In this document: piece after piece, positions 1 through 52,220 of the stretch
Layout: the number at the start of each line of letters is the position of its first letter
Position numbering within the stretch: the first letter of the stretch is position 1
Source: Pirellulales bacterium
GTDB lineage: Bacteria > Planctomycetota > Planctomycetia > Pirellulales > Pirellulaceae
DNA: 52,220 bases
Direction of reading: 5' to 3'
Assembly: GCA_022451045.1 (NCBI GenBank)
Contig: JAKUOW010000011.1
Span: 1 to 52,220 of the forward strand
Notes under the pieces: model-generated
Told to the model about the DNA's origin: nothing
Database searches by the model: none
Seen by the model: only the letters and a program-made list of their open reading frames with translations
Position numbers and translations under genes: made by a program

Positions 1-273
1 GATAGCGGCTTGAGAAAATTCATGTACGGGAAACCCATTGAGCCGAATAACACCGGAGCCATGTTCTAGGTGGCTCTGGAAGTCTTTGCACCGAGCTGCA
101 ATCGTTGGCATTGCCAAAGCCGCTTGCTGATAAACAGGCCCATCGAGTTTTGGAGAGTCGTCCAGCGCCTCACGGATTTCACCAACATCCTGTTCACTAA
201 ATTGATAGTGAACGTCATCACGAATAGAGAGTTCTTCTCCCGTCCAAACAGATGGTCCGCTGATTGCCTGCAC
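1..273 (-). CDS. TauD/TfdA-like dioxygenase, N-terminal part (continues beyond left edge)
   Basis: Minus-strand GTG start at 273 with AGGGA Shine-Dalgarno; 91 codons open to the edge: MQAISGPSVWTGEELSIRDDVHYQFSEQDVGEIREALDD...LEHGSGVIRLNGFPVHEFSQAAI, matching the remembered TauD/TfdA N-terminal pattern. Absent from the ORF track because truncated. Confidence 0.6.
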   Translation of the reverse strand, partial: MQAISGPSVWTGEELSIRDDVHYQFSEQDVGEIREALDDSPKLDGPVYQQAALAMPTIAARCKDFQSHLEHGSGVIRLNGFPVHEFSQAAI

Positions 274-303
274 GTGTCGTCCCTGAAGAGCTATGAGATG
301 GAA

Positions 304-1620
304 CTATTTGCCCATGCAATAGAGTCCGTCCAGTGTGCGAATGATCACGAGGCCATCAACGAGAACCGGTGATTCAACGATGGATTCTTCCATGATACTT
401 TTGCCGACTACCTTTGGTTCACCACTGACATCCACAACAAAGACGGTACCATCTTCCCGCGGCCAATAGATTAGGTTGCCAGCCATTGTCAAAGAGGATT
501 TGTAGCGTTTACCACTCTTTTCCACATCGATCTGCCAGTCGATTTCACCACTCTCAACATCCACGCATGCTAATTGGCCACGGTCAGTACCACTGTAGAC
601 CTTGCCGTTATTGGCAACGGGGGTAGCACAGTCTGAGCTAATTCCGTTTACCTGCCACAGCATATGGGAATCTGTCACATTACCAGAGCCGCCGACCTTG
701 ATTGCTGTTAGGCTGCCGCCACGAGCATATGGAGCAAATACGACTCCATCGGAGTAAGTGGCTGAAGCGATGCTTCTCCAATACGCCTCGTGGTTAGGGT
801 TGAGCGTACCAAATCGCCAGACTTCCTTGCCAGTTTGTGCATCGTGTGAAGTAACGAAGTCAGCTCCCAAGACCACAATGGTCTCGTTACCATCTTCTTC
901 GACAACCAGCGGAGTTGTGTAGCTCTGAGCAGACTCTCGTGGTGCTTTTAGATTTCTATCCTGTTTCCAGTTTACTTTTCCGGTCTTCTTGTCAAATGAA
1001 ACGACAAAGGAATTATCCGAGTAAACCGGTGGTTGCTCATCACCTTCGCCTTTTGCAGCAGACCGCTGGTACGCAATGGCGATACCGGACTTTGTTAGTA
1101 CGGGGGATGTACCCATATCCCACCAGATGGTGTCACTCGTATCTTCGCCAAATAGAGTTTGAATATTGGCTTGCCAGACGATGTCGCCGTTGAAGTCGAC
1201 CGCGGCAAGATCACCGCTTTTATAAAAGACGTATACGTTTTCACCATCGGTGATTGGTGAGGGGTTTGCTCCGCTGGCAATCCCGTATTTGCCAGGCGTC
1301 GCTGCACCAAATTCAACCGACCAGCGTTTCTCGCCCTCTCTGTTCAGTGACATCAGTGAGTTTTTGCCATCGGGCAGGTTGTAGGTGACGAAGATGTTGT
1401 CGCCCCATACAGCAGGTGTTGAACTGCCTTTACCGGGTACTTGTACTTTCCACTTCAGGTTCTTGGTATTGTCACCGGTGGTCGTCCATTGTGTTGGATA
1501 GTCACCCGGCTGGGCAATACTTGTGCCTAGTGGTCCTCTCCAGCTAGGCCAGTTCTCAGCCATAATGGATGTTGAGAAAAACATAAGTACTGATAGGCAG
1601 GTCAATAAACGTGTCGTCAT
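304..1620 (-). CDS. PQQ-binding-like beta-propeller repeat protein, secreted
   Basis: Signal peptide, repeated W-rich blades (NWPSWRGPLGTS, GKVYSGTDRGQLACVDVESGEIDWQ), typical planctomycete PQQ-like protein. Confidence 0.85.
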   Translation of the reverse strand: MTTRLLTCLSVLMFFSTSIMAENWPSWRGPLGTSIAQPGDYPTQWTTTGDNTKNLKWKVQVPGKGSSTPAVWGDNIFVTYNLPDGKNSLMSLNREGEKRWSVEFGAATPGKYGIASGANPSPITDGENVYVFYKSGDLAAVDFNGDIVWQANIQTLFGEDTSDTIWWDMGTSPVLTKSGIAIAYQRSAAKGEGDEQPPVYSDNSFVVSFDKKTGKVNWKQDRNLKAPRESAQSYTTPLVVEEDGNETIVVLGADFVTSHDAQTGKEVWRFGTLNPNHEAYWRSIASATYSDGVVFAPYARGGSLTAIKVGGSGNVTDSHMLWQVNGISSDCATPVANNGKVYSGTDRGQLACVDVESGEIDWQIDVEKSGKRYKSSLTMAGNLIYWPREDGTVFVVDVSGEPKVVGKSIMEESIVESPVLVDGLVIIRTLDGLYCMGK

Positions 1621-1810
1621 GCGTTTTTTCTCGTGTGGAATTCGAAATATGTTGTCGGCTGTTTAGTATATCCCAATCACAGTATGACTGCAGTTAACTT
1701 ATGGCTTCCGCATTAGGGTGTCGTAATCTGTGGCTATAGAGAATAAGCTAAAAGCACGCGGCTGAGCGGTTTTCATTTCAATTGACTTGTTTTTGTAATA
1801 GGTATCTACG

Positions 1811-2848
1811 ATGCGCACGTTTGCATGGTTATCGATATTCGCGATTCTCATTTCCTTTACCGGATGTTCATCAGATTCAGGTATTGAAACAACGAATGAG
1901 GGTGCAAGCGGGACGTCCAGTGATGCTGGCTCGGATTCCTCAACAACCGACACAAATGATGGCAGTGAATCAAAAGGAACCATTGGCTATTCGGCCATGA
2001 GCTTCAAGAACCCGTTCTTTGTTGTGATTAAGGATAGCCTAGAGGCTTCTGCTAATGATGCAGGCTATGACTTGATTGCAAACGACGCTGATACAGATGT
2101 CAGCAAGCAGGCAAATCACATAGATGAGTTTATTGCTAAGGGCGTATCTGCAATTGTGCTCAATCCCACCGATCGGCTTGCCATTGGGGAAGCTATAAAG
2201 AAAGCGAATGCCGCCGGAATTCCGGTTTTTACCTGTGATTTGCAATGTGTCGCAGAAGATGTGGAAATCGCCGGTCATATTGGAACAGATAACAGACAGG
2301 GTGGTACGCTTGCTGGTCAGGCCATGGTTGAGGTACTGGGAGATCAAGGCGGTGAAATCATCATTTTGGATTACAAGCCAGCGAACTCATGTGTGCTGAG
2401 GGTGGAAGGTTTCATGGAAGTCATAAATGCTCATAACGAAGGGCGTGAAGCAGGCAAAATCGAGGTGATTGCTGAAATCAATGGTGGTGGCGACGAAGAG
2501 ATTGGTTACAAGGCAACTGCTGATAATCTTGTAGCACATCCAAATCTGGTCGGCGTGTTTGCTATCAATGACCCGTCAGCACTCGGTGCCTGGAAGGCTA
2601 TTGATGAAGCTGGAAAGACAGACCAAATCAGCATTGTTGGATTCGACGGGGCCAAGGCAGGAAAACAGGCAATTCTCGAAGGCAAGATTTACGCCGACCC
2701 GATTCAATTCCCAAAGAAAATGGGAACGGAGATTATGACAAAGATCCTGGCTTATCAGGCAGGAGAGGAGTTTAATCCCATCGAGCTAATTCCGACGTCC
2801 CTGTATAAGAAGGCCGATGCTGAGCAGGATCCGGAACTGCAAAACTAA
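1811..2848 (+). CDS. Sugar ABC transporter substrate-binding lipoprotein (RbsB/periplasmic-binding family)
   Basis: Lipobox FTGC after signal; IGYSAMSFKNPFFVVIKDSLE, GHIGTDNRQGGTLAGQAM, VGVFAINDPSALGAWKA motifs; followed by ATPase and permease. Confidence 0.92.
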   Translation: MRTFAWLSIFAILISFTGCSSDSGIETTNEGASGTSSDAGSDSSTTDTNDGSESKGTIGYSAMSFKNPFFVVIKDSLEASANDAGYDLIANDADTDVSKQANHIDEFIAKGVSAIVLNPTDRLAIGEAIKKANAAGIPVFTCDLQCVAEDVEIAGHIGTDNRQGGTLAGQAMVEVLGDQGGEIIILDYKPANSCVLRVEGFMEVINAHNEGREAGKIEVIAEINGGGDEEIGYKATADNLVAHPNLVGVFAINDPSALGAWKAIDEAGKTDQISIVGFDGAKAGKQAILEGKIYADPIQFPKKMGTEIMTKILAYQAGEEFNPIELIPTSLYKKADAEQDPELQN

Positions 2849-2868
2849 AACGAGAATTGAATTCTCAT

Positions 2869-4392
2869 ATGTCTAATGATAGCGCACCTCCACCTCTTCT
2901 GGAAATGAAGGGGATTAGCAAGTCCTTTCCTGGCGTGCGTGCGCTCGATAATGTTGATCTCACTTTGCATGAAGGTGAAGTGCTAGCCTTGCTCGGTGAG
3001 AATGGTGCTGGGAAAAGTACCTTAATCAAGATTCTAGCCGGCGCGCATATCCCGGATTCCGGACACATATATATAGATGGTGAAAAAGTAAGAATGGAAT
3101 CGCCGGCGGCCGCTCAACAAGCGGGAGTCGGAATCATTTACCAGGAATTCAACCTGGTGCCAGCTTTAACAGCCCGCGAGAACATATTCCTGGGCCAGCA
3201 CTCGATGTTCTCTCTTACTAATCGATCCCAGGAGCGTGCAGCGGCAACAGAACTTTTTCACCGTATCGGAATAGAGGTTTCCACAGAAGCACTCTGCCGC
3301 GACTTAACCGTTGCACAACAGCAAATTGTCGAAATCGCAAAAGCACTTTCGCAGCAAGCGAGAATAGTTGTAATGGATGAGCCTTCTGCGGCGCTGACTC
3401 CAAGAGAAGTCGAAGGTCTTGCGGCAGTAATTAAGGAACTGAAGGATCAGGGAATTGGAGTGATTTACATTAGCCATCGACTGGATGAGGTTGAGGCTTT
3501 TGCAGATCGTATAACTGTACTTCGTGACGGCAAGCATGTTGGTAATCAAACCATTGATGAAGTTACCCGCGATCAGATGATCGAAATGATGGTTGGGAGG
3601 AGCATTGAAAATGAGTTTCCCAAAGCAGCATCCAAGGCCGGCGAAGTGATTCTTGAGGCTGTGGGGTTGCACCGGCTACCTGCTGTGAAAGGAGTTTCGT
3701 TAACACTGAGTAAAGGAGAGATTCTTGGTGTTGCAGGTTTAGTGGGAGCTGGCCGAACGGAAACAGCGAGGCTTTTGTTTGGTGCTGACAAGCTCGACTC
3801 GGGTGAGATCCGACTTCACGGGGAAAAAGTAGAAATAAAGAGCCCGCGTCAGGCGATTAAACATGGGATTTGTTTACTCACAGAGGACCGCAAATCACAA
3901 GGACTGATTTTGGGCCAGACGGTACAAGAAAACTTCGGACTGGCGAATCTATCGGACTTTTCCGCTCGTGGTTTTGTCAGCCGAAAGAGAGAAGGGTCAG
4001 CCTTTGGCAGTTATATCGACCAACTGAAAATCAAAGTTACTGGTGGCTCGCAAATTGCCGAAACATTGTCTGGTGGGAATCAACAAAAAGTGGTGCTGGC
4101 AAAATGGCTGCAACAAAATGCTGAGGTTGTAATTTTCGATGAGCCAACCCGTGGAATTGACGTTGGTGCGAAGTATGAGATTTACCTGCTAATGAACGAA
4201 TTGGCAGCCCAAGGGAAAGCCATTCTAATGATCAGCTCAGAGTTGCCTGAAGTGTTAGGAATGAGTGATCGTATTTTGGTTATGCACGAAGGCCGGATTG
4301 CAGGTGAAATCATGGACCCGGCATCCGCCACACAGGAAGATGTTATGAAACTGGCGACAGGTTCTACTGGTGAAGTTGCTGTTGAAGTGTGA
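2869..4392 (+). CDS. Sugar ABC transporter ATP-binding protein (RbsA-like, two ABC domains)
   Basis: Walker A GENGAGKST, VMDEPSAAL, second signature LSGGNQQKVVLAKWL, DEPTRGIDVGAK. ATG at 2869 preferred over the upstream TTG. Confidence 0.95.
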   Translation: MSNDSAPPPLLEMKGISKSFPGVRALDNVDLTLHEGEVLALLGENGAGKSTLIKILAGAHIPDSGHIYIDGEKVRMESPAAAQQAGVGIIYQEFNLVPALTARENIFLGQHSMFSLTNRSQERAAATELFHRIGIEVSTEALCRDLTVAQQQIVEIAKALSQQARIVVMDEPSAALTPREVEGLAAVIKELKDQGIGVIYISHRLDEVEAFADRITVLRDGKHVGNQTIDEVTRDQMIEMMVGRSIENEFPKAASKAGEVILEAVGLHRLPAVKGVSLTLSKGEILGVAGLVGAGRTETARLLFGADKLDSGEIRLHGEKVEIKSPRQAIKHGICLLTEDRKSQGLILGQTVQENFGLANLSDFSARGFVSRKREGSAFGSYIDQLKIKVTGGSQIAETLSGGNQQKVVLAKWLQQNAEVVIFDEPTRGIDVGAKYEIYLLMNELAAQGKAILMISSELPEVLGMSDRILVMHEGRIAGEIMDPASATQEDVMKLATGSTGEVAVEV

Positions 4393-5759
4393 AAGTGCCT
4401 AGCCGAATGAAATTACCGCAAGATTTTTCCTTGTTTCGTGATTACGGGATGGTCCTCGTCCTCGTGTTGCTGTGCGGCATGATTACTTGGGCAACATGGG
4501 AAGAGCAGCACCCTAGTGATGCATCTGCCGGAGTAGCTTTGGCCAATGGTCTGTACGATCTAAAAGGCGAGGAGCTGCATGTTGCGATTATGGCCCGCCA
4601 AACGAAATCAGATGATGAATTCGTGAAAGCAATTGAAGATCAAATCGCAGAACGAGGCTCCTCTGTAAAAGCCGTCATACGTGTGCGAAATCCCCGCGAC
4701 GCAAGAATTGAGCTTGAAAAGTTGGGTGTTAGCAATACGCGCATAAATGCTATTGCGACGCACAACTTCTGTTTTAGCACTTGGGGAGTTCTGAAGCAGG
4801 CGACGCTGGATGGCTTAGCGTCGAGTCATAAGTCATTCAAAGACATCCGCCCTTATAAGCCCAAGAGCAGAATGGGATCGGCGTTCTTGTCCGCGGAGAA
4901 TCTGATTGCGATTCTCAACCAAAACGCTCCCGTTGCCATCATGGCCATTGGAATGACTCTGGTAATTATTACCGCAGGTATAGATCTGTCAGTCGGCAGC
5001 TTGATGGCACTCTCCGCGTTGATTTCCGCAGTGACTCTTAGGAGTTGGTTTGGTGATGCAGACGCTTCGGCTCTCGGAATCATAACCGCTTTCCTGCTTG
5101 GAATACTCGTATGTACAGCTTGCGGTGTATTTGTTGGACTTATGGTGACGTGGTTTCAAATCCCCCCGTTTGTTGTGACGCTGGCACTTATGATGGTTGC
5201 CCGCGGTTTGTCGTTCATCTTGGCTGGCGGTGCAGATCCCGTTGATATCCAGGCAACCGGAGCAGAATTACTCTATAGCGGCACTATTCTTGGGGTGCCT
5301 AATCAAATTGCGTTAATGTTGTGTCTATTTGTTATCGCTCACGTTGTAATGAGCCATACAGCATTGGGTCGTTACATCTATGCTGTCGGTGGAAATGAGC
5401 AGGCTGCCCGGCTATCAGGTGTGCCGGTGTTTTGGGTCATCATTATTGTCTATGCCATTTGTGGTGCCTCAGCTGGCTTAGCGGGAGTGATGGACGCGTC
5501 TCACTTCACTAGCGGGAGACCCAAGGCAGGCGAATTCTTTGAGCTTCAGGTGATTGCCGCTGTGGTGGTTGGTGGCACTAGCTTGTTGGGTGGTGAAGGT
5601 AAGATCCTTGGGACGTTTATCGGAGCCATGATTCTCGGTGTCATTCAAAATGGCTTAAACATGCAGGGTGTTGATTCCTATACTGCGAATGTTGTGTATG
5701 GGGCGTTGATTCTAGTGGCTGTTTTGGTGGATCAGCTCAAGAGAAAGCTCTTGAATTAG
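4389..5759 (+). CDS. Sugar ABC transporter permease (RbsC-like) with an extra N-proximal extracytoplasmic domain
   Basis: Permease core IGMTLVIITAGIDLSVGSLMALSALI, GRYIYAVGGNEQAARLSGV; overlaps the ATPase gene by 4 bp; about 120-130 aa between TM1 and the permease core. Confidence 0.93.
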   Translation: MKVPSRMKLPQDFSLFRDYGMVLVLVLLCGMITWATWEEQHPSDASAGVALANGLYDLKGEELHVAIMARQTKSDDEFVKAIEDQIAERGSSVKAVIRVRNPRDARIELEKLGVSNTRINAIATHNFCFSTWGVLKQATLDGLASSHKSFKDIRPYKPKSRMGSAFLSAENLIAILNQNAPVAIMAIGMTLVIITAGIDLSVGSLMALSALISAVTLRSWFGDADASALGIITAFLLGILVCTACGVFVGLMVTWFQIPPFVVTLALMMVARGLSFILAGGADPVDIQATGAELLYSGTILGVPNQIALMLCLFVIAHVVMSHTALGRYIYAVGGNEQAARLSGVPVFWVIIIVYAICGASAGLAGVMDASHFTSGRPKAGEFFELQVIAAVVVGGTSLLGGEGKILGTFIGAMILGVIQNGLNMQGVDSYTANVVYGALILVAVLVDQLKRKLLN

Positions 5760-5831
5760 GCCTAAATCAACGTATTTTTTATGATTAAAGGACTTTTTCC
5801 CCCTAGTCCAATATTCTCCGATTTGGGTCGG

Positions 5832-5859
5832 TTGACAGGTGGTAGGTAGGATAGCTAAT
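5832..5859 (+). promoter_or_regulatory. Possible sigma70-type promoter upstream of atpE
   Basis: Exact TTGACA (5832-5837), 16-nt spacer, GCTAAT (5854-5859). Confidence 0.35.
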
Positions 5860-5867
5860 TTAGGGGT

Positions 5868-5926
5868 TTCGCCGAGGAATCCTCGGCGAATAGTGCCGGT
5901 GTTTTCCGGCATTTTCGGTTAACCGA
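5868..5926 (+). repeat. Three consecutive inverted repeats in the permease-atpE intergenic region
   Basis: TTCGCCGAGG-AAT-CCTCGGCGAA (5868-5890), TGCCGG-TGTTTT-CCGGCA (5894-5911), palindrome TCGGTTAACCGA (5915-5926). Confidence 0.85.
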
Positions 5927-5996
5927 GTTAGCTCCAGGCATTGATCAGCCTATTTGATGAGCTACGTTTTGACGTTGAAACAATAGGAGATATTCT

Positions 5997-6302
5997 GTGA
6001 ACAAGTTTGCAAAAATTGCTTCCCTTGGGTTAGCAGCCTTGCTCGTTATGGTAAGCCCGGCGTTGGCTCAAGATGGCGGTGGTGCTGCCATTGAGTTTTC
6101 CGGCGCATTCGGAGCGGGACTGGTCGTTATTGGTGCTGCTTTGGGTATCGGTAAGCTTGCCGGTTCAGCTCTTGAGAGCATGGCTCGTCAGCCAGAAGCT
6201 GCTGGTGGTATCCAGACCGCTATGATTATTGCCGCTGCACTTATTGAAGGTTTCACCTTCTTCGCATTGGTTATCTGCATGCAGCAGAATCCGTGGGGCT
6301 AG
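5997..6302 (+). CDS. atpE: F0F1 ATP synthase subunit c (proteolipid), standalone
   Basis: Two-helix protein with GAALGIGKLAGSALESMARQPEA and AAALIEGFTFFALVI (carboxylate in TM2); GTG start after AGGAGA. Confidence 0.9.
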   Translation: MNKFAKIASLGLAALLVMVSPALAQDGGGAAIEFSGAFGAGLVVIGAALGIGKLAGSALESMARQPEAAGGIQTAMIIAAALIEGFTFFALVICMQQNPWG

Positions 6303-6327
6303 TAAGAAATTACTGGACATATAAGAG

Positions 6328-6357
6328 ACAGCTCGTGTTTTCACGGGCTGTTTTTTT
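6328..6357 (+). terminator. Rho-independent terminator after atpE
   Basis: ACAGCTCGTG-TTTT-CACGGGCTGT stem with one G-U pair, followed by a T run. Confidence 0.85.
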
Positions 6358-6468
6358 ATGCGCTATTGGAAACCGAAATAGATATTGTGGGTCGTCATAG
6401 TGATGAAGAGCGATGGCTCGCGCGATAGGATATTCGGTGGATTCTAAAACGACTCAACGGAGACTGCT

Positions 6469-7485
6469 ATGACTAACCAACTATCACTTTCCCGTAGACA
6501 GCTTCTCGTTTCATCAGCTGCGTTTGGCGCCACGATGGCCGCCGGTCAGTGGAGTAGTGCGTTTTCAGTGGCAAAAGATTACCGCAGGCTAGACAGCGAT
6601 AAGTATTTTGGCCGCGGCACAATCCTCGCCACCATCGAAGATGACAAAGTCTTCACGGAAGGGCCAGCATTTGGGCCGGATGGCAATTTGTATTTCACAA
6701 ACGTGCCTGCTGAAAAAATCCTGAAATGGGATCCCAAAGCCAAAGAACTGTCGGTGTGGCGAGAACAATCTAACAAGGCGAATGGTTTGTATTTTGCGCC
6801 AAACGGTGACTTGCTAGCATGTGAAGGTGGAGCAGGACGCGTAACCCGGACGGATATGGAATCCGGTGAGATTACAGTAGTTGCCAGCGAGTTTAATGGG
6901 TTCCCGTTTGCTGCTCCTAATGACTTGTGCATGGATGACAAAGGGCGAATCTTTTTTACATCACGTCCGGGGGTTGAAGATCCAACCGAGGGCAATGTGA
7001 ATGCCGTATATCGAATTGATCCGGATGGTAGTGTGACACAGGTACTGGCATGGCCGGATATTCATATGCCGAATGGTATTGTGACGTCACCCGATGACAA
7101 AAAGCTTTATCTGATTGAAGCGCATCCCGATGCGGATTTCCACCGGGATATCCGAGTGTATGACATTGCGGCTGACGGGGCATTAGTGAATGAGAAGGTG
7201 CACGTTGACTTCTACCCTGGCCGTAGCGGTGATGGAATGTGCATTGATGCTCAAGGTAATCTTTATGTTGCGGCGGGTCTACATGCGACCCGAGAGACCA
7301 GTGAAACGCTTGATACCCGACCTGGAATCCATGTGATTTCACCACGCGGCAAACTCGTGGCTTATGCCGAGACTCCGGAAGACACGATTACCAACTGCAC
7401 ATTTGGCGGCCCGGACAATCGTACTCTCTTTGTCACCTGCGGCACCAAACTCGTCAGCTTTCGCACCAAAATCCCCGGAAAATAA
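6469..7485 (+). CDS. SMP-30/gluconolactonase/LRE family protein, Tat signal
   Basis: SRRQLLVSSAAFGAT Tat-like signal; FTEGPAFGPDGNLYFTNVPAEKILKWDP, ANGLYFAPNGDLLACEGG. Confidence 0.88.
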   Translation: MTNQLSLSRRQLLVSSAAFGATMAAGQWSSAFSVAKDYRRLDSDKYFGRGTILATIEDDKVFTEGPAFGPDGNLYFTNVPAEKILKWDPKAKELSVWREQSNKANGLYFAPNGDLLACEGGAGRVTRTDMESGEITVVASEFNGFPFAAPNDLCMDDKGRIFFTSRPGVEDPTEGNVNAVYRIDPDGSVTQVLAWPDIHMPNGIVTSPDDKKLYLIEAHPDADFHRDIRVYDIAADGALVNEKVHVDFYPGRSGDGMCIDAQGNLYVAAGLHATRETSETLDTRPGIHVISPRGKLVAYAETPEDTITNCTFGGPDNRTLFVTCGTKLVSFRTKIPGK

Positions 7486-7595
7486 TAGACAGTCTATGTT
7501 TGTCCGAGTTAAACATGGACACCCACTTTCTATTCGCTCCGGATTTTTTGATGTTCGGGCCAATCGGCATGAATCAGCAAGAATCTATGCCTGTC
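7485..7595 (+). repeat. Dispersed intergenic repeat, copy A
   Basis: ATAGACAGTCTATGTTTG then CATGGACACCCACTTT...GATGTTCGGGCCAATCGGCATGA...ATCTATGCCTGTC; matches the reverse complement of 9141-9223 over about 80 bp. Confidence 0.85.
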
Positions 7596-7621
7596 TCAGA
7601 TTCTTTTCAGATTCCTTGGAT

Positions 7622-8947
7622 TTAGACCTTGGGCAGCTGATATGGTCCTCGGTACTGCTTGTCGAGCAGCTCATTTGCCGGTTCGCAGTCGATAAACCGC
7701 TCTGTTTTAGGATCGAATTCCACCTGTCCTTGAGTGCGATAGGCGATTTCTCCTAAATGCACTAAGGCACAGGAATAATGCGCTGTTTGCGGGTTTGCTT
7801 TGGTTCCTGTGCGGTTTCTTACAGCATTTTGGAATTCGTGCATATGCTCAGCGTAACCACGTTCTCCTCGGATTTCCTGCCCTTCTGTTGGCCCTGGTTT
7901 GTTCTTTGGTCCTAGAAAAACGCTAAATGCGCCACGCCTTGAGAAAATCATGTATCCCTCGGTACCGTAAAAGACGTTACCGTTATCGAAGCCATGCAGG
8001 CCATAGGCAGTAAAAGGGTAATTTTCGTAGATTACAAGGCGACCATCCTCGTATTCATATGTGACAACCATGTTATCTGGGTAGTCACTAGCATGGCCAT
8101 GAAGCAGCATCCTGCTTCCACGAGCTGTTATTTTTGATGGCACACTTGTGACACCAAGTCCCCAGCAAGCCATATCGATGTCATGGATGCCATCATCACC
8201 AATCTCGCCATTGCCGTAATCTTGAAATAACCTCCATGTAGCGTGAAATCGGTATTTATTGAAAGCATGCTCCGGCGCGGGACCCAACCATCGATCGTAA
8301 TCTACTGTGGTCGGTGCCGTGCTATCTGGAACCGGTTTAACAACCTGTCTGGTTTCAGCAGTCCAAGCTCTTGCAATAAGCACATCGCCGATTATGCCTT
8401 CGCGGAGTAGCTTTTCTGCTTTTAGCGTTACAGGGCTGTTTCGCATTTGGCTGCCTTGTTGGACGACGCGTCCATACTTCTTAGCAGCCTCGATGATTAC
8501 CGGACCTTCGTTATATACATGCGAAATTGGCTTTTCGATGTAACAGTCTTTGCCAGCCTGCATCGCTGCAATTGCAATCGGAGCGTGCCAATGGTGTGGA
8601 GTGGCAATGATGACGGCATCTACGTTCTTGTCAGCTATGACATCTTCGTATTTTGTAGTGCGTTTTGGTGCCGCAGACTGAAAGTCCTTGGTGACAAATT
8701 GTGCCATGCGTTCGATTTGAGCTGTATCAACATCGCATAGCCAGGAAATAGACACGTTATCTTTGCGACCCACGATACCTTTGACATGGTGTGTCATGAT
8801 TCCACCACACCCAATGATCCCAATTGAAAGCTCGCTTGTGCTTTCTTCAGCTTGAGTGTGCACGGCACCTAGGGTAGTCACAGCAGCTGTGATGGCCGTT
8901 GTTGAACCAGCTTGTTTCACAAAATCACGTCGTGTTTGACTTGTCAT
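7622..8947 (-). CDS. Gfo/Idh/MocA family oxidoreductase, Tat signal
   Basis: TRRDFVKQAGSTTA signal; SIGIIGCGGIM Rossmann start; VDAVIIATPHHWHAPIAIAAMQAGKDCYIEKPISH. Confidence 0.93.
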   Translation of the reverse strand: MTSQTRRDFVKQAGSTTAITAAVTTLGAVHTQAEESTSELSIGIIGCGGIMTHHVKGIVGRKDNVSISWLCDVDTAQIERMAQFVTKDFQSAAPKRTTKYEDVIADKNVDAVIIATPHHWHAPIAIAAMQAGKDCYIEKPISHVYNEGPVIIEAAKKYGRVVQQGSQMRNSPVTLKAEKLLREGIIGDVLIARAWTAETRQVVKPVPDSTAPTTVDYDRWLGPAPEHAFNKYRFHATWRLFQDYGNGEIGDDGIHDIDMACWGLGVTSVPSKITARGSRMLLHGHASDYPDNMVVTYEYEDGRLVIYENYPFTAYGLHGFDNGNVFYGTEGYMIFSRRGAFSVFLGPKNKPGPTEGQEIRGERGYAEHMHEFQNAVRNRTGTKANPQTAHYSCALVHLGEIAYRTQGQVEFDPKTERFIDCEPANELLDKQYRGPYQLPKV

Positions 8948-9084
8948 GGAGTGTCACCTGAATTTGAATCCTTTGAGTCGATTTCCCGCATTGTAATGAG
9001 GTTCAACAGTCAATGCCTAATAGAATCCGACCAGAATTCAAGACAGGCAAAAATCCGCACACGCAAACTACACTGTGCCACTCG

Positions 9085-9256
9085 TAAACATAGACTGCCG
9101 ATGAATTTAAGGAGGTGGATTTAAGCCGCGAAAGATGCAGGACAGGCATAGATTTTTTCTGAGTCATGCCGATTGCCCCGAACATCGAAAAAAGCTCGGG
9201 CAAATAAAAAGTGGGTGTCCATGATTGAGCTCACAAAAGGCCGGTGTCTATGTTTA
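9085..9256 (-). repeat. Dispersed intergenic repeat, copy B (172 bp, imperfect terminal inverted repeats)
   Basis: Left end TAAACATAGACTGCCG, right end CCGGTGTCTATGTTTA (reverse complement TAAACATAGACACCGG); core 9141-9223 is inverted relative to copy A. Confidence 0.85.
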
Positions 9257-9266
9257 AAATGGTGTG

Positions 9267-11867
9267 ATGGGAAGAAACTGCTTAATTTGGGTTGTTTTGT
9301 TGGCGTTTGGCGCCAGTCAGGTGTCTGCGGAACGTGATGCGCCGTCATTTGAAAATGATGTACGCCCTGTGCTAAAAGCGCACTGTTTTCATTGTCATGG
9401 TGAAGGGGAAGAACTCGCCTCAGGCCTAGATCTACGTCTAAAGCGATTCATTCAAACAGGTGGTGACTCCGGGCCGGCTATCGTTCCCGGAAATAGCAAC
9501 GAAAGCCTGTTAGTTGAATATCTGACATCAGGTGTTATGCCTCCGGAAGGAACAGAGCTTCGCCCAAGCCAACAGGAGATTCAACGTATCAAGGAATGGG
9601 TGGACTCTGGTGCTGTTGTCCTTAACGATGAGCCGGAGTCGTTACCAAGTGGCTTCTACGTCACCGAACAAGAAAAAAAACACTGGGCTTTTCAACCGAT
9701 AACCTCTCCCTCTCCACCAATGGTGAATGGCACTGTTGACAATGCCATAGATCAGTTTCTCCTAAGTAAGCTAGAAGCCGTTGGCCTAGGACTCTCTGAC
9801 AGGGCCTCTCGCACGAGGCTTATCCGGCGAGCTTATCTAGACTTACTTGGAATTCCACCAACTCCTGAACAAACCGATCGGTTTATCGCTGACCAAAGGC
9901 CGGACTCGTATTCGCGACTTATCGACGAACTCCTTACTCACCATGCTTACGGTGAGCGATGGGGTCGCCATTGGCTCGATATCGCCGGCTACGCAGATTC
10001 GGAAGGCATGGCTGATGCTGATGCCGTACGCAGCCAAGCATATCGATACCGTGACTATGTAATCCGAAGCATCAACTCCGACAAACCCTACGATCGCTTT
10101 GTCATAGAACAACTTGCCGGTGATGAACTTGCTTCATTACCGTTCAAGAATATGAATGCAGAGACCATCGACTTGCTCACAGCCACAGGCTTCTTACGAA
10201 TGGCACCGGATGGCACCGGTTCAGGTTCACCCAATACGAACATAGCTAGCAACGCGGTAATGAGTGCGACAATTAAGACCGTGTCCACCTCATTGCTAGG
10301 TCTCACGGTCGGCTGTGCACAGTGCCACAACCACCGCTATGACCCAATTTCACAAGAAGAATACTATCAATTCCGCGCCATCTTTGAGCCCGCCTTAAAC
10401 TGGAATAGCTGGAAGACTCCACAACAACGCCAAATTTCACTTTACACGGATGCAGATGTTGCCCGATCAGCAGAGATTGAGGCTGAAGCCGCTAAGATTC
10501 TGGAAGAACGCGAGACCAAACAGGCAGAATACATCGCCGCCACCTTTGAAAAAGAACTAGCAAAACTACCGGAAGAAGTGCGGGAGCCACTTCGTGAAGT
10601 GCACGCGACACCAGCTGGCAAACGAACACCCGAACAAGAAGCGTTGTTGCAAAAGCACCCAAGTGCCAATGTCACAGCAGGGTCGCTCTACTTATATGAC
10701 CAAAAGGCGGCTGATGATCTGAAATCCTATTCGGATCGCGCAACGGAACTGAGAGGCACCAAGCCAGTTGAAGGATTTCTACGTGCACTAACAGAGCCCG
10801 CAGATACCACTGTTCCGGAAACGTTTGTGTTTTTCCGGGGTGATATTGACCAACCGAAACAAGCGGTGCAACCGGGTGAACTGCGAGTACTGTCTAGTGC
10901 GGATTCTACTATCCCAGCAAATGACACTTCGCTTCCAACAAGTGGCCGTCGACTGAACTACGCCAAATGGCTAACAAGCGGTGAGCACCCACTACTTGCT
11001 AGAGTCATAGCGAATCGCATCTGGATGCACCACTTTGGCACGGGCTTGGTCAACACACCAGGCGACTTTGGAATTCTGGGGGCCAAACCAACTCATCCAG
11101 CCCTGCTGGACTGGCTAGCAACAGAATTGATGACAAATGGCTGGAGCGTCAAACACTTACACCGATTAATCATGACATCGCGGGCCTATCAGCAAAGTTC
11201 GAAGCGAAACGCACAAGGACAAGAAAAGGACGCTCTCCAACAATTGATTTGGGCTATGCCCGTACGACGATTGGAATCGGAAGTTGTCCGGGACAGCATT
11301 TTGAGCATTGTCGAGAAGTTGAGCGCAAGCGCATACGGTGAACCAGTGCCGGTCATGGCAGATCGCACCGGGCAGTGGGTCATTGGACAGGAAAACCTGA
11401 ACGCAGGTCGGCCAGGTGCAGTGGTCGACATGAAAGGCGATCAATATAGGCGCAGCATCTATATTCAAGTTCGACGCAGCAGACCGCTAGCAGTTTTGGA
11501 GACATTTGACTTACCTGAATTGGCTCCCAATTGCACCAAGCGAGCAAAATCGACAGCTTCTACCCAAGCTCTAATGATGATGAACAGCAGCTTTGTCGTT
11601 GAACAATCAGAATCCTTTGCAGACCGACTCATCACGGCCCAATCAGAATCCGAAAACCAATTGAAACTTGGCTGGAAGCTAGCGTTTAGCGAAGAGATTC
11701 CAGCGGACGTATTAGAAATTTCTCTCCAGTTTCTGGCAGATACCAAGGCGGAATTCGTTGAAGCCAATCCGGAACAGGAAATGGTGGATGAATTATCGCA
11801 CCGCCACGCGCTGGCATTATTCTGTCAGGCCATGTTTAGCAGCAACCAATTCCTATATATCGAGTAA
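9267..11867 (+). CDS. PSCyt1/DUF1549/DUF1553 (PSD1) planctomycete cytochrome-type protein
   Basis: Signal peptide, FENDVRPVLKAHCFHCHGEG heme motif, YGERWGRHWLDIAGYADSEG, VGCAQCHNHRYDPISQEEYYQFRAIFEPA, C-terminal AMFSSNQFLYIE. Confidence 0.95.
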   Translation: MGRNCLIWVVLLAFGASQVSAERDAPSFENDVRPVLKAHCFHCHGEGEELASGLDLRLKRFIQTGGDSGPAIVPGNSNESLLVEYLTSGVMPPEGTELRPSQQEIQRIKEWVDSGAVVLNDEPESLPSGFYVTEQEKKHWAFQPITSPSPPMVNGTVDNAIDQFLLSKLEAVGLGLSDRASRTRLIRRAYLDLLGIPPTPEQTDRFIADQRPDSYSRLIDELLTHHAYGERWGRHWLDIAGYADSEGMADADAVRSQAYRYRDYVIRSINSDKPYDRFVIEQLAGDELASLPFKNMNAETIDLLTATGFLRMAPDGTGSGSPNTNIASNAVMSATIKTVSTSLLGLTVGCAQCHNHRYDPISQEEYYQFRAIFEPALNWNSWKTPQQRQISLYTDADVARSAEIEAEAAKILEERETKQAEYIAATFEKELAKLPEEVREPLREVHATPAGKRTPEQEALLQKHPSANVTAGSLYLYDQKAADDLKSYSDRATELRGTKPVEGFLRALTEPADTTVPETFVFFRGDIDQPKQAVQPGELRVLSSADSTIPANDTSLPTSGRRLNYAKWLTSGEHPLLARVIANRIWMHHFGTGLVNTPGDFGILGAKPTHPALLDWLATELMTNGWSVKHLHRLIMTSRAYQQSSKRNAQGQEKDALQQLIWAMPVRRLESEVVRDSILSIVEKLSASAYGEPVPVMADRTGQWVIGQENLNAGRPGAVVDMKGDQYRRSIYIQVRRSRPLAVLETFDLPELAPNCTKRAKSTASTQALMMMNSSFVVEQSESFADRLITAQSESENQLKLGWKLAFSEEIPADVLEISLQFLADTKAEFVEANPEQEMVDELSHRHALALFCQAMFSSNQFLYIE

Positions 11868-11879
11868 TTGAAAGTAGAT

Positions 11880-13319
11880 ATGCCTACAAACAATGACAAG
11901 TGGATATCCCGGCGCCGGTTTCTAGCAAATCAGTCGTTAGGTATGGGTGGAGTTGCATTTGCATGGGCCCTGAACGAACGATCACTATCGGCTGCACCCA
12001 AGCGACCAGAGTTAACGGTCAAGACATTTAACAATGATCCACGGCAGCCGGATTCTGAGCCCAAAGCAAAGGCCATGATTTCACTCTGGATGCAAGGTGG
12101 CCCAAGTCATATCGATCTCTTTGACCCTAAACCCAAACTAACGGAACTCGATGGCCAGAGTTTTCCTGGAAAGATTAAATATGACAATGCAGCCCAGGCA
12201 AGCTCTAAAGTACTTGGCTCGCCCTGGAAATTCTCAAATCACGGTGAATGCGGGATGGAGCTATCAGAGCTGATCCCAAACATTGCAACGATTGCCGATG
12301 AAATCACACTCATTCGTTCAATGCATACCGGCGTGAATAACCACGGTCAGTCCATTAAAGCCCTTCAAACAGGTGTCACTCAAAATGGATATCCGACGAT
12401 TGGCAGCTGGCTGACATACGGACTCGGATGCGAATCAAACAGCCTGCCTCCATTCATGGCGCTGATAGACCCAGGCCAGCTCCCTGTTGAAGGCGTCGCA
12501 AATTGGTCCAATGGGTATCTTCCATCCATATATCAGGGAACGGTTATCCGCCCGACGGAACCGAGAATATTAAATCTTACGCCACCAGAGAAGCTTGCCG
12601 GCAAGCCTCAGGAACGCTATCTCTCACTTCTAGACAAATTAAATAAGCGACATATAGAAAACAGCCCCGGCGAACTCGATTTTTCAGCTCGCGTTGAAAT
12701 GTATGAACTGGCAGCACGTATGCAGGTTGCTGCAAAGGAAGCGATGGATTTGTCTCAGGAAACGGAAGAGACAAAAAATCTATATGGCATGGATGATCCG
12801 GACACAACGGAATATGGTTCTCGCTGTCTTATTGCCAGACGATTAATCGAACGTGGCGTTAGATTTGTACAGGTCTATACCCAGAATCAATATTGGGATC
12901 ATCATGGGGGCATTTTGAAGAGCCTGCCATCGTCCTGCAAAAAAGTTGATAAGCCCTCAGCCGCGTTGGTGAAAGATCTCAAACGGCGAGGCCTCTTAGA
13001 TTCGACAGTCGTGCATTGGGGTGGCGAGATGGGCCGGCTGCCTGTTATTCAAAATGAAGCCAATATTGGCCGTGATCACAACACATACGGTTTCAGCAGT
13101 TGGGTTGCGGGCGGCGGTTTCAAGGCCGGCTATACCCACGGTGCAACGGATGAGTTTGGCCATCATGCGGTTGAAAATGTTGTCAATCATTTTGACTACC
13201 ATCACACGATCCTCCACCTATTCGGCATTCGACCGGAGGAGTTAACATACGAGCACAATGGCCGTCGCCGTAAATTAATTGAGACAGAGAGCAGACTGGT
13301 CACAGAATTGCTTGCTTAA
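11880..13319 (+). CDS. DUF1501 domain-containing protein (Tat signal)
   Basis: SRRRFLANQSLGMGG signal; MISLWMQGGPSHIDLFDPKP; VVHWGGEMGRLPVIQ. ATG at 11880 preferred over TTG 11868. Confidence 0.95.
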   Translation: MPTNNDKWISRRRFLANQSLGMGGVAFAWALNERSLSAAPKRPELTVKTFNNDPRQPDSEPKAKAMISLWMQGGPSHIDLFDPKPKLTELDGQSFPGKIKYDNAAQASSKVLGSPWKFSNHGECGMELSELIPNIATIADEITLIRSMHTGVNNHGQSIKALQTGVTQNGYPTIGSWLTYGLGCESNSLPPFMALIDPGQLPVEGVANWSNGYLPSIYQGTVIRPTEPRILNLTPPEKLAGKPQERYLSLLDKLNKRHIENSPGELDFSARVEMYELAARMQVAAKEAMDLSQETEETKNLYGMDDPDTTEYGSRCLIARRLIERGVRFVQVYTQNQYWDHHGGILKSLPSSCKKVDKPSAALVKDLKRRGLLDSTVVHWGGEMGRLPVIQNEANIGRDHNTYGFSSWVAGGGFKAGYTHGATDEFGHHAVENVVNHFDYHHTILHLFGIRPEELTYEHNGRRRKLIETESRLVTELLA

Positions 13320-13470
13320 AGCAAACTCTCTAACGGGTCAGCCCAAATGCTACGCCAAGTAGAGACCATCATTCTTTGAAAAAGATGTGCGGTGGAAGTG
13401 GCATCAGTCTTTTCAACGGGATAACATGAGTCTAAGCGACTCAAACCGCATTTGACCTCTCTATGAACTA

Positions 13471-14802
13471 ATGAGGAAACGAATCTTGAAGACACGAACA
13501 TTCATCATTTTGGCAGTCATAACATCTTTGTTTGTGCAGGGGATGTCTGCAGATGCCGCTGAACTAAACGTTCCACCTAAGGGATTTAAAGCCCTCTTCA
13601 ATGGCAAAAATCTTAGTGGCTGGTACGGCTGGTCAACAAAGAATCCAGAAGACCTCTGGAGCATGAGTGCAGATGACCAGGCAGCTTACAAAAAGAAGTC
13701 ACTCGAAGATGTCAATCAACACTGGAGTGTTCAGGACGGTATTCTGGTCAATGATGGCCATGGCCTTTACCTGACATCAGAAGAAGAGTTCAGTAATTTC
13801 GAGTTGCTGATTGACTACAAGACGGTACCGAAGGCGGACAGCGGAATCTATCTGAAAGCTGTCCCGCAAGTGCAAATCTGGGATTACACCGAAGAAGCTA
13901 AATTCGGAATTGGTGCGGACAAGGGATCCGGCGGGCTTTGGAATAACAGCAAAGGTGCTAAAGGCAAAGACCCCCTCGTACGAGCAGATAAACCATTCGG
14001 CGAGTGGAATAGTTTCCGAATTCGTCAAATTGGTTCACGCACATGGGTTTGGATGAATGGCAAACTCCTTGTAGATAATGCCATCATGGAGAATTACTTT
14101 GATCGCTCTCGCCCCTTGTTCCCACAAGGCCCGATACAGCTTCAAACGCACGGTGGTGAAATCAGTTGGCGGAATGTGTTTGTACGCGAGATTAGTCCTG
14201 ATGAAGCAACGGACATCCTCCGTGAGTCCGCTGATGACAAAGGATTCGTGTCGATCTTTAATGGCAAGGATCTGAGCGGTTGGCAGGGAGCAACGGCGAG
14301 TTACGATGTTGTTGATGGTGCTATCCAATGTCGCAAAGGCACGGGTGGAAATCTCTTCACGGAAAAAGAATACAGCGATTTCGTCGTACGTCTTGAGATT
14401 AAAACTCCTCCAGCCGGCAATAATGGTCTCGCAATCCGATATCCGGGCAAAGGCAACCCAGCCTTTGATGGCATGACAGAGCTACAGGTTTTAGATGTTG
14501 AGTACCCAGGTAAGCTTGCACCGTATCAATTCCACGGTTCCGCTTATTCCATGGTCCCAGCTCACCGCGGTTATCTTTACCCAGCTGGACATTGGAATTA
14601 TCAGGAAGTAACCGTAGTTGGCTCGAAGATCAAAGTAGAGCTAAACGGGTCAGTGATTCTCGACTGCGATCTCGCCGACGTAACAGACGAAGCGAAAATC
14701 AAACAGCATCCTGGCAAAGACTTAAAGAGCGGATTTTTTGGTTTCGCTGGACACAATGATCCTGTTCAGTTCCGAAACATCACGATTAAAGAGCTGAAAT
14801 AA
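13471..14802 (+). CDS. Two-domain DUF1080 (3-keto-disaccharide hydrolase-like) secreted protein
   Basis: Two internal domain starts GFKALFNGKNLSGWYGW and GFVSIFNGKDLSGWQGA; each ends near WRNVFVREI / FRNITIKEL. Confidence 0.92.
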   Translation: MRKRILKTRTFIILAVITSLFVQGMSADAAELNVPPKGFKALFNGKNLSGWYGWSTKNPEDLWSMSADDQAAYKKKSLEDVNQHWSVQDGILVNDGHGLYLTSEEEFSNFELLIDYKTVPKADSGIYLKAVPQVQIWDYTEEAKFGIGADKGSGGLWNNSKGAKGKDPLVRADKPFGEWNSFRIRQIGSRTWVWMNGKLLVDNAIMENYFDRSRPLFPQGPIQLQTHGGEISWRNVFVREISPDEATDILRESADDKGFVSIFNGKDLSGWQGATASYDVVDGAIQCRKGTGGNLFTEKEYSDFVVRLEIKTPPAGNNGLAIRYPGKGNPAFDGMTELQVLDVEYPGKLAPYQFHGSAYSMVPAHRGYLYPAGHWNYQEVTVVGSKIKVELNGSVILDCDLADVTDEAKIKQHPGKDLKSGFFGFAGHNDPVQFRNITIKELK

Positions 14803-14827
14803 GAGATGCTTACAAATCGAACCAATC

Positions 14828-14857
14828 AAGAGCGTGGCTTTTTAGCTACGCTCTTTT
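14828..14857 (+). terminator. Rho-independent terminator after the DUF1080 gene
   Basis: AAGAGCGTGGCT-TTTT-AGCTACGCTCTT (12-bp stem with one G-U pair) followed by TT. Confidence 0.8.
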
Positions 14858-14895
14858 GGTATGCGGACTCAATAGGAGATAGCAATTAGAACGTT

Positions 14896-17052
14896 ATGAA
14901 TATCAAGAATGCCCTACTTTCCATTTCACTAGTGCTGAGTCTGGCGCTAACAGCTAGTTCGCAAATCCGAGTATATGAGGATGGCAAGCTACCAGCGGAT
15001 TCACGTCTAGGTGAGCTACGGCACTTGAACAATTACTTTCCGTTTGACGTGCCTGAAGACATAGATTCATGGAAACAACGACAAGCTCAATTACGGAAAC
15101 GATTGCTCGTTGCTAACGGACTATGGCCACTGCCCGAGCGCACACCTCTAAACGCGAAAGTATTCGGCAAGACAGAACGCGAAGGGTTTACCGTTGAGAA
15201 GGTTTACTTTGAGAGCTATCCAGGCCATTTTGTCAGCGGCCTACTCTTTCGGCCAACCGAGTCCAACGGCAAGCGCCCGGCCGTGCTATCACCTCATGGG
15301 CATGGCGGTCGCCTACAGGATCACGGCGATGGGATAAAAGGCTTGATAGAAAACGGTGACGAAGTGTATGAAGCTTCGGGACGGTTTCCAAAGCTTGCTC
15401 GATGTGCACAACTGGCTCGCATGGGATGCGTCACATTTATTTATGACATGGAAGGCTATGTAGATTCTCTTCAGTTACCAATGGAGGTTTCGCATCGCCT
15501 CAATAATGCACGACCGGACCTGGAATCGCCAAAGCAGTGGGGGTTTTTCTCAGCACAGGCTGAAATGCGATTGCAGAGCATTATGGGAGTTCAGACATGG
15601 AATAGCATCCGTGCACTCGACTTTCTAACGTCATTACCAGACGTCGATGCGAAGCGTATCGGAATCACTGGCGGTAGCGGTGGCGGTACCCAGACAATCG
15701 TATTGGGTGCTATTGATGATCGACCAGTCGTTTCATTTCCACAAGGCATGGTGTCTACCGATATGCAGGGCGGCTGCCCGTGTGAAAATTGCAATTTATT
15801 GAGAGTCGACACCGGCAACGTGGAATTGGCCGGTTTGTTTGCTCCTCGCCCGATTGCAATGACAGGCGCAAACGATTGGACGAGCGAGATTCAAACCAAA
15901 GGATATCCGGAGCTGCAAAAACTCTATGGTCTCTACGATAAGCCGGAGGATGTGTTCTGTGTGTCGTATTTACAGTTTGGGCACAACTATAACTATGTAA
16001 CACGGCGCGTAATGTACCACTGGTTTAACAAGCATCTCGGCCTTGGGCACAAAGAACCAATCGTTGAAAAAGATTATCAGCTGCTTACTGATGAGCAAGT
16101 TCACATTTGGGATGATGAGCACCCTGCCCCGGAAGCAGGCATCGCTCATGAAGTGAAATTATTAAAAGCAATCGATGATGCGTCTAAAAAGCAACTCGAA
16201 AAACTCATTGCCGATGCAGAGGATCCAGCCGCGACCTTTAAAGAGATTCATGGCGAGGCAATCAAGTCGATCATTATTCATGGATTACCTAAGAGCGATG
16301 ATCTGGAACGGGAAAAAGTAAAGAAGGTTGCCCGAGACGGTTATATCGAGTTTGGAGATATCCTGCGCAACAAAGTGACTGGTGCTGAATTGCCATTGGT
16401 ATCGCTGTTTCCGACAGAGCAAGAGTGGAACAAGACGGTCACCATTTGGCTAAGCGGCGAAGGCAATGCCGGGCTTTACGATGCCGAAGGTAAGCTAAAT
16501 GCAACAATCCAAAAGCTACTGTCGACAGGCAGCTCTATTATTTCGGCGGACTTGCTTTATCAGGGGGAATTCCTAAAAGAAGGAAAGAGCGTGGAGTCGC
16601 AACGTCTGGCTACAACAACGAATCGAGCTGTATCGGCCTATACGTTTTGTTACAACCATACTCTGTTCTCCCATCGAGTTCATGATGCATTAAGCCTGAT
16701 CTCATTTGTTGCAAATGATGAGCACGAACCGAATGCAATTTTACTGATTGGTGCGGCCGGCGCCGGGCCAATCGCGGCAACCGCCAGAGCGATAGCAGGG
16801 TCGGTCATCGATATTGCCTTCATCGACACCAAAGGTTTTCGGTTTGCAGATATTACGAAGTACTCGCATCCGGAATTCTTCCCGGGAGCTATTAAGTATG
16901 GAGATTTGCCTGGGATCCTGGCTTTAAACGCTCCACACCCATTGGTAATAACCGGTGAAAGCAAATTGCCGGCTCTTGTCAAACAGATTTATGGTGAGGG
17001 TGGTAAAGTAATCCTCACTCCTACATTTGATTCAGCGTTTTCCACTAACTAG
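14896..17052 (+). CDS. Secreted alpha/beta hydrolase (acetylxylan esterase-like)
   Basis: Signal peptide; RPAVLSPHGHGGR, GITGGSGGGTQT nucleophile elbow, LFAPRPIAMTGANDWT. Confidence 0.8.
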   Translation: MNIKNALLSISLVLSLALTASSQIRVYEDGKLPADSRLGELRHLNNYFPFDVPEDIDSWKQRQAQLRKRLLVANGLWPLPERTPLNAKVFGKTEREGFTVEKVYFESYPGHFVSGLLFRPTESNGKRPAVLSPHGHGGRLQDHGDGIKGLIENGDEVYEASGRFPKLARCAQLARMGCVTFIYDMEGYVDSLQLPMEVSHRLNNARPDLESPKQWGFFSAQAEMRLQSIMGVQTWNSIRALDFLTSLPDVDAKRIGITGGSGGGTQTIVLGAIDDRPVVSFPQGMVSTDMQGGCPCENCNLLRVDTGNVELAGLFAPRPIAMTGANDWTSEIQTKGYPELQKLYGLYDKPEDVFCVSYLQFGHNYNYVTRRVMYHWFNKHLGLGHKEPIVEKDYQLLTDEQVHIWDDEHPAPEAGIAHEVKLLKAIDDASKKQLEKLIADAEDPAATFKEIHGEAIKSIIIHGLPKSDDLEREKVKKVARDGYIEFGDILRNKVTGAELPLVSLFPTEQEWNKTVTIWLSGEGNAGLYDAEGKLNATIQKLLSTGSSIISADLLYQGEFLKEGKSVESQRLATTTNRAVSAYTFCYNHTLFSHRVHDALSLISFVANDEHEPNAILLIGAAGAGPIAATARAIAGSVIDIAFIDTKGFRFADITKYSHPEFFPGAIKYGDLPGILALNAPHPLVITGESKLPALVKQIYGEGGKVILTPTFDSAFSTN

Positions 17053-17065
17053 TTGAAGCAGAACT

Positions 17066-17878
17066 ATGACCAAGATTCGTCGAGTTGCAAAAAATGGCAA
17101 CATTAATCACTCCATTGTTGGATGGTGCTTTCAAGACCATTGGTCGATGGACGAATTAATTCCGATTGCCAAGCAGCTTGGTTGCGGCAGCGTGGAGCTA
17201 ATTGGTCCGGAATTCTATCCAACGCTCAAACAGCATGACATGGAACTGGCGATCGCTGGGATCAACATTGGTGTGCCTCCGTTTACCCAAGGGTTCAATA
17301 ACCCTAAGTATCATGAAAAAGTGATTGCTGCGACCAAGAAATCGATTGATGAGTGCCATGCATTCGGTTGGAAAAAAGTTATTGCTTTTACCGGCTACGA
17401 GGAAGGATTATCTAAGGCAGAAGGCGCAGAGAATTGCATTCAGGGCCTGAAGGAAGTGGCCGGCTATGCAGAAGCGCGGGGCGTGACCATCTGCCTGGAA
17501 CATCTGAATACGCGAGATGACACGCACCCCATGAAAGGCCATCCGGGATATCAGGGCGATGACGTGGAATACGTTGTGGAAATTCTAAAAGCTGTTGGAT
17601 CAGAAAACGTGAAGCTGCTTTTTGATATTTATCACGTATCGATCATGAATGGCGATGTGATTAGACGGCTACACCAGCACAAAGAGGTGATAGGCCATAT
17701 CCATACCGCTGGGAATCCGGGTCGTGCTGAGTTAGACGATAATCAAGAGATTAATTATCCGGCGTGCATGAAAGCCTTGCTGGAGATAGGCTACAACAGC
17801 TATGTCGGTCATGAATTTATTCCGACCAGAGATCCTCTTGCCGGCCTCGAGCAGGCAATTCAGTGGTGTGACGTTTAA
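17066..17878 (+). CDS. TIM-barrel sugar isomerase/epimerase family (hydroxypyruvate isomerase-like)
   Basis: NHSIVGWCFQ, CLEHLNTRDDTHPMKGHPGYQGDDVEYVVEILKAVGSENVKLLFDIYHVSIMNGDVIRRL, GYNSYVGHEFIPT. Confidence 0.88.
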   Translation: MTKIRRVAKNGNINHSIVGWCFQDHWSMDELIPIAKQLGCGSVELIGPEFYPTLKQHDMELAIAGINIGVPPFTQGFNNPKYHEKVIAATKKSIDECHAFGWKKVIAFTGYEEGLSKAEGAENCIQGLKEVAGYAEARGVTICLEHLNTRDDTHPMKGHPGYQGDDVEYVVEILKAVGSENVKLLFDIYHVSIMNGDVIRRLHQHKEVIGHIHTAGNPGRAELDDNQEINYPACMKALLEIGYNSYVGHEFIPTRDPLAGLEQAIQWCDV

Positions 17879-17964
17879 CCAGCCATGCGTGTCATTGCTT
17901 GATTCTGCTTATCTGGCGAATTAAAACTAGACTATCCCAAAAACAAATACGAATTGGATTACTT

Positions 17965-19545
17965 ATGCGCAAGTTTCTCATGTTGGTTGCTTCAGTTACC
18001 GCACTTTTACCGGCTCTGGCACAAGCTGCACCGAACTCATTTGATTTGGTACTGCGTAGTCGCGTAGCCACTGAAGAAAACAGTGTGCGCTATCATGCTG
18101 TGCTCGAGCAACAGAGCTGGAAAGCTACAGAAACCGCGGTAATTGTTTGTGACATGTGGGATCTGCATCATTGCCTGAATGCCACACGACGTGGTGCAGA
18201 GCTGGCACCTCGCATGAATGCGCTGTTGAAGAAAGCCCGTGCTCAAGGTGCAACCATCATTCACGCACCAAGTTCTTGCATGAAACCATATGCGAACCAC
18301 CCAGGTCGCAAACGGGCAATGGCCGCACCGATGGCGAGTAAATTGCCTGAGAAGATCAGTGAATGGTGTTACAGCATTCCGTCCGAAGAAGAGGTAGAGT
18401 ATCCCATCGACCAGTCTGACGGTGGTGAAGATGATGATCCGGTAGAACATGAAGCATGGGCAAAGGAGCTTGAAAGCAAAGGCTTGAATCCCAGAGGTCC
18501 GTGGACAAAGCAGACTGATTTGCTAACTATCAAGAATCAAGATTACATCAGCGATAGCGGTGTCGAAATCTGGAATGTCCTGGAGCAGAAAGGGATCAAG
18601 AATGTGATCCTTGTCGGCGTCCACACGAACATGTGTGTGCTAGGCCGTCCTTTCGGTCTTCGTCAAATGGCTCAAAACGGCAAAAACGTGGTATTGGTCA
18701 GAGATATGACAGACACCATGTACAACCCAAAAATGAAACCATATGTCAGCCACTTCACAGGCACTGATTTGATTGTGGAGTACATCGAAAAGGTTGTCTG
18801 TCCCACCGTCACCAGCGATCAAATTCTTGGAGGCAAACCGTTTGTCTTTAAGAATGACACACGACCGCATGTGGTAATTGCTTGTGCGGAACGAGAGTAC
18901 AAGACTAACGAGTCATTACCCCGATTTGCCCTTGAACAACTTGGTAATGATTTCAAGGTCAGCTTCGTCCATGCAAACACGAATGAACGAAATGATTTGC
19001 CGGGGATTGGCGTTCTGGAGGATGCAGATGTGTTGCTTGTAAGTGTGCGACGGCGAGTGTTACCGGCCGACCAATTCGCCATCGTGGAGAGATTCATTAA
19101 GAGTGGGAAACCCGTTATTGGAATCCGTACAGCAAACCACGCTTTTTCATTGCGTGGTGAGGACCCACCGTCAGGTTACAAGGCATGGGAAGCATTCGAT
19201 GCGGAGATCTTTGGTGGCAGCTACACCGGGCATCACGGTGTGGGCCCAAATGTAAAGTTAGTCGCAGCAAAACCTCATCCAATTATGACCGGAGTGGACG
19301 TGAACACCTTTAAAGGAATGGGATCGCTATACAAAGTGAATCCAATTTCGAAAGGGACTACTCCGTTGCTTACCGGAACGATTGAAGGCCAACCCGCTGA
19401 AACAATCGCCTGGGTGAACGAGACGAAATATGGTGGCAAGGCTTTCTATACCTCGCTTGGACACGTCGACGATTTCACACAGCCAGCGATGAATAGGTTG
19501 CTCAAGAACGCGATCCTTTGGGCCGTGGATAAAGAGATCAAATAG
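17965..19545 (+). CDS. Isochorismatase-like cysteine hydrolase fused to a ThuA-like domain, secreted
   Basis: Start MRKFLMLVASVTALLPALAQA; AVIVCDMWDLHHC and VILVGVHTNMCVLGRPFGLRQM (isochorismatase-like); C-terminal FGGSYTGHHGVGPNVKLVAAKPHPIMTGV...GKAFYTSLGHVDDF (ThuA-like). Confidence 0.85.
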   Translation: MRKFLMLVASVTALLPALAQAAPNSFDLVLRSRVATEENSVRYHAVLEQQSWKATETAVIVCDMWDLHHCLNATRRGAELAPRMNALLKKARAQGATIIHAPSSCMKPYANHPGRKRAMAAPMASKLPEKISEWCYSIPSEEEVEYPIDQSDGGEDDDPVEHEAWAKELESKGLNPRGPWTKQTDLLTIKNQDYISDSGVEIWNVLEQKGIKNVILVGVHTNMCVLGRPFGLRQMAQNGKNVVLVRDMTDTMYNPKMKPYVSHFTGTDLIVEYIEKVVCPTVTSDQILGGKPFVFKNDTRPHVVIACAEREYKTNESLPRFALEQLGNDFKVSFVHANTNERNDLPGIGVLEDADVLLVSVRRRVLPADQFAIVERFIKSGKPVIGIRTANHAFSLRGEDPPSGYKAWEAFDAEIFGGSYTGHHGVGPNVKLVAAKPHPIMTGVDVNTFKGMGSLYKVNPISKGTTPLLTGTIEGQPAETIAWVNETKYGGKAFYTSLGHVDDFTQPAMNRLLKNAILWAVDKEIK

Positions 19546-19552
19546 CCAGAGA

Positions 19553-20962
19553 TTAAACGAGCTCTGGAATGACTCCGCCCTCGTCGAGTAAATATTGGGG
19601 CCGTCCGCTTGGGTCGTCAATTGTCGTGCGGTCAGCTGCAATTCCCAGGTTGTGATAAAGCGTGTACAGCGCATCCTGGTAGTGGATAGGTCGGCTGGTC
19701 GCTTCGCCACCAGTGCGATCTGTGCTGCCAATCACTTGCCCGGTACGCATACGTCCACCAGCAAAAATCGCAGGTGCTACTCGTGGCCAGTGGTCACGTC
19801 CAGCATTTCCATTGATCTTCGGCGTACGGCCAAACTCACCCCACAAGATGATTGACGTGTTATCAAGCATTCCTCGTTCTTCGAGGTCGTTGATAAACGT
19901 GACGATTGCATGGTCAAGAATCGGCAACGTGTACCGCATGCGATTGAAGTTGTCGCTGTGTGTATCGAAGTCGCTGATGGTTAGAGATACACATCGCACC
20001 CCGGCTTCGACAAGGCGGCGAGCCATGAGCAATTTCAGCGAAGCTTTCGGTTCGTCGGCGGTGGTAAAACGCCCGACGACAGGGCGATCAGGGACCATGT
20101 ACTTTTCAAGGACCTTGGGGTCTTCGTTAGATAGATCGAGGGCGTCGGCAAATGTGCCCGAGAGCAAAATCCCAGTGGCTTGCTGTGAGAATCGATCCAT
20201 GGCATCCATCATGCCGGTGGCGTCCACTTCACGCCGAATCTTATCCAGGCTACCCAGCAGTGCGTTACGACTGTTTAACCGCTGTGCATTCAGTTCTGCG
20301 TTGAGCGAGAGACTTACGGTATGGTTGGAACCGAGAGCGGCCAATTCGTTTACCATTCCAGGTTCGAGTGGCCGATCAAAAATGCTGGAAAGGTCTGGAC
20401 GGAAAGGTTTGTATGATGGGCCAAGAAATCCGGGACGAGCGCTGTTTCGGACAAGCGGTCGACCCTGCATCATATCGACGTAGGTTGGAGCAGGATCCGT
20501 AACTTTGCCAAGTAGCTTGGTCAGCACGCATCCCATTGCTGGCCGACCACCAAAGCCGGCAAGGTTGCGAATATCAAAACCGGACATACATTGGAATGCA
20601 TCGTGTCGGCCTTCGGCGCCAACCATGCTGCGAACAAATGCAAATCGATCAGCATTTGCTGCCATTTTGGGGAGCAATTCGCTGATCTGAATTCCGGCTA
20701 TGCTCGTTTGAATCGGGTGGAATTCGCCACGTGTTTCCATTGGCGCATCGGGCTTCATATCGATGGTGTCCATTTGAGGAGGACCACCATCCAAATGGAT
20801 GTTGATAATTGCCCGCTCGGATGAACCAACGCCCGCTTCTGCCTCCAGGCGAAGCATATCTGCGAGTGTAAGCCCAAGCATGCCCGCAGCACCTGCGGTG
20901 AGGAATCCACGACGGCTAACACCATCGCAATGCTTATATGAGTTTCCAGTGATGTTCAACAT
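19553..20962 (-). CDS. DUF1501 domain-containing protein
   Basis: CDGVSRRGFLTAGAAGMLG; IINIHLDGGPPQMDTIDMKPDAP; IILWGEFGRTPKINGNAGRDHWPR. Confidence 0.95.
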   Translation of the reverse strand: MLNITGNSYKHCDGVSRRGFLTAGAAGMLGLTLADMLRLEAEAGVGSSERAIINIHLDGGPPQMDTIDMKPDAPMETRGEFHPIQTSIAGIQISELLPKMAANADRFAFVRSMVGAEGRHDAFQCMSGFDIRNLAGFGGRPAMGCVLTKLLGKVTDPAPTYVDMMQGRPLVRNSARPGFLGPSYKPFRPDLSSIFDRPLEPGMVNELAALGSNHTVSLSLNAELNAQRLNSRNALLGSLDKIRREVDATGMMDAMDRFSQQATGILLSGTFADALDLSNEDPKVLEKYMVPDRPVVGRFTTADEPKASLKLLMARRLVEAGVRCVSLTISDFDTHSDNFNRMRYTLPILDHAIVTFINDLEERGMLDNTSIILWGEFGRTPKINGNAGRDHWPRVAPAIFAGGRMRTGQVIGSTDRTGGEATSRPIHYQDALYTLYHNLGIAADRTTIDDPSGRPQYLLDEGGVIPELV

Positions 20963-20969
20963 CGTGCTT

Positions 20970-22340
20970 CTACATCCATTCAGCGATTGGCTTGCCTTCG
21001 ATCAGCTGGACGGGACGACCGTCTGGGCTGTGCGCGATCAAATCGGAAGGCATTCCAAGTTTCTGATAAATCGTGGTTGCGATGTCTTCAGAGAAATATT
21101 CATCTTTCGACACATAACCACCCTCAGCGTCGGTAGCTCCCAAAACGTGGCCTGCAGGTACGCCTGCTCCAGCCATCATGGCAAACCCTGTTGATGCCCA
21201 GTGATCACGACCGCTGGCAGAGTTAATTTTTGGGGTACGTCCAAAGTCGGTTAGCCAAACCACTAAGGTTGATTCGAGCAGTCCACGTTCTTCCAGATCA
21301 ATGATCAGTTGTGGAATAGCTTGATCTAACGGAGGTAACCGACTGTCTTTGAGTGACTTAAAGTTATTTTGATGTGTATCCCATCCACCGTCAGTTACGG
21401 TTACGAATTGAACTCCCGATTCGACAAGCCGACGTGCCAACAAGCAGCTTTGTCCGAAGCGGTGGCGTCCATAAGCATCCCGAGTAGCGTCTTCTTCACT
21501 CTCGATGTCAAACGCCTTCTTGGTCTCCGGTGCCGTGATCATATTCATAGCGGCTTCGTAGTACTCGTCCTGTGCCTTTAGGGCATCTTGCTGTAGGTCG
21601 GCGCGACGCTGTAGCGCATCAATTTTCGCCAGTGCGTTTCGGCGGCGATCGACACGTTCAAAGGTTACACCTTCTGGTGGAGTTATATCTCGCACGCTGA
21701 AGTTGTCAGCATTTGCATCGGCGTCTATCACAAATGGATTGTGTTCAAGCCCAAGGATGCCACTTGTTCCACCACCGAATCGACGGTCCACATGGTCATT
21801 GAGTTGAATAAACGGGGGAAGTGCTGACTGGAATCCATGGAAGTAACTTACGACACTACCATAGGTCGGGTAAGCGACAGCGGCATTGAATCGGCGGCCT
21901 GACATGACCCACTGGTCTGCCGTACCGTGACTGCCATTTCGTGGGTTCCAGCCTCTTAGCAATGCAAACTTGTCAGCGTGCTTTGCAAAGTTGGGAACGA
22001 TTTCAGTGAATTGAACACCGGGAATAGCTGTATCAATAGCATTGAATTCGCCACGTACGCTTACCGGCGCATCCGGTTTAGGATCAAACGTATCATGGTG
22101 ACTGGTGCCACCGCGTGTCCAAATAAGGATGCAGTTCGTCTTATTTACAGGCTTGGCCTGGGCCGTGCCGCGTAAGTAGTCGGTAAAAGATAAACCTAGC
22201 CCCGACAGTGCACCAATCTGTAGGAATCCCCTACGACTGATACCATCACAATTCTTATAAGCGTCATCAATACGTTGATTCATCGCTTCTTGTTCCTGAT
22301 TTATTTGGTTTTGTGCCATCACCAGAATTATGCATTTCAA
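20970..22340 (-). CDS. DUF1501 domain-containing protein
   Basis: CDGISRRGFLQIGALSGLG; CILIWTRGGTSHHDTFDPKPDAP; VVWLTDFGRTPKINSASGRDHW. True start may be an internal ATG. Confidence 0.95.
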   Translation of the reverse strand: MKCIILVMAQNQINQEQEAMNQRIDDAYKNCDGISRRGFLQIGALSGLGLSFTDYLRGTAQAKPVNKTNCILIWTRGGTSHHDTFDPKPDAPVSVRGEFNAIDTAIPGVQFTEIVPNFAKHADKFALLRGWNPRNGSHGTADQWVMSGRRFNAAVAYPTYGSVVSYFHGFQSALPPFIQLNDHVDRRFGGGTSGILGLEHNPFVIDADANADNFSVRDITPPEGVTFERVDRRRNALAKIDALQRRADLQQDALKAQDEYYEAAMNMITAPETKKAFDIESEEDATRDAYGRHRFGQSCLLARRLVESGVQFVTVTDGGWDTHQNNFKSLKDSRLPPLDQAIPQLIIDLEERGLLESTLVVWLTDFGRTPKINSASGRDHWASTGFAMMAGAGVPAGHVLGATDAEGGYVSKDEYFSEDIATTIYQKLGMPSDLIAHSPDGRPVQLIEGKPIAEWM

Positions 22341-22373
22341 TGAGATCTAAGCACAATATCATCTAACCTAATG

Positions 22374-22481
22374 TTAGCAGAGACTCAAAACCCCTAAAAG
22401 AAGAATCGGCGTTGTCAGTGCCAAAACCACAGCGACAAGCGGAATTAGAGGCATTCCTGTACTTCTAAAGGGGGGGCCCAT
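22374..22481 (-). CDS. Possible 35-aa single-pass membrane microprotein
   Basis: Minus-strand ATG at 22481: MGPPFRSTGMPLIPLVAVVLALTTPILLLGVLSLC-stop; strongly hydrophobic; no clear SD. Confidence 0.25.
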   Translation of the reverse strand: MGPPFRSTGMPLIPLVAVVLALTTPILLLGVLSLC

Positions 22482-22626
22482 TAATAATGTCGCTATGGAG
22501 TTTTAAAACATAATGGCACATACTGGAAACAGTGGTGTTTACGCCCGATTTTCACATGTTTTGAATAAGCGTGATTTATCCCGCCTTTTGATAGCCCCGC
22601 CCTCCGTGGCTCACGAGTTTAAACCT

Positions 22627-25095
22627 ATGACACGTCTAATCACTCGCTTTGCCATTCTGCTGAGCCTTGTCATAACTGCAAGTACACTTAGTGCTGCCGG
22701 GCCCTATCAGGTGGTGCCTGAATCGGTAGCCTTGAGCGGTAATTTCGATCAAGCACAACTTGTAGTAATGTCATTAAGCTCTGATGGTGCCGTTACACCG
22801 GAGTCCACAGACGTTTCAGCAGAGGTAAGTTTTCAGTCTTCAGACCCATCGGTTGTGGAAGTCCTTGCCGGTGGTGGATTAGTTGCCAAAGGAAACGGTC
22901 AGGCTGAGATTCAGCTTTCCGTAGAAGATTGGTCAGAGACAATCAGCGTAACCGTCGATGGCATCGAGCCGAGCCCAAGTATAGATTTCGCCTATCACGT
23001 TCAGCCGTTGTTATCCAAGTTGGGTTGTAACATGGGTGCGTGCCATGCCAGCCAGCATGGCAAGGGTGGCTTCATCCTTAGCGTGTTTGGGTTTGAGCCA
23101 AGCAAGGATCATCAGGCCATTACCAAGGATCGCCTGCAACGCCGGGTGGATTACATCACACCGGACAACAGCCTATTCCTGTTGAAGCCGACCATGCAGG
23201 CACCACATGGTGGCGGCAAGCGACTGCGCAAAGGTACGGTGGCTTATGATACCCTCGTCGCCTGGGTCGCATCCGGCACACCAGCTCCCAGCAATGAAGC
23301 AGCGGAGGTCACGCAACTGGAAATCTACCCTAACCGTCGGGTTGCAAAAGTTGACGATCTTCAACAACTTCGAGTCCTGGCTACGTATTCCGATGGAAAG
23401 GTGCGGGACGTAACCCGGCTTGCCCGTTATGACTCAATGAACGAAGGAATGCTGAGTGTAGATGACAACGGCCTGGTGGGCGTTCATGCGGAAGGTCAGG
23501 GTCCGATCATGGTGAGATTCGAAGGACACGCTGGTTTGTTTATTGTCTCGGTGCCATTTAGTCAGCGACGGGAGCTCACGGATTGGCAAAGTAAAAACTT
23601 TGTAGATGAACTAGCTGCAAAGAAGTTCGTCGAGCTTGGCATTGAACCATCGGCAGTCTGTGATGACGCAACATTCATTCGTCGTGCATTCCTCGATGCG
23701 GTGGGCGGTATGCCAACGGCAGAAGAGGTGAGTGGATTTCTGGCATCAACCGATCCAAATAAACGCAAGGTGCTTATCGATAAGCTACTTGGACTAACCG
23801 GAGACCCGGCACAGGATATCTACAACGATCGCTACGCTTCTTACTGGACGCTAAAGTGGTCAGACCTGATCCGAAACAGCACGGACAATCTTGGCGAACA
23901 GGGCATGTGGTCACTACACAACTGGATCCGCGAATCCTTCCGTGTGAACAAGCCAATTAATAAATTCGTTCAACAGATCGTGACCGCCAAAGGGTCAATC
24001 TATATGAACGGTCCAGCGAATTACTTTCGGATCAATGGCAATGTAAACCAATTGACTGAAGCAACCGCCCAGCTATTCATGGGTGTACGTCTGGAGTGTG
24101 CGAAGTGCCATCACCATCCGTTTGAAAACTATAGTCAGGCGGATTACTACGGCATGGCTGCATTTTTTGCGCGGGTTGGCTCTTAGATTTGCGAGGAGTT
24201 TGGCCTGTTCGGCCGCGAGACGATTGTCGTTGTTCAGGATGGCGGCGATGTAAATCACCCGAAGACTGGCAAGAAAATGGTGCCTACCGCACTGCACGGG
24301 CCCGAGCTTTCACATCCACTCGATCGCCGCATCCCGCTGGCTAGCTGGCTAACATCAACTGACAATGACTGGTTTGCCAAATCTGTTGCAAATCGATATG
24401 TGAGGTATTTGTTGGGCAGAGGATTAGTGGAGCCAGTCGACGACTTGCGTAGCACTAACCCCGCGACGAATGAAGAATTGTTTCAGGCATTGGCAGAACA
24501 TTTGGTCGCAAACGACTATGACCTAAAACAGCTGATCAGCGTGATCATGAACTCCCGCCTGTATCAGTTAAACTCACAACCTACCGCGGAGAATAGTAAA
24601 GCCGGTGATTTCTACGCGTATTACCGAGTTAAGCGTCTTGCTGCTGAAACACTGCTGGACAACATCGATCACTCCGCCGGCACAACAACGAAATTCCAAA
24701 GCCTGCCGCTTGGGACCAGAGCGATTGACTTGCCGGATGCCAACTATCCGAACTTCTTTCTCAAGACGTTTGGTAAGCCGCGGCGAACCAGTGTTTGCGA
24801 ATGTGAACGATCACCGGATGAGAATCTGGCTCAGGCCCTGCACACGTTAAACGGACAGGTTGTTACATCCAAAATAGCTTCTGCGAGTGGGCGAATCGCC
24901 AAGCTCATTGAAAGCAAAACCGAGTCAGCTGAGATTATCAATCAACTCTACATCTCCACCCTTGCGAGAAACCCTTCGGATGAAGAACGAGTGGTTTGTC
25001 AGGAGATAGTCGACGCAGCGCCCAATCAAAAAGAAGGTTTGGAAGATTTACTCTGGGCGTTAATGAATTCTAAACAGTTCCTCTACAACCATTAA
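22627..25095 (+). pseudogene. Ig-like/DUF1549/DUF1553 protein interrupted by one in-frame TAG (24184-24186)
   Basis: ORFs 22513-24186 and 24277-25095 share one frame; reading through TAG gives FFARVGS*ICEEFGLFGRETIVVVQDGGDVNHPKTGKKMVPTALHG..., collinear with DUF1553. Start MTRLITRFAILLSLVITASTLSA at 22627. Confidence 0.75.
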
Positions 25096-25127
25096 CCGAA
25101 GGCCTTCGGGTCAGCAGGAGTCATGCT

Positions 25128-27254
25128 GTGACCAAAATGCGATTAGCATTCCTATCCCTCCTATCTTTGATCATATGCGTAATCTGTAATGCAAGCGCAA
25201 ATGCGCAGCAGTCGTACCCTATGATCATGAGCCTGGATCCGGTGGCAATTCAAGTTGGCACGACGACCGACCATGTAGTCAAGTCGCGATATGATCTGTG
25301 GGGGACGACTGATGTATTCATTAGTGGAGAAGGCGTTTCAGCAGAAGTCATCCATCCGGAATTGAAGGATGGCGAAGACCCACCGTCAATTACCTCGCTT
25401 ACGATTCGTGTCACAGCTTCGGCAAGTGCTCAACCGGGAGTGAGAGACTTCCGGCTTGCGACACCGCGAGGTGTGAGTACGGGCGGGCAAGTCGTTATCG
25501 TCCGGGACAAAGTCGTACATGAAAGTCAGGCAAACGATACACGAGAAACTGCCCAGTCATTTGAGTTGCCATCGGTGATATGCGGAGCAATCGAAAAGGC
25601 TGAAGACGTAGATTATTTCAAATTCAACGCTACGGCCGGCACTAAGGTGACCTTTCATGTCCGGTGCATGCGATTGCAAAATCGGATCCATGACCTTCAG
25701 ACCCATGCTGACCCGATGATCACGATTCGTAATGCAACGGGATCAACGATTGCAGCAAACGACAATTATTTTGCCGGCGATTGCTACCTCGTGCACACGT
25801 TTCAGCAGACGGGTGAATTCTATCTGGAAATCCGCGACGTGCGCTATAAATCTAATGCGTATTGGGAATACAGCGTTGAAGTGGTTGACCGGGATTTTGT
25901 AACAAATGTGTTTCCACTAGCTTTGCCTATAAATCGTGCAACGACCGTTGAGTTGATTGGTAGCGACTTAGCAGAGAACAGCATCAATCTGGATCCAAAA
26001 TACACTCGCGTTAAACAGGGATCTCAATCTATATCGATTCCAATGGGAGCGCAGTTATCCAATCCTGTTTCTGTGTATGGCACGCACCTGCCAATCACGT
26101 TTGAATCCACGGCAGATAACAACTCGGTTGAGTCAGCTCAGGAAGTAGCTGTAAATACTGTGCATAACGGCTGTTTGGAGAAAGAGGCTGATGTTGATTA
26201 CTTTGCGTTCCAAGCCTCTAAGGGTGACAAGCTGACCATCGATGTGATTGCCCGACGTTGTGGATCGATGGCAGACACATATTTACGAATCGTAAATGCG
26301 GAAGGAACGCAGCTGAATTCCAGTGATGACTTTACTCGTGGAAAACGAAACTACTTTGATTCCAAGATTGAGAATTGGACTGTTCCAGCGGACGGGACGT
26401 ATTACATTCAACTACACGATCGCCACTTGAGAGGTGGTGATGAATATGTGTATGCAATCCGTTTGTCATACGATGCACCGACATTTGAGCTGTCACTAGA
26501 TACAGACAAAACCCAAACTACACCGGGCACTGGTGGAGTGGTTTTCTGCAGAGTTACGCGGAAGAGTGGGTTTACCGGTGAAATACACCTGCACGTTGAC
26601 GGTGTGCCAGAAGGAGTTACCGCAACAGCGAGTCGTATTCTGGCCAGTGGCAACGATGGCTGTGTGGTATTCAAGGCGTCACCGGATGCCGCGAAAGGCA
26701 TTCACAATGTGCGCATCTACGGTACTGCTGAACTGGAATTGCCAAATGGCGATAAGCAATTGCTTACGGTTGAGGCAGCCCCTTACCAGGAAACATACAT
26801 GCCAGGTGGCGGACGCAGCCACTTCCCGGTGGATGTGCATACGGTTTCAATAGCCGATCCGAGTGATTTACTGGCTGTAACGGTTTCGACAAACGAGTTG
26901 ACAATTAACCCAGGTGGTGAAATTGAAATTGATGTAGAAGTCACTCGTAAAGAAGGGTTTGCCACGAACGTCTCACTGGATGTGATTTTCCAACATCTCA
27001 ATACAGTGTATGGAAACTCTTTGCCCAAGGGGGTGAAGATGGATGGCAACAAGAGCAAGATTCTGTTAACCGGTGATTTAGCAAAAGGTAAGATTACACT
27101 GGTAGCAGACGAATCCGCTGAAGCCGTCGATCGACAACTCTTCTGCGTGATGGCAAACGTGTCGCTTAATTTTGTGATGAAGGCTACCTATGCCAGCGAT
27201 CCAATTTTCATTACTGTGGCACCAAAGAACGAAACAGCTGATGGGGCTAAATAG
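25128..27254 (+). CDS. PPC (pre-peptidase C-terminal)-type secreted beta-sandwich protein
   Basis: Signal peptide; repeated EKAEDVDYFKFNATAGTKVTF and EKEADVDYFAFQASKGDKLTIDV motifs. Confidence 0.8.
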   Translation: MTKMRLAFLSLLSLIICVICNASANAQQSYPMIMSLDPVAIQVGTTTDHVVKSRYDLWGTTDVFISGEGVSAEVIHPELKDGEDPPSITSLTIRVTASASAQPGVRDFRLATPRGVSTGGQVVIVRDKVVHESQANDTRETAQSFELPSVICGAIEKAEDVDYFKFNATAGTKVTFHVRCMRLQNRIHDLQTHADPMITIRNATGSTIAANDNYFAGDCYLVHTFQQTGEFYLEIRDVRYKSNAYWEYSVEVVDRDFVTNVFPLALPINRATTVELIGSDLAENSINLDPKYTRVKQGSQSISIPMGAQLSNPVSVYGTHLPITFESTADNNSVESAQEVAVNTVHNGCLEKEADVDYFAFQASKGDKLTIDVIARRCGSMADTYLRIVNAEGTQLNSSDDFTRGKRNYFDSKIENWTVPADGTYYIQLHDRHLRGGDEYVYAIRLSYDAPTFELSLDTDKTQTTPGTGGVVFCRVTRKSGFTGEIHLHVDGVPEGVTATASRILASGNDGCVVFKASPDAAKGIHNVRIYGTAELELPNGDKQLLTVEAAPYQETYMPGGGRSHFPVDVHTVSIADPSDLLAVTVSTNELTINPGGEIEIDVEVTRKEGFATNVSLDVIFQHLNTVYGNSLPKGVKMDGNKSKILLTGDLAKGKITLVADESAEAVDRQLFCVMANVSLNFVMKATYASDPIFITVAPKNETADGAK

Positions 27255-27298
27255 TTTGCTGTGATCCACTCGGTAATCTTAGCTCGGGTAAGAACCAG

Positions 27299-28066
27299 AT
27301 GACGTACAAGATTATTCAAATTACAGATACGCATCTATTTGAAGATCCCACTGTTGAGTTGCTTGAAGTGTGTACAAATAAACGCTTCGAGTCTGTCCTA
27401 TCGCATGTAAACCAGCATCATGCCGATGCTGATCTGATGGTGATTTCAGGGGACTTGGTCCACGATGACGGTGCGGCGTATCAACGGCTGCATGGTCTAT
27501 TAACGGACTGGCATGATCGGCTCGAAGTAATTCCCGGAAATCATGATGTGCGTGAAGCTCTAACCGGTGTCTTTCCTTGCCAAACCCGGCTGGGTGATCA
27601 ACATATCACCTTTGATGTAAAACATGGTGGCTGGCGGATTATCGGATTGGATACACTAATCGCCGGACGTGTCGAAGGAGACATTGACGACGCACAATGG
27701 GATTGGTTGGAGAATATCCTCGTAGCGGATGGAGATAGTCCAACGGCTATCTTTATGCATCACCCACCCGTTATCGTGGGCAGTAAGTGGGTAGATAAAC
27801 TGGGGTTGGTATCCTTTGAGCGATTCAATGTTGTGGTAGAAGAAAACCCTCAAATCAAACTGGTCATTTGCGGGCACATTCATCAGGAGTATTCCCAGCC
27901 ACTTGGGCAGGCCATGTTGTATACGACGCCGTCTACCAGCGTTCAATTTCTACCTGGAGCTACAGAGTTCACAACCGATTCGGTGGATCCCGGCTATAGA
28001 ACGATCACCATCGAGAATGATGCCAGCTTTGTTACCGAAGTAATTCGTGTGGCTAACGCCGATTGA
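27299..28066 (+). CDS. Metallophosphoesterase, CpdA/Icc-like cyclic nucleotide phosphodiesterase
   Basis: IIQITDTHLFEDP, VISGDLVHDDGAAYQRL, VIPGNHDVRE, IFMHHPPV, KLVICGHIHQEYS: class III cyclic nucleotide phosphodiesterase motifs. Confidence 0.85.
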   Translation: MTYKIIQITDTHLFEDPTVELLEVCTNKRFESVLSHVNQHHADADLMVISGDLVHDDGAAYQRLHGLLTDWHDRLEVIPGNHDVREALTGVFPCQTRLGDQHITFDVKHGGWRIIGLDTLIAGRVEGDIDDAQWDWLENILVADGDSPTAIFMHHPPVIVGSKWVDKLGLVSFERFNVVVEENPQIKLVICGHIHQEYSQPLGQAMLYTTPSTSVQFLPGATEFTTDSVDPGYRTITIENDASFVTEVIRVANAD

Positions 28067-28154
28067 GGACCATTTGAATTGATGGTCAAATAAATTTTCG
28101 CTAGGACGTGATAACGCCAGCACATTTAAGTTCATTCTCGATGAGGTCCAATCC

Positions 28155-29147
28155 ATGATTCGTCCATTCTTTGCCCTGCTTATTGGATTTGCTGTATCAA
28201 CAAACAGCTTTGCACAGGATAGCCCCGATGTGCTTGATGGTAACGTGGAAGCTGCCACGGAGTTGGTCTTTACCGAAGGCCCCGCATACCACCGAGATGG
28301 CAGTGTGTTCTTTACAGACATCGCTAATAACCGAATCATGCGACTGAATCCCGGTGCGGATGAAGCTCATACGTTTCTGCAGCCGAGCGGTCGTGCAAAC
28401 GGGTTGATGTTCGATGCTCATGGTTTTTTGGTCGCTTGCGAAGGCAATGAAAAAGGTGGTCTTGGCGGCCGAAGACTTGTCCGAATAGATATCATCAGCC
28501 GCAAACGAACCGTTATCGCAGACCGCTTTGAAGGCAAGCGATTCAATAGTCTCAATGACCTGTGCATCAACAAACGCGGGCAAATTTATTTCACGGATCC
28601 TTACTATGGTCCGGATCGAGACCAGCTAGAACTTGATGTTGAGGGTGTTTATCGTGTCAATTCAGATGGTACAGAGTTGGTTCGTGTTCTCGGCAAAGGT
28701 CAAATCTCACGGCCCAACGGAATTGGCCTCTCACCGGATGAAAAGACACTTTATGTTGTGGATAACCACCCCATTATTCCTGTGCGAAAACTGTGGGCCT
28801 TTCCATTGGATGGAGATGGCAATATTGCTGGTGATGGCAAGGAATTGTACGACTGGGGGACCGGTCGAGGTGGCGATGGTCTGAGCATCGACCAACAAGG
28901 CAATGTATACGTCACAGGTGGTGCTGACCGAAAGTACCCAAATCAGGACACTAGTAACCCAGCCGGAGTCTACGTGATTTCACCTGAAGGAGAGCTTCGT
29001 GGGATCATAAAAGTGCCTGAAGACATGGTTACAAATTGTTGCTTTGGTGGTGCAGATCTCAAGACGCTATATATCACTGCTGGTAAGACTATCTGGCAGG
29101 TCCGCACAAAGGTGGCTGGATCCGTTCTTTGGCCAAAAGCCGAATAA
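28155..29147 (+). CDS. SMP-30/gluconolactonase/LRE family protein, secreted
   Basis: VFTEGPAYHRDGSVFFTDIANNRIMRL, ANGLMFDAHGFLVACEGN, FNSLNDLCINKRGQIYFTDPYYG. Confidence 0.9.
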   Translation: MIRPFFALLIGFAVSTNSFAQDSPDVLDGNVEAATELVFTEGPAYHRDGSVFFTDIANNRIMRLNPGADEAHTFLQPSGRANGLMFDAHGFLVACEGNEKGGLGGRRLVRIDIISRKRTVIADRFEGKRFNSLNDLCINKRGQIYFTDPYYGPDRDQLELDVEGVYRVNSDGTELVRVLGKGQISRPNGIGLSPDEKTLYVVDNHPIIPVRKLWAFPLDGDGNIAGDGKELYDWGTGRGGDGLSIDQQGNVYVTGGADRKYPNQDTSNPAGVYVISPEGELRGIIKVPEDMVTNCCFGGADLKTLYITAGKTIWQVRTKVAGSVLWPKAE

Positions 29148-29164
29148 GTGAAGGTGCATGCTGA

Positions 29165-29335
29165 ATAGACCCTGCCACGGATGATCTCGGTGAGGTTGTA
29201 TTTCAGCGCAGCGCTGGTACGGCACCAAAAACATTTGTGGGTCTAGCTTTTGCCTATACGATGACTGCTAGTAGGCTTACGCGCTTGATCGGTGTGGACC
29301 AACTTGCATGTTTTGAGGCCGGATATTCCATATGA
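29165..29335 (+). pseudogene. Possible cyclophilin (PPIase) fragment
   Basis: Stop-to-stop frame IDPATDDLGEVVFQRSAGTAPKTFVGLAFAYTM...; the segment LGEVVFQ..AGTAPKTFVGLA resembles the cyclophilin N-terminus; no start, short. Confidence 0.25.
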
Positions 29336-29431
29336 CAGTAGATTGGCATAGTGAAGCCCCCACTTTTGGTAGGGTGTGTCATGCATGTCGCTCTTGGATA
29401 GTGCATACGCTTCACGCATAATAGAAGTGAA

Positions 29432-31864
29432 ATGAATTGCCGAAATAACCCCTTGTTGCTTGCTACTGTTTTGTGCTGCTTCTGCGCCGTCAGTAGTCTC
29501 TTTAGCGCTGAGTATGCTCGCATAGATGTCACTCCACAGCAGGTCATTCTGCAAGGCAAAGACGCTTCGTTTCAGCTTCTGATTACAGGATATTCTGAAA
29601 CGGGAAAAGCAACTGACTTGACTCGTACAGCGAGCTACCGGATTGATGGCGAATCGCTGGTTCAACTCAACGATTCGGGAATCATTCGAAGTGTTCAGGA
29701 TGGTCAGACTCGTGTCGTTGTAATGGTGGATGATCGGGAAATCTCTATCCCGGTAAGTGTGGATTCATCTGACCATCGGATATCTTTGAATTTTGAAAAT
29801 GACATCGAGCCGATTTTATCCAGGTATAGATGCAATACCTCCGGGTGCCATGGAAAGGCTGAAGGTCAAAATGGATTTAAGCTATCCGTGTTTGGTTTTG
29901 ACCCGGTTGCAGATTACTCTGCTCTGGTGATGGAGGCTCGCGGGCGCCGCGTCTTTCCGTCGTCACCTGAACGGAGCTTATTACTGCAAAAGATGAGCGG
30001 CGGCGTGCCGCATGGCGGTGGGATACCCATTGACCCAGCCCGGCCCGAATACCGAACAGTACGAGATTGGATCCTCGAAGGCATGCCGGTGGGCTCGCCG
30101 GAGGATGCGGTTGTTACAAAGATTCAACTGACTCCGAATCAACAGGTTATGCACCGAGGTGACCAGCAACAACTGAGAGTAGTGGCCACGATGTCGGATG
30201 GGCGCGAGGTGGATGTGACGGAACTTGCTCAGTTCAGGTCGAACGCTGCCGCACAGGCTGTTGTGGATCCCGAGGGGCTCATAACAACCGGACAGTCTCC
30301 GGGTGTCGTAGCTGTAATGGCCACCTACATGGGAAACGTGGATGTCTTCAAAGCATTTATTCCCCGGGTCGAAGGCTCAATTGATTTTCCAGAAGTCGCA
30401 GAGAACAACAGCATCGACTCACACGTTAATAACCAACTGAAGAAGCTAAATATTATTCGATCTGGTCGTGCAGATGATGCAAGTTATCTTCGTCGGGTGT
30501 ATGTAGACCTTATAGGCACACTTCCAACCGCAGAAGAGACTCGCCAGTTTCTAACAGATGTTAGAGCGGACAAACGTTCTCTAATCGTTGATGCTTTGAT
30601 GGAAAGGCCGGAGTTTGCCGATTACTGGGCTCTCAAATGGTCCGACCTGTTGCGCGTCGATCGGCTCGCACTTGGGCATAAGAATGCCTACTCCTATTAC
30701 AACTGGATTCGAACATCCTTCAAAGAGAATAAACCACTGGATGAGTTTGCGAGAGATTTGATAACTGCGGAAGGCCCGTTGCGAGAACGACCAGCAGGGA
30801 CCTTTTATAAAGCCGTGGGTGGCGCCAATAAGCAGGCAAGTACATTGTCCCAAGTACTCTTAGGAATCCGAATCGAATGTGCGGAATGCCACCACCATCC
30901 ATGGGATCGTTGGAGTCAGCAGGATTACTTCGGCATGCAGGCATTTTTCACTCAGGTGAAGTTCAAGCCGTCGAATGTAGGAGAGATGGTTTACGCGGAC
31001 GGTAATCCTTCCACGAAACATCCTCGCTCAGGAGAAGAAGTTTTTGCTCATGCTCTTGGCGAAGCGATGCCGGAATCTTCGCCTACTGGAGACAGGCGAT
31101 CAGTACTTGCAGACTGGATGACGGATGTTGAAAATCCGTGGTTTGCACGCAATATGGCAAATCGTGCATGGGCACATTTTATGGGCCGGGGTGTTGTTGA
31201 ACCAGTGGACGATATTCGTCTTACAAACCCGCCGTCCAATGCAGCATTGCTCGATGATCTGGCTGACTATTTGACGAAATACAATTTTGACTTCCGTGAG
31301 TTGATACGCTACATAACGGCGTCGGCCACGTACCAGCGTTCCTCAGAGGTTAACGAATCTAATAATCTTGATGAGCAGAATTACTCCCGGTTTCTTTTTA
31401 AGCAGTTGCCGGCCGAGGTGTTACTTGACGCAATTAGCCAGACGACAGGCGTCCCTGCCAAGTTCGATGGCGTACCACACGGCAGTCGGGCAATTCAGTT
31501 GTGGGATAGCTCGGTCAAGGATTACTTTCTGAAGACATTTGGCCGACCGGCACGGGCAACAGCTTGTGAATGTGAACGTATTGGGCAACCCACCGTCACA
31601 CAGGTCTTGCACATCCTAAATTCCCCCGACATTCAAGAAAAACTAATTCACAAGAGCGGCCGCGTGCAGTCACTTATAGATAAAGTGGAAGACGACGGGC
31701 AATTAATTGAAGAACTATACCTGACGTTTTATGGGCGAATGCCTTTACCACAGGAAATCGAATACTGTTCTGAATATCTGGAAACAGCCGATAATAGACT
31801 TGTCGGTGCCTCCGATATCGCTTGGAGCTTAATGAACTCGCTAGAGTTCGTATTTAATCACTAA
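29432..31864 (+). CDS. Ig-like/DUF1549/DUF1553 planctomycete cytochrome-type protein
   Basis: FENDIEPILSRYRCNTSGCHGKAEGQNGFKLSVFGFDP, LGIRIECAECHHHPWDRWSQQDYFGMQAFF, RNMANRAWAHFMGRGVVEPVDDIR. Confidence 0.95.
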   Translation: MNCRNNPLLLATVLCCFCAVSSLFSAEYARIDVTPQQVILQGKDASFQLLITGYSETGKATDLTRTASYRIDGESLVQLNDSGIIRSVQDGQTRVVVMVDDREISIPVSVDSSDHRISLNFENDIEPILSRYRCNTSGCHGKAEGQNGFKLSVFGFDPVADYSALVMEARGRRVFPSSPERSLLLQKMSGGVPHGGGIPIDPARPEYRTVRDWILEGMPVGSPEDAVVTKIQLTPNQQVMHRGDQQQLRVVATMSDGREVDVTELAQFRSNAAAQAVVDPEGLITTGQSPGVVAVMATYMGNVDVFKAFIPRVEGSIDFPEVAENNSIDSHVNNQLKKLNIIRSGRADDASYLRRVYVDLIGTLPTAEETRQFLTDVRADKRSLIVDALMERPEFADYWALKWSDLLRVDRLALGHKNAYSYYNWIRTSFKENKPLDEFARDLITAEGPLRERPAGTFYKAVGGANKQASTLSQVLLGIRIECAECHHHPWDRWSQQDYFGMQAFFTQVKFKPSNVGEMVYADGNPSTKHPRSGEEVFAHALGEAMPESSPTGDRRSVLADWMTDVENPWFARNMANRAWAHFMGRGVVEPVDDIRLTNPPSNAALLDDLADYLTKYNFDFRELIRYITASATYQRSSEVNESNNLDEQNYSRFLFKQLPAEVLLDAISQTTGVPAKFDGVPHGSRAIQLWDSSVKDYFLKTFGRPARATACECERIGQPTVTQVLHILNSPDIQEKLIHKSGRVQSLIDKVEDDGQLIEELYLTFYGRMPLPQEIEYCSEYLETADNRLVGASDIAWSLMNSLEFVFNH

Positions 31865-31886
31865 TTCGTGATGGAGATTGAGAATC

Positions 31887-33233
31887 ATGGCTGTAGTCAA
31901 TTCACACAAATACTGTGATGGTATACGGCGTCGTGACATGCTTAGCATTGGATCTATGGGCTTATTTGGTTCGATGATCAACTTGCCGCGAGTAATGGAA
32001 GCCCAGGCGCGTGCGGCTGCTGAAGGCAAGCCAGCAAAAGATATTTCCATGATTTTGGTATTCCTACATGGTGGCCTGTCCACCATCGATACCTGGGACA
32101 TGAAACCAGACGCACCGGCGGAGTTTCGAGGAGAATTTGATCCTAAATCCACGAGTGTGCCGGGGATTCAGTTATGCGAGCATCTTCCTAGCTTGGCGCA
32201 ACAGCATGACAAATTCAGCGTGGTTCGTTCCTTTGGACACAGTAACAGCGATCATGGACCAGCTGACCACTACTTATTGACCGGTTATCATCCGGTGGCC
32301 GGATTCAATGCCGGATTAAATCCAAATAACCAAAAGCCGTGCATGGGCTCCATTGTTGCACGAGAACTTGGGCCTCGAGGAAGCGTTCCGCCCTATGTAA
32401 GCATTCCCAAGGTTCACAATAGTGCCGGATCGTCTTATCTTGGTGCCGCCTACTCACCATTTGGTGTTCTTGCGGATCCAAGTGCTCCGGATTTTGCTGT
32501 TCCGGATCTGGCACCGCCTGTTACGGTTGATGGAAAGCAACTTAACAATCGTCGAGCTCTGCTGAGCAAACTAAACCGCTTTGAAAAAGCCGCTGAAGTT
32601 ACCGCAAATCAAAGTGCCAAAGCGCTGAACACGTTTCAACGCAAGGCATTTGAGTTGATGACATCTGATGCAACAAAGGCTGCTTTTGATATTTCCCAAG
32701 AACCTGAAAAACTACGAGATGAATACGGGCGACATACGCTTGGCCAAAGCTGCCTAATGGCACGGCGTCTTGTGGAAGCAGGTGTCCGGTTCGTATTTGT
32801 GGATCACAACAATTGGGATACTCATTACAACAACTTCCACGTGTTGAAGAATGACTTGCTCCCTCATTTGGATAGTGGCATGTCTACGCTGCTTCGGGAC
32901 TTGGATGATCGGGGAATGCTGGATACCACTCTGGTTCTGGTAACCGGCGAATTCGGCCGTACACCAAGGATCAACGGTTCAGCGGGTCGAGATCATTGGG
33001 GACCAAGTAGTGCGATTGCAATGGCTGGTGGTGGCGTACATGGTGGCCGAATTATTGGCGCATCAAATGAACGTGCAGAACGCCCAGCCACAACGCCTTA
33101 TGGCCCGGCTGACTTGGTGGCTACGGTTTACCATGCCATGGGAATTGATCCTGCTACTGAATACGAAACTCCTGAAGGTCGCCCCGTCCCGGTTGTGCCC
33201 GGTGAAGGTCGTGTGATTGACGGCTTGTTCTAA
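31887..33233 (+). CDS. DUF1501 domain-containing protein
   Basis: HKYCDGIRRRDMLSIGSMGLFG; LVFLHGGLSTIDTWDMKPDAP; LVTGEFGRTPRINGSAGRDHWG. ATG 31887 preferred over TTG 31878. Confidence 0.95.
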   Translation: MAVVNSHKYCDGIRRRDMLSIGSMGLFGSMINLPRVMEAQARAAAEGKPAKDISMILVFLHGGLSTIDTWDMKPDAPAEFRGEFDPKSTSVPGIQLCEHLPSLAQQHDKFSVVRSFGHSNSDHGPADHYLLTGYHPVAGFNAGLNPNNQKPCMGSIVARELGPRGSVPPYVSIPKVHNSAGSSYLGAAYSPFGVLADPSAPDFAVPDLAPPVTVDGKQLNNRRALLSKLNRFEKAAEVTANQSAKALNTFQRKAFELMTSDATKAAFDISQEPEKLRDEYGRHTLGQSCLMARRLVEAGVRFVFVDHNNWDTHYNNFHVLKNDLLPHLDSGMSTLLRDLDDRGMLDTTLVLVTGEFGRTPRINGSAGRDHWGPSSAIAMAGGGVHGGRIIGASNERAERPATTPYGPADLVATVYHAMGIDPATEYETPEGRPVPVVPGEGRVIDGLF

Positions 33234-33258
33234 TGACCCTCTCAATTGGACGAGACGA

Positions 33259-35628
33259 ATGTACCGTAGACTTGTTTTAGCTGTATTCCTTGTTGCAACC
33301 TGCAGTACGTTGCACGCTGATGATCCGACTGTCAGCTATATCTTCCCGGCGGGCGGTCAGCGAGGCACGACGGTGAACTTCAACGTCGGCGGTCATTATC
33401 TTCGCGCCGAATGTCCATTTGAGATTCTTGGAAATGGCATCCTGACCGGCAATACCATTAAGCGGAATGCCAGAACTCAGTGGTTTGAAGGTCCGCTGAT
33501 TCCCATGCCAGCATCACAAGCGAAAGAGGACTATCCCGTTGATCAGGCAGGTGAGTTAAGTATCGCCCAAGATGCTACGCTCGGGTTCAGGCGGTGGAGA
33601 GTCTGGACAAGTCAGGGTGTGATCCCAACTCAAAAGTTTGTTATCGGTCATTTGCCTGAAATCATAGAGCAGGAGATTGATGGTACACCGATTCCGCAAG
33701 ATGTGACTTTGCCAGTAACGATCAATGGCCGTGTATTCCCACGTGAAGATGTGGATCTTTGGAGATTCGATGCCAAGGCAGGCAAAGAATATACAGTCGA
33801 GGTAATGGCAAAGCGCCTTGGCACAGGACTCGATTCTCATATTGAAGTCATCGATAGTGAAGGCAAACGGGTTGCCGAAAACGGTGACTGGTTTGGCGAA
33901 GACTCATTTCTGCGATTTAAGGCCGAGTCCGACGGAAAACACACAGTGCGGATTTATGATGCTGCGTTTGGTGGTCTCCAACATTACGTGTATCGATTGA
34001 CGATTACAGATCAGGAATACGTAGATCATGTGTTCCCGCTTGGTGGCCAACGTGGGAAACCCCTAAAGCTGCAACTATTCGGGCAGATGATTCCCGAGGA
34101 GCCAGTGGAGCTTAGTGTTTCACCGGATGCCGCTGATCAATGGGTGTTTGACTTATCACATAAAGGGAAGACGCTCAGACGACTGGAATTAGATATTACG
34201 GATTATCCAGAGGTGCTGGAGTCGGATGAACAGCGGGCAGCAACTCATACTGTGCCGGTGGTCTTAAATGGTCGAATTCAGGACGTGGGTGAAGAAGATA
34301 CGTGGAATCTGAGTGCAACAAAAGGAGATGTGATTAACTTGGATCTCAAGGCAGCTCGTCTGGGGTCCTTGCTCGACTCTCACCTGGCTGTACTTGATAA
34401 AGATGGAAAAGAAATCTCAAAGAACGATGATATTCAAAACGGATTAACGGATTCGAAATTGGCTTTTACCGCTCCGGAGGACGGTACATACCATGTGGTC
34501 ATTAAAGACAGGTTTGGGAGATTCTCCGCGGGACAATTCAGTTATCGATTAGTTGTTAGTAAGCCTACCAATCTGGAAAATAGCCTGAAGCTGACGTTGC
34601 CCGTTGATGGATTAACGGTGATCCGTGGCCAGGAAGGAAAACTGAAGGTTACCGCAGAGAGAGTTGGTGGTTGGAAAGGCCCGATTGAACTATCGGTAGC
34701 TGGACTGCCTGAGCATATCACGCTGGATGGCCTAACGATTGCAGAAGGGAAATCCGATACAGAGATCAAGATTAAGCCAGAGGATCAATCAAAAATTCAG
34801 GCAACGAGCATCACCATTTCTGGTGTCGGAACTGTAATGCCTAAAGAAGCGGCTGAAAATGAAGAAACGCCAGCTGAGACTGTAAACGCCGTCGCCGTAA
34901 AGCCTGCAGAGAATTACCTTGATATTCAGCAGGACTCACTGATGCTATCAGTGGCTATGCCAACTCCGTTTAAGATTTGGGGTACGTTCGAAACGAAGTT
35001 TGCACATCGTGGCTCATCGTATAAACGCTCGATGTTTATTGAGCGAGAAGACTACGACGGACCCATTGAGATAGTCATGGCTGAAAGACAAGTACGGCAT
35101 CTGCAAGGTGTAACAGGTAAGCCCATTTATGTACCCGCTGGTGAGACCGGATTTACCTACCAAATTCAATTGCCTCCATGGATGGAGATCGGTCGTACGT
35201 GCAGAGTAGCGGTGACGGGAATCGCAACGATTACCGACCATGACGGTACGGAGCACTTGGTCAGTCATACGTCCCACGCACAAAATGACCAAATCATTGT
35301 GCTGGTAGATGCTTCTAAGATGTCAATTCAGGCCGCTGTTTCGTCTATGCAGTTTGCACCCGGAGAAGTAGTGCCTGTCACAGTGAGAGTGAATCGGGGC
35401 GATAAGATTCAGGGAGATGTAAGTGTATCCGTGACGTTGCCGGAGCATATTTCTGCAGTTACTGCCGAGTCTATCGTCATTCCAGCTGATAAAACGGAGG
35501 GGATTCTAAACGTCCGGTTTGACGACGCGCCGGATGCAGTGTTCAATATGCCATTAACAGTCCGTGCTCGTGTTGATGAAGGTACTGAGCATCATACGGC
35601 TGAAGATAAAATAGATATCGTTAAGTAA
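33259..35628 (+). CDS. PPC-type secreted beta-sandwich protein
   Basis: MYRRLVLAVFLVATCSTLHA signal; PREDVDLWRFDAKAGKEYTVEVMAKRLG and GEEDTWNLSATKGDVINLDLKAARLG repeats. Confidence 0.82.
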   Translation: MYRRLVLAVFLVATCSTLHADDPTVSYIFPAGGQRGTTVNFNVGGHYLRAECPFEILGNGILTGNTIKRNARTQWFEGPLIPMPASQAKEDYPVDQAGELSIAQDATLGFRRWRVWTSQGVIPTQKFVIGHLPEIIEQEIDGTPIPQDVTLPVTINGRVFPREDVDLWRFDAKAGKEYTVEVMAKRLGTGLDSHIEVIDSEGKRVAENGDWFGEDSFLRFKAESDGKHTVRIYDAAFGGLQHYVYRLTITDQEYVDHVFPLGGQRGKPLKLQLFGQMIPEEPVELSVSPDAADQWVFDLSHKGKTLRRLELDITDYPEVLESDEQRAATHTVPVVLNGRIQDVGEEDTWNLSATKGDVINLDLKAARLGSLLDSHLAVLDKDGKEISKNDDIQNGLTDSKLAFTAPEDGTYHVVIKDRFGRFSAGQFSYRLVVSKPTNLENSLKLTLPVDGLTVIRGQEGKLKVTAERVGGWKGPIELSVAGLPEHITLDGLTIAEGKSDTEIKIKPEDQSKIQATSITISGVGTVMPKEAAENEETPAETVNAVAVKPAENYLDIQQDSLMLSVAMPTPFKIWGTFETKFAHRGSSYKRSMFIEREDYDGPIEIVMAERQVRHLQGVTGKPIYVPAGETGFTYQIQLPPWMEIGRTCRVAVTGIATITDHDGTEHLVSHTSHAQNDQIIVLVDASKMSIQAAVSSMQFAPGEVVPVTVRVNRGDKIQGDVSVSVTLPEHISAVTAESIVIPADKTEGILNVRFDDAPDAVFNMPLTVRARVDEGTEHHTAEDKIDIVK

Positions 35629-35653
35629 CACTCTTATCCGGACTCTACACCTA

Positions 35654-38434
35654 ATGAAGCGACGCTCTCAATATCTCTGCGCCCTCCTTTTATTCTTTGT
35701 GTGGTCGATGTCAGCCAAAACCTTTGCTGCTGATCGACCGAATATTGTCTTTATATTGTCGGACGATCATCGGTGGGATCAGCTAGGCTGCGCAGGACAT
35801 CCGATTGTGAAAACACCGCATATTGATCAAATGGCTGCGGACGGTGTTCGCTTTAAAAATATGTTTGTAACCACGTCGATCTGTGCCGCGAGTAGAGCAA
35901 CGATCTTTACTGGTATGTATGAACGTGGTCATCGCTACACCTTCGGTACTGTACCGATCGCCAATCAATTCATCTCAAATAGTTACCCGACAAAGTTAAA
36001 GGCCGCAGGATATCAAACAGGTTTTGTCGGTAAATTTGGAGTCAGCGTTGAAGGTGGCGTTGGGCCGATGTTTGATTACTTCAGACCGCTGAATCGAAGT
36101 CCTTACTTTAAAACACAACCAGATGGAACTCAGCGGCATGTTACTCAGATTGCCGGTGACCTGGCGCTGGAGTTTCTTGAGGCACAGCAGGCGGGCACGC
36201 CGTTTTGTTTATCGATCAGCTTTAATGCGCCCCATGCTGAAGACGGTGACAAGCAAAATCACTACCCCGTGCCGAAATCCGTTGCCGAAATCTATGACGA
36301 CATCAAAGTGCCGTCGGCACGCCTTTCTGATCCGGAAATCTTTGCGGCTCATCCCGAGTTTTTGCGACGCAGTATGCAGCGAGAACGATTTCACTGGCGT
36401 TGGGATACGCCGGATAAATTCACTAAGAATATGCGCGGCTATTGGGGGATGATCAGCGGTGTGGATCATGTTGTCGGGCGTGTAAGAAAAAAATTATCAG
36501 AGCTAGGACTGGATAAAGACACGATTGTCATTTTTACGGGTGACAACGGTTACTACCTCGGTCAGCGTGGCTTTGCTGGAAAGTGGTCACACTACGAAGA
36601 ATCACTGCGAGTGCCTCTCGTGGTGGTTGACCCACGTCTTGCAGATAAGCAACAAGGAACGGTTCGCGATGAGATTGTCCTTAATGTCGACCTTGCTCCG
36701 ACGATGTTGTCAGCCGCCGGTGTGGAAACGCCAGATACATATCAAGGAATAGCACTTACTGACTTAATCTCGGGTCAGGAAATAACTAGCTGGCGAGATG
36801 ACTTTTTTTGCGAACATTTGTTTCATATTCCGGGGCGGATTCCAAAGTATGAAGGCGTACGAGGCACAGAGTGGACGTATGCTCGTTATATAGAGCAAGA
36901 ACCACCATATGAGTTTTTGCATAACCTACGAGATGACCCAGATCAGCTAACCAATTTTGCCAAGAACCCGGCATATGCCGATCAATTGACCAAAATGCGA
37001 GATCGTTGTGATGAATTGATGAATGAACTGGGTGGTGAGTACAGCCGGGAAAAATTTAAACTGCGTAGAGACGTTCAACAGCAATCTCCGGCAAAACCAC
37101 AGCCAGCAAAAAAACCAGCGGCGAAGCCGGCAAAGCCATCGGAACGCCCAAATGTTGTGCTGATTATTTCTGACGATCAGTCGTGGACGGACTATTCCTT
37201 TATTGGACATGCTGCCATCAAGACTCCATCGATCGACCAGCTTGCCAAAGAGAGTGCTACGTTTCTTCGCGGATACGTCCCAACCGCACTTTGTCGGCCA
37301 TCGCTGGCCACGATGATTACCGGGCTATATCCACGGCAACACGGTATCACAGGGAACGACCCGGCACCAAATCACCCACTGCCTCCCGGTGGAAATTATC
37401 AAACGCTGCGTAATCAGCTGATCAGCAAAATTGATACCTTAGATACAATCCCCAAGTTACTCGGAGAGGCCGGGTATCTAAGCCATCAAAGCGGAAAGTG
37501 GTGGGAAGGAAACTTTGCCCGTGGCGGATTCACGCACGGAATGACCCATGGAGATCCAAAACGTGGTGGAAGGCACGGTGACGAGGGCCTGAAAATTGGT
37601 CGGACAGGAATGGATCCGATCGAGGAGTTCATCGATCATTCGCTTTCCGAAGAGAAGCCTTTCTTTCTTTGGTATGCACCGTTTTTACCTCATACACCAC
37701 ACAATCCACCCCAGCGACTGCTTGAGAAGTATCAACAGGAAGGACGGCCTCTCGCAATGGCCAAATACTATGCAATGTGTGAGTGGTTCGATGAATCATG
37801 TGGCGATCTTTTGGGGATCATTGATGACAAAGGTCTTCGGAAGAAGACACTTGTCATTTATGTCACCGATAATGGCTGGATACAGCGTACTCCATCGGTC
37901 GAAGTGCCTATGGGTTGGCGATCTCAATATGCTCCACGTTCGAAGCAGTCACCGAATGAAGGCGGAGTTCGCACCCCGATTATGGTGCGTTGGCCTGGCC
38001 ATGTTCGGCAAGGAAAAAAGCAAGCCTTGGTATCAAGCATCGATATCGCGCCGACAATTCTGAAAGCATGTGGTGTTGAGGTGCCGGCTGCTATGAGCGG
38101 GATCGATCTGTTGTTGCCCGCGAACAATAAGGGCTCAGCCAGGGCAGGCGTTTTGTTTGGTGAGAGTTATGCTCACGATATCGCAGATTTGGAAAATCCA
38201 AGAGAGACGCTGCTTTATCGGTGGGTCATTAGTGGAAATATGAAACTGATCCGCACCTATGATGGCACGGTCGGCCGCTACAAATCAACACATAATTTTG
38301 CGAATAAAGCTACACAGCTATACGATTTGATGTCAGATCCGCATGAAAATGACAACCTGGCTGAAGAAAATCCACAGCTAGTTAAAGAGCTAACGGAAAT
38401 TCTCAATGATCATTGGGATACAAGTGGAAAGTAG
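35654..38434 (+). CDS. Tandem-fused sulfatase (two sulfatase domains, one polypeptide)
   Basis: Domain 1 RPNIVFILSDDHRWDQLG...SICAASRATIFTGMY; Ala/Lys/Pro-rich linker; domain 2 RPNVVLIISDDQSWTDYS...TALCRPSLATMITGLYPRQHG. Confidence 0.95.
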   Translation: MKRRSQYLCALLLFFVWSMSAKTFAADRPNIVFILSDDHRWDQLGCAGHPIVKTPHIDQMAADGVRFKNMFVTTSICAASRATIFTGMYERGHRYTFGTVPIANQFISNSYPTKLKAAGYQTGFVGKFGVSVEGGVGPMFDYFRPLNRSPYFKTQPDGTQRHVTQIAGDLALEFLEAQQAGTPFCLSISFNAPHAEDGDKQNHYPVPKSVAEIYDDIKVPSARLSDPEIFAAHPEFLRRSMQRERFHWRWDTPDKFTKNMRGYWGMISGVDHVVGRVRKKLSELGLDKDTIVIFTGDNGYYLGQRGFAGKWSHYEESLRVPLVVVDPRLADKQQGTVRDEIVLNVDLAPTMLSAAGVETPDTYQGIALTDLISGQEITSWRDDFFCEHLFHIPGRIPKYEGVRGTEWTYARYIEQEPPYEFLHNLRDDPDQLTNFAKNPAYADQLTKMRDRCDELMNELGGEYSREKFKLRRDVQQQSPAKPQPAKKPAAKPAKPSERPNVVLIISDDQSWTDYSFIGHAAIKTPSIDQLAKESATFLRGYVPTALCRPSLATMITGLYPRQHGITGNDPAPNHPLPPGGNYQTLRNQLISKIDTLDTIPKLLGEAGYLSHQSGKWWEGNFARGGFTHGMTHGDPKRGGRHGDEGLKIGRTGMDPIEEFIDHSLSEEKPFFLWYAPFLPHTPHNPPQRLLEKYQQEGRPLAMAKYYAMCEWFDESCGDLLGIIDDKGLRKKTLVIYVTDNGWIQRTPSVEVPMGWRSQYAPRSKQSPNEGGVRTPIMVRWPGHVRQGKKQALVSSIDIAPTILKACGVEVPAAMSGIDLLLPANNKGSARAGVLFGESYAHDIADLENPRETLLYRWVISGNMKLIRTYDGTVGRYKSTHNFANKATQLYDLMSDPHENDNLAEENPQLVKELTEILNDHWDTSGK

Positions 38435-38438
38435 ACGA

Positions 38439-39710
38439 CTAAGTAATCGTCAGATCTTTGACCCATCCATCAGCGTAGTCCCGTTGCCAGTATTTCATGG
38501 CGGCATCATCACCAACGATATGACCATTCTTTGGATTGATACTTAACGTGCGACCGGTACGCTGAGCGATATTGCCGAGATGGCAAAGCATCGTGCTGGT
38601 ATGCCCGATCTGTATCTCCGCATTTAGAGCCAGTGGCGTATCACTTCGGATAGCATCTAGGAAGTTCTCGATATGCTCGATGTCTCCATTGTTTCCGGTG
38701 CCACTCTTTACTTCTTTATTAGAGCGGTCGTACATCTTCCAATTGCTGTTTCCGTCCACTTTGATGCAGCCGTCGCGACCGTAGAAATCGACAAAGCCAC
38801 TACCGTTGCGATTGCAACTTAAGCCTTGCCATGTAACGAACTTGTCGTCCGCAAATCGATAGGTCACTGTGCTTGTGTCGGGAGTTTGTTGGTCATCATC
38901 GAAGAAGTACCGACCACCGGAGCTTGATACCTGTACCGGAAAGTCTACTCCTAATCCCATTCGTGCGGCATCCAGAGAATGTACGCCGTTATTTCCTAGC
39001 TCACCGTTTCCCCAATGCCAGAACCAGTGCCAGTTGTAGTGGTGATAGTTGTTTACAAATGGTAGTCGAGGTGCAGGACCTTGCCAGTCTTCATAATTGA
39101 TGTGCGGTGGTACTTCAGCCCGTTCTCCAGTGCCAATGCTGCCTCGAGCGCTAAAGTAGTGTGTGCGTGCATGATGAACTTCACCAATGGCACCATCTTT
39201 AATTAATTGGACAGCTTCCTGCATGGAGACGCTGCTACGTCTTTGAGAACCCATTTGAACCGCGCGCTTGTACTTTCGTGCAGCCTTGACCATCATTTCA
39301 CCTTCCCATGGATTATGGGAGCATGGCTTTTCAACGTACACGTGTTTGCCTGCTTTACATGCGAGAATAGTTGCCGGAGCATGCCAATGGTTTGGTGCTG
39401 CACATACGAGTGCGTCCACGGATTTATCGTCAAGGATTTGTCGGAAGTCTGTAATTGCCTCGGGAGTTTTATCAACAGCGCCCTGTACGAGCTTTGCTGC
39501 GGATTCAGCTCGTTCACTGTCAACATCGCACACGTACTTGATTTCGACATTTGGACGTTCGGCAAAGCGAACAGCAAGGGATCGGCCGCGACTTAAACCC
39601 ATGACCCCAATAACGATTTTTTCGCTTGGGGAATCCTGAGCAATTGCATTGGATGTTGTTGCAACTGCAGTTGTTGCTGCGGTTGTTTTAAGAAAGTCAC
39701 GGCGTTCCAT
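38439..39710 (-). CDS. Gfo/Idh/MocA family oxidoreductase, Tat signal
   Basis: MERRDFLKTTAATTAV; VIGVMGLSRGRSLAVRF; VDALVCAAPNHWHAPATILACKAGKHVYVEKPCSHNPWEGE. Confidence 0.93.
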   Translation of the reverse strand: MERRDFLKTTAATTAVATTSNAIAQDSPSEKIVIGVMGLSRGRSLAVRFAERPNVEIKYVCDVDSERAESAAKLVQGAVDKTPEAITDFRQILDDKSVDALVCAAPNHWHAPATILACKAGKHVYVEKPCSHNPWEGEMMVKAARKYKRAVQMGSQRRSSVSMQEAVQLIKDGAIGEVHHARTHYFSARGSIGTGERAEVPPHINYEDWQGPAPRLPFVNNYHHYNWHWFWHWGNGELGNNGVHSLDAARMGLGVDFPVQVSSSGGRYFFDDDQQTPDTSTVTYRFADDKFVTWQGLSCNRNGSGFVDFYGRDGCIKVDGNSNWKMYDRSNKEVKSGTGNNGDIEHIENFLDAIRSDTPLALNAEIQIGHTSTMLCHLGNIAQRTGRTLSINPKNGHIVGDDAAMKYWQRDYADGWVKDLTIT

Positions 39711-39752
39711 GATTCCACTCCATGTAGAGAAATGTTTGATCGTGGTGTTATT

Positions 39753-41144
39753 TTACTTTATCCCGAGAGCCTTCTTAAGCGCTGCAGGTAGTTGATCGGT
39801 TGCTTTTTCTGATACCCAGGACCAGCTGTGCCCATTGAAACCGTCTGCATAATCACGTTTCATTGGAATGTAACCAGGCCAGGACTCGCCGAATCCGATA
39901 CTGAATACAAAGTTATCAGGTAATAACTGTTGTGCCATTAATTGATAGCCAACGAACGTCTCGCCCGGGAAGAGGACAACCTTTCCGTGGCCAAAATCAA
40001 TACACGCCATATCGATAGGGTGCTTTTGCTCTACACGATTGAGGCTGCTGAGTGACATCGCTGCCGCGATGCGTTTGATTATGTCGAGGTCTTTGTTTTC
40101 GAGTTGCTCCGTGAGGATGGCACGCTTGTATTCCGGCTTCTGGTTGTATTCGAGATGAAACGGAATACTCCGGAAATCAATTTGTGTAAGTGGCTGGGGC
40201 TTGATGGAGTCAAACGACTTTTTCATGCCGGTATAGAGGCGATCCGCGAGTATCTGGCGGTTATCTGGTGAGCCGTCGTTGTATTTTCCCGCAGTGACAT
40301 CGCCACTGCACCCGGATAGATAAATGTGTTCTACGTCACGCTGTTCTCGCCGAATTCGTTCACGGGCGATGCCAACAAAGTCCCATGTTACGCCGCCACG
40401 TCCGTAATAGCTCATGGGATGGGTAGCATAACTGTGAATCGCGAGAACGGGTTTGTTGCCATTGTAAAAAGCTATGGTCCGAACAAATGGATCGATATCG
40501 CCATCCGGCGCGGCGGCGTAGTGTTTATTTCCACCACCGGAGCTTCCGCGGTTATGAGTGATACGGCCGTCGGCTTCCCGGACGCGTCGGCTCGAAGCGA
40601 CCTTCTCTACTTTGGCCATGCCGTAGCCAATATGGCTAATGGGCTGGGAGTGATCCATTGAATCTCTGACGGCCTGTGACACGCGATCGATTGTATCGTC
40701 AAGAAAGGCGGTATTGTGAAGTTCATTTGACAGTCCGACACTGTCCAGGAGTAGTTGTGCTTCTCGGTCAACGACGGGGGCGTCGTGTTGGTGAAGAGCT
40801 GTGACGATCACCCGTTGTCGCTCAGTGCCCGCGGCTTTCGCAAATGCATCACGAAGCGCATCGTATGCCCCGTTACGAATTTCGCACCAATCAAAAGCTG
40901 CTAGGACGATTGGTTTGTCACTGCTGTGTAATACGAATCCATAGACTCTTAACGGATCAACAATCTTCTGCGACTTTGTGCGCAGCAACCCCATACATCG
41001 ATGCCCAAGTGGAATCGTCACATCAGCTGAAAACGTACTGAGTCTATATTGCTCCGCGTGCATCGTCCGAGCAAACGCCCCAATCATGGACACCCACATT
41101 ATGGCGATGCAATAAAGACTTGTTTTATAGGGTTTTGAGTTCAC
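39753..41144 (-). CDS. Neutral/alkaline non-lysosomal ceramidase-like secreted hydrolase
   Basis: TFSADVTIPLGHRCMG, VIVTALHQHDAPVVD, IHSYATHPMSYYG, IYLSGCSGDVTAGKYND. GTG at 41144 after AGGAG preferred over TTG 41162. Confidence 0.75.
   Translation of the reverse strand: MNSKPYKTSLYCIAIMWVSMIGAFARTMHAEQYRLSTFSADVTIPLGHRCMGLLRTKSQKIVDPLRVYGFVLHSSDKPIVLAAFDWCEIRNGAYDALRDAFAKAAGTERQRVIVTALHQHDAPVVDREAQLLLDSVGLSNELHNTAFLDDTIDRVSQAVRDSMDHSQPISHIGYGMAKVEKVASSRRVREADGRITHNRGSSGGGNKHYAAAPDGDIDPFVRTIAFYNGNKPVLAIHSYATHPMSYYGRGGVTWDFVGIARERIRREQRDVEHIYLSGCSGDVTAGKYNDGSPDNRQILADRLYTGMKKSFDSIKPQPLTQIDFRSIPFHLEYNQKPEYKRAILTEQLENKDLDIIKRIAAAMSLSSLNRVEQKHPIDMACIDFGHGKVVLFPGETFVGYQLMAQQLLPDNFVFSIGFGESWPGYIPMKRDYADGFNGHSWSWVSEKATDQLPAALKKALGIK
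41041..41097 (+). repeat. Partial repeat-family copy inside the 5' coding end of the ceramidase-like gene
   Basis: 17-nt exact match CAATCATGGACACCCAC to the reverse complement of copy B, plus AGTCTAT and GTCCGAG.AAAC shared with copy A. Confidence 0.6.
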
Positions 41145-41161
41145 AACTGCTCCTGAAAACA

Positions 41162-41253
41162 ATAGGCAGTCTATATTCTTAATACTGAAAATTTACGGAC
41201 AAAATTCATGGACAGCCTATGATTTTTTGACACAAACAAAGTGGGCGTCCATG
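41162..41253 (+). repeat. Dispersed intergenic repeat, copy C (internally deleted)
   Basis: ATAGGCAGTCTAT (compare ATAGACAGTCTAT in A) ... CATGGACAGCCTATGATTTTTTG ... AAAGTGGGCGTCCATGA; lacks the central GATGTTCGGGGCAATCGGCATGA of A and B. Confidence 0.75.
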
Positions 41254-41260
41254 ACTGGCA

Positions 41261-42142
41261 TCAATCAACTGGCTCGATTTCGAGTTCGTAAATGTCGGTT
41301 GAGCCGTTCTTCTGTGAGATGAATGCGAGCTTTTTGCCATCTGGCGACCAGGCTGGGAAGTCATCGCGAAAGTTATTTTTTGTCACTTGAGTGACGTTTC
41401 TCGAGGTTAAATCCAATATGAAGATCTCATGATCACCATCACGCACACTCACAAATGCAATTCTCTTTCCATCAGGTGACCATGCGGGGTGGATATCTCT
41501 TAACGGATGATCGGTCAGTTGAGTCAGCTCTGTGCCATCAGTATTTACAGTGAACAGATCGTAATTCCCTTCCTTACTACTGCAAAAGACAATTCTCTTG
41601 CCATCAGGTGAAACGTCCGGCCATCTGTTAATTGCTGACAACTCGGTAACCAACCGTCGGTTTCCCCCGTCCACATTTACTATGGCGATCTGCTGGCCAC
41701 CTTCCCCGGATTCGTTGAAGACGAGCTGTGTTGTGCCAGGAATGAACCTCGGCCGTCGTGCAGTGCTTCTCGCACCAACGGGTCGATACGTGGCTTCTGT
41801 TTGCTCCGTCAGATTTCTTATAACGACGAAGAGCTGGGGTGAGCCAGAGGTTTGACAGTATGCAAGATACTTTCCATCAGACGAAAAAGAAGCATCGTAT
41901 AGATGATCAGTTGTTTCCTCAAACATCTTGCTGGTCTTGCCTGTTGCAAGGTCCTGTTTGATAAGAAAGACGCGCCCCATGTCAGACGATAGCGAATAGT
42001 AGAGATCCTTACCGTCGACGCCGTAGCAAGGGCTTAGTTTCCAACGGCCATCTTTAGTGATTTGCTTGGGCTCTGCCGCATATGAGCTCGCAAGAAACAC
42101 CAGAAGCATGGCGAACGCATTACATAAGCGGTTCAAATGCAT
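41261..42142 (-). CDS. TolB-like PD40/WD40 beta-propeller protein, secreted
   Basis: Start MHLNRLCNAFAMLLVFLASSYAAEP; repeats PDVSPDGKRIVFCSS, PAWSPDGKRIAFVSV, PAWSPDGKKLAFISQ. Confidence 0.88.
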   Translation of the reverse strand: MHLNRLCNAFAMLLVFLASSYAAEPKQITKDGRWKLSPCYGVDGKDLYYSLSSDMGRVFLIKQDLATGKTSKMFEETTDHLYDASFSSDGKYLAYCQTSGSPQLFVVIRNLTEQTEATYRPVGARSTARRPRFIPGTTQLVFNESGEGGQQIAIVNVDGGNRRLVTELSAINRWPDVSPDGKRIVFCSSKEGNYDLFTVNTDGTELTQLTDHPLRDIHPAWSPDGKRIAFVSVRDGDHEIFILDLTSRNVTQVTKNNFRDDFPAWSPDGKKLAFISQKNGSTDIYELEIEPVD

Positions 42143-43487
42143 GGCTGTCCTGTAAGATTCTGAATTCGGCACGTTGCTGGCTGGTGATTCCCATTTTTTC
42201 AAGGATGGTTGTACCAACCATAGCGGGATTGAACGGTTCGGTAATAGGGCTTTCGGCGCGTTTATCACTTGTTCCAATCACATGGCCTCGTGGCACACCC
42301 GCTCCGGCCCATACGGAAAAGTAACATTGATGCCAATGATCTCGGGAGCCGATGCCATTGATTCGTGGTGTTCTGCCAAATTCACCCATGCAAACGACCA
42401 AGGTCGTTTCAAGTAATCCTCTGTCATCCAAATCATTAATCAACGTCGAGAAAACTTGATCGAGTAACGGTCCGTGCAAATCTTCCATCAATCCGAAGTT
42501 ATCCGCATGTGTATCCCATCCATAATCTGAAAAGCCATACAGCACTTCTGCAAATTGACTCCAGTTCACTTGGACATATGGAACACCAGCCTCGACAAGG
42601 CGTCGCCCTAGAAGGCAACTTTGTCCAAAGGAAGATTGGCCGTACGCATTGCGGGTTTGTTTAGATTCACCTTCGAGATTAAATGCTCGGTTGGTCGTCG
42701 ACGACGTTAGTAACTCGAATGCCTGACTGTAGAGATTAGATAGGTCGGTTGAGGAAAGTTCGTCCACTTGCTGTTTAGCAAAATTGAGTTCTTGCTGCAG
42801 CTTTCGTCTGTCACCAAGTCGATTGGGAGTCAGTCCATCGAGCAGGTCAAGCCCGGGCAGGCTTACACCGCCTGCTTGATCACAGTGAATCATAAACGGA
42901 TCAAAGCGGCGCCCCCATTTGTTGCCACCGGCGCCCAGACTTGGTCCTCGTCCGTCACCAATGGCACCTTTCGCCAGAGAGACAAAACTTGGCATACCAC
43001 CAACTCGTTTAGCACGGGAAACGATGGAGCCAAAATTCGGCTGATAACCGAATGGTGTGCCATTCCCAGTCTCACCACCATCGGTTGGCTCGTATCCCGT
43101 CATCATGATGGACATGGCAATTAGGTGGTCAGCGCTATAATTTACATTTGAACGACATACCGTGAACTTATTGCTGATTGCGGCGCACTTGGGCAATAGC
43201 TCAGAGAAATAAACCCCAGGTGTCTTTGTAGAAATGACGTTGAATGGCCCTCGGTATTCCGATGGGGCATCGGGTTTGGGATCAAATAGATCTAGATGGG
43301 AGGGAGCGCCAATTAAGTTAACAAATAACACAGACTTTGCCGGTGCATCGACAGCGGCTTCTAATTGACCCGTCTGTGTGGCGAGCCCGGCAATAGGAAG
43401 AGCGGCACCAATCTTTAGCAGTGATCGCCGAGACAGCGGTGAACTACATGTGCGAATTGGATTATTACCAAGGTTTAAAGTCGTCAT
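42120..43487 (-). CDS. DUF1501 domain-containing protein
   Basis: LSRRSLLKIGAALPIAG; VLFVNLIGAPSHLDLFDPKPDAP; VCMGEFGRTPRINGIGSRDHW. Confidence 0.95.
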   Translation of the reverse strand: MTTLNLGNNPIRTCSSPLSRRSLLKIGAALPIAGLATQTGQLEAAVDAPAKSVLFVNLIGAPSHLDLFDPKPDAPSEYRGPFNVISTKTPGVYFSELLPKCAAISNKFTVCRSNVNYSADHLIAMSIMMTGYEPTDGGETGNGTPFGYQPNFGSIVSRAKRVGGMPSFVSLAKGAIGDGRGPSLGAGGNKWGRRFDPFMIHCDQAGGVSLPGLDLLDGLTPNRLGDRRKLQQELNFAKQQVDELSSTDLSNLYSQAFELLTSSTTNRAFNLEGESKQTRNAYGQSSFGQSCLLGRRLVEAGVPYVQVNWSQFAEVLYGFSDYGWDTHADNFGLMEDLHGPLLDQVFSTLINDLDDRGLLETTLVVCMGEFGRTPRINGIGSRDHWHQCYFSVWAGAGVPRGHVIGTSDKRAESPITEPFNPAMVGTTILEKMGITSQQRAEFRILQDSHAFEPLM

Positions 43488-43493
43488 GGCGAG

Positions 43494-44945
43494 CTATTTG
43501 ATAATATCGTCCACAATTCGTGCATCTGAATTCACGACGAGTTGCTGTTCTTGTCCATTATGCAAATAAACTAAATCTTTATGATCGATACCAAATAACT
43601 TCAAGACAGTGGCCTGGTAGTCATTAGGTTTAATGATATTCTCTGCTGCTCGGTGTCCAACTTCATCGGATTCACCGTACGTGATCCCGGCTTTAACTCC
43701 ACCGCCGGCCAGCCATGTACTAAAGCCTTGGCCATTGTGGTCACGTCCGCCAGTATTGGGATCGCCTTCGACAACAGGGAGTCTTCCGATTTCACCACCC
43801 CAGTGCACGAGCACTTCATCGAGCATGCCACGCTGCTTGAGATCTTTCACAAGGCCAGCAGATGGTTTGTCCGTCTTACGACATGCACTTGGCAGCGAAT
43901 TCTTAAGGTCATTGTGGTTATCCCACGGCTGTCCGCTGTGGAACAGTTGCACGAATCGCACTCCACGCTCTACCAACCGTCGCGCGATCAAACACCGGGT
44001 TCCGTACTCTCTCGTGTCATCATTATCCAAGCCATAAAGCTTGTGAGTTGCTTCCGTTTCTTGAGAAATATCAAGGGCTTCACGTGCAGCATCCTGCATT
44101 CGAGCTGCAAGTTCGTAGCTAGCAATACGCGCTTCGAGATCATGTTCACCCGGGTGACGTTTCGCATGGCGACGATTGAGCTTGTTTAAAAACGCCAAAT
44201 TCGACGACTGAACCTCGCCTTTTAAATGCTGCGGAGCGTCGAGGTTTAGTATGCGAGGCTCTTTCGGTCTCAACACAGTACCTTGGAAGAGAGAGGGCAT
44301 CCACCCGTTGGACCAGTTATGTGTACTATCCACAGGGTGGCCACCAGGATCGGTAAGAACCATGTATGCAGGTAAGTTTTGGGATTCACTGCCAAGGCCA
44401 TATGTAATCCAGCTGCCAAGCGCTGGTCGCCCGGTTACACCAGCGATACCGGCATTCATATAACGAATGGAGACTTCGTGTCCATTGTGTCCCGTATGCA
44501 TAGATCGAATCAGACAAATATCGTCAACGATCGTGCTCAATTCGGGTAGCAATTCAGATAGTTCTGTACCACACTCACCGTGTTGCTTGAATTTAAACGG
44601 TGTACCTTTGAGCACCTTTGTGGCACGCTTAATAAAGCTGTATCCGATTTCGCCTTCATATGTTTTTCCATCAAGTTTGGTCAATTCCGGCTTTGGGTCA
44701 AACAAGTCCATATGAGCAGGACCACCGTGCTGGAATAATGAAATCATCGCCTTAGCAGTTGGCTGAAATACAGGTTGCTTAGGGGTCAGATCATACACGT
44801 CGGGCTGAAGCTTAACCGTTCGAGGTACTCCGAGGAGATTTTCTTCGCTCAGCATGGTTGCAAGAGCTACCATTCCAACGCCCATAGCATTCTCTCGCAG
44901 AAAACTACGCCGCGTAAATTGACTTGCAGATGAATGTTCGTTCAT
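43494..44945 (-). CDS. DUF1501 domain-containing protein (Tat signal)
   Basis: TRRSFLRENAMGVGM; MISLFQHGGPAHMDLFDPKP; VHWGGEIGRLPVVEG; close in motif order to 11880-13319. Confidence 0.95.
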   Translation of the reverse strand: MNEHSSASQFTRRSFLRENAMGVGMVALATMLSEENLLGVPRTVKLQPDVYDLTPKQPVFQPTAKAMISLFQHGGPAHMDLFDPKPELTKLDGKTYEGEIGYSFIKRATKVLKGTPFKFKQHGECGTELSELLPELSTIVDDICLIRSMHTGHNGHEVSIRYMNAGIAGVTGRPALGSWITYGLGSESQNLPAYMVLTDPGGHPVDSTHNWSNGWMPSLFQGTVLRPKEPRILNLDAPQHLKGEVQSSNLAFLNKLNRRHAKRHPGEHDLEARIASYELAARMQDAAREALDISQETEATHKLYGLDNDDTREYGTRCLIARRLVERGVRFVQLFHSGQPWDNHNDLKNSLPSACRKTDKPSAGLVKDLKQRGMLDEVLVHWGGEIGRLPVVEGDPNTGGRDHNGQGFSTWLAGGGVKAGITYGESDEVGHRAAENIIKPNDYQATVLKLFGIDHKDLVYLHNGQEQQLVVNSDARIVDDIIK

Positions 44946-44961
44946 TTCAATACAACTTCTC

Positions 44962-47900
44962 TTATTCGAGATACAAAAACTGATTGGATGTTAGTAAGGC
45001 TTGACAGTAATTCGTCATCGCTTGTTCAAATGGAGATTCGTTTCCTTCACGCAACAGGATCTCAAGTTGAGCGCTAATGAACTCTAACGACAATGTCACA
45101 TCTTCTCTGGTCGGCTTTCTTCCATAGGCGAGCTGCCAACCAAAGGCAACTTGTTCAGCCACCGACGACTTTACTTCAAACTTCTTAAGATCAATTGGCC
45201 CGCGGAAGTCCGCTGATGAGTCCCATTTCTTTACGACGTTTCCATTACCATCTAGCAATTCAAACCAAAAGTGATTTCCGAAGCTATCTGAGGTATGGTC
45301 GGCTTTTTGGTTAACAATTGTGTCGATCGTCTCGCCTGCTTCCACGTCGAAGGTAGCCTCATACATCGTTTGATTTGTAAAAGCCTCTGTCTTTGTCAGC
45401 TCTCCTTGTCGACTGCTATACACCCAAAGTGCTACACCATCTCCGTTATCGCTGCCGTGTGAAAGTCCACCACCAAGTCTGATCTTGCCAGCTACTGGTG
45501 CTGTCCAGCGTCTAATTGGATTGTGCGTATTACTATGAGTGTGCCCTCCGGAGGCATTCAAAAAGGCCCAGCCGATATTTTCGTCGGGCACCTTGTCACC
45601 ACCTTTCCAGGTGTTATCTGCGAAATGCGGAAACTCTGTGAAGTTTACTTGTGCAGATGCGCCATCGATTGACTCGCCTACATGCCCGTATCCATACGAC
45701 CACGGATCAGAATTTGAGAGTGCAGCGTCTGGTATGGTCACTGTAAGGTTTTCAATTGTGGTGGAATCCACTTTGCCATTTGCCTCTAGATTTAGTCTGG
45801 CGGCAAAGGCTTTGGCAAAATTAAGGATAAAGTCACTGTTCATCAGCATCAGTGATTGTGTTGCAACGGTAGACGTCTCTCGTTTTGTACAGTTGATTTC
45901 CATGGCGGGAGCATCAAAAGCTTTTAGGATGCTAATCGGTTGAGTTCGTTTCATCTGCAAGTAAATACTGCGTCGCTGTGTATCACCATTAATGATGACC
46001 TGGCCGGAGGTATCCGTTGCGACCATCGTCGGAGCGCCGAATTGTGTTCCATCGAGTCGGTTGGTGACCTGAAGAATGGAGTCGCGAATAGCCTCTGCAT
46101 CTAGCCGTTGTACGGGGAAATGTGAATATAAGGTGTTTCCGCCATCAAGTTGATCTGCTTCGGCTGTTCGTAACGACTCCTGCTGATAAACGGTGGAAGT
46201 CATGATGATTCGGTGTAAGTGCTTTAGACTCCAACCACTAGCCATGAATTCATCTGCGAGCCAGTCAAGTAAGGCGGGATGTGTCGGCATCGTGCCGAGG
46301 CGACCAAATTCGCCTGGCGTTGATACGATTCCCTTGCCAAAATGATGAAGCCAGAATCGGTTGACTAGGACCCGACCCACCAATGGATGCCTTCCGCTCG
46401 TAAGTCGTCGTGCGTATGCCAGACGGCGCCCGGAACTCGACAAGCTGCCATCGTTATCTGCGATTTCAAATGGACTCTCTGCCGGTGATGCAACGGTAAT
46501 GCCGCCAGGTTTTACCTCATCTTGAGGTTGTCGGTAATCACCACGATAGTACAAAAACGTAGGGTCAAATTCGCCCGCGGATTCGGTCAGTGCTCTCAGG
46601 TATTCGTGTGGCGGTTTAGTTGCACGAAGCTTAGCAATCTCAGCATCCATTGCCTTCAGCTTGTCGGCATAACCTTGGTTGTATTGATAGAGCACTCCGG
46701 TGCTCAGGTTTCGGATATTTGGATTTGTTGCCAGTAGCTCATTATGTTCCTCAGTTCGTTTGTCACCAGCGGTCTTATAGGCTTCCTCTAACTTGCCACG
46801 TATTGCTTCATCGACCTTTTCGAGCTCCTTTTGAAGCACGTCTGCCATAAACTCAGCTTGTTTTTCATTACGTGCAGTGACTTGCGTTTGTGCTTGTGCT
46901 TCAATCTCATTTGCTTTGGCGTGATCTTCATCTGTGTATAGCGATATGGCCCTGCTGTTGGGTTGCTTCCATTTTTTGGGATTGAGCGCGGGTTCGAATA
47001 TGGCACGAAGACGATAGTAATCTTTCTGTGAAATGGGGTCGTATCGATGGTCATGACACTGGGCACAGCCAACGGAAAGCCCAAGCAACGAAGTGGACAC
47101 GATCTTAACGGTGTCAATCATCACCTGCTCTCTTGCGACAGCATCGTTTTGAGCACTTGTTCCATCTGCCGCCATGCGGAGGAATCCGGTTGCAGTAAGC
47201 TTTTCGATTTCCTGAACAGTCATATTCTTATATGGAGGATTCACCAGTTCATCACCAGCGAGCTGCCATGTAATAAACTGATCAAATGGCATGTCGCGCC
47301 CGATAGATTGAATTACCCAATCACGATATTTGTATGCCCAAGCTCGAGACGAGTCGTTGTTTGTGTAACCTTCGGAGTCAGCGTAGCCGGCAACATCGAG
47401 CCAGTGCCTTCCCCATCGCTCGCCGTAAAGCGGTGAATCCAACAACCGGTTTATCAATCCAGCCCATGCATCATCTGACGTGTCATCAAGAAAGGCTTGT
47501 ACTTCTTCAGGCGTTGGTGGCACGCCGAGCAGATCCAGACTGGCTCTACGGATCAGTGTTTCTTTATCAGTATCAGAGGCAAAAGTCAGCCCGGCAGGCT
47601 CCATCTTCGCAAGCAAAAATGCGTCGATTGGCGTACGGATTCTGGTCGCGTCTTTCACGGATGGAACAGCTGGACGAATCAACGGTTTAAATGCCCAATA
47701 ACTTCGCTCTTCATCAGAGACACCCAATCCGGGTCCGATACTTGAAGGTTCTGGGCGAACTGTTTGAGCTCCTTGCTTGATCCACTGCACAAGCGTCTCG
47801 ATTTGATGATCCGGTACACGGTGATTACCTGGTGGCATTTCTCCAGTTCTTACCCGCTCGACTAAGTAGCTGGCATCAGCGTCACCGGTGACAATTGCTG

Positions 47901-48126
47901 GGCCAGATTCACCACCGGCGAGCATAAACCGAACCAACCTTAGATCCAGCTTGCCTTTTACCTCTTTTTCGGCACCGTGGCAGTCGAAACAGTGGGCACG
48001 AAAAATGGGTCTTATGTCGCGCTCAAAAGTTAGTTTGTCACCTTCTGCCAAAACGGACGACGAAGATGTCACTACTGCCAAAACAGCAAATACAAATACC
48101 AGAAACGGACCAAATCGATAATTCAT
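44962..48126 (-). CDS. PSCyt1/DUF1549/DUF1553 protein with an inserted beta-sandwich-like domain
   Basis: FERDIRPIFRAHCFDCHGAEKE; YGERWGRHWLDVAGYADSEG; VGCAQCHDHRYDPISQKDYYRLRAIFEPALNP; extra about 190 aa before EQVAFGWQLAYGRKPTREDV. Confidence 0.95.
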   Translation of the reverse strand: MNYRFGPFLVFVFAVLAVVTSSSSVLAEGDKLTFERDIRPIFRAHCFDCHGAEKEVKGKLDLRLVRFMLAGGESGPAIVTGDADASYLVERVRTGEMPPGNHRVPDHQIETLVQWIKQGAQTVRPEPSSIGPGLGVSDEERSYWAFKPLIRPAVPSVKDATRIRTPIDAFLLAKMEPAGLTFASDTDKETLIRRASLDLLGVPPTPEEVQAFLDDTSDDAWAGLINRLLDSPLYGERWGRHWLDVAGYADSEGYTNNDSSRAWAYKYRDWVIQSIGRDMPFDQFITWQLAGDELVNPPYKNMTVQEIEKLTATGFLRMAADGTSAQNDAVAREQVMIDTVKIVSTSLLGLSVGCAQCHDHRYDPISQKDYYRLRAIFEPALNPKKWKQPNSRAISLYTDEDHAKANEIEAQAQTQVTARNEKQAEFMADVLQKELEKVDEAIRGKLEEAYKTAGDKRTEEHNELLATNPNIRNLSTGVLYQYNQGYADKLKAMDAEIAKLRATKPPHEYLRALTESAGEFDPTFLYYRGDYRQPQDEVKPGGITVASPAESPFEIADNDGSLSSSGRRLAYARRLTSGRHPLVGRVLVNRFWLHHFGKGIVSTPGEFGRLGTMPTHPALLDWLADEFMASGWSLKHLHRIIMTSTVYQQESLRTAEADQLDGGNTLYSHFPVQRLDAEAIRDSILQVTNRLDGTQFGAPTMVATDTSGQVIINGDTQRRSIYLQMKRTQPISILKAFDAPAMEINCTKRETSTVATQSLMLMNSDFILNFAKAFAARLNLEANGKVDSTTIENLTVTIPDAALSNSDPWSYGYGHVGESIDGASAQVNFTEFPHFADNTWKGGDKVPDENIGWAFLNASGGHTHSNTHNPIRRWTAPVAGKIRLGGGLSHGSDNGDGVALWVYSSRQGELTKTEAFTNQTMYEATFDVEAGETIDTIVNQKADHTSDSFGNHFWFELLDGNGNVVKKWDSSADFRGPIDLKKFEVKSSVAEQVAFGWQLAYGRKPTREDVTLSLEFISAQLEILLREGNESPFEQAMTNYCQALLTSNQFLYLE

Positions 48127-48293
48127 AGGAATTGGTTTCTCAAGCGGCGGGATTACTTGAAACGGTGGGAGAATCTTAGTTGATTACCTAGTTCATTATA
48201 ACAGGGATAGGCTGTCTGTTTCATAGCAGCTTTGCGTAGTAACAATCTAAGAAAGCTACGATTTACCTAGAATTGAAGCCTCAGATAGCCGGA

Positions 48294-48359
48294 TAAACAT
48301 AGATTGCCCATGATTAAGTCATGCTAAGCCTGGCTAAACGTAGACTGTCTATGATTCAA
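48294..48359 (+). repeat. Dispersed repeat, copy D: two direct units of about 25 bp, period 41
   Basis: TAAACATAGATTGCCCATGATTAAG (48294-48318) and TAAACGTAGACTGTCTATGATTCAA (48335-48359); compare copy B left end TAAACATAGACTGCCGATGAATTTAAG. Confidence 0.7.
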
Positions 48360-49779
48360 AAGAGAGCCATTTGGCGGTGGCGGAGAGATCGGGTAGTAAT
48401 CCGGTGCCGATGGCTGCTGAAATTGCAGCGCCAGTAGCGGCTTCTTCGCGTTGCGCCGGGCGCAATACCGGCATCTCAAAACGCTTCTCAATACAATGTT
48501 GTAAGATTTCGTTTTCACGAATACCGTTACCTGCACCAACGATTTCTGTCATCCCAGTGACACCAATACTCTCAATAGCTTCGTATCCTTCAAAAAACAC
48601 ACTGGCCATTCCTTCCAACAAGGACCGAACCATATTTGCTGGTGTGAAATTATCAGGGTCAATTCCACTCCAATTAGCCCTAACATCAGGATCCTGTCGT
48701 GTACCGGTAAATAACGGTAAACAGGTCATGTCATGTGTGCCATTTGTCACTCCGGCAGCTAAGTCGGTCATCCTCGCAAAGAGGCTACCCTCAACTTCAA
48801 CATCAAAGAGAGACTCTCCAACCAACCGAAAGAATCTTTCCAGCGCTGCATAGCTACGACCACCGCATGCGCCGACATTTGCAAGTAGAAATCCACCGTA
48901 TGGAAATGGTCGAACTTCTAATGCTGGATGTTCACCGGTCTTCTCGCTGTATGCTCCGACTTGGCCACCTGTCCCCACATTTATTGACAACTGAGAATGT
49001 CGGTCGCTAACACTCCCCAAAAAACTTGCTTGGTTATCACCTAAAGCAGTAAATACCGGGATGCCTGCCGGAAGCCCGGTTTCCTGAGCAATCGCCGCAG
49101 TCAATGAACCAACAGCTTCCCTAACTGATCCGATGCGAGGCAATATTTTAGATGACCAGCCAAGCTTACCTATAGCATCTTCATTCCACTGATTTTCGTG
49201 AATATCCAGAACACCGGCACTCCCCGCGGCCGTTGGATCGCTTGTCAATCCTGCCTGGCACAGTCGGCTGGCGACGAAGTCCATAATGAATGCCGCCTGG
49301 CAATTCTCAGGAAGCTGACCGTTATCTGCAAGCCATGTTAGCGTCAGCCCCATAAAGCCTGTACGCAAATAACAACCGTGTCGTTGATATTGTTCATTTC
49401 CTAACCGACCGACTAGAGCATCGACATATGTACCACCGTCCGGGTGCGGATCGGCACCTCTTTGGTCTTGCCAGTTGATATAGGGTGAGACCGGCTTGAG
49501 ATTCTCATCAACGAGTACGACGCCATGCTGTTGGCCGGTCATCCCAACCCCGACAACTTCTGATGCTCGATGACCGAGCAGTTCGGAAACTGCATTGAGA
49601 CAGCGTATTGCCTGAATCCAAATGCGTTCCGCATCAAATTCACACCGCCCCGGGGCGAGCCCGTTAAATCGAGAATCATTGGTAGTCGTTTTTGCGCCGA
49701 GGCTCTCACCCGTGTCACCATCTATTGCAAGTGACGTAATGGTCGTTGTGCCGATATCTAACCCTAGAACAACCGCCAT
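48349..49779 (-). CDS. FGGY-family carbohydrate kinase (sedoheptulokinase/xylulokinase-like)
   Basis: GLDIGTTTITSLAID, GVGMTGQQHGVVLVD, NWQDQRG, LSINVGTGGQVG, EIVGAGNGIRENEILQHCIEKRF. Confidence 0.88.
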   Translation of the reverse strand: MAVVLGLDIGTTTITSLAIDGDTGESLGAKTTTNDSRFNGLAPGRCEFDAERIWIQAIRCLNAVSELLGHRASEVVGVGMTGQQHGVVLVDENLKPVSPYINWQDQRGADPHPDGGTYVDALVGRLGNEQYQRHGCYLRTGFMGLTLTWLADNGQLPENCQAAFIMDFVASRLCQAGLTSDPTAAGSAGVLDIHENQWNEDAIGKLGWSSKILPRIGSVREAVGSLTAAIAQETGLPAGIPVFTALGDNQASFLGSVSDRHSQLSINVGTGGQVGAYSEKTGEHPALEVRPFPYGGFLLANVGACGGRSYAALERFFRLVGESLFDVEVEGSLFARMTDLAAGVTNGTHDMTCLPLFTGTRQDPDVRANWSGIDPDNFTPANMVRSLLEGMASVFFEGYEAIESIGVTGMTEIVGAGNGIRENEILQHCIEKRFEMPVLRPAQREEAATGAAISAAIGTGLLPDLSATAKWLSFES

Positions 49780-49810
49780 ATAGAAGCCCCTCTTGTTTCA
49801 AGCCGACTTA

Positions 49811-52220
49811 TCATTCGTCTAAATCTACAACGACTTTATCTTTACTTGGTTTAGGAGTTGATGAAACACCGAGTAAGGCGTCCATTTTTCCTTCATCAGG
49901 CTGACTAATTACGACATCGTATTTTCCGGCTTCAAAGACATGCGGCTGGAACTTAGACCCTAATACTCGCAGCGTGTAGATAACTTCACCACTATCGTGA
50001 TTGCGGACTTGAATCACTGGGTTGTTAGTCCCTTTGACCTGAATCGGGGGCAGATAGCCAACGGCTTTCTTAGCAAAATTGTCTGATTGCTTAATAGTAC
50101 GTGGCCAACCGGGGTATTGTCTCGAATCTGATTTACTGGGATCCGCAAACCGCGGCCAACACTCCATCGTGATCGTTTGATCCTGTTTATTCATTCGTAC
50201 AATGCCGTAGCCTGGCATATTGTTGTGAAGATCTTTGGGTTCTACCCCCATGTCTTTTCCGGGATTCGTCGCAGCAAAGACGGTTACCTTGTTCTTAAAG
50301 CCATCGAGATGATCCCCTTGCCACGTTGGCGCTGTTACCGGGCGGTTACTGCCAATAGACTTTGGCATCCACTTTCGTGGATAGAAGTTAGCAATGGAAG
50401 GTACGCAAAAAGACCAAATCGAGTCACGGTGATCATCGATCCCATGATGTACGATGGTTGCCAAGTGTTGATCACCGGCGAGATGAAAAGCAAATCCTTT
50501 ACGAAGAGCTTCTATTGCACGATTGCGACCTGATTGTGGCCAGCCATTACTATCCAGATCCGCAATCAAATATTCCAGTCCGCCGCCATGATGTGTAGCC
50601 ATCCCGGCAAATATCGTTTGCGAGAGGGCTATTTTCATATCAGCCTGCTTCCAGTCCTGCGACCAATGATCCAAAAAATCCAATTGTCGCTGACCAAGTA
50701 ATTGCACGCCGTCAACATCTGCAAGCATCACATCAAAACCAGGGTCGTTGATATGATCTGGTCGAGCTGTTCCAGTTGGTGGCAATCGACCGGCACATCC
50801 ACTCTTGAACTTACGGTCTTCCAGTATGGCGAAGCTAACACGTCCGTATGTCATATCTGTGTAATAAACACCGATACCCTGCTCCACGGGTGTCGCATCG
50901 AATGGATCAGGCAAGTGGCTTGTTTGAGTGCGTTCCACCATGCGAACAAATTCTGCCGGATGTACATAACCGCCGAAATGATCCCGATGGATAGGACGTC
51001 CGGCCTCACCCCATAGATTACCCTGATATACATCATGGTCATCAGGGATGGTGATACAGGGTATGTCTCTTGCAATATCTCGATATGCCCAGCACCATAA
51101 ATACCACTTATATAGATAGTCATCTAAGAGATGTTCGCGATCTGCAAAAGTGGGACTTCGGCCTTCATAAATCTGGTCACCTGAGAAAAAGAGGACATCC
51201 GGGTCATGAATGGCTACATGTTTAGTGACATCTGCGTGCGGAAACCAGCTTCCAGTGCGCCAATCAAAAGGTGTCTGACCAATTCGGTGTGACATGTTGT
51301 GATTTCCAGTGAAACCGGCAATCACAAGCTCTTTCTTTCGTAGCGGTTCTTTGCGAATGATCCCCGACCAGGCATGGATCTTTCTAGTACCGTCCCAATC
51401 TTTAGCTACATATTCAACACGGAAGGGCACATCCTTACTGCTATCCCAATTTTCCACTCGTAGCTGAACCGTATTCCCTGGGCGAATTACAGCACCGGTT
51501 GAAACCAGGTTCCACTCATCGGCCTTGTTTATAAACAGCCGAGCACTATCAGCATCTTCTACACTTACAGGTGCCAACTGGGCCGTCATCTTCAACGTGT
51601 TTTCATGCAACGTGTATTGAGTGGCAAGGATTGGCCCAAAAGATCGTTCCGGCATTTGTTTGAAACGCGTTCCAGAGAGCTTTAGTGCATTGAACCAATA
51701 CACGCCGCATTCGTCGTCACCCGAGATCTGGCCGGGGTGGGCAGCGATTGCAACATTTCCGATTAACCGTTGGCCATCGACTTCCATTTCGCGTGTTTGC
51801 AAAGGGACATCTGGATCACTTGTAAATAGCGAGAGTCTCAACTTATATTTTTCGTTTTCAATTGGTTCGCCGTACAAGACGAGCCGTCCAGCCATGAGTT
51901 TTTCGATCGGTGCATCAACAGGGATTGCATTTTCATTTCCTTCAAGCACATAAAGCTCAGCAATTGTTGTGCTTGGCCGCGCTAGATGGGCATCCAGAGC
52001 AACAAGTTTAAGAAAGCGTGCGTGAGTGGAATCAAAACGGATGATCTGTAATTCACCATTGTCCGGTAGTGCCCCTTCTTTCAGGGGTTTTCCCCAATCC
52101 TCAGGATTGTTGCTGGCATATAACTGAAAACGTTTGATCCGTCCGGCTGTCTGCTCGATACGCGGTTGATATGCGATGCCGTTAAAGCCTTGCTCAGATT
52201 GCATGTCAATAACAACATAA
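49811..52220 (-). CDS. PhoD-like alkaline phosphatase/metallophosphatase with discoidin-like N-terminal part (continues beyond right edge)
   Basis: RIKRFQLYASNNPEDWGKPLKEG...ARFLKLVALD (F5/8-C-like), VLFFSGDQIYEG, TIPDDHDVYQGNLWGEAG, FHLAGDQHLATIVHHG. Open frame at the edge. Confidence 0.85.
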   Translation of the reverse strand, partial: YVVIDMQSEQGFNGIAYQPRIEQTAGRIKRFQLYASNNPEDWGKPLKEGALPDNGELQIIRFDSTHARFLKLVALDAHLARPSTTIAELYVLEGNENAIPVDAPIEKLMAGRLVLYGEPIENEKYKLRLSLFTSDPDVPLQTREMEVDGQRLIGNVAIAAHPGQISGDDECGVYWFNALKLSGTRFKQMPERSFGPILATQYTLHENTLKMTAQLAPVSVEDADSARLFINKADEWNLVSTGAVIRPGNTVQLRVENWDSSKDVPFRVEYVAKDWDGTRKIHAWSGIIRKEPLRKKELVIAGFTGNHNMSHRIGQTPFDWRTGSWFPHADVTKHVAIHDPDVLFFSGDQIYEGRSPTFADREHLLDDYLYKWYLWCWAYRDIARDIPCITIPDDHDVYQGNLWGEAGRPIHRDHFGGYVHPAEFVRMVERTQTSHLPDPFDATPVEQGIGVYYTDMTYGRVSFAILEDRKFKSGCAGRLPPTGTARPDHINDPGFDVMLADVDGVQLLGQRQLDFLDHWSQDWKQADMKIALSQTIFAGMATHHGGGLEYLIADLDSNGWPQSGRNRAIEALRKGFAFHLAGDQHLATIVHHGIDDHRDSIWSFCVPSIANFYPRKWMPKSIGSNRPVTAPTWQGDHLDGFKNKVTVFAATNPGKDMGVEPKDLHNNMPGYGIVRMNKQDQTITMECWPRFADPSKSDSRQYPGWPRTIKQSDNFAKKAVGYLPPIQVKGTNNPVIQVRNHDSGEVIYTLRVLGSKFQPHVFEAGKYDVVISQPDEGKMDALLGVSSTPKPSKDKVVVDLDE

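Follow-up and report, generated by a model that had tools for sequence, protein, structure and literature searches.

Clusters around a Gfo/Idh/MocA gene belong to an apparently genus-specific family of modular intergenic repeats, probably a static BOX/REP-like relic, in a marine planctomycete

The window analysed here, a stretch of 52,220 nucleotides from a Pirellulales bacterium (contig JAKUOW010000011.1; draft MAG, 91% complete, here G000), contains four clusters of short repeats: A at 7479-7602, B at 9035-9255, and two more at 41082-41256 and 48244-48358. Clusters A and B lie on either side of an oxidoreductase gene. The clusters contain modules of about 21-24 bp that fall into three classes, P1 (consensus AATCATGGACACCCACTTTTT), P2 (AAATTCATAGACAGTCTATGTTTA, a palindrome) and P3 (AATCTAAGACAGGCATAATTT); P1 and P3 are palindromic only in part, or weakly. 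G001 denotes the sister species, and both genomes are incomplete MAGs. The features of the window are:

7479-7502, plus strand: P2 module of cluster A, 3 mismatches to the consensus, aligned in G001 at L180:9625; overlaps the stop of the SGL gene at 6469-7485
7511-7531, plus strand: P1 module of cluster A, 2 mismatches, from the genome-wide P1 search
7532-7581, no strand: body of cluster A, common to B only, within the 86% inverted match to 9141-9226
7582-7602, minus strand: P3 module of cluster A, 3 mismatches
7622-8947, minus strand: Gfo/Idh/MocA oxidoreductase gene between clusters A and B (Pfam PF01408 and PF19051), bracketed by them and not assigned to any element
9035-9055, plus strand: decayed P3 module of cluster B, 5 mismatches in G000 and 3 in the orthologue L180:11181
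9085-9108, minus strand: P2 module of cluster B, 2 mismatches, previously read as a left terminal inverted repeat (TIR)
9109-9200, no strand: 92-bp body segment of cluster B, with an A-like core at 9141-9200 that includes a P3-like GACAGGCATAGATT at 9141; about 39 bp instead in G001
9206-9226, minus strand: P1 module of cluster B, exact consensus, 0 mismatches
9235-9255, minus strand: decayed terminal P1 module of cluster B, 5 mismatches, retained in G001, previously read as the right TIR
41082-41102, plus strand: P1 module at the left end of the third cluster, from the P1 search and the motif scan
41156-41179, plus strand: decayed P2 module of the third cluster; the orthologue L181:8249 has 6 mismatches
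41202-41225, plus strand: P2 module of the third cluster, from the motif scan
41236-41256, minus strand: P1 module at the right end of the third cluster, from the motif scan
48244-48264, plus strand: decayed P3 module of the fourth cluster, from the motif scan; a clean P3 in G001
48294-48317, minus strand: P2 module of the fourth cluster, from the motif scan
48335-48358, minus strand: P2 module of the fourth cluster, from the motif scan

An earlier note on this DNA had described an inverted similarity between 7514-7595 and 9141-9223, on either side of the oxidoreductase CDS. A BLAST search of the whole 4.59-Mb genome confirmed this, since 7511-7595 matches 9141-9226 in inverted orientation with 86% identity over 86 bp (E=1.7e-21). 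The repeat search of the window returned two pairs of inverted arms, 7544-7595/9141-9192 (52 nt, 90%) and 7511-7549/9188-9226 (39 nt, 82%), which merge into this single match. Note that a 36-codon ORF (MDTHFLF..., window 7514-7621) runs through cluster A from P1 to P3, probably by chance. A coding explanation of the cluster was rejected on reading the sequences, since neither the frames nor the stops are preserved at the other loci.

When the genome was searched with copy B, 27 places were obtained, mostly over only about 20-30 bp, and their alignment resolves into the three module classes, whose ends are sharp and whose flanking sequences are unrelated. The classes are in register: they have in common a left arm, AATCAT(R)GACA or AATCTAAGACA, around one dyad centre, and all three are versions of a single dyad centred on GAC-A-GTC, P2 being the symmetric one. 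Genome-wide, P1 has 26 matches at up to 3 mismatches against 1 for the reversed-pattern control, while P2 has 27 against 0 and P3 has 9 against 0. In the approximately 394 kb around the clusters, 74 motif matches were found and none for the reversed motifs; with a looser cut-off these G000 stretches hold 81 motif copies in about 22 clusters of roughly 75-310 bp, the counts resting on the genome-wide pattern searches plus these stretches. The matches are concentrated between genes, with 61 in intergenic gaps and 4 inside called genes in a sample of which about 8% is intergenic. The earlier note had proposed counting copies in the host genome, and had named the absence of further copies as the outcome that would speak against it. 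Many further relatives are present, and A and B, which it had taken for a matched pair, are ordinary members of this set of about 22 clusters.

The clusters follow a clear polarity. Wherever P1 is terminal, its AATCATGG end faces outward, at 12/12 left and 10/10 right cluster ends in G000 (22/22) and at 9/9 left and 10/10 right ends in G001. P1 occupies only half of all cluster ends in G000, and P2 and P3 are found inside clusters or at the other ends. Some P1 copies are accompanied by 40-45 bp of related sequence; A and B are the only pair with a whole body in common, and the other linkers are mostly unrelated. One cluster of G000 (C24, L161:9945-10175) is an array of five P1-like copies (+ + + - -) spaced by 52, 53, 52 and 53 bp; its linkers, of 31-32 bp, are mostly different, and its folding is strong (z about -8 to -9). 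A CRISPR-like reading of this array was rejected, since the orientation flips mid-array and two of the linkers have an inverted 12-mer in common.

Comparison with the sister species, which is about 91-97% identical in aligned stretches, revealed that, outside C24, nearly all the sampled clusters are orthologously placed in both genomes. The differences fall inside the clusters, as internal modules gained or lost and as partial deletions. At C351 one species has 118 bp exactly between direct P3 copies and the other a single P3; C361 carries one more P3 unit, of 52 bp, in one of the two species, while C57b differs by additional P2 copies and C128 by additional P1 sequence. Among the sampled clusters, nearly all of them occupied in both species, neither a clean empty site nor a target-site duplication was found. 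At C346 (L175:12052-12960, G000, compared with L194), G000 carries about 0.9 kb that G001 lacks; this segment ends near a P1 module and takes in most of a 332-aa ORF to which Pfam gives no match. At C29 (L195:11784-11830, G001), a back-to-back P2 pair forms a long palindrome; since G000 retains a remnant of this pair, the difference is probably a deletion and not an empty site.

Locus B itself differs between the species: where G000 has the 92 bp with the A-like body, G001 has about 39 bp of a different sequence between the same flanking modules, and the A and B clusters of G001 have only short mutual matches, at the modules. This bears on the imperfect TIRs that had been proposed for copy B, TAAACATAGACTGCCG (9085) and TAAACATAGACACCGG (reverse complement of about 9240-9255). 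Both are present, but they are modules of different classes, a P2 and a decayed P1, and they are not the termini of an element, because G001 retains both while the sequence between them differs. Nor is the TA, which the earlier note had read as possibly flanking the termini, a target-site duplication, since it belongs to the P2 consensus (...CTATGTTTA) and recurs at many loci. The bracketed gene was suggested to have been mobilised or inverted; in G001, the same gene is found in unchanged orientation and with both neighbours. No synteny around it was found in other genera, where the homologue is located elsewhere, so the polarity of the gene order cannot be set. There is no evidence that the repeat family moved or flipped this gene.

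Outside the two species, neither P2 nor P3 occurs above chance level in 97 other genomes of the family and order, and the same is true of P1 in 391 genomes of the phylum. Moreover, an exact scan for P2 across 84,980 species returned only the sister MAG PAXU01. The literature yielded no planctomycete record of the P1/P2/P3 repeats, which constitute a previously unrecorded and apparently genus-specific family in a marine planctomycete genus. The REP transposase domain PF01797 (Y1_Tnp), present in 20/30 genomes searched in the family and order, often in several copies, has 0 matches in G000 and G001, both incomplete MAGs; no P-motifs were found near the Y1 transposases of the other family and order genomes. 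In the draft G000 (91% complete), the flanking genes examined by Pfam include no transposase, being ordinary metabolic genes or without Pfam match. P1 as the end of an insertion sequence elsewhere in the phylum was rejected, its matches being at chance level and those at contig ends in one genome having no recognisable transposase beside them.

Our results suggest, with a probability of about two in three, that A and B are members of a genus-specific, modular family of non-coding intergenic repeats, the remnant of a non-autonomous BOX/REP-like repeat that is now static. The copy number, the intergenic placement, the terminal polarity, the sites shared with the sister species and the gain and loss of whole modules are all observed. 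The family would have spread in the ancestor of the genus as a non-autonomous repeat, recognised through the common arm AATCATRGACA by an enzyme that may now be lost or was not assembled. Spread by transposition is what we infer here, as the searches turned up neither a mobilising enzyme nor a clean empty site. Since the split of the two species the repeats would have been largely static, apart from shifts in module number as direct copies recombine or slip. Where A and B match outside the modules, one body may occupy the two loci, having been copied or converted with a change of orientation, and the A-like body at B would have been either lost in the sister species or gained in G000. Two observations count against the mobile-repeat reading: the modules sit in non-homologous bodies, which is unusual for elements moving as a unit, and the model does not predict a 10.5-bp spacing period.

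This period makes operator arrays the main rival, a possible but clearly less probable one, in which P1, P2 and P3 are 21-bp dyad sites of one lineage-specific DNA-binding protein (a regulator or a nucleoid protein), helically phased, with A and B possibly bridged by a loop. That the three modules are versions of one dyad fits this proposal, as do the five P1-like copies of C24, kept 52-53 bp apart despite different linkers. The centre-to-centre spacings of the modules cluster at 22-23, 28-35, 51-53 and 63-67 bp, with a best period of 10.5 bp (R=0.42, p=8e-5, G000), but the signal is weak (p=0.037) among pairs that differ in class or orientation. Similarly, the modules diverge less than the linkers between G000 and G001 (6.9% vs 13.3%); however, the difference narrows to 5.3% vs 7.1% (56/1057 and 54/758) when clusters with badly gapped linkers are set aside and 14 remain, so constraint on the modules is not demonstrated. 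Motifs are distributed over co-directional (35), divergent (23) and convergent (3) gaps in proportion to their length (18.0, 10.3 and 1.9 kb), with no promoter bias once intergenic length is counted, and cluster A lies between convergent gene ends. Moreover, close genera do not have the motif, although a regulon would be expected to survive in them. Seven PSD1-family genes, of the roughly 100 PSD1/DUF1553 genes in the 4.6-Mb draft of G000, have a cluster on their 5' side, a link that is suggestive but confounded by long upstream gaps. Slightly more doubtful still is the wider claim of a nucleoprotein system particular to the genus, in place of a mobile relic, made up of helically phased variant operators in about 22 intergenic regions close to genes of sugar catabolism and of the PSD1 family.

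A structured RNA or leader, in which P1 and the hairpin that follows it, closed by P2 or P3, would form a folded transcript affecting neighbouring mRNAs, is improbable. Many clusters do fold more stably than their dinucleotide shuffles, with a mean z of -2.6 where six other gaps average -0.7, and the bodies of several P1 copies form hairpins, different from one another, in which GGACA pairs with P3 or P2 to close them. However, the two strands fold alike, which cruciform DNA would account for just as well, and modules are found facing either way, both inside a single cluster and with respect to the genes. An Rfam scan gave no match, and a tRNA/tmRNA search found none.

Very unlikely, and already largely refuted, is a classical MITE pair or two-ended element that mobilised or inverted the Gfo/Idh/MocA gene: the copies are inverted with one gene between them and the best Gfo/Idh homologue in other genera is not between SGL and PSD1 genes, but the gene, its orientation, its neighbours and the clusters are the same in the sister species, locus B of G001 is without the A-like body, the supposed TIRs and TA belong to modules that recur at about 20 other loci, and no transposase is among the flanking genes tested. 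What stands of the MITE-like or structured element of the earlier note is a dispersed, non-coding, multi-copy and intergenic sequence, many clusters of which are folded beyond shuffles; the name MITE is not supported, as most loci have only the 21-24 bp modules in common, in mostly unrelated bodies, and no autonomous partner was found.

Bacterial gene expression and genome plasticity are influenced by short intergenic repeats, which are best known from Proteobacteria and streptococci. The family described here combines its modules by clear rules (P1 facing outward at the ends, P2 and P3 inside, one dyad common to all) and is restricted to one planctomycete genus, in which no REP transposase was detected. 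It therefore offers a small test case, either of how such repeats can spread and last when the genome has no enzyme for them, or of "repeats" that are really arrays of binding sites.

Compared with known systems, the repeats resemble MITEs, including the Correia type, in being small, non-coding and foldable, with inverted outward ends. They differ in that no target-site duplication was seen, no full-length body is conserved and no insertion sequence with matching ends was found: outward P1 ends occur in part of the clusters, the bodies are mostly unrelated outside the A/B pair, and the flanking genes examined in the draft MAG (91% complete) revealed no autonomous transposon with such ends.

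REP, BIME and REPIN sequences, which go with a RAYT transposase, are imperfect palindromes of 20-60 bp, in several classes, clustered, intergenic, lineage-restricted and often in inverted pairs (PMC3116915, PMC3733652). The short palindromic units, extragenic and clustered, are found here too (the P2 palindrome; 61 vs 4 matches; 22 clusters). The differences are that no Y1/RAYT gene was found in either member of the genus, copies in the tens and not the hundreds, and the weakly palindromic P1 and P3. The GTAG or CGTC tag, as defined in PMC3733652, is absent from the P1, P2 and P3 consensus on either strand, and with neither enzyme nor tag the family fails as a RAYT-REP system.

BOX elements of Streptococcus pneumoniae (boxA-boxBn-boxC) are composite non-coding intergenic repeats with terminal modules and a variable internal number (PMC3049150). 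As in BOX, many sites are common to strains, length varies by gain and loss of modules, and the elements are folded. In contrast with BOX, the modules here are only 21-24 bp, both ends can bear the same outward P1, and the three modules have one common dyad and non-homologous linkers, in a different phylum. With every terminal P1 of G000 outward, and with numbers of P2 and P3 that vary within and between the species, the family fits the structural description of a BOX-like modular repeat, and we liken it to pneumococcal BOX by description and not by membership.
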